Shown here piece after piece: positions 1-23,071 of a DNA stretch of 23,071 nucleotides. Numbering within the stretch: the stretch's first letter is position 1; each line of letters begins with the position of its first letter. The DNA lies in IMG/VR virus record IMGVR_UViG_3300010430_000471, positions 1 to 23,071 of that record; one strand, written 5' to 3'. The DNA comes from a virus. The notes under the pieces are model-generated. The model made no database searches and was not told the origin of the DNA. It worked only from the letters and a program-made list of their open reading frames with translations. A program made the position numbers and the translations under genes.

Positions 1-7
1 ATAGGCA

Positions 8-1465
8 ATGAATAGAGAAGAAGCAGCGGCAATCCGAGCAAACGGAAGCACTCCGCATAACCCTGAGCATGGAATCGGCATTAGAGAGCTTCAAGGCAAG
101 CTAGAAACGCTTTCTGGACTGATCCAGCGCTCCCAACTGGGGGCATTAGCGGGAATCCAGTTTGCGGGGCAGCGAAATCTGTACGAAGTCTTCGGATATA
201 AGCAAACTCCGACTACAGACGACTATTTGGGCAAATATACGCGTCAGGACATCACAACGCGCATAATTGACGCGCCCGCTGCGGCTATTTGGTCAAATCC
301 GCCGGAAATCGAGCAAGAAGCGCAACAATCCGAGTGGAAAGTGCTAAATCGCCAGGTAAAACTGTGGAATGGGCTATATAGAGCCGATAGATTGGCCAGA
401 TTGAACCCGTATTCCATCCTTTTATGTGGCTTTGACGACAGCGGAAAACTCGAGAAAAAGGTGAATCCCGAGAAGGTTAAGGAGCTATTGTACGTTAAAG
501 CTATTGGTGCACGATTGGTTGACGAAATCGCATTTAACACCAATCCACGCGACCGACGCTTTGGATTCCCGGAGACTTACCGAATTAAGTTCGATGATCC
601 TACAGCTAAGTCCTCTTCTAGGGGTACTGTGACGGTAAAGAGCATGAAAGACCTCACTGTGCACCACTCTAGAGTGATCCATGTAGTGGAGAATCCCTTG
701 GAGGATGAAGTGTTCGGCATTCCTATCATCGAGAAGGTTTACAACCTCCTGGATGACCTCTTGAAGGTAGCCGGCGGTACTGGTGAGATGTTCTGGCTAA
801 GTGGTAGAAATGGTATCCAGGCTGATGTCGACAAGGAAATGGAAATCAGTCCAGATGATGCTGCAGCGCTCTCGGATGAGATCGATGAGTATATGCATCA
901 GTTGAGGCGTGTCATAAGAACGCGCGGTGTTGATATGAATGTGCTGGAGAGCAAACCCCCTAACCCTAAAGAGGTGTTTGCCATGATTGTCAACCTCATT
1001 TCAGGTACCACAGGCATTCCGACAAGGATCCTCCTGGGGTCTGAAGCGGGCCAGCTGGCGTCTGAACAAGATAGAGCTAACTGGGCAGAAAGGATTGACG
1101 AGAGGCGCGATTTATTCGCAGAACCAATAGTTTTGGAGCCCCTCGTGGACCTCCTACAAGGTGTTGGGCTTCTTTCGGACGGAGAGGTCACTTTTAAGTG
1201 GCCATCAGCATTTATCCAGAATCCGTTGGAAATTGGCCAAACCCAAGCGCAGACAGCTCGCGCCATTGGGAATATCTCACGTCAAACGGGTAATAAGGCC
1301 CCAATGCAGCTCACAAGTAGGCAGGAAGCACGCGACCTCCTGGGATTCGAGGGAGAACTCGCTGAGGGAGACATTATTGAGCCTCCTGAGGAGCCAGCAC
1401 CACAACCCTTTGGCGGTGCCCCAGAAGAAGAGGAAGATACTACACCGTCACAGGGGTCTAGTTGA
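8..1465 (+). CDS. Phage portal protein (DUF1073-like)
   Basis: This 485-residue protein is the probable portal, the ring at the special capsid vertex through which DNA enters and leaves. The recognisable segment is around residues 75-100, where DITTRIIDAPAAAIW is followed by SNPPEI; this matches the N-terminal core of the DUF1073 (phage_portal_3) family. The length fits a portal. The C-terminal 40 or so residues are Pro/Glu/Gly rich and probably disordered. It starts at the ATG at position 8, only seven bases into the window, so the upstream gene (a large terminase would be expected) is not visible; the TAG at 2-4 could be its stop. A hairpin and a promoter overlap its stop codon. Unusually, no Mu gp7-like head-morphogenesis gene follows it. 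The family assignment is from remembered sequence pattern. Confidence 0.88.
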   Translation: MNREEAAAIRANGSTPHNPEHGIGIRELQGKLETLSGLIQRSQLGALAGIQFAGQRNLYEVFGYKQTPTTDDYLGKYTRQDITTRIIDAPAAAIWSNPPEIEQEAQQSEWKVLNRQVKLWNGLYRADRLARLNPYSILLCGFDDSGKLEKKVNPEKVKELLYVKAIGARLVDEIAFNTNPRDRRFGFPETYRIKFDDPTAKSSSRGTVTVKSMKDLTVHHSRVIHVVENPLEDEVFGIPIIEKVYNLLDDLLKVAGGTGEMFWLSGRNGIQADVDKEMEISPDDAAALSDEIDEYMHQLRRVIRTRGVDMNVLESKPPNPKEVFAMIVNLISGTTGIPTRILLGSEAGQLASEQDRANWAERIDERRDLFAEPIVLEPLVDLLQGVGLLSDGEVTFKWPSAFIQNPLEIGQTQAQTARAIGNISRQTGNKAPMQLTSRQEARDLLGFEGELAEGDIIEPPEEPAPQPFGGAPEEEEDTTPSQGSS

Positions 1466-1481
1466 TTTCTTTGACTAGACC
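1455..1481 (+). promoter_or_regulatory. Hairpin spanning the portal stop codon
   Basis: The 8-base arms GGTCTAGT (1455-1462) and ACTAGACC (1474-1481) are perfect reverse complements around an 11-base loop, and wobble pairs could extend the stem. The portal stop codon lies at the loop edge. The following bases are TTATATAAT, not a U-run, so it would be a weak terminator at best. It overlaps the promoter whose -10 lies at 1485-1490, so it could equally be an operator or a processing site. Confidence 0.45.
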
Positions 1482-1490
1482 TTATATAAT
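1462..1490 (+). promoter_or_regulatory. Sigma70-type promoter for the accessory block
   Basis: A -35-like TTGATT (1462-1467) is followed after exactly 17 bases by a perfect -10 TATAAT (1485-1490), placing a start near 1497, just upstream of the gene at 1515. The same two hexamers with the same 17-base spacing occur again at 18383-18411 before the capsid block, which strengthens both calls. It sits between the portal and the long accessory block, so it probably drives the adhesion genes independently. Confidence 0.6.
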
Positions 1491-1514
1491 AAGTATATCG
1501 AGAGGGCAAAGGCA

Positions 1515-1691
1515 ATGGTAGACAACGACAACAAAATGGGCGCAGAGATCCGTAAAGGGCTTGGACGAATCATGAGCCAAGTCAAAGTGGAAGGAACCAT
1601 CAAGATATTTGACAAGGATGGCAAATTGAAGAGTGAATTGGACATAGTTTCGAACACAGAACCACAGGAGCCAGAAAACAATGGAAATTAG
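1515..1691 (+). CDS. Small hypothetical protein, 58 aa
   Basis: An ATG at 1515 preceded by AGAGGG eight bases upstream opens a 58-codon frame beginning MVDNDNKMGAEIRKGLGRI and ending EPENNGN. The protein is hydrophilic and rich in charged residues, with no signal peptide or membrane segment. Its end overlaps the start of the next gene by 11 bases, and the Shine-Dalgarno of that gene (AGGAG at 1666-1670) lies inside it, suggesting coupled translation. It is the first gene after the 1462-1490 promoter. I recognise no family. Support for it being real is the ribosome binding site, the overlap and its filling of an otherwise empty gap. Confidence 0.6.
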   Translation: MVDNDNKMGAEIRKGLGRIMSQVKVEGTIKIFDKDGKLKSELDIVSNTEPQEPENNGN

Positions 1692-2082
1692 CGCAACTTT
1701 ACAAGACCAGTTCGCCAACGCAATTGATACAGCGGTCGGCACAACGGGATTTGCTCGGTTTTACACCGCTGCGTACGCGACTTTGCTCGCCAGCGCGGGC
1801 TGTAATAACCCCGCATTTGGTACAGCCGCAACCGGTGTAATCACACTTGATGTGACACCCGCCGTTGAAGACACCAGTCCTGTAGCAGCGGGTACATGTG
1901 TCCTCCTGGGGCTCTATGCAAGCACCGCTGCAACGTCTGGTGCGTTTATCGCTGCAATGGGTGTAGCGACTGGCGGTTCACCAGATGTGACGATGAGCAA
2001 CAATGTCATTGCCACAACCGACACAGTCCAAATCTCCAGTCTGACGATTACCGTACCAACTGGTACCCCTGACGCTACGTAA
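1681..2082 (+). CDS. Putative small virion protein
   Basis: This 133-residue protein is rich in Ala, Thr, Val and Gly, with alternating hydrophobic residues suggesting beta structure, and no signal peptide. The N-terminus (LQDQFANAIDTAVGTTGFARFY) followed by an Ala/Thr-rich stretch with VITLDV resembles short phage structural proteins of the pattern ANALxDAIDxAIG...ATITL that I recall from environmental phages and prophages; this is a pattern match, not a search. It has a good ribosome binding site (AGGAG ten bases before the ATG). It sits between the portal and a sulfotransferase in the accessory virion block, so a decoration or fibre-associated role is plausible. Function is not established. 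Confidence 0.6.
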   Translation: MEISATLQDQFANAIDTAVGTTGFARFYTAAYATLLASAGCNNPAFGTAATGVITLDVTPAVEDTSPVAAGTCVLLGLYASTAATSGAFIAAMGVATGGSPDVTMSNNVIATTDTVQISSLTITVPTGTPDAT

Positions 2083-2091
2083 GCTCTTGTC

Positions 2092-2922
2092 ATGGGCGAC
2101 GAGAAGAGGACTGGGGCAGTCTGGATCGCGTCGTATCCGAAGTCAGGTAACACCTGGTTACGCTGCTTATTAGAAGCATACTGGCGTAACGGTGTTCTTG
2201 ACATCAACGATATGCGCACCACGACGAGTGATGGGGGTGCGACTCTCATACAGGGGGTGTGTCCTACCCCTATCTCTCACCTTGGATTTCGGGGTGAAAT
2301 GTTGGTACGTCCAGCGGCCTTGGCAGGTCTCATCTGCAGACTCGCCCCACCTATCTGGATCAAAACACACTTCGCTAATATCCAACCTGATGGTCTGCCT
2401 CCTTGCATTCCAAAAGAATTTACGGAACGAGCCGTATATGTGGTGCGTGATCCTCGGTCTGTATTCCTCTCCTTCTCGAGATTCTTTGGCCTAACCTTAG
2501 AGGCTACGGCAGTTGCGATGACCAACAACGACTTCCTTATCGGTGGTAATGAGCACTACGCTCGGCAATTGGTGAGTGGTTGGTCGAATCACGCTCGGTC
2601 ATGGGCGGCTGAAAAGGAGTTCCCAGTTCGTGTCATAAAGTACGAGGACATAAAGGAGGATCCAGCAAACGCCCTCATCGAGGTGTTGGAGCACGTAGGT
2701 ATCAAGGTTGATGAGTCCATGGTTGAACGTGCGGTATCTGCCGCAGAGCTTAGCGCTCTTAAGAAGAAGGAAGCTGAAGATGGATTCAGGGAAAACATAG
2801 TAAAAGAGCGTGGCAACTTCTTTAATGGAGATACATCATGGGAAGACGAACTCGGGGCTAGATGGATCAATAGGATTGAAGAAGATCATGGCGAGGTTAT
2901 GAAGTTATTGGGGTATCTCTAA
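2092..2922 (+). CDS. PAPS-dependent sulfotransferase
   Basis: This 276-residue protein belongs to the Sulfotransferase_1 (PF00685) fold, which moves a sulfuryl group from PAPS to an acceptor, commonly a hydroxyl or amine of a sugar or small molecule. The 5'-phosphosulfate loop YPKSGNTWL is at residues 15-23. KTHF supplies the candidate catalytic His93. The 3'-phosphate-binding stretch YVVRDPRSVFLSF starts at 116 with Arg119 and Ser127. Near the C-terminus, KERGNFFNGDTSWEDEL fits the region of the usual RKGxxGDWKNxFT motif but is divergent. The length is typical and the gene looks intact. No strong Shine-Dalgarno is seen and the upstream stop is nine bases away, suggesting coupling. Its stop overlaps the next start (TAATG). 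The acceptor is unknown; host surface polysaccharide or a virion glycan are both possible. Confidence 0.88.
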   Translation: MGDEKRTGAVWIASYPKSGNTWLRCLLEAYWRNGVLDINDMRTTTSDGGATLIQGVCPTPISHLGFRGEMLVRPAALAGLICRLAPPIWIKTHFANIQPDGLPPCIPKEFTERAVYVVRDPRSVFLSFSRFFGLTLEATAVAMTNNDFLIGGNEHYARQLVSGWSNHARSWAAEKEFPVRVIKYEDIKEDPANALIEVLEHVGIKVDESMVERAVSAAELSALKKKEAEDGFRENIVKERGNFFNGDTSWEDELGARWINRIEEDHGEVMKLLGYL

Positions 2923-5705
2923 TGACCTGGAATATCCCTCTCTTTGACGCCACAGGGAAGATCAAAGATGCTCGTGTAGGTTCTGTTTATGCCTTCTACG
3001 CGCCAACTAAATGGGTAACGGCTGCCGCTGGCGGCAGTGGGGTTGGTACTGAGGGGGATCCGTGGACGCTGGCGCAGGCGATGGCAAATGCTGTTGCTGG
3101 CGATATTGTTCAGGTGGGCCCCGGTACTTACACCGGCAGCAATACAGACGATAACTTTGATCCATCGTGGCGTGCAGCCAATTCAGGTTCGCCAGGCAAG
3201 CCAATCATATTCTTTGCTCGATACCCGGCAGTCCGTTATGTATCTAACCGTTCACAGCTGAGTAATGGCGTCACAACGGATCGTGGCGGTTGCCCAACAT
3301 TCGGATGTGGTACTGGTGATGACTACATCTACTGGGATGGGTTCTACGTTGACGAGAACACCTCGAACTACAAAGAGGACATGGGGCCTGCAGTGCTTAA
3401 CGGCTGTACTGGCTCAGAGCTTCGCAGGTGCCTGATTAAAGGTGACGTAGCGGCTGGTGAGGGTGGATCTGATAATCACTGCTCATTCCGCATGGAGGCA
3501 AGCGATGGCGTAGCGATCAGGGACTGTGAAGCATATGACAATTATTCTGGGCTCAATGCGTATAATGGCTCGTGCGTTGTCATCTACACGACATACAACT
3601 TCGTCGTGGAGAATAACCACTTCTATAATTCGGATGGTGGCGTATTCCTGAAAGGCGATAGCGCAGTACAGGCCATTCATACAGCGACTGTCCGCAATAA
3701 CTATATCCATGATGTAGCACGGGGTATTACACCACAGCATGTAGCAGCGACCGCGGGTCCAGGTGTAGATGGTACTTACGGCGCACGTATCTACCAGAAC
3801 ATCGTTGAGGATTGCGAGTATGGCATTATTCCTCGCGGTGATACCCGGGCATGGGATCCATCGGATTGCGTAATAGCCAATAACCTAATTATCGGATCAA
3901 CGTGGGGGCTATACACGAAGCCTGGCACTCACGATGCTATGATCCATCGGAACAATCTCATTATCGATTGCACGTTTGCGCAGCAGGCTGAAGACGTTAC
4001 AGCATGGCCTAGCGGCATCGATAGTGACTACAACATGTATAGTGGGTTCACTACGTTTGGGCGCCTAAACTACACGAACTATACACTGGCAACGTGGGTA
4101 TCAACTTTTGGCGATGAAACCAACTCCGTAGACGATGATCCCGAGTTTGTCAACAAGGCAACGGGGAATTACAAGTTAGACACTGGATCTCCTGCGCTTG
4201 GTGCTGGTACTGATTACCTTAGCTTGTTGGGTGGGGATGTAGGGGCTGCAGTCAACTATGGTCCGTATGTTCTTGCTGACCAGTCGGACGAAATTGGCGT
4301 TAGGACAGATCCGAGTTACCCAGTTCCATCGTATATCCCGAACAAGTTCGTTGCGCCTTGGGCTGATGTTACAAATGCAACCTCCGATGAGGACGTTGTT
4401 AATGGAACGACCTATGCCAATGCTAATTCCGAGGGAACACCGTGTACACTGGCTGAAGCCGCTGCTAACTGTGCTGCTGGGGATCAGATACAAGTAGCTC
4501 CAGGCGTATATACTTCAGCTCAAGGTACTAGTGGTGCATGGGAAGGAGCGTTTGGCACGAACAATCCTGGATCATCGGGCAGTGAGATAGTCTTCTTTGC
4601 CAAGTTCCCAGCGGCTGATAATGTGGGTAATGAGGCATATTGGTCCGAGATGCAATCAACCGGGTCGCCAGCCTCTTGCTGGTCATTCGCAGATGACTCG
4701 TCACCTAATGAATATGTCATTATTGATGGATTCTATTTCGATCAGGCAGTTCAATTGCCAGTGGCATCAAAGGGCACTGTCGTTATGAACGGGGCCGATT
4801 ATTGTCAGATGCGTCGATGTGTTGTTGATCATCCAATCGAGTCAAGAAGTGGTGATAATTTCGACTCTGTTTGGGTGCAAGGATCTGTAGGATGCGTTGT
4901 CTCTGATAACCTATTCCGTGGCGGTCGAGGCGGGACCGATCCGGGCAATGTCTGTTGCATCAAGACTTATGCCACAACTGACTTAATTGTTGAATATAAC
5001 ACGTTTGACGATGTGGCCTGTCCGTTATGGTTCAAGGGTCCGACAACCGGACCTGGAAATCACGGAACGATCAGGTTCAATCGCATCAATGACGTTCATC
5101 GTGGCATGTCCTTTCTTTATATGGAGGAGGCCCGCGATACCAACATCTATCAGAACCTCTTTACGGGAATATCACAGCAGAACGCTATTCAGATAAGGGA
5201 TGAGGCGGCATCAACAAACGACCTTAATTTCTACAACAATACGCTTGTCGTAGAGTGTGATCTTGATTCTGAGGATATCTGGGGCATCATCAGCTTCAGG
5301 CTTGGCGGGACCAACATCACTGGCATCGAGATCTACAACAACATAATCATTGCTGATACGGGCAGCACTGAGCCGTTGGTGCAGCTCTACCAGCATTCAA
5401 CCTTCTCTGCGTTCTTTGACCAGTTTGACTACAACCTGTATTACGACGTACCAACTTCGCCTGAGTGGGGTTTCGACGCAGGATACGATACGACATTTGC
5501 CAATTGGCAAACAACGGCCAATGCAGAACTGACAGGAGCAGAGGCCAACTCGCTTTACGAAAACCCGACCTTCGATGACACATTTGACTACAAACTGACT
5601 GCCGGAGCACAGAATGCTCTGACCGCATCAGACATTGGTGGTCCAGTTGGATGCTGGATAACCGGAAATGAAGATATCGGCATCCGCGCCAACCCAAGCT
5701 ACTAA
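2922..5705 (+). CDS. Tandem beta-helix protein (fibre or spike-like)
   Basis: This 927-residue protein is predicted to be a right-handed parallel beta-helix, the fold of many tail spikes and polysaccharide-degrading enzymes. It has short strand/turn patterns with recurrent Asn (ENNHFY, ANNLIIG, YNNTLVV). It consists of two homologous halves about 459 residues apart: TLAQAMANAVAGDIVQVGPG matches TLAEAAANCAAGDQIQVAPG, PIIFFARYPA matches EIVFFAKFPA, and the halves end IGVRTDPSY and IGIRANPSY. There is no signal peptide, as expected for a virion protein. Its ATG overlaps the sulfotransferase stop, linking the two in translation. It precedes the duplicated fibre cassettes. Whether it has enzymatic activity cannot be told: I see no diagnostic catalytic motif. 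An adhesion or receptor-binding role is inferred. Confidence 0.75.
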   Translation: MTWNIPLFDATGKIKDARVGSVYAFYAPTKWVTAAAGGSGVGTEGDPWTLAQAMANAVAGDIVQVGPGTYTGSNTDDNFDPSWRAANSGSPGKPIIFFARYPAVRYVSNRSQLSNGVTTDRGGCPTFGCGTGDDYIYWDGFYVDENTSNYKEDMGPAVLNGCTGSELRRCLIKGDVAAGEGGSDNHCSFRMEASDGVAIRDCEAYDNYSGLNAYNGSCVVIYTTYNFVVENNHFYNSDGGVFLKGDSAVQAIHTATVRNNYIHDVARGITPQHVAATAGPGVDGTYGARIYQNIVEDCEYGIIPRGDTRAWDPSDCVIANNLIIGSTWGLYTKPGTHDAMIHRNNLIIDCTFAQQAEDVTAWPSGIDSDYNMYSGFTTFGRLNYTNYTLATWVSTFGDETNSVDDDPEFVNKATGNYKLDTGSPALGAGTDYLSLLGGDVGAAVNYGPYVLADQSDEIGVRTDPSYPVPSYIPNKFVAPWADVTNATSDEDVVNGTTYANANSEGTPCTLAEAAANCAAGDQIQVAPGVYTSAQGTSGAWEGAFGTNNPGSSGSEIVFFAKFPAADNVGNEAYWSEMQSTGSPASCWSFADDSSPNEYVIIDGFYFDQAVQLPVASKGTVVMNGADYCQMRRCVVDHPIESRSGDNFDSVWVQGSVGCVVSDNLFRGGRGGTDPGNVCCIKTYATTDLIVEYNTFDDVACPLWFKGPTTGPGNHGTIRFNRINDVHRGMSFLYMEEARDTNIYQNLFTGISQQNAIQIRDEAASTNDLNFYNNTLVVECDLDSEDIWGIISFRLGGTNITGIEIYNNIIIADTGSTEPLVQLYQHSTFSAFFDQFDYNLYYDVPTSPEWGFDAGYDTTFANWQTTANAELTGAEANSLYENPTFDDTFDYKLTAGAQNALTASDIGGPVGCWITGNEDIGIRANPSY
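2922..5705 (+). repeat. Internal duplication of a ~460-residue beta-helix
   Basis: The first half of this gene (about 2922-4316) and the second half (about 4317-5702) encode homologous protein segments in the same order: the TLAxA motif, the FFAxxPA motif, DGFYxD, a RRC motif, VENN/VEYN, NDV/HDV and the final IGxRxxPSY. At the DNA level the halves have largely diverged, so the duplication is old compared with a recent tandem copy. Confidence 0.75.
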
Positions 5706-5714
5706 GGAATATTG

Positions 5715-5930
5715 ATGGCTGATTTAGACGTAGATACAACCGCACCCGCGTATACAACCCGCAGACAGCAGTTTGCGGATATCGTGACATTCTATAAGGA
5801 GCGTTTGCGGGCATATCACAAATTGCGTGATCCAGACATGCGGCAAGCGTGGCGCCAGGCAGACCCGTTTCTTGCAGACCTTCTAAGGTTCGCTAGAGAA
5901 GTTGACAGGCTGGGGAGTAAAGGTTTATGA
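5715..5930 (+). CDS. Small helical protein, cassette copy A
   Basis: This 71-residue protein starts at ATG 5715, six bases after AAGGA; the in-frame TTG at 5712 is too close to the ribosome binding site to be preferred. It has an N-terminal DTTAPAYTTRR segment followed by a charged, probably helical body with AWRQADPFLADLLRF. It is a clear paralogue of the 70-residue protein at 7555-7767, sharing DTTAPAYTTRR and AWRQADPFL plus much between. It is the first gene of a three-gene unit occurring twice. Its stop overlaps the next start (ATGA). No domain family is recognised. The constant linkage to a downstream beta-helix gene suggests an adaptor or chaperone for it, which is inference only. Confidence 0.75.
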   Translation: MADLDVDTTAPAYTTRRQQFADIVTFYKERLRAYHKLRDPDMRQAWRQADPFLADLLRFAREVDRLGSKGL

Positions 5931-6316
5931 TAAAGAATCGAAATTTCATGTCCTTTGACCCTGCCGACATCCCTCTCGCTGATGAGTACGTAAGATGTAA
6001 TTTCAGTCGCAAACTCCCAACAGATATTGGCGGTGGCGTGATGCGCGGTACTCGACTATTTCCTGGAGATGATACACCTCGTACCTTTCGTCAGTGCAAT
6101 TTAACAAATTGCGAGCCGCCCCCGGGGTCAACTGTCATTGAGAGCAATACTCACATTGTTGATCCCAACTCTTTTAATAGGGCTGACATTGTTAGGGTCA
6201 ATGGGTTAGAGGTTGGTCGTCGCAATTTTACCGATAATATCCACTATGGAAGGTATAACCCCAGTACCGAATCCTATGATGATAATCCGGCTCCTGTGGT
6301 GACGCCAAATGACTGA
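5927..6316 (+). CDS. Cys-containing hypothetical protein, cassette copy A
   Basis: This 129-residue protein starts with an ATG overlapping the preceding stop (ATGA). Its core is ADEYVRCNFSRK, DIGGGVMRGTRLFPGDDTPR and QCNLTNCEPPPGS. The paralogue at 7764-8156 keeps the order CNF, DIGGGVMR, RLFPGDDTPRTF and CNLTNCEPPPGS. The paired CN motifs suggest a small beta-structured fold, possibly a few solenoid-like turns. It has no signal peptide, so the conserved cysteines would sit in the cytoplasm or in the virion. I do not recognise a named family. Its fixed position between a small helical protein and a beta-helix protein in both cassettes suggests a shared assembly role. Confidence 0.75.
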   Translation: MIKNRNFMSFDPADIPLADEYVRCNFSRKLPTDIGGGVMRGTRLFPGDDTPRTFRQCNLTNCEPPPGSTVIESNTHIVDPNSFNRADIVRVNGLEVGRRNFTDNIHYGRYNPSTESYDDNPAPVVTPND

Positions 6317-7511
6317 CTTTTATGTAGACAATGCGGCGGGGTCAGATGCCAATAGTGGGTCTTCCGAGGGTTCAGCCCAGCATAACGGGACAGCGGCTAC
6401 TAGATCGACAAATGTCTATACGTTGGATGGCTCACCAGACTTATCTGGGATAACAGATGGTGAGGACACAATTGCAATTGTCGGCGAGACCAGTGGTCAG
6501 GGTGTAATTGGTGACACGATCTTTTTGATTACTGCACATGATGACGGGGCTGATACAGTAACAGTAAGCCCAACCCCGACAGGGGGAACGTCAGGACTCA
6601 CCTGGGCTATTGGTGGGGGCTTCGCAACGTTCAATAAGGTGGTGAACAACGCAGCCCTTGCTGGCGACGATGTCTACGTCAAGGGTGGTACCATTTACAC
6701 TGAGGCGTCAATCACCACCGCATTGGCGGGTTCCAGCACTGCCCCAATCAGGTTTTTTGGGTATACGTCAGTTATCACAGACAATGGGCAAGTCGTATTC
6801 ACCCCAGCGACTGGAACTGGTTTCACTCACTCACTCACGGGAGCTGCGAATTTAATATTCAACAACATGAGATGGGATAATTGCTCTAATACAGGGTTCA
6901 ATGGCGGCAATAGCGACAACATACACTTTCACAATTGCGGATGGAACGGCAACTCTGGGCGAGGTGTGTTTGGGGACAACACCTATATGTTCGCAAGGTG
7001 CGAAAGTGTGGACAATACTTCACAGGGAACGGACGTTGACGCCAACGCTCAATTTCATGGGTGTATAAATGGTAATAACGGTATCGGTTACTGGACCCTT
7101 GGTGGAGGCACTTACTACAGATGTGTGGGTTATGGCGCTGACAGTACCCAAAGAATTTTACAAGATACGTCGGCGGGGGTCAATATTCTTGGGTGTACGT
7201 TTGATAGTCAGCAACAGGCCCGAGGTCTCCAGGTCGATGATCATTGCACGATAGTAGATACTATACTATATGATTCCGACACTTGGGGTGTAGAGTTTTT
7301 CTCTACTGCCCAGCCCATTGGATTGACTTTCTTTAATCACAATTTGGTTTACGGTAATACTACAGGAGTTTATGAAATCACCAATCGTTGGATTGGACAG
7401 CGTGACGTAGCCCAACCACCAGGATTTACTGACGAGGCCGGCGAAGATTACACCTTGGCGGATACTAGTGCAGCCGTTGATGTAGGTATGACTCCTGGGA
7501 ATCTCCCTTAA
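6309..7511 (+). CDS. Beta-helix fibre-like protein, cassette copy A
   Basis: This 400-residue protein begins with FYVDNAAGSDANSGSSEG, a common start of phage and secreted right-handed beta-helix proteins, and has a regular series of Asn/Gly-rich short strands (FNNMRWDN, HFHNCGWNGN). Residues 1 to about 108 and the last 80 or so are close to its copy at 8153-9367, while the centre differs strongly. The end, near VDVGMTPG, resembles the C-terminal cap of such helices. The start ATG overlaps the upstream stop region by eight bases. It probably forms a surface-exposed fibre or spike with a conserved mount and a variable face. Carbohydrate binding or cleavage is possible, but no catalytic residues are evident. 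Confidence 0.75.
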   Translation: MTDFYVDNAAGSDANSGSSEGSAQHNGTAATRSTNVYTLDGSPDLSGITDGEDTIAIVGETSGQGVIGDTIFLITAHDDGADTVTVSPTPTGGTSGLTWAIGGGFATFNKVVNNAALAGDDVYVKGGTIYTEASITTALAGSSTAPIRFFGYTSVITDNGQVVFTPATGTGFTHSLTGAANLIFNNMRWDNCSNTGFNGGNSDNIHFHNCGWNGNSGRGVFGDNTYMFARCESVDNTSQGTDVDANAQFHGCINGNNGIGYWTLGGGTYYRCVGYGADSTQRILQDTSAGVNILGCTFDSQQQARGLQVDDHCTIVDTILYDSDTWGVEFFSTAQPIGLTFFNHNLVYGNTTGVYEITNRWIGQRDVAQPPGFTDEAGEDYTLADTSAAVDVGMTPGNLP

Positions 7512-7554
7512 TGGTTAATTCTATTGATAACGCTTTACAACCAAGGTCGTCATA

Positions 7555-7767
7555 ATGGCTAACACAATAGTAGATACGACAGCACCAGCATATACGACAC
7601 GTAGATCCCAATTTACGGACATTGTATCATTTTACCGTCCGCATCTCAGGAAATATCATTTGCTGCGTGATCCGGTTATGCAGGAAGCGTGGAGACAGGC
7701 CGATCCATTCCTTGACGACTTACTTAGGTTTTCTGATGCAGTTAGCCGGGGATCGAAGAACTTATGA
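7555..7767 (+). CDS. Small helical protein, cassette copy B
   Basis: This 70-residue paralogue of the 5715-5930 product shares DTTAPAYTTRR, QFxDIVxFY, the LRDPxM segment and AWRQADPFL. It starts at ATG 7555 with AAGG eight bases upstream. It follows a 43-base spacer after copy A's beta-helix gene; the spacer has no convincing promoter or terminator. The stop overlaps the next start (ATGA). The protein is soluble, charged and predicted helical, with no recognised family. Strong protein conservation with synonymous DNA change argues that both copies are under selection for function. Confidence 0.75.
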   Translation: MANTIVDTTAPAYTTRRSQFTDIVSFYRPHLRKYHLLRDPVMQEAWRQADPFLDDLLRFSDAVSRGSKNL

Positions 7768-8156
7768 TTAAGGACAAAAACTTCTCAAACGTTCCAGTTG
7801 GGGATATTCCTGTTGATCTGGAATATGTGGATTGTAACTTTACGCGCTCTACACCAATAGATATTGGTGGTGGCGTGATGCGATCACATAGGCTGTTTCC
7901 TGGAGATGACACTCCAAGGACGTTTACACACTGCAATTTAACTAACTGTGAGCCGCCGCCCGGATCAACTTTGATTAATTGTAATACTAATGTGTTTAAT
8001 GGCCGACTGGTTGTAGACGTGGAGCTTGTACTCGTTGATAGTGTAGAGGTTGGTAGGAATGACGTATCAGACAGGGTTCTCTACGGTAGACTAAACCCGA
8101 CAACTCTGGTGTATGAAGATTTACCTACGCCAGAAGTCCATAGGAATAAGGTATGA
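7764..8156 (+). CDS. Cys-containing hypothetical protein, cassette copy B
   Basis: This 130-residue paralogue of the 5927-6316 product keeps CNF, DIGGGVMR, RLFPGDDTPRTF and CNLTNCEPPPGS in the same order. Here the segment after CEPPPGS reads TLINCNTNVF, adding another CN pair. The N- and C-terminal thirds vary more than the centre. The ATG overlaps the preceding stop and its own stop overlaps the next ATG, so all three cassette genes are probably translated in sequence from one message. No named family is recognised and no export signal is seen. Confidence 0.75.
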   Translation: MIKDKNFSNVPVGDIPVDLEYVDCNFTRSTPIDIGGGVMRSHRLFPGDDTPRTFTHCNLTNCEPPPGSTLINCNTNVFNGRLVVDVELVLVDSVEVGRNDVSDRVLYGRLNPTTLVYEDLPTPEVHRNKV

Positions 8157-9367
8157 CCGACTTTTACGTAGACAATGCGAACGGCTCTGATGCCAATAGC
8201 GGATCTTCAGAAGATCACACAGCCCCACTCTCGGGCACCGCCGCTACACGTTCAACTAATGTCTATACGTTGGACGGGTCCCCCGATCTATCCGGAATCG
8301 TAGACAATGCGGACACGATCGCAATTGTGGGGGAGACTAGTGGGCAGGGTAGTGAGGGTACAACCGTATTTTTGATTACCGCGCATGACGATGGCGCTGA
8401 TACAGTAACAGTGAGTCCCACACCTACCGGTGGAACGTCGGGGTTAACATGGGCTATTGGTGGGGCATTTGCCACGCTGGAGATGGTACATGACAACGCT
8501 GTCCTCGCAGGTGATACTGCTTATATCCAATCAGGCACAGTGTACGATGAAAATGTAAGTACCAGTGTGGCGGGAGCTGTTAATAATCCCATTGCATTTA
8601 TTGGGTACACGACAGTCAACACAGACGAGGGCAAATTTACATTAACCCCAACATCAGGGCAGGGCATTACACATCTACTTAACGGGATAGGCTACCTCAT
8701 CTACAAGAACATGACCATAGATGGTGCAACCACTGGTTTTGATGGTAATAATATGGATACGTGCCATTTCTACAATTGTGATTTCCTTAACAATAGCGGT
8801 ATAGGCGTTACCGGTGATAATAACTACATCTTTGTTAATTGCACAGCTAGGGGCAGTGGCAATAAAGGTTTTGATATAGATCAGGACGGTGTTTACGTAG
8901 GCTGTATTTCTGGTAGTAATGGGCACAATAACTTTTTTGGGCTCGCCAGCTACTATTATAAGAACGTGGCTTACAACCCGCCTGTATCTGCGGATAATTT
9001 CTCAGATACATCCACCGAGATATTCATAGGTAATATAGCCGATGGTGATAATAAAGTCGGATCACAAAACCTAACCGTTGGGACACAAGTGCGCATCGTT
9101 GCTGATAACATCATCTATGATGCGGGTCAATGGGGGGTAGAGTGGAGCGGTGCTGTTGTATATCCTGGCGGGGGTTTTATTGGGTACAATTTAGTAGACT
9201 CAAATACTAGCGGGGATTATGAGTCTCCGAACGGGTGGGAAGGGGTAGTAGGATACAAGGATGTTGCTATGACCCCTCTATTTATTGATGAGGCAGGAGA
9301 TGACTATAGAGCTGCTACAGGTAGTCCCGCTATCAACACAGGTGTTAAGCCTGGCGGAATTACCTAG
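8153..9367 (+). CDS. Beta-helix fibre-like protein, cassette copy B
   Basis: This 404-residue protein begins FYVDNANGSDANSGSSED. Residues 1 to about 110 are nearly the same as in copy A, including NVYTLDGSPDLSGI and TVSPTPTGGTSGLTWAIGG, although many codons differ. The middle (about 115-320) is divergent and Asn/Gly rich (YNCDFLNNSG, VNCTARGSG). The C-terminal part realigns around WGVEW and DEAGDDY, and ends SPAINTGVKPGG. The stop TAG overlaps a GTG start for the following ORF. The pattern is that of a fibre tip with a conserved attachment domain and an altered recognition face; ligand and enzymatic activity are unknown. Confidence 0.75.
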   Translation: MTDFYVDNANGSDANSGSSEDHTAPLSGTAATRSTNVYTLDGSPDLSGIVDNADTIAIVGETSGQGSEGTTVFLITAHDDGADTVTVSPTPTGGTSGLTWAIGGAFATLEMVHDNAVLAGDTAYIQSGTVYDENVSTSVAGAVNNPIAFIGYTTVNTDEGKFTLTPTSGQGITHLLNGIGYLIYKNMTIDGATTGFDGNNMDTCHFYNCDFLNNSGIGVTGDNNYIFVNCTARGSGNKGFDIDQDGVYVGCISGSNGHNNFFGLASYYYKNVAYNPPVSADNFSDTSTEIFIGNIADGDNKVGSQNLTVGTQVRIVADNIIYDAGQWGVEWSGAVVYPGGGFIGYNLVDSNTSGDYESPNGWEGVVGYKDVAMTPLFIDEAGDDYRAATGSPAINTGVKPGGIT

Positions 9368-9681
9368 TGGTTGATGTCTCTTACATTGGCGCATGGTCAA
9401 AGAGAGCTGCTAGCAACAGTATCGGTGCCTATGGTTATGATAGGCCCTCCCACAATTGCATAGGGGCTTATCCTGTACTTGGCCTTGGCGATATAGGGGC
9501 TTACCAAACTGATTTCGCTCCGTTGGCTGTGCTAGATGCTAGTGGTGCGCCAACAATGGCAGTTAGCACTGCCTCTGGTTCGGCATTACTGCCCAATGTT
9601 ATAATTACTGACGTTAACACTACCGAGTCTTGGGATGATGGTGATACGGGCCTCGTTATAACAGGTACGGGATTCCTCTAA
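9367..9681 (+). CDS. Composite 104-aa ORF linking beta-helix and repeat protein
   Basis: A GTG start overlapping the previous stop (TAGTG) opens a frame with three recognisable parts. Residues 1-53 or so carry repeated IGAY motifs (SIGAYGYD, CIGAYP, GDIGAYQ) like the end of many beta-helix proteins. Next comes a single copy, DASGAPTMAVSTASGSALL, of the repeat found about 38 times in the following gene. The end, NVIITDV to LVITGTGF, looks like the first part of an IPT/TIG Ig-like domain, but the frame stops after GFL. It therefore looks like a remnant or shuffled junction piece, although the start and stop overlaps suggest that it is translated. Another initiation choice or a recombination scar is possible. 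Confidence 0.6.
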   Translation: MVDVSYIGAWSKRAASNSIGAYGYDRPSHNCIGAYPVLGLGDIGAYQTDFAPLAVLDASGAPTMAVSTASGSALLPNVIITDVNTTESWDDGDTGLVITGTGFL

Positions 9682-9686
9682 TGGCT
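9670..9686 (+). repeat. 17-bp direct repeat at gene junction, left copy
   Basis: GGATTCCTCTAATGGCT spans the end of the 104-residue ORF (coding GFL, stop TAA) and the overlapping ATG of the 1586-residue gene. The identical 17 bases recur at 14430-14446, at the other end of that gene, in the same relation to a stop/start overlap. Confidence 0.85.
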
Positions 9687-12600
9687 ATTGGCTTTCTAAG
9701 CGCTGCTAGTGATACACCTGAAACAGAAGTAAGCTCTGTAACGTGGGATCACACCAAGACAGCGGGAGCAAGTCGCTACCTGATCGTTCATGTTGCTTAC
9801 GGTGGTGGTGGCGTCGATTCAGTTACGTATGGCGGCCAGACACTAACGGCGATTGGCACGGAAGTCACAAACGGCGGTCACGCCGCGCAAATGTTCTACC
9901 TCGCAGAAGCGGGAGTTGCAGCCGCAACAGGATCACCGCCAGCAGTAACAGTTAATTTCACTGGCACTGGCGAGTTTGTTTGCTGTCATTCGTCACTGTA
10001 CTCCGGCGTTGATTCAATCAGCAGTGTCGGTACGAATACCGGCAACAGCACAACAAGCACCGTTGACGTTACCAGCATGGCCTCGGATTCGTGGGGTGTG
10101 GCAGTTACTAAAAACGCACGCGCCGCCACTTACACAGCTGGAACAAACGACACGATCACCGGCCAGTCAGAGATTGAGTCTGATAGTGGTGTAGCACTTT
10201 ACACCGACACGGTGGCCGCTGGTTCAGCAACAATTAGTTGTTCACGAACCGGGCCTAATCGTGCGTTTGCCATGCAGGGCGCGGAACTCGTAGCGGCGGT
10301 ATTAGCTAAGACCGCTGATGGCGATGCAGACATGGCGTCACCAACTGCTAGTGGTCTTGCAACCTTAAAGCCCATCGCCGACGGTACACCGTCGACTACA
10401 GTAGCCACAGCCTCCGGTGCAGCAACGATATTCAAGCGCGCCACATCAGCAGCAACAATGACTGCAATTGTTGCAGCGGGTGTTGCAGGGATAGTTAAGG
10501 ATGCTAGTGGCGATGCCACAATGGAGAGCCCCACCGCGTCTGGTGTAGTTACGCAGTTTAAGCGTGCTAATGGCACTCCCAATATGGACTCGCCTACTGC
10601 GTCTGGCGTAGTTACTATCATCAAGAGGGGTAGTGGTACTCCATCGACTGACCTGATTACAGCGTCTGGCGTGGCGTCTCTCGGTGTACTGCCCGCATCC
10701 GGTGACCCCAATATGGCGTCACCGACCGCCTCGGGTGTGGTTACACAAATTAAACGGGCTTCAGCAGCAGGCGATTCCTCTGGCATCACGTTCTTCTGGA
10801 CTTGCGAATCGACAACCTTCGATGCCGATGATTATTCGGTGGGTGACGATACACCAACGGTAACTGCTTCGGCATCGATCAGCTCGACACAGGCTAGGGC
10901 TGGTACAAACAGCGTCAAGGTACCTCTGGTTGGCTCGTATTATTGGTTCACGGAGGCCGATGATATAGGTGTCGTGGCAGAGGGGTCGATTGGGTTCTCA
11001 GTCTACGGCACCGCAGACCTAGCAGACCTACAGGGGATCTGGTGTGGTTTATTTGACGGTGACACGCCCAATACTCGCATAAGAGTCTCAATGCCTACGG
11101 CCGATGGCAACGTAGCCTTCGACATCGGTGAGAATGGAGAGGGCAACACTCAAGTTATAACGACTGGCGCTCCAGTATCTGCTGGGGCTTGGTTTGGTAT
11201 TGTTTTCCGTTGGCATGAATCTAACCAAGATATGCGGTTGGAGGTTTATAACGCCGCTGGTACGCTTGTTGATTCTGCCGAAAACCTGTCTGTGGGAGCA
11301 ACAAGCTGGCCTACAGATACCCCAATTGATCGCCTCTTTGTCGGTGACATTGGTGGTGCAGACAACGCGGACTTCTACGTCGACAATGTCTTCGCGTCAA
11401 GCAACTACAACGAGCCGCTCCAAGACTTCCTTGGAATTGCCAGCATCTCCGAGTATGGTACTGGTGTTGTCGCCACGCCAATAACCGCCAGTGGTGTAGC
11501 AACAATCCTCGCTAAGGATGCTAGTGGCACTCCAAGTATGGAGAGCCCAACAGCTAGTGGCGTAGCTAGGTTCGCCCATGATTGCACCGGTACTCCCTCA
11601 CTCGATCCTATCACAGCCACAGGTGTTGCTACTCTAGGAGCACTCACAGCTTCTGGTAACCCAACGTTAGCACCAATTGTAGTGGGTGGTGAGGGTAATA
11701 GTGACGACTTCACCAATACCAATGGCACTGCGCTTGCTACACATGATTCCAATTGGGGATCGATGGGTGGTGTCGGTACATCGAATGACTATCCAGTTGG
11801 CAACTTTGAGATTCAATCAAATGTTAGCCAAGCAACTGCCGCGTTTACCAAGGCAGGGGCTATTTATACTGCCAGTCAGGACGTTGACTTTTGCGAGGTG
11901 GAAGTCCAGCCAGCTGACTACCTCAATAACAGTGTCGCAGTCTGCATCCAAGCTACATCAACTCGTCAAGGTTATAATGCGCGGCTTACCTCCTTAAGTG
12001 GTGACACTTTTGCTGCCATAAACCTGCAAGAAGATAACGGAACTAGTGATACATTTAGAGACACAGCCACAATAAGCTGGGATAGAACCGGATCGCCAAT
12101 CAAGATTAGGATTGAGTATATTGGCGGTAATGTCGTTGTCACGGTTGATGATGTCGAGGAAATAAGTTGGGCTGAAGCAACCCCGCTAACTGGCGGTTAT
12201 CCGGGCTTCCGACTTGAGTCCAACGTTGATGATCTTGGCGGGTTTGATAACTGGACTGATGGTGGTGCAGGGATTGCGCGGGCTATCCAGATTTACAAAC
12301 CCAGTGGTACCCCCTCACTAGATGTCATTACTGCGGCTGGTGTTGCTACTCTTGGTGCCCTCGATGCTAATGGCACTCCCTCCATGGGCGTCATTACAGC
12401 TTCTGGTATTGCACGCTTTGCGCATGACGCCGATGGCACACCTTCCCTAGATGTCATTACCGCTTCTGGTGTGGCAACTCTAGGAGCGTTACCTGCTTCT
12501 GGTGATGTCACATTAGACCCGATTACTGCTAGTGGTACTGCACGATTTGCCCATGATGCGGATGGAGCACCAACCCTAGATGCCATTACAGCTTCTGGTA

Positions 12601-14441
12601 TAGCTAGGTTTGCTCATGACGCTAGCGGCACGCCTACGATGGATGCTATCACAGCCTCTGGCGTAGCATCGTTATCGGGCTTAGTAACGGCTTCTGGTGA
12701 TCCATTATTAGGGGTTATCACCGCTTCTGGTGCGGTCACACAGACCCAGCTAGCCTCTGGTACTCCTGCGATGGCCAGCCCGTCAGCAAGCGGACTCGTC
12801 AATCTATTTGGTGGCACTGAGGGTACACCAACACTAGAGGTTATTACGGCTAGTGGTGTAGCAACGCTTGGAGCGCGAACAGCTAGTGGCAATCCCTCGA
12901 TAGATCCGATTACAGCCACGGGCGTAGCGGGTCTCTTACATGATGCTAGTGGTACTCCTACGATGGACGCCATTACTGCATCGGGTATAGCAGCTCTAGA
13001 GGGACAGCTAACGGCTACAGGTGCACCATCTACAGCCTTAATAACTGCTGCGGGCGTTGTCAAGCAGATACAGCTTGCATCGGGTACGCCATCACTCGAT
13101 CCTATCACTGCTGTAGGCATAGCAATAAAAGAGGCACTATCGGCTAGTGGCACCCCATCAATAGCTAGTCCTACAGCTGTGGGTGTAGTCAACCTAGCGC
13201 CTAAGGTTTGGTTAAACACCACACAGACTATCTCCGGCGCAACCGAGATGACGGTCACTGCATGGAATCTTGCGGGTACGTCAATTACCTTCACTGATCC
13301 CTCTGGGCCACCTATTGGCTCACTCTACCTGGGTGTCGAAAATCGTAACCTAGGTGGAGGTGATAGTAATACTGGTTGGATAGCTGTTACAGTTGTGGCC
13401 TCCAGACAAGCTAGCGGTACCCCTACAATGGAGGCTGTTACCGCAGCGGGTACAGCAACGTTAGTAGGGTTAGTAACCGCTTCAGGTACACCTACGTTAG
13501 ATACAATAACCGCTACGGGTAATGTTACACAGACACAACTTGCCTCTGGTGCACCTAGTTTAGATGTAATAACAGCCTCGGGTGTTGCTACACTTGGAGC
13601 GTTACCCGCGAGTGGTGCACCTTCATTAGATGCCATTACTGCGTCAGGTGTAGCACGATTTGCTCACGATGTCTCAGGTACTCCTTCGACGGACGTAATC
13701 ACCGCTTCAGGTGTCGCCAGCCTAGAGGGGTTAGTAACAGCTACTGGTAGTCCCTCGCTAGAGGTTATCACTGCCTCAGGGCAAGTAACGCAGCGGCAAC
13801 TCGCTAGTGGTACACCCACCCTTGATGTGATCACTGCTAGTGGTACTGTTGACAAACAGGGGTTGGTAACTGCTTCCGGTACTCCTGCAGTTGAGGTTAT
13901 TGCGGCGTCAGGTCAGATTACACAGACACAGCTCCTATCAGGTGCCCCATCACTTGAGGCGGCAACTGCTGCAGGTACTGCGCGTATAGTTAAGGCAGCT
14001 CAGGGTACCCCGTCCATAGAGGTTATTGAGGCAAGTGGTGTAGCTGACCTACTTGCTCTCCCAGCTTTTGGTACGCCCGCATTAGATGCAATAACGGCTT
14101 CTGGTATTGCTGGGTTCCGTAGCACCGCAAGTGGTACTCCAGTATTAGACCTAATAACTACATTAGGTGTTGTTGTACGCACTTTGGAGGCTTCTGGTAC
14201 TCCTACGTTAGACGTAATAACCGCTGCGGGCCTAGTTGATATACCAACCTTCTTTGAAGCCCACATCGAGTTTGAGTGCGCTACATACACCATAGACATC
14301 GCGATGATGGCATACACCATCGATATAGACCTTACTACCGAGGGGAAATACACCATCACTGTAGACGCCCCATTACATCCATGGGTAGATGGTCCCAATG
14401 AATCTGCCTTCTCTGCGGGCTTTACTAAAGGATTCCTCTAA
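9681..14441 (+). CDS. Giant repeat virion/adhesin-like protein, 1586 aa
   Basis: This 1586-residue, Ala/Ser/Thr/Gly-rich protein has no signal peptide. Residues 1 to about 207 form a separate N-terminal domain (SRYLIVHVAYGGGG near 30). About 38 units of 21-23 residues with core ASGTPxxDxITASGVA follow, at about 208-363, 584-665, 869-1173 and 1243-1520. Three non-repeat segments break the array: two lectin-like, LamG/concanavalin-type beta domains (about 364-583 with DFYVDNVFAS, and 666-865 ending GGFDNWTDG) and a short one (1173-1243). The C-terminal 65 residues contain three YTIxI/V strands and end GFL. It lies among beta-helix fibre genes, so a fibre, decoration or adhesion role is inferred; the repeat itself has no known function to me. 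Both ends carry the same 17-bp junction sequence. Confidence 0.8.
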   Translation: MAIGFLSAASDTPETEVSSVTWDHTKTAGASRYLIVHVAYGGGGVDSVTYGGQTLTAIGTEVTNGGHAAQMFYLAEAGVAAATGSPPAVTVNFTGTGEFVCCHSSLYSGVDSISSVGTNTGNSTTSTVDVTSMASDSWGVAVTKNARAATYTAGTNDTITGQSEIESDSGVALYTDTVAAGSATISCSRTGPNRAFAMQGAELVAAVLAKTADGDADMASPTASGLATLKPIADGTPSTTVATASGAATIFKRATSAATMTAIVAAGVAGIVKDASGDATMESPTASGVVTQFKRANGTPNMDSPTASGVVTIIKRGSGTPSTDLITASGVASLGVLPASGDPNMASPTASGVVTQIKRASAAGDSSGITFFWTCESTTFDADDYSVGDDTPTVTASASISSTQARAGTNSVKVPLVGSYYWFTEADDIGVVAEGSIGFSVYGTADLADLQGIWCGLFDGDTPNTRIRVSMPTADGNVAFDIGENGEGNTQVITTGAPVSAGAWFGIVFRWHESNQDMRLEVYNAAGTLVDSAENLSVGATSWPTDTPIDRLFVGDIGGADNADFYVDNVFASSNYNEPLQDFLGIASISEYGTGVVATPITASGVATILAKDASGTPSMESPTASGVARFAHDCTGTPSLDPITATGVATLGALTASGNPTLAPIVVGGEGNSDDFTNTNGTALATHDSNWGSMGGVGTSNDYPVGNFEIQSNVSQATAAFTKAGAIYTASQDVDFCEVEVQPADYLNNSVAVCIQATSTRQGYNARLTSLSGDTFAAINLQEDNGTSDTFRDTATISWDRTGSPIKIRIEYIGGNVVVTVDDVEEISWAEATPLTGGYPGFRLESNVDDLGGFDNWTDGGAGIARAIQIYKPSGTPSLDVITAAGVATLGALDANGTPSMGVITASGIARFAHDADGTPSLDVITASGVATLGALPASGDVTLDPITASGTARFAHDADGAPTLDAITASGIARFAHDASGTPTMDAITASGVASLSGLVTASGDPLLGVITASGAVTQTQLASGTPAMASPSASGLVNLFGGTEGTPTLEVITASGVATLGARTASGNPSIDPITATGVAGLLHDASGTPTMDAITASGIAALEGQLTATGAPSTALITAAGVVKQIQLASGTPSLDPITAVGIAIKEALSASGTPSIASPTAVGVVNLAPKVWLNTTQTISGATEMTVTAWNLAGTSITFTDPSGPPIGSLYLGVENRNLGGGDSNTGWIAVTVVASRQASGTPTMEAVTAAGTATLVGLVTASGTPTLDTITATGNVTQTQLASGAPSLDVITASGVATLGALPASGAPSLDAITASGVARFAHDVSGTPSTDVITASGVASLEGLVTATGSPSLEVITASGQVTQRQLASGTPTLDVITASGTVDKQGLVTASGTPAVEVIAASGQITQTQLLSGAPSLEAATAAGTARIVKAAQGTPSIEVIEASGVADLLALPAFGTPALDAITASGIAGFRSTASGTPVLDLITTLGVVVRTLEASGTPTLDVITAAGLVDIPTFFEAHIEFECATYTIDIAMMAYTIDIDLTTEGKYTITVDAPLHPWVDGPNESAFSAGFTKGFL
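10306..14238 (+). repeat. Array of ~38 repeats (63-69 bp) in the giant gene
   Basis: The consensus at protein level is ASGTPxxDxITASGVA plus a 5-7 residue tail. Tails fall into a few classes: RFAHD, ATLGALx, TQxQL, SLxGLVT and xIKR. Counting by eye gives about 38 units in four blocks. DNA spelling differs strongly between units with the same peptide, so the array is clear in protein but weak as exact DNA repeats. Confidence 0.85.
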
Positions 14442-14446
14442 TGGCT
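14430..14446 (+). repeat. 17-bp direct repeat at gene junction, right copy
   Basis: Identical to 9670-9686 (GGATTCCTCTAATGGCT). It covers the final GFL codons and stop of the giant gene and the overlapping ATG of the next gene. Confidence 0.85.
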
Positions 14447-14977
14447 GAGACACAACGCTCGCTAGCCGAGCTGCTAGCTAATTTACCTGATAATATCACG
14501 GGGTTGATCGACCCCGAGGATATTCGTGACGTGCTCATATCGTTGAAACCCTCACATGGCTCACTTTTTAGAAATGTCGCGGCTGACACGGTGATAGGTA
14601 CGCCGGGGACGTACGTTAAGGCTTTGGGTACTACCACCGCGGGTGGTCTCGAAGATTTAACGATGCCCGCAGATAACCGCCTCACATTTACGGGTATTTC
14701 CCCTCGACATTTCCACATTGTCGCCACTGTATCAATGACCGCTTCGGGGTCAAACAAGATAGTAGGACTCAAGATCGCTAAGAATGGGATCGTGATAGAT
14801 GAAAGTGTGGTTCGGCGCGCAATCACCACAGGGGCTGATATTGGAGCCATCGCGCTTCAGGCCGATATACTAATGGACACGGATGACTATGTCGAGCTTT
14901 GGGTCACCAATGAGTCAACAGCCACAAACGTAAGGCTGGATGAATTTAACATGCATGCCGCTGGCACACTAGAATAG
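14441..14977 (+). CDS. Putative virion protein with C-terminal jelly-roll-like domain
   Basis: This 178-residue protein starts at an ATG overlapping the giant gene's stop (TAATG). The N-terminus, SLAELLANLPDN with GLIDPEDIRDVLISL, matches a short helical segment I recall at the start of many phage tail or fibre proteins. The remainder (about 55-178) is beta-rich, with KIVGLKIAKNG, DYVELWVTNES and a final LDEFNMHAAGTLE, in the style of C1q/TNF-like jelly-roll domains seen in phage fibres. The length and position at the end of the adhesion block support a virion surface role. The assignment rests on sequence style, not a diagnostic motif. Confidence 0.65.
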   Translation: MAETQRSLAELLANLPDNITGLIDPEDIRDVLISLKPSHGSLFRNVAADTVIGTPGTYVKALGTTTAGGLEDLTMPADNRLTFTGISPRHFHIVATVSMTASGSNKIVGLKIAKNGIVIDESVVRRAITTGADIGAIALQADILMDTDDYVELWVTNESTATNVRLDEFNMHAAGTLE

Positions 14978-14986
14978 GAGAATACC

Positions 14987-15319
14987 GTGGCACAAGTAAT
15001 TATAAACGAGCTCAGCTCGCTGTTCCTAACTTTCTCGTTCACGGACGAGATTGGTGATCCTGTAGTTCCTAACTCAATTGATTGGCGTGTGGATAACGTG
15101 AACGACCCCCATGCACCAGTCGAAGTTCTAGATTGGGCTTCTGTCGCTGTCCCTGCGTCAGCTGTTAGCGTGCAGATCCCCGGGGCTAGTAATAGCATCT
15201 CTGACGCCACAAAGAACAAGGAGAAGCGTCTTGTTACGGTGCGCATGAATAGCGCTCTCAGTACCCAGGCGTTTGACGATAAACCTTATATCATCAGGAA
15301 TCTTCACGCAACTCCTTAG
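14987..15319 (+). CDS. Small Ig-like phage structural protein
   Basis: This 110-residue protein begins at a GTG (14987) six bases after ATAGGAG, a strong ribosome binding site; no better ATG exists. The pattern FTFSFTDEIGDPVVPNSIDW followed by VDNVND, VSVQIPGASN and KRLVTVRMNSA is that of a single Ig-like beta-sandwich domain of a kind I recall near head and tail genes of environmental phages. It has no signal peptide. It sits between the adhesion block and the endolysin. A virion decoration or adhesion role is likely but unproven. Confidence 0.6.
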   Translation: MAQVIINELSSLFLTFSFTDEIGDPVVPNSIDWRVDNVNDPHAPVEVLDWASVAVPASAVSVQIPGASNSISDATKNKEKRLVTVRMNSALSTQAFDDKPYIIRNLHATP

Positions 15320-15328
15320 GAGAACAGC

Positions 15329-15772
15329 ATGTCTTGGGACTACGGATCTAGAAGTATTGCTAAGCTGGATACAGCACACCACGAGTTGGTGGAAACATTC
15401 CATCTCTATCGCCAAAGGCAGTTCTACGATATTACCATCATCCATGGTTGGCGAGGGGAAGCGATACAGCACCAGGCATTCATTGAGGGTAACTCAACGA
15501 AGGATTGGCCAGATTCCAAACATAACATTCTCGGGCCGGACGGAGAGCCCCTATCTAATGCCATCGATTACGGTCCATGGTGTTATGTACCCGAACTCGG
15601 CAAAATGGGTGTCCCTTGGAAGGACACGCATGCGTTCGCAATTATTGGTGGTCTTCTACTTGCTTGCGCGAGAGAATTAGGTTATAATTTACGTTATGGA
15701 GGAGATTGGGACATGGATGGCCAAACCACTGACCAAAACCTAATGGACTGGGGACACATAGAGAGGCACTAA
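15329..15772 (+). CDS. Endolysin, M15-type peptidase (L-Ala-D-Glu type)
   Basis: This 147-residue protein fits the M15 zinc-peptidase endolysins that cut peptide stems of peptidoglycan, as in phage T5. The expected zinc ligands are visible: His65 in SKHN, Asp80 in NAIDYGPW and His143 in MDWGHIE, with Glu145 following. The gap from His65 to Asp80 is longer than in T5 lysin because of an extra GPDGEPL segment, a variant I recall in many phages. There is no signal peptide, so it depends on a holin. It is a single domain without a cell-wall-binding module, usual for phages of Gram-negative hosts. Its start has TAGGAG upstream. It heads the lysis block. Confidence 0.88.
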   Translation: MSWDYGSRSIAKLDTAHHELVETFHLYRQRQFYDITIIHGWRGEAIQHQAFIEGNSTKDWPDSKHNILGPDGEPLSNAIDYGPWCYVPELGKMGVPWKDTHAFAIIGGLLLACARELGYNLRYGGDWDMDGQTTDQNLMDWGHIERH

Positions 15773-15775
15773 CAC

Positions 15776-16198
15776 ATGAACGGCACACGCTTATTGAAGT
15801 GGCTAATAACGGCCTTGCTCTTAGGATCACTAACGATCCAGGCAGACCCCTTCAAGATTTGGGATTGGACTGGACCTACACTCTACAGTAACGGTCAACC
15901 AATCCCAGGCACTGATATACTAGAGTTCACGCTTTACTGTAATGACACATCAGGGGAATCTGGACCTCCATATGAGGTAGCAATTGCGCTGGATGATCCA
16001 GGAGCACCGCCAAGTCAGGAAGACATGGCACCGGTAGTACAGGGACGTGTGGGTGTTTATTATTGTGTATCAACGGCTCGTAGTTCTTCGTATAATACCG
16101 AGTCGGGGTACTCCAACGAGGTAAATTTTACTGTGACGTCGATGGATCTTGGTTTTGTACCCAGCCCACCGACGAACCTCCTATTCCAGACCCCTTAA
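15776..16198 (+). CDS. Secreted FnIII-like protein
   Basis: This 140-residue protein has an N-terminal signal peptide (LLKWLITALLLGSLTIQA, likely cut before DPF). The mature part is beta-rich with YCNDTSGESG, GVYYCVSTARSSSYNTESGY and SNEVNFTV, resembling one fibronectin type III-like domain. Two cysteines (in LYCND and YYCVS) could form a disulphide in the periplasm. The ATG is about ten bases after GAGAGG. It lies directly after the endolysin (3 bases between genes) and before a holin-like gene. Exported Fn3-like proteins are not standard lysis components, so it may act on the envelope or superinfecting phage, or simply ride in this operon. Confidence 0.65.
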   Translation: MNGTRLLKWLITALLLGSLTIQADPFKIWDWTGPTLYSNGQPIPGTDILEFTLYCNDTSGESGPPYEVAIALDDPGAPPSQEDMAPVVQGRVGVYYCVSTARSSSYNTESGYSNEVNFTVTSMDLGFVPSPPTNLLFQTP

Positions 16199-16245
16199 AA
16201 CCTAAAGGGTCCGGTTGCACTAGTTGGTAACAAGGAGCATATAGC

Positions 16246-16518
16246 ATGAAAGAACATCTACCTTCCTTAGTGGCACTCATTGCTGGTGTGATCTTCCACA
16301 TCATCAAGAAGGCCGCACAGAAACGTCTGGACAATGCGAACTTTAGTCTGAAGGATTATCTCGTAGGTCATCCATATCAGACTCTCAGCCTATTTGGCGC
16401 TGCTGCGGGTGCATATTTGGGGTTATTCCAATTGGATGGTGGTGTATCTCTTGGCGCCGCATTTATGGCAGGTATTGCAGCGAATTCGGTAAGTGACATT
16501 GCACCAGGGCAGAGATGA
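16246..16518 (+). CDS. Holin-like membrane protein
   Basis: This 90-residue protein has up to three hydrophobic segments: about 5-20 (LPSLVALIAGVIFHII), about 44-62 (TLSLFGAAAGAYLGLF) and about 67-83 (VSLGAAFMAGIAANSV), separated by a basic stretch (KKAAQKR). This is the size and layout of a holin, which opens the inner membrane to release endolysin. Its ribosome binding site AAGGAG lies nine bases before the ATG. It sits between endolysin and spanin genes, the usual lysis order. Its stop overlaps the next start (ATGA). Two further small membrane proteins downstream (17863 and 18117) are alternative holin candidates. Confidence 0.6.
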   Translation: MKEHLPSLVALIAGVIFHIIKKAAQKRLDNANFSLKDYLVGHPYQTLSLFGAAAGAYLGLFQLDGGVSLGAAFMAGIAANSVSDIAPGQR

Positions 16519-16868
16519 ACGTCTGGAATTGGGTTAAATCCTTCGGGTGGGTTAAGACCTTGGGTCTCGTCCTAGGAGCCATCGCGTTAGCTTTGGCTGC
16601 TGGACGGGCTTCATCTAAGCACAAAGCGGGTGTAAAGAAGGAGAAGAAAGCCGAGAATCTCCTCAATGCTAGCACATCCCGGGAAATTCAAAAGGGCAAG
16701 AAGCTCGTTGAAGCCGCGGACAAAGACAAAACTAAAGCTGCCGACGCCAGGAAGAAAATGGAAGCCCACCTGGAGAAGCTTGGAGAAGCCAATGAAGATA
16801 TGGATAGTATTGCTGACCGTTTTAATTCTAGGCGCTTGCGCGTCAAATCCACCAGTACAGGTACCTAA
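16515..16868 (+). CDS. i-spanin-like inner-membrane coiled-coil protein
   Basis: This 117-residue protein has one N-terminal transmembrane segment (about 13-30, KTLGLVLGAIALALAAG) followed by a Lys/Glu/Ala-rich, probably coiled-coil periplasmic region (about 36-100), the layout of an i-spanin. In Gram-negative lysis the i-spanin pairs with an outer-membrane lipoprotein to fuse the membranes. A lipoprotein gene starting at 16792 overlaps its 3' end in another frame, the nested/overlapping arrangement typical of Rz/Rz1-type pairs. The end (RRLRVKSTSTGT) lies in the overlap. No enzymatic motif is seen. Confidence 0.7.
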   Translation: MNVWNWVKSFGWVKTLGLVLGAIALALAAGRASSKHKAGVKKEKKAENLLNASTSREIQKGKKLVEAADKDKTKAADARKKMEAHLEKLGEANEDMDSIADRFNSRRLRVKSTSTGT

Positions 16869-17217
16869 CTGGGACAATGCGCAACGACCGGATACAACGG
16901 TTACCGACCCAATTGACCTGCCAAAGCTATGCGAAATTCCTCGTGACGGCAGCTGGAGTCCAGGATGCTGGCTTATCTTCGTCGACGAATACGAGGTTAT
17001 TGCCGAAGGAAATACTGAGATTGCCGCGGCCAATGCAGGAGCTTTACGTAAGACAGAAGCTGCGTATGATGCGCTCGTCCAGGCTGGGAAATTCCAGCAG
17101 GAGCTGGCCGTATTTCGAGAGGAGCTACTCGAGGCTGAACGAAGACAAAGGTCCTGGGACAAGTGGTACTACCGCGCCGTCCTAGGTGGATTGATTATTG
17201 TAGGAGCAACATTATGA
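16792..17217 (+). CDS. Spanin lipoprotein (o-spanin or u-spanin-like)
   Basis: The best start is ATG 16792, six bases after GGAGA, giving a 141-residue protein that begins MKIWIVLLTVLILGAC. LGAC is a lipobox with Cys16; Ala at +2 fits outer-membrane sorting. A longer frame open upstream to 16666 would bury the signal and is rejected as the start. The middle contains DEYEVIAEGNTEI and a charged helical stretch (about 75-120). The protein ends with a short hydrophobic segment YYRAVLGGLIIVGATL. A lipoprotein N-terminus with a C-terminal membrane anchor is the architecture of a unimolecular u-spanin such as T1 gp11, whereas the overlapping i-spanin-like gene suggests a two-component system. Which applies is unresolved. 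Confidence 0.72.
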   Translation: MKIWIVLLTVLILGACASNPPVQVPNWDNAQRPDTTVTDPIDLPKLCEIPRDGSWSPGCWLIFVDEYEVIAEGNTEIAAANAGALRKTEAAYDALVQAGKFQQELAVFREELLEAERRQRSWDKWYYRAVLGGLIIVGATL

Positions 17218-17870
17218 CACCAATAAGACACAGAGTGCAAGGCTTCTTGCTATTCACGCTACTCATCGCGTTAGCAATTGGCCTTAACCAACGCGCGTAT
17301 GCTTCGGGTGACAAGATTACCCAGTCCAACGACATGAACAACCAAACTGCTGGTAACGTACTTACTGGCGGTAATGATGCATGGGGCATTGGTTTTAGCT
17401 CACCCTCGTTTGGTGCTGCTATTAGCCAATGTGTGGCTACAAAGGCCAGCAATTGGTTCTTCGGGGCTTTCAGCAAACAAGGCGTTATTTCCAACTATCA
17501 CTGTATGGGTCTTGCTTATCTCCGAGCCGGTATGGTGACAGCTGGTGAATTTTACCTTTGTGGCTACACCGAACTGTCTGAGCTAGGCGATGCATGTCCA
17601 GCAGCAGTTGCTGAATTCCAACGTGTAATAGCCCCACCACCCAGTGATGATGATGATGGTGAGGAAGAGTATCATGCAGAACAGATGGCCGAACAGGCTA
17701 TGATGTATGAGGACTTCCAGGCTAAGATTAGGAACCTCGAAGATGCGTACGCTGAGGCATCTTCCCCACCGCCCGCACAAGTTACGAGGGAAATTGTTGA
17801 GGTTCAACAACCATACTTGATCTCGAAGGAACTTGCTAACGAACTAAAGGTGGGGGTGGAGGATGAGTAA
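17214..17870 (+). CDS. Secreted Cys-containing hypothetical protein
   Basis: The chosen start is ATG 17214, seven bases after TAGGAG and overlapping the preceding stop (ATGA), giving 218 residues. The signal peptide covers about 1-30 (FLLFTLLIALAIGL, cleavage after AYA). The mature domain has four cysteines (SQCVAT, YHCMG, YLCGY, DACPA) and the motif SPSFGAAISQC, which I recall in hypothetical proteins of environmental phages. The C-terminal part has a PPPSDDDDGEEE acidic stretch and a probable coiled coil (about 150-190). Its export places it in the periplasm. Function is unknown; lysis assistance or envelope modification are possibilities because of its neighbours. Confidence 0.68.
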   Translation: MTPIRHRVQGFLLFTLLIALAIGLNQRAYASGDKITQSNDMNNQTAGNVLTGGNDAWGIGFSSPSFGAAISQCVATKASNWFFGAFSKQGVISNYHCMGLAYLRAGMVTAGEFYLCGYTELSELGDACPAAVAEFQRVIAPPPSDDDDGEEEYHAEQMAEQAMMYEDFQAKIRNLEDAYAEASSPPPAQVTREIVEVQQPYLISKELANELKVGVEDE

Positions 17871-18120
17871 CTTTATTAAAGACAATGGCGGGCCCCTAGT
17901 AGTAGGCGCCGTCTTCCTTGCCATAATCCTGGGCTATATTGAATTGCGTATACCGCCCATAGTTGTAGCCGAAATTGAGTCGCGCGGTATTGTGTCGTCC
18001 GACAAGATTGATTCCATGGAAGGTGATATCGAAGATAACGAGGGCGATATTGGTGAGCTAACCACTCGATGGAATAGACTCGTAGATGCTATCTCAGCCG
18101 GCGATGATGGTTCACAATGA
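17863..18120 (+). CDS. Small single-TM protein with acidic tail
   Basis: This 85-residue protein has an N-terminal membrane segment (about 10-26, PLVVGAVFLAIILGYIE) followed by a soluble, acidic, probably coiled-coil tail (SMEGDIEDNEGDIGEL). The ATG lies inside the preceding stop region (ATGAGTAA), and its own stop overlaps the next start. It has no lipobox. It is the first of two similar small membrane proteins in tandem. It may be an additional holin, antiholin or membrane-associated lysis factor; no family is recognised. Confidence 0.55.
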   Translation: MSNFIKDNGGPLVVGAVFLAIILGYIELRIPPIVVAEIESRGIVSSDKIDSMEGDIEDNEGDIGELTTRWNRLVDAISAGDDGSQ

Positions 18121-18374
18121 GCATTGACATGTGGGCTATAATTATAGGGGTCGGCACCCCTATAATTGCAGGTCTAGCAGCCGCATGGTGGCATGTAGAA
18201 TCTAGGCAGGATAAAGCTATCTGTGCTCTTCGCGAACGTAATGCGAAGGATCATGATAAAATTCGGGAACAGCTAGACGATACTAAGGATACCCTGACCA
18301 CACAGCATCACTCATTACGCGATAAGATAGACCTTATTTGGCAGCACCTCCTAAAGGAAAAGAGAGGTGGGTGA
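18117..18374 (+). CDS. Small single-TM coiled-coil protein
   Basis: This 85-residue protein has a membrane segment (about 6-24, WAIIIGVGTPIIAGLAAAW) and then a charged helical tail with heptad-like spacing (IREQLDDTKDTLTTQHHSL and on). The layout is the reverse of XhlA-like proteins. The ATG overlaps the previous stop (ATGA). The codons for IIGVGTPII form a perfect 12-base inverted repeat. It is the last gene before the 18383-18411 promoter. A holin-related or membrane-scaffold role is possible; no known family is recognised. Confidence 0.55.
   Translation: MSIDMWAIIIGVGTPIIAGLAAAWWHVESRQDKAICALRERNAKDHDKIREQLDDTKDTLTTQHHSLRDKIDLIWQHLLKEKRGG
18140..18167 (+). promoter_or_regulatory. Perfect 12-bp hairpin inside the 18117 gene
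   Basis: AATTATAGGGGT (18140-18151) and ACCCCTATAATT (18156-18167) are exact reverse complements around CGGC. It lies within codons 8-17 of the gene, and no U-run follows, so it does not look like a terminator. It could affect translation or RNA processing. Confidence 0.5.
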
Positions 18375-18382
18375 TGACGCTG

Positions 18383-18411
18383 TTGATTTTTGTCTTCGTA
18401 CTAGTTATAAT
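18383..18411 (+). promoter_or_regulatory. Sigma70-type promoter for the capsid block
   Basis: TTGATT (18383-18388) and TATAAT (18406-18411) are separated by 17 bases. The -35, the -10 and the spacing are identical to those of the promoter at 1462-1490. It lies 25 bases before the protease start, in a 61-base gap that otherwise holds only a 15-codon hydrophobic frame. Confidence 0.62.
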
Positions 18412-18435
18412 TAACGTATAGCAGAGGTTACGACA

Positions 18436-20019
18436 ATGCCTAAACGTACCATGTTGTCGGTCCAAGCGACACCTGACGTAGCAAACATAAGGACGGCAAC
18501 ACTCTTCGATGAAGAGCACACTGTTGTCCCATGTGTTGCCCTCGTTGAGGGTGTCCTCTGGCCCGCTAATGCGCCAGCCCCAGAGTTGGCGCTCGCCGAA
18601 GAATTCGGTCGATTCCCAGATAGCTGGAATGGGCGACCAGTAGTATTCGATCACCCCAAAGTTAATGGTATGGCTGTTAGCGCCAGTCACCCAGAGGTTA
18701 TGGAAGAAGTAGCCTTCGGGTCCATCTTCAATACCGAGTTGGACGATGTTAAGCTCAGGATGGAACTTTGGATTAACAACGAACGTGTCACTACCATGAG
18801 TGATGATGTAAAGGGCACGGTAGATCGTCTCAAGGATGGCGATGAGGTCGTAGAGGTATCTACGGGTCTCTTTGTGATGTCAGAAGAGGTTGAAGGTAAA
18901 TTCGAAGGAGAGGACTTCTCCGCAATTTGGAGAAACGTCGTCCCTGATCACCTTGCAGTTCTTCCAGAGGGTGTAACAGGTGCCTGCAGTGTTGAGGATG
19001 GCTGTGGTGCACCCCGAACAAATAAGGAGTTTACTCCAGTCATGAACGCAGCCAGGATTGAGTTCAATACCAGTGATGGCACCAGCGATGGTACCAGCGA
19101 TGACACCGAGAAGAAAGGTACATTCGAGAAGTTCGTCGAGTTGGCCGGTAATCTTTTCGCCTTCCGCAATAGCGCTAAGGATATGTCGGATAACGATGTA
19201 CGCACAGCCTTGAGTTCTGCGCTGTCTACCCAGGAGTCATATTTCTGGATTATGGCAGTATTCGACTCAGGCGACGGTAGCGGTACTGTGGTGTTTGAGA
19301 GTTTCGACACCGGCAAGTTGTTCGAGCAGGAATTCACGATCTCCGAGCAGAAGGTAACACTCGGGGCTGATAGGGTCGAAGTAAGACCCGTAACCGAATT
19401 TGTCCCAGTGACAACCGAGATGGAAGGTGACGATGTCACTGACAACTCGGAAGGCGCTGAGACGGATGCAAACCAACTCCAGGAGAATAGTAACATGGAC
19501 AAAGACCAGCTCGTAAAGGAACTGATCGACAATGCGTCGTCCCAGTTTACCGAAGACGATCGGGCATGGCTGAGCACACTCGAAGAGTCGCAGCTGGCCA
19601 AATTGTCGCCGATTGAAAATGAGGATGGCGGTGAAGGTGGTGATGGTGACGATGAAGTTACCGGCGCTATTGGCACCGTTATTGGTGCTGATGACTCGGA
19701 GGACGAAATCGTCGAGCCGGTATCTACCGAAGACTACATTGCAGGAGCGCCCGACGAAGTACAGGCAGTCCTCAATTCTGGTCTGCGAATGCATCGTGAA
19801 CGTAAGAAGGCACTTGTTAGTGGCCTCTTGGCGAACTCACGGTGTACATTCACCAACGCCCAACTGAATGCTAAGCCTGTCGAAGAACTCGAGCAGATAG
19901 CATCGTTGGTTTCTGACGTCACATTTGAGGGATCCGCGCTTGTACGGGCTAACTCCGATGATGATGACGCGCCTGCACCGATCCAGCTGTTCGATCTGAA
20001 CAAGTCGGCGTCGGCTTAA
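18436..20019 (+). CDS. Prohead protease/scaffold fusion (DUF2213-like)
   Basis: This 527-residue protein has an N-terminal protease-like region (about 20-190). FDHP at 72-74 (His73), VEVSTGLF with Ser142, and PDHLAVLP with His172 match the pattern of DUF2213/Mu-type prohead proteases, which process capsid and scaffold proteins. Residues 200-350 include a short TSDGTSDGTSDD repeat and a less defined region. The C-terminal third is acidic and helical like an internal scaffold. An AGGAG nine bases before ATG 19495 would start the scaffold part alone. The gene has AGAGG eight bases upstream, follows the second promoter and precedes the decoration and capsid genes. The catalytic assignment is inferred from motifs. 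Confidence 0.8.
   Translation: MPKRTMLSVQATPDVANIRTATLFDEEHTVVPCVALVEGVLWPANAPAPELALAEEFGRFPDSWNGRPVVFDHPKVNGMAVSASHPEVMEEVAFGSIFNTELDDVKLRMELWINNERVTTMSDDVKGTVDRLKDGDEVVEVSTGLFVMSEEVEGKFEGEDFSAIWRNVVPDHLAVLPEGVTGACSVEDGCGAPRTNKEFTPVMNAARIEFNTSDGTSDGTSDDTEKKGTFEKFVELAGNLFAFRNSAKDMSDNDVRTALSSALSTQESYFWIMAVFDSGDGSGTVVFESFDTGKLFEQEFTISEQKVTLGADRVEVRPVTEFVPVTTEMEGDDVTDNSEGAETDANQLQENSNMDKDQLVKELIDNASSQFTEDDRAWLSTLEESQLAKLSPIENEDGGEGGDGDDEVTGAIGTVIGADDSEDEIVEPVSTEDYIAGAPDEVQAVLNSGLRMHRERKKALVSGLLANSRCTFTNAQLNAKPVEELEQIASLVSDVTFEGSALVRANSDDDDAPAPIQLFDLNKSASA
19495..20019 (+). CDS. Nested scaffold protein (internal start)
   Basis: In the protease/scaffold frame, codon 354 is ATG preceded by CCAGGAGAATAGTAAC, so a good Shine-Dalgarno lies nine bases upstream. 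Initiation here would give a 174-residue protein starting MDKDQLVKELIDNASSQF, with DDRAWLSTLEESQLAKL next, an acidic linker rich in Asp/Glu/Gly, and a helical end. The MDKxxLVxxLI...FTEDDRxWLxxLxE pattern is familiar to me as the start of separate scaffold segments in related phages. Production of a scaffold from an internal start is known in lambda (Nu3 within C). It is predicted, not proven; the full fusion could instead be cut by the protease. Confidence 0.55.
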   Translation: MDKDQLVKELIDNASSQFTEDDRAWLSTLEESQLAKLSPIENEDGGEGGDGDDEVTGAIGTVIGADDSEDEIVEPVSTEDYIAGAPDEVQAVLNSGLRMHRERKKALVSGLLANSRCTFTNAQLNAKPVEELEQIASLVSDVTFEGSALVRANSDDDDAPAPIQLFDLNKSASA

Positions 20020-20036
20020 CCCCCCTGCCTACAGAG

Positions 20037-20048
20037 GAGTAATTACTC
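20037..20048 (+). promoter_or_regulatory. Palindrome at the decoration gene start
   Basis: GAGTAATTACTC is a perfect 12-base palindrome immediately before ATG 20049, partly overlapping the AGAGGAG ribosome binding site. It could lower or modulate ribosome access, or be an operator; chance is also possible. Confidence 0.3.
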
Positions 20049-20480
20049 ATGGCAATTAAGAAAGTCTTAGTACTTGGTGAGGATCTCTGTGTACGCAGGG
20101 AAGGCATCGCTGCTGGTGCAATCTCGCCGGGGCATCTCATCGAAGGTCCAGATACGGATCTTGTTGTACATGCCACAGCTGCTGAAAACGCACTGCCGAA
20201 GTTTGCAATCGAGAACGAGGTAGTTGGCGGTGGTCTCGGTACTGACTATGCCGACAACGACACGGTCCTTTACGCTGTTTGTCCACCAGGTACGATTGTT
20301 TACGCGATCGCTGATGGTACAGGCTTGACAGCAGAAGACCTTGTCGAGTCCAACGGTGATGGTACCTTCCAGGTACTGTCAACGATCGCATCAACGAGCC
20401 AGGATCAGTTAAGGCGGCTTGTTGGTAAGGCAATCGACACAGCCGCGGCGGATGCACGTTTCCGTCTCGAGATCTGGTAA
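20049..20480 (+). CDS. Head decoration-like protein
   Basis: This 143-residue protein lies directly before the major capsid gene, the usual place of head decoration or stabilising proteins. It has beta-rich features (KKVLVLGEDLCVRREG, LVVHATAAENALPKF, GTFQVLSTIASTS) ending with VGKAIDTAAADARFRLEIW. This resembles short beta-tulip decoration proteins only in style and position. It has no signal peptide. It has AGAGGAG upstream and a palindrome overlapping it. The call is mostly contextual. Confidence 0.65.
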   Translation: MAIKKVLVLGEDLCVRREGIAAGAISPGHLIEGPDTDLVVHATAAENALPKFAIENEVVGGGLGTDYADNDTVLYAVCPPGTIVYAIADGTGLTAEDLVESNGDGTFQVLSTIASTSQDQLRRLVGKAIDTAAADARFRLEIW

Positions 20481-20509
20481 CCCACCCCTGAACTCATAGG
20501 AGAAATGAA

Positions 20510-21517
20510 ATGAAACCAGGTGTACAAATTGACACTATCTCTGCAGGGGGTGGATCGTTAGTTGGTTCCGGAGACGTCGCAATGCGTCTTTTGGAGAGTA
20601 ACTTCGATATCGGCGCCCTTCGCACGAATGATGTCCTCAGGAAAGACGAATGGAAGCAGTATGACCAAGCGTTGGTCGAGGTAGCCACGAAACGGTTACC
20701 GCTTGTTTCCTTCTTGGTAGGTCAAGGGCTTACGTACAATATCTCGGATGGTCTTGGTACGACCATACTCGAGTGGGAAGACGTAAGTGATATGGAGCCG
20801 GCCGAAGTCTCGATGGCTGGTGTGACGCGCGGTGAGCAAGATACTCTCGAGTTCAGCCTCAAGAGCATGCCGCTGCCGATCATCCATAAGGACTTCACTC
20901 TCAACATCCGTAAATTGCATGCGTCACGTACCACGGGCCAGCCCCTGGATACGGCGCAAGCGCAAGTCGCGGGTCGTTTAGTTGCCGAAGCTACCGAAAG
21001 CATGGTTGTCGCCGGTCACGCTACAAAGGTCGGCACGAGTGTAATCTATGGTCTCAATACCGTTCCTAACAGCTCTGCTGTTACGATGTCCGGTACGCAT
21101 ACGTGGGGTGTAGATTCCACCGCTGCTGAGATCATCGTTGACTGCCTAGCAGCTATCGCAGCGCTGGAAACGGATCACATGTATGGGCCATACGCGCTGG
21201 TTGTTGATTACGCTACGTGGAACTTCCTGCAGAGTGATTACGAGGTGACCACGAATACTGGTCGCACTATCCTCGAACGTATCCTGCAGATTGTGGGCAT
21301 CTCCACGGTTATCCCATCGCGTGATTGCCCAGCTGAGACAGCGTTTATGTTCCAGCTGACCGCTGACGTCATCGATGAGGTTATTGGCATGCAGCCAACG
21401 ACCGTACAATGGGAAACCCAGGGTGGAATGCAGTTGCACTTCAAGGTCATGTCGATCATGATCCCACGTGTACGCTGGACACAAACCCTGCAATCGGGTA
21501 TCGCGGTTCTCTCGTAA
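20510..21517 (+). CDS. Major capsid protein (HK97 fold, encapsulin-like)
   Basis: This 335-residue protein matches the encapsulin-like phage capsid pattern: LRTNDVLRKDEW near 37, GLGTTILEWEDVSDMEPAEV around 80-100, a SMAGVTRGEQD segment, then MPLPIIHKDFTLNIR and a helical GRLVAEATESMVVAG stretch. I recall this order of motifs from linocin/encapsulin-like proteins and PF09950 capsid proteins. It would form the icosahedral shell. AGGAG lies seven bases before ATG 20510. It follows the protease/scaffold and decoration genes, as in many siphoviruses and myoviruses, and is followed by a strong terminator. No separate delta-domain cleavage site can be assigned; the N-terminus before residue 33 may be trimmed. 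Confidence 0.88.
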   Translation: MKPGVQIDTISAGGGSLVGSGDVAMRLLESNFDIGALRTNDVLRKDEWKQYDQALVEVATKRLPLVSFLVGQGLTYNISDGLGTTILEWEDVSDMEPAEVSMAGVTRGEQDTLEFSLKSMPLPIIHKDFTLNIRKLHASRTTGQPLDTAQAQVAGRLVAEATESMVVAGHATKVGTSVIYGLNTVPNSSAVTMSGTHTWGVDSTAAEIIVDCLAAIAALETDHMYGPYALVVDYATWNFLQSDYEVTTNTGRTILERILQIVGISTVIPSRDCPAETAFMFQLTADVIDEVIGMQPTTVQWETQGGMQLHFKVMSIMIPRVRWTQTLQSGIAVLS

Positions 21518-21542
21518 GAGTTAGCCAGCCCAAGCGGAGAAT

Positions 21543-21568
21543 TCCCCCTCTTCGGAGGGGGAGTTTTT
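21543..21568 (+). terminator. Rho-independent terminator after the capsid gene
   Basis: TCCCCCTC (21543-21550) pairs perfectly with GAGGGGGA (21555-21562) around TTCG, giving a stable C(UUCG)G tetraloop. One G follows and then TTTTT (21564-21568). It lies 26 bases after the capsid stop and is the clearest terminator in the window. Confidence 0.9.
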
Positions 21569-21584
21569 AACAAGAGGAAAGAAC

Positions 21585-21893
21585 ATGACAGAGGCAAAAG
21601 AGGCAAAAGGTTTAGTCACACGTATCGTTATTGGCCCTAAGCCAATACACGGGTACGATGCAGAAGGTAAGAAATGTATTTATGGAGTTGGCGAGACGAT
21701 CCAGCTGACGCCGAATGCAGCAAATCGATTCGCTCGTTACCTGCAGTCACCTGAGGTTGCAAAGGCGCAGGTTGCAGTTCAAGAAGCAACCGCAAAAGCC
21801 GCTACCGAGGGTGCCAAGCCAACAACAAAACCACAACCACAACCACCAAAGCCGCCTGCAAAGCCGCTCTTGAAACCAGGTGGAGAGGCGTAG
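21585..21893 (+). CDS. Hypothetical head-region protein with Pro-rich tail
   Basis: This 102-residue protein has a compact start (GLVTRIVIGPKPIHGYDAEG with IYGVGETIQLTPNAANRF) suggesting a small beta domain, and a C-terminal tail of repeated Pro/Lys/Gln (KPQPQPPKPPAKPLLKPG), probably disordered. It starts with AGAGGAA upstream, right after the terminator. It lies between the major capsid gene and the connector genes. Similar small proteins occur at this position in other phages, but I cannot name a family. It is possibly a head accessory or connector-binding protein. Confidence 0.65.
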   Translation: MTEAKEAKGLVTRIVIGPKPIHGYDAEGKKCIYGVGETIQLTPNAANRFARYLQSPEVAKAQVAVQEATAKAATEGAKPTTKPQPQPPKPPAKPLLKPGGEA

Positions 21894-21897
21894 CTAA

Positions 21898-22266
21898 ATG
21901 CCCCGCGTAACGGCAATCACAGTTAAGGAGATTGTTTCCACGCAGCTAAGTGACGAGGTCGTCGACACCAACCATATTGACACCGCTAATCTTTATGTCA
22001 CGGAACATCTTGCTGATTCGGGCCTGTCAGAGGACATGCTCGCAAAGATCGAGCTCTATCTCGCGGCTCACTATGTGGCCCTCACGGAAGAGGGCGGGGC
22101 TCTAACTCGGGATAAGCTCGGGGACGCTGATACATCCTACGCCAATATCTATGAGCAGGGTCTCAAGTCGACTCGTTTCGGCCAAGCAGCATTAGCTCTT
22201 GACTCTACGGGGGCTCTTGCGGGAGCTGCTACAACGAATCTTAAAGCCCACCTTAGGGTAGTCTAA
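21898..22266 (+). CDS. Head-tail connector-like protein
   Basis: This 122-residue protein is mostly helical, with AKIELYLAAHYVALTEEGGAL at the centre and SLARFGQAALALDSTGAL-like features after it (actual motif STRFGQAALALDSTGALAG). The size, helical character and ELYLAAHYxAL pattern fit the DUF4054/gp6-like adaptor proteins that dock under the portal. Position between the capsid gene and a gp10-like gene supports this. Its stop overlaps the next start (TAATG). No direct motif distinguishes it from other connectors. Confidence 0.65.
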   Translation: MPRVTAITVKEIVSTQLSDEVVDTNHIDTANLYVTEHLADSGLSEDMLAKIELYLAAHYVALTEEGGALTRDKLGDADTSYANIYEQGLKSTRFGQAALALDSTGALAGAATTNLKAHLRVV

Positions 22267-22607
22267 TGGTCGGCTTTGCACGCAACCTAAACCAAGATGC
22301 AACCCATTGGCCCGTCACGGGTTCAGATGGTTATGGGGGTTTCACCTATGGAGCCCCCGTACGCCATGATTGTCGCTGGCAGGATAAGAATGAACTCTTC
22401 CTGACGCCCGACAATGAGGAAGTAGTCAGTGCAGCAATAGTATACCTCAATACCGACATAGCCGTAGGGGACTTCCTAGCTGAAGGGGATTATGCCACTG
22501 AACCCGTAGTAGACCCCGGCACTATCTCTACAGCCAAGCGTGTTAGGAATTTTGGTAAGTCTACAGACCTAAGGGCACTCGTGGCTCTTAGGAAAGCGTG
22601 GTTGTAG
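22266..22607 (+). CDS. Head closure/minor head-tail protein
   Basis: This 113-residue protein starts at an ATG overlapping the preceding stop. It is beta-rich with DGYGGFTYGAPVRHDCRWQD and then a strand-rich centre (AAIVYLNTDIAVGDFLAEGD). This is the style of small beta-barrel head-closure (stopper) proteins of siphoviruses and myoviruses. It sits exactly between the adaptor-like and gp10-like genes, the expected place. The end (LRALVALRKAWL) is basic and helical. The assignment is by context and size. Confidence 0.65.
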   Translation: MVGFARNLNQDATHWPVTGSDGYGGFTYGAPVRHDCRWQDKNELFLTPDNEEVVSAAIVYLNTDIAVGDFLAEGDYATEPVVDPGTISTAKRVRNFGKSTDLRALVALRKAWL

Positions 22608-22610
22608 GCT

Positions 22611-23071
22611 ATGGCACAGACACTCAAAATAACTCTTGGACGCGAGCGGATCACAAATGTGGTGCTCCCTGGTGAGGCTGGTTATATTGAATCGATACGG
22701 ACGCAGGTGAAGATCATCGAGGCCAATCTACTCAAGGTTGTGAACCACGTTGATCTGGTCACACCTGAAGCAATTGTCTTTGGTTTGAAGCCTATCTTCG
22801 AGGAATCCCAGCGTCTCGTTCCAGTTGATACGGGCAAACTAAAGCGCTCGGGCTTCGTAGAGACTAGACGCACAGCGGGTGGAACTCAAGCTGCTATTGG
22901 CTATGGCCGTTATGGTAGACCTGCCTACGCGGGTATTGTCCATGAGAACCTCATGTTTAGGCACGCCAAGGGGAAACAGGCTAAGTTCCTAGAACAGCCC
23001 CTCAAGACTATGATACATGATTTCCGCCGCCGAGTGGAACTCTTCTACAAACGTACAATGCCAGGTATAGA
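22611..23071 (+). CDS. HK97 gp10-like tail-completion protein (cut by window edge)
   Basis: From ATG 22611 an open frame runs to the window edge without a stop: 153 complete codons, so the C-terminus is missing. It begins MAQTLKITLGRERITNVVLP. Around residues 68-80 the stretch LVPVDTGKLKRSGF is the signature of the HK97 gp10-like family, followed by IGYGRYGRPAYAGIVHENL and AKGKQAKFLEQPL, all typical. These proteins join the head to a long non-contractile or contractile tail, which supports a siphovirus or myovirus over a podovirus. The start lies three bases after the previous stop, suggesting coupled translation. The remainder and downstream tail genes lie outside the window. Confidence 0.82.
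   Translation, partial: MAQTLKITLGRERITNVVLPGEAGYIESIRTQVKIIEANLLKVVNHVDLVTPEAIVFGLKPIFEESQRLVPVDTGKLKRSGFVETRRTAGGTQAAIGYGRYGRPAYAGIVHENLMFRHAKGKQAKFLEQPLKTMIHDFRRRVELFYKRTMPGI

Follow-up and report, generated by a model that had tools for sequence, protein, structure and literature searches.

The sulfotransferase gene analysed here lies in a 23-kb window (23,071 nucleotides, positions 1 to 23,071 of an IMG/VR virus record), which was the scope for gene-order and family assignments. Pfam and PHROG assignments place a portal gene at its start (8-1465) and a virion block around the sulfotransferase. Between the portal and head-maturation protease genes are those for the sulfotransferase, an endolysin, and several proteins of the beta-helix or repeat type; the decoration and capsid genes follow the protease. 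The initial annotation had placed the enzyme in a virion/adhesion block, which agrees with this gene order and with the conserved position of the gene in relatives. The features are:

1515..1691, + strand: conserved small ORF of 58 aa that opens the cassette (similar ORFs in relatives)
1681..2082, + strand: 133-aa beta-sandwich virion protein, the fixed partner of the sulfotransferase (phrog_3758, model, fold match)
2092..2922, + strand: PAPS-dependent sulfotransferase, 276 aa (Sulfotransfer_1, 1.4e-17; model; Foldseek)
2134..2157, + strand: 5'-phosphosulfate loop YPKSGNTW, residues 15-22 (42-sequence alignment)
2362..2370, + strand: catalytic KTH, residues 91-93 (K91 and H93 invariant, 42/42)
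2446..2472, + strand: 3'-phosphate site RDPRSVFLS, R119 to S127 (42-sequence alignment)
2818..2829, + strand: FFNG, residues 243-246, in the place of the C-terminal RxGxxGxWK motif (Arg replaced by Asn)
2922..5705, + strand: right-handed beta-helix protein, 927 aa, a variable partner (NosD 3.7e-11, DUF1565 2.5e-4)
18436-20019: head-maturation protease
20049-20480: decoration protein
20510-21517: major capsid protein, with connector genes also in this region

The closest portal belongs to a Brevundimonas phage (37% identity), where the portal and the next large gene are separated by a single small endonuclease gene of opposite strand. Compared with that phage, the 17-kb adhesion/lysis block thus seems to have been inserted. 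ORFs of 51-65 aa occupy the same place as the 58-aa ORF in the relatives L002, L004, L005, L007, L008, L009, and L018; a PHROG search with the 58-aa ORF gave no match.

The ORF at 2092-2922 is open and complete. Its product matched the Pfam family Sulfotransfer_1 (PF00685) over residues 10-273 with 64.4 bits, compared to a curated cut-off of 22, and it also matched sulfotransferases of solved structure at the sequence level, namely Teg14/Teg12 (1.3e-17 for Teg14) and SULT1. An AlphaFold model from 42 aligned sequences reached a pLDDT of 94.4 and a pTM of 0.92. The best Foldseek matches of this model were PAP-bound sulfotransferases such as Teg12 with PAP (1.2e-12) and SULT1A1, with a probability of 1.00 and a TM of about 0.6. 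The motifs on which the initial annotation of a complete PAPS-type sulfotransferase was based, YPKSGNTW, KTHF (residues 91-94) and RDPRSVFLSF (residues 119-128), are all present, and together with the family and structure matches they confirm this assignment. In the phosphosulfate loop, S14, Y15, P16, S18, G19, N20, and T21 are invariant and K17 is retained in 40 of 42 sequences; R119, P121, and S127 of the 3'-phosphate site are invariant in all 42. By analogy to SULTs, His93 is the expected catalytic base. With a confident model and K17, K91, H93, R119, and S127 invariant or nearly so, the PAPS site is undisrupted as had been presumed; the PAPS core appears intact and the protein is predicted to be capable of sulfuryl transfer. 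The C-terminal region reads FFNG-DTSW, where FF is invariant and the Arg occurs in 12 of the 42 sequences. As judged from this alignment, the RxGxxGxWK motif is degenerate in the window's enzyme and most of its kin and does not represent a fixed feature of the clade.

Two IMG/VR scans yielded about 80 viral sulfotransferase loci, the closest being L004 (66% identity) and L002, L005, and L006 (55-57%). Comparison with L004 revealed purifying selection on the gene (pN 0.21, pS 0.77). Such a number of relatives, the closest of them at this level of identity, together with purifying selection, excludes a chance ORF, and we concluded that 2092-2922 encodes a real PAPS-type sulfotransferase. An initial scan of genomes by narrow patterns returned nothing, and tblastn against the 50,697 phage records of INPHARED returned no match for three diverged sulfotransferases and no relative of the 133-aa or the beta-helix protein. 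Three of the contigs, L031, L033, and L028, carry two sulfotransferases of the phage lineage each, arranged in tandem in L031 and L033. In L009, an ORF upstream of the main gene (6858-7445) resembles a sulfotransferase by eye (PHSGTRSL ... RDPLAVSLSW) and has no Pfam match.

The 133-aa protein encoded immediately upstream matched phrog_3758, a virion structural protein, in the PHROG search (E 1.2e-4). It was modelled as a helix and a beta-sandwich (pLDDT 88), and the sole significant fold match in the PDB was 9rkv_A (E 1.9e-4, TM 0.58). This chain belongs to the tail-fibre model of phage 7-7-1 (PMC12796354) and, judged by its length, may be the garland protein gp014 of that study, which is a guess. 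A PDB sequence search with the profile of the 133-aa protein returned nothing. Its fold also resembles small uncharacterised proteins of other phages, and the wider fold is also present in phages that yielded no such sulfotransferase. Using a profile of the family, every detected member, including the distant ones in L034 and L017, immediately precedes a sulfotransferase gene, and a scan started from the 133-aa protein recovered 10 contigs, all of which carry one (10/10). Since the scan patterns were derived from sulfotransferase-linked members and could miss unlinked copies, this evidence is strong but not unbiased; within the window's clade, the linkage appears to be fixed. No Tyr is invariant in the family, hence no protein-sulfation site is evident, and the few invariant Ser/Thr residues (T72, S120, and T124) may be structural. 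Six upstream neighbours of phage sulfotransferases matched the Gp80 fibre I family (PF23140). The window's 133-aa protein was rejected as a Gp80 podophage fibre I, as it had no Pfam match, PF23140 included, and hhalign against the Gp80 cluster gave a probability of 3.7.

On the downstream side, the beta-helix gene begins within the stop codon of the sulfotransferase gene (...CTCTAATGACC...), resulting in a 1-nt overlap at 2922. The overlap, taken in the initial annotation as translational coupling of both genes, is real. However, by our own count overlaps occur at 13 of the window's roughly 29 gene junctions, so that a 1-nt overlap alone is nothing special for this pair. In L002, the sulfotransferase gene overlaps its downstream gene by 4 nt, and the encoded protein has the N-terminus MTWNIPxF in common with the window's beta-helix protein, while the rest is not shared. 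Among some ten relatives that share the upstream gene, L002 alone has a downstream protein of this kind, and the N-terminus turned up in no third contig. Other close relatives have unrelated large or small proteins at this position, and those tested gave no match to a beta-helix family. Co-occurrence of sulfotransferase and beta-helix genes in relatives was therefore not borne out, and the beta-helix protein was rejected as a constant partner. Of the suggested linkage to a fibre gene, the part that held is that to the small fibre-like protein upstream. The beta-helix protein itself looks internally duplicated by eye (residues near 30-115 versus 485-570), with repeat stretches of the type PWTLAQA/PCTLAEA ... 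VGPGTYT/VAPGVYT.

Of the 52 dereplicated phage sulfotransferases, about 34 (own count) directly adjoin a gene recognised as encoding a head, neck or fibre protein. Upstream virion neighbours were phrog_3758, Gp80 fibre and P22-type coat proteins; the downstream one was a phrog_2941/SU10-type adaptor. In other clades, a P22-type coat gene and an SU10-type adaptor gene flank the sulfotransferase gene, or Gp80-type fibre genes precede it. In the dereplicated set, the gene shares the strand of the preceding gene in 48/52 and of the following gene in 46/50 cases, mostly within 15 nt. No glycosyltransferase was found among the neighbour genes of the dereplicated set. In two related phages, L010 (6863-7213) and L018 (10816-11172), a Cys-rich protein of 116-118 aa (CGECTACC) is encoded with a 4-nt overlap at the sulfotransferase stop codon.

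Viral and bacterial sulfotransferases, the latter 26-38% identical, were separated with few exceptions in a first tree. A mixture-model tree separated 38 viral sequences plus the bacterial L092 from 24 bacterial ones with an SH-aLRT of 96.7. Since this tree came from a fast procedure with no bootstrapping, and the window's sulfotransferase had served as the query for collecting the viral sequences, it shows a distinct lineage and is not evidence of its origin. By this tree, the related phage enzymes form a virus-only branch outside the sampled bacterial sulfotransferases, L092 excepted. The nearest bacterial genes adjoin porin/alanine-racemase or asparagine-synthase-type peptide clusters, and no glycosyltransferase occurs among the families listed beside them. 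An origin from host surface-polysaccharide loci, as had been considered initially, is thus not supported, with the viral enzymes falling outside the bacterial ones and the listed bacterial neighbours not being glycan genes. Bacterial-type sulfotransferases in lasso-peptide-like surroundings were found in L157, in L054, which is an IMG/VR record, and in bacterial loci, e.g. L088 and L145. Pooled over such loci, the nearby genes encode asparagine synthase, HPr-kinase-C, GATase, PqqD, and transglutaminase.

Some of the IMG/VR phages appear to carry genes for making and for using PAPS side by side. In L039, the gene for a 125-aa APS kinase (PF01583, 1.7e-21) overlaps the sulfotransferase start by 11 nt; the kinase is shorter than cellular enzymes and has kept the P-loop, DGD, and PYExPxNPD motifs. 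A scan started with this type of kinase led to L172, where a compact APS kinase gene overlaps that of a sulfotransferase of a different family by 26 nt, and to further contigs with sulfotransferase-family genes within two genes of a compact kinase (two in L174, one each in L175, L176, and L179, and weakly in L180). This arrangement, seen in about six contigs, suggests phage cassettes that would both produce and use PAPS. A clear APS kinase was present in one of 50 full sulfotransferase contigs searched, many of which are fragments, and none was recognised in the 23-kb window. The T4-like kinases of L185-L187, L189-L191, L193, and L194 matched the APS-kinase query weakly and form a separate group, with no sulfotransferase recognised within three genes. 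A stretch of L195 (OQ572406.1, Pseudomonas phage Y4, UNVERIFIED) looks cellular despite being a phage record and contains a sensor kinase, glycosyltransferase-like ORFs, a full-length APS kinase, and a sulfotransferase-like ORF.

Taken together, we propose, with a probability of about 0.5, that the sulfotransferase acts late in infection on a component of the virion or its fibres. An active enzyme of the cytosolic type, stemming from a phage-specific lineage whose genes go along with those for head, neck, and fibre proteins, would be expressed late along with the virion genes and would transfer sulfate from PAPS to an acceptor. PAPS would normally be host-derived, and some relatives may supply it by their own compact APS kinase. 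The likeliest acceptor would be a component of the phage particle, either the fibre-like protein encoded upstream or one of the neck or tail proteins encoded nearby, with side chains or an attached glycan as sites. The negative charge added by sulfate may affect assembly, stability or adsorption. A virion acceptor is favoured by the fixed linkage to a fibre-like protein and by the position in virion operons across phage types, and the exchange of downstream adhesins beside a lasting sulfotransferase/133-aa pair speaks for a target linked to what stays constant. Several points argue against such an acceptor. The neighbours in other clades are coat or adaptor genes, and no single conserved virion substrate is apparent; the 133-aa family offers no invariant Tyr, its wider fold is present in phages that yielded no such sulfotransferase, and the C-terminal Arg motif of the enzyme is degenerate. 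In addition, a late-operon position fits sulfation of the host surface equally well. A broader notion, that tailed phages sulfate their own particles by a phage-only sulfotransferase lineage encoded near fibre, head or neck genes, some with their own PAPS supply, is tentative, and we would sooner bet against it than for it. If true, compact phage cysC genes would serve sulfation and not sulfur assimilation.

The main alternative is that, late in infection, the enzyme adds sulfate to LPS or to a glycan of the host surface, by which released progeny would be kept from sticking to debris or competing phages would be excluded. We consider this rather unlikely, though worth serious attention. It is in line with the adhesin-rich surroundings of the gene, with the sulfotransferases that modify bacterial LPS, e.g. 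LpsS of S. meliloti (PMC12445080), and with the probably cellular record L195, which joins an APS kinase and a sulfotransferase with glycosyltransferases. However, the gene is retained while adjoining adhesins are swapped, glycosyltransferases occur neither beside the phage genes nor among the families listed for their bacterial kin, and the lineage is not derived from within the sampled host enzymes. The more specific idea of the initial annotation, that the enzyme and the beta-helix fibre share one glycan as their target, is in line with the overlaps of 1 nt in the window and 4 nt in L002 as well as with the common MTWNIPxF N-terminus; as a single one of some ten relatives sharing the cassette keeps this partner and overlaps are common in the operon, we regard it as very improbable.

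A role as cargo or auxiliary metabolic gene, directed at a small molecule or sulfur metabolism, appears improbable. Viral sulfotransferases (PMC8290583) and phage cysC (PMC10914622) have been catalogued in this category, and the nearest bacterial sulfotransferases reside in clusters resembling those for peptide natural products, but the fixed location among virion genes in diverged phages, the fixed partner, and the virus-only lineage speak against such a role. Sulfation of DNA bases merits hardly any weight: phage systems for base modification that include sulfotransferases have reportedly been described (Iyer 2013, cited in PMC10829341), yet no DNA-modification gene was recognised beside the sulfotransferase in the window, and the gene is located in the virion operon and not in a replication module.

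Among characterised enzymes, the glycopeptide sulfotransferases Teg12/Teg14 and StaL (PF00685) are the most similar, Teg12/Teg14 being the best relatives of solved structure by both sequence and fold. They share the WIASYPKxGNTWxRC start and the core motifs with the window's enzyme at about 22% identity over the fold alignment. In contrast, they act on antibiotics and are encoded in biosynthetic clusters instead of a phage virion operon, and the C-terminal Arg motif of the window's enzyme is degenerate. The viral sulfotransferases that PMC10580990 and PMC8290583 count among auxiliary metabolic genes are likewise phage-encoded, and their function was described as unclear in 2023 (PMC10580990). 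The OM43 viral enzyme is a Sulfotransfer_3, unlike that of the window, and neither a fixed virion partner nor an APS kinase appears to be mentioned for these listed genes. Mycobacteriophage enzymes reported to glycosylate virions or capsids (cited in PMC11256854) provide a precedent for modification of virions by phage enzymes. A limited search of the open-access literature returned no report on sulfation of prokaryotic virions and no paper on a virion-linked phage sulfotransferase lineage or on APS kinase/sulfotransferase pairing, although one may exist. With a phage-only lineage and a fixed virion partner, sulfotransferase function in phages becomes a testable question, namely whether sulfate is added to the phage's own particles or to the host surface. 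Phage cysC has been interpreted as part of assimilatory sulfate reduction and filed under sulfur cycling (PMC10914622); the compact APS kinases found here, in contrast, adjoin sulfotransferases, which points to sulfation and offers another reading of such genes.

Elsewhere in the window, a three-gene cassette is tandemly duplicated at 5712-7511 and 7555-9367. The copies encode proteins of 72/70 and 129/130 aa and a beta-helix protein of 400/404 aa, and their DNA is 73-83% identical in the best stretches. The region 9681-14441 encodes a 1586-aa protein with many degenerate repeats of the ASGTPxLDxITASGVA type, and the same kind of repeat occurs in L002 (7481-8737) after its sulfotransferase cassette.

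Follow-up and report, generated by a model that had tools for sequence, protein, structure and literature searches.

The window, by which we mean the whole stretch of DNA analysed here, is the complete IMG/VR record of 23,071 bases. Its lysis region contains an endolysin gene (15329..15772, + strand; phrog_465 endolysin, E 8.7e-20). A gene for a secreted protein, also within 15329–17217, is listed between this endolysin and a hydrophobic protein of 90 residues (16246..16518, + strand), which we call a putative holin from its position and hydrophobicity only. Profile searches against PHROG and Pfam gave this putative holin no family match, and the gene found at the same position in another locus (L034) matches a holin family (0.0044).

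The next two genes form an overlapping pair. An i-spanin-like gene (16515..16868, + strand) encodes a protein of 117 residues with an N-terminal hydrophobic segment, a helical remainder and no cysteine, and an o-spanin-like lipoprotein gene (16792..17217, + strand; 141 residues) opens inside it, in another frame, and extends beyond it. An earlier note on this DNA had described the two genes as overlapping in the fashion of Rz/Rz1; we confirm this, with an overlap of 77 nt in the +1 frame. The start of the lipoprotein is placed at ATG 16792, the longest mechanical open reading frame opening earlier, at 16666. The signal peptide with its lysine and the lipobox LGAC with the lipid-bearing Cys16 (16792..16839, + strand; rule-based call) lie within the overlap.

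An AlphaFold2 model of the window lipoprotein predicts helices at residues 2–17 and 57–140 and no strand. The long second helix (16960..17211, + strand; block means of pLDDT 81–94) runs through a C-terminal hydrophobic tail (residues 129–141; 17176..17214, + strand), with a pLDDT of 92 for the block 131–140. The chain ends with the motif WYYR and, after it, 13 residues that carry no charge and are for the most part hydrophobic. A profile search of the PDB gave no convincing relative of this protein, the best match (E 0.016) lying over the signal-peptide region, and a Pfam SNARE match to the window (E 0.087, 13.3 bits versus a cut-off of 26.8) was dismissed. The stop codon of the lipoprotein overlaps the ATG of the downstream gene (ATGA) and, consequently, the tail codons have just one base, the last, in common with that gene. 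An Rfam search of 15000–18500 returned no matches, and scans for promoters and terminators stayed at chance level.

Redundant disruption systems had been suggested as one explanation for the mixed features of this locus. Our scan reveals a single lipoprotein gene and no other credible one in the window, a record that may be a genome fragment, and this suggestion is therefore not upheld. The sole other match of the lipoprotein scan, an internal piece of the endolysin, was rejected as a second spanin system.

Immediately 3′ of the lipoprotein gene, 17214–17870 encodes a secreted protein of 218 residues with a signal peptide, several cysteines and a polar, helical end, for which Pfam and PHROG gave no match up to E 1. 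By eye, secreted genes of similar look stand near the spanin pair in L036, L039, L057, L058, L060 and L064. The gene at the same position in the window's nearest relative (L002, 5024–5932) matches Pfam Collagen repeats (8.3e-9) and, below threshold, a YadA anchor (0.0049), which gives the impression of a gene for a trimeric surface protein lying within the lysis region. Two more small proteins (17863–18120 and 18117–18374) each combine a hydrophobic segment at the N-terminus with a polar end, and could be additional membrane proteins of lysis; for the second, PHROG gives phrog_404 (minor tail protein, 9.3e-5) and a weak match to phrog_2466 (Rz-like spanin, 0.0033). Elsewhere in the window, we note a protein of 1,586 residues with many 'ITASG'-type repeat units (9681–14441) and, by eye, a sulfotransferase-like open reading frame amid structural genes (2092–2922) as well as an apparent tandem duplication (5712–9367), in which three genes at 5712–7511 resemble three at 7555–9367.

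A family of overlapping gene pairs

As a single-sequence query against viral contigs, the window lipoprotein found no relative. Relatives were reached through the neighbouring capsid and endolysin genes, and then through two alignments (A3 and A4) and one distant member (L037). We recovered 14 further distinct lipoprotein homologues, every one from metagenomic viral contigs, and the resulting set of 15 members, window included, leaves out L062, whose protein repeats that of L036, and L084, a second name for the L065 contig. None of the patterns for the alignment searches was taken from the tail; they derive from i-spanin, signal peptide and helix. Of the six patterns in the L037 search, one is situated just ahead of the tail.

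Searches of other collections gave little. For tblastn against 50,697 phage records at E limits of 0.1–10, we took seven family lipoproteins at full length plus one N-terminal part; these queries yielded either no match or, in two cases, partial ones at E 0.6 and 4, and two scans of bacterial genome contigs gave no relative. A search for tail-less homologues with the N-terminal 90 residues only found 7 loci, all on contigs of already known tailed members. The comparison of homologues with and without the C-terminal segment thus gives 14 further tailed proteins and, by this N-terminal search, no tail-less one.

The family lipoprotein is present at 6 of the 16 endolysin loci, with other lipoproteins at L042, L044 and L047; at the remaining seven, some of them incomplete loci, a scan of the + strand detected no lipoprotein. 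L003 has a capsid protein 73% identical to that of the window, yet its lipoprotein is different and tail-less, and the spanin module is therefore exchanged between phages. KpV2811, another capsid-related phage, has a conventional o-spanin of 73 residues.

Careful analysis of the 15 members reveals a common architecture. The lipoprotein gene overlaps the upstream i-spanin-like gene in every member, by 50–92 nt and in the +1 frame each time, and the upstream protein has a hydrophobic segment near its N-terminus and lacks cysteine in 15/15. The lipoproteins themselves are 135–156 residues long. All have a lipobox by the rule-based call, none has an Asp at position +2 after the lipid-bearing cysteine, and an outer-membrane location would be expected. 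The 45 residues that follow the lipid-bearing cysteine form a linker with 5–11 prolines, and the mature protein contains two further cysteines in 14 members, among them the window; the exception, L066, has none in either protein.

These features resemble those of the overlapped class of lambda Rz/Rz1, in which an i-spanin with an N-terminal transmembrane segment and a helical remainder is paired with a lipoprotein whose gene starts within its own in another frame, with the cysteine pattern 0 plus 2 and the endolysin close by. In Kongari et al. (PMC6139136), 0 plus 2 is the commonest cysteine combination of two-component systems, and at least one periplasmic cysteine occurs in 507 of 528 two-component pairs. 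The profile phrog_456 (Rz-like spanin, 102 positions) aligns through its positions 11–94 with the first 95 residues of L057 (E 2.2e-6) and matches 5/14 members at E up to 0.1; for the window lipoprotein, the best spanin profile is only phrog_3198 (E 0.019). Searched against genomes, phrog_456 picks out lambda Rz1 and the KpV2811 o-spanin; its match to a gene of Mannheimia phage vB_MhS_587AP2 is strong (1.4e-30), and T1, SIO1 and VpV262 give no match at E up to 0.001. The profile also matches the lambda Bor lipoprotein (3.3e-4) and rings in 3/14 control genomes, so that the lipoprotein signal peptide supplies part of its signal. Because the endolysin adjoins, a gene for a transmembrane-plus-helix protein overlaps in all members, phrog_456 matches part of the family and the cysteines follow the 0 plus 2 pattern, we favour the reading that the locus encodes a two-component spanin of the overlapped class, in which the o-spanin ends in a conserved, membrane-seeking tail, and consider it probable, with considerable room for doubt.

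The family nevertheless departs from known o-spanins at its C-terminus. Lambda Rz1, T7 18.7 and the KpV2811 o-spanin are without the hydrophobic end of about 12 residues that closes these long lipoproteins. The family proteins extend some 45 residues, helix and tail, past the part matched by phrog_456, and the phrog_456 protein of vB_MhS_587AP2 ends in a polar stretch. According to PMC5295617, lambda Rz1 truncated at position 55 of 60 keeps its function, and a conserved C-terminal tail on an o-spanin is for this reason unlike lambda.

Conservation of the C-terminal tail

The lipoprotein had been described in the earlier note as long and hydrophobic at its C-terminus. This description holds beyond the window: a stretch of about 12 uncharged, not strongly polar residues lies at the end of the lipoprotein, or at most three residues from it, in 15/15. 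We applied a strict test, in which the last 12 residues contain no D, E, K, R, H, N or Q and have a mean Kyte–Doolittle value of at least 2.0 (octanol, Hessa and Eisenberg values also entered the calculations). The test is passed by 12 of the 15 members versus 1 of 878 other open reading frames of at least 80 residues in the fetched sequence, a background of mechanical frames, part of which are probably not genes. The three members that fail (L002, L065 and L067) have the same type of stretch followed by one to three polar residues. Among nine other phage lipoproteins, including lambda Rz1 and T7 18.7, none passes.

For the analyses of composition, simulation, distance and helical moment that follow, terminal Q, S, D and N were removed before the last 12 residues were taken, which alters the same three members. 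The 15 trimmed tails (180 residues) consist only of L, A, V, G, I, T, S, M, Y and F, at a mean pairwise identity of 31%. Neutral simulation to this identity, on a star tree and with related tails counted as independent, places a charged or strongly polar residue in a mean of 11.4 of 15 tails (minimum 5 in 300 runs), whereas we observe 0. The tail also stands at an almost constant distance from a conserved Asn, 55–57 residues in 15/15. Given the excess in the strict test, the restriction in residues and the constant distance, the tail therefore looks selected, at a fixed site of the protein.

Prc is reported to prefer a nonpolar C-terminal tail (PMC7481392), and the last residue is nonpolar in 12/15 of our tails; the nonpolar C-terminus might accordingly mark the lipoprotein for degradation by a periplasmic protease like Prc/Tsp, so that its level stays low before lysis. 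That source also mentions several Prc substrates without a nonpolar tail. L002, L065 and L067 have polar ends. Moreover, such a signal probably needs less than a homogeneous run of about 12 residues in a fixed position on a long helix, and we regard this explanation as very improbable.

The tail as a possible membrane segment

The helical moment of the tail is 0.00–0.15. The segment is thus not amphipathic, which removes one of the objections foreseen in the earlier note. A Lys or Arg lies directly ahead of it in 14/15, the exception again being L066, and no Lys or Arg comes after it. The octanol sum of the last 13 residues alone is negative in 14/15, and the best 19-residue sums of the family range from −2.2 to +7.8 and are positive, that is, unfavourable, in 12/15 (in L067 the best 19 residues fall outside the tail). 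On the same scale, three u-spanin proteins reach −19, −13 and −15, and in these the hydrophobic segment is followed by residues that include Lys or Arg. As a helix, 12–13 residues would by arithmetic cover about 18–20 angstroms, below a full bilayer. To judge from its sequence, the tail is a real hydrophobic segment and a marginal membrane span.

The three u-spanins used in this comparison are T1 gp11, which is named in its record and in the paper, and proteins of SIO1 and VpV262 that we picked by a lipobox scan; Kongari et al. record all three phages among u-spanin carriers. Like them, the family unites in a single protein a lipobox at the N-terminus and a hydrophobic segment at the C-terminus. 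The tail of 12–13 residues is shorter than the segment of T1 gp11 (about 20 residues), it lies no more than three residues from the chain end with no Lys or Arg behind, and, unlike u-spanins, the family has a helical, cysteine-bearing periplasmic part and a conserved partner gene. The periplasmic domain of the T1 gp11 family is mainly beta, while the window lipoprotein is predicted to be helical with no strand. Kongari et al. (PMC6139136) list a periplasmic cysteine in 0 of 58 u-spanins. Consequently, anchoring of the lipoprotein in the inner membrane on the u-spanin plan is weakly supported: the hydrophobic segment is real, but its length, the unfavourable octanol sums, the absence of basic residues behind it and the nature of the periplasmic part do not speak for it.

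The orientation of the upstream protein is a point against the reading that we favour. AlphaFold2 predicts helices at residues 3–50 and 55–113 of the window i-spanin-like protein (mean pLDDT 73). Comparing the 15 residues after its hydrophobic segment with the 15 before, we find the net charge to be higher in 12/15 members, equal in 2 and lower in 1; in known i-spanins, the same measure gives 1 and 1 for lambda Rz, and 1 and −1 for T7 18.5. Of the expected topology, then, the lipobox and the upstream N-terminal hydrophobic segment are found throughout the family, but the flanking charges of the upstream protein do not favour the N-in orientation (type II, N-in/C-out). This charge bias, which does not favour an i-spanin orientation, would, together with the lipobox and the hydrophobic C-terminus, suit a unimolecular spanin, in which the lipoprotein bridges the two membranes on its own and the overlapping gene ahead of it serves another role. 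We find this improbable, since a transmembrane-plus-helix gene overlaps in 15/15, periplasmic cysteines in 14/15 and a helical periplasmic part are unlike the u-spanins of PMC6139136, the tail is short with no Lys or Arg behind it, and the window lipoprotein has no similarity to T1 gp11 (E 6.8).

The marginal character of the tail as a membrane span also admits an ordinary two-component spanin, whose tail meets no membrane and packs within the spanin complex, for example as a helix-bundle core with the i-spanin or with a second o-spanin. The tail is predicted as the continuous end of a single helix, the helix ahead of it has a near-heptad periodicity (peak at 105 degrees), and the constant distance to the conserved Asn fits such packing as well. 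However, the low moment means that the tail is hydrophobic on every face, beyond what the core of a coiled coil needs, and the C-terminal end of the i-spanin-like protein is strongly basic and offers no hydrophobic partner. We therefore consider an ordinary two-component spanin unlikely.

A proposed role for the tail in lysis

On the reading that we favour, an overlapped two-component spanin with a membrane-seeking tail, lysis might proceed as follows. The lipoprotein would be lipidated at Cys16 and then sorted to the outer membrane, where a linker containing prolines and two cysteines would connect to a rigid helix, about 84 residues long. An N-terminal segment would hold the i-spanin in the inner membrane, with its helix reaching into the periplasm, and both proteins would build up inside the peptidoglycan mesh. 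Once the endolysin had cleared the wall, the helices of i-spanin and o-spanin would associate, and the tail of the o-spanin would then insert, close to the i-spanin, into the outer leaflet of the inner membrane, or span that membrane. Besides the pull exerted by the i-spanin, the tail would thereby provide a second hold on the membrane, and the two membranes would fuse.

As a more specific and tentative proposal, which we hold to be possible rather than probable, the tail may resemble a fusion peptide. It would then be a short tip at the end of the rigid o-spanin helix, containing Gly and Ala and hydrophobic throughout, which enters the inner membrane from its periplasmic side at lysis. If true, this would be a third spanin design, with two partners and an o-spanin that grips both membranes.

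The earlier note had also raised an intermediate form. The anatomy fits this idea, and the mixed features are best read as a stable hybrid design common to diverged phages. Kongari et al. (PMC6139136) consider that u-spanins could derive from an o-spanin extended at its C-terminus, and term this speculative because no u-spanin resembles any o-spanin. Among the spanin papers listed by our searches, as judged on titles and the start of abstracts, we found no paper on an o-spanin with a C-terminal hydrophobic segment beside an i-spanin. The family combines a two-component layout and cysteine pattern, a partial o-spanin profile and a hydrophobic C-terminus, and the extension idea therefore becomes testable by adding or removing the tail.

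In sum, this family would supply sequence evidence for the step from o-spanin to u-spanin and, if its tail is indeed a fusion-peptide-like tip, an example in living sequences of the C-terminally extended o-spanin that was proposed as the origin of u-spanins but not found. It would also offer a naturally occurring spanin that has a candidate element for membrane insertion, and as such be useful for the question of how spanins fuse membranes.
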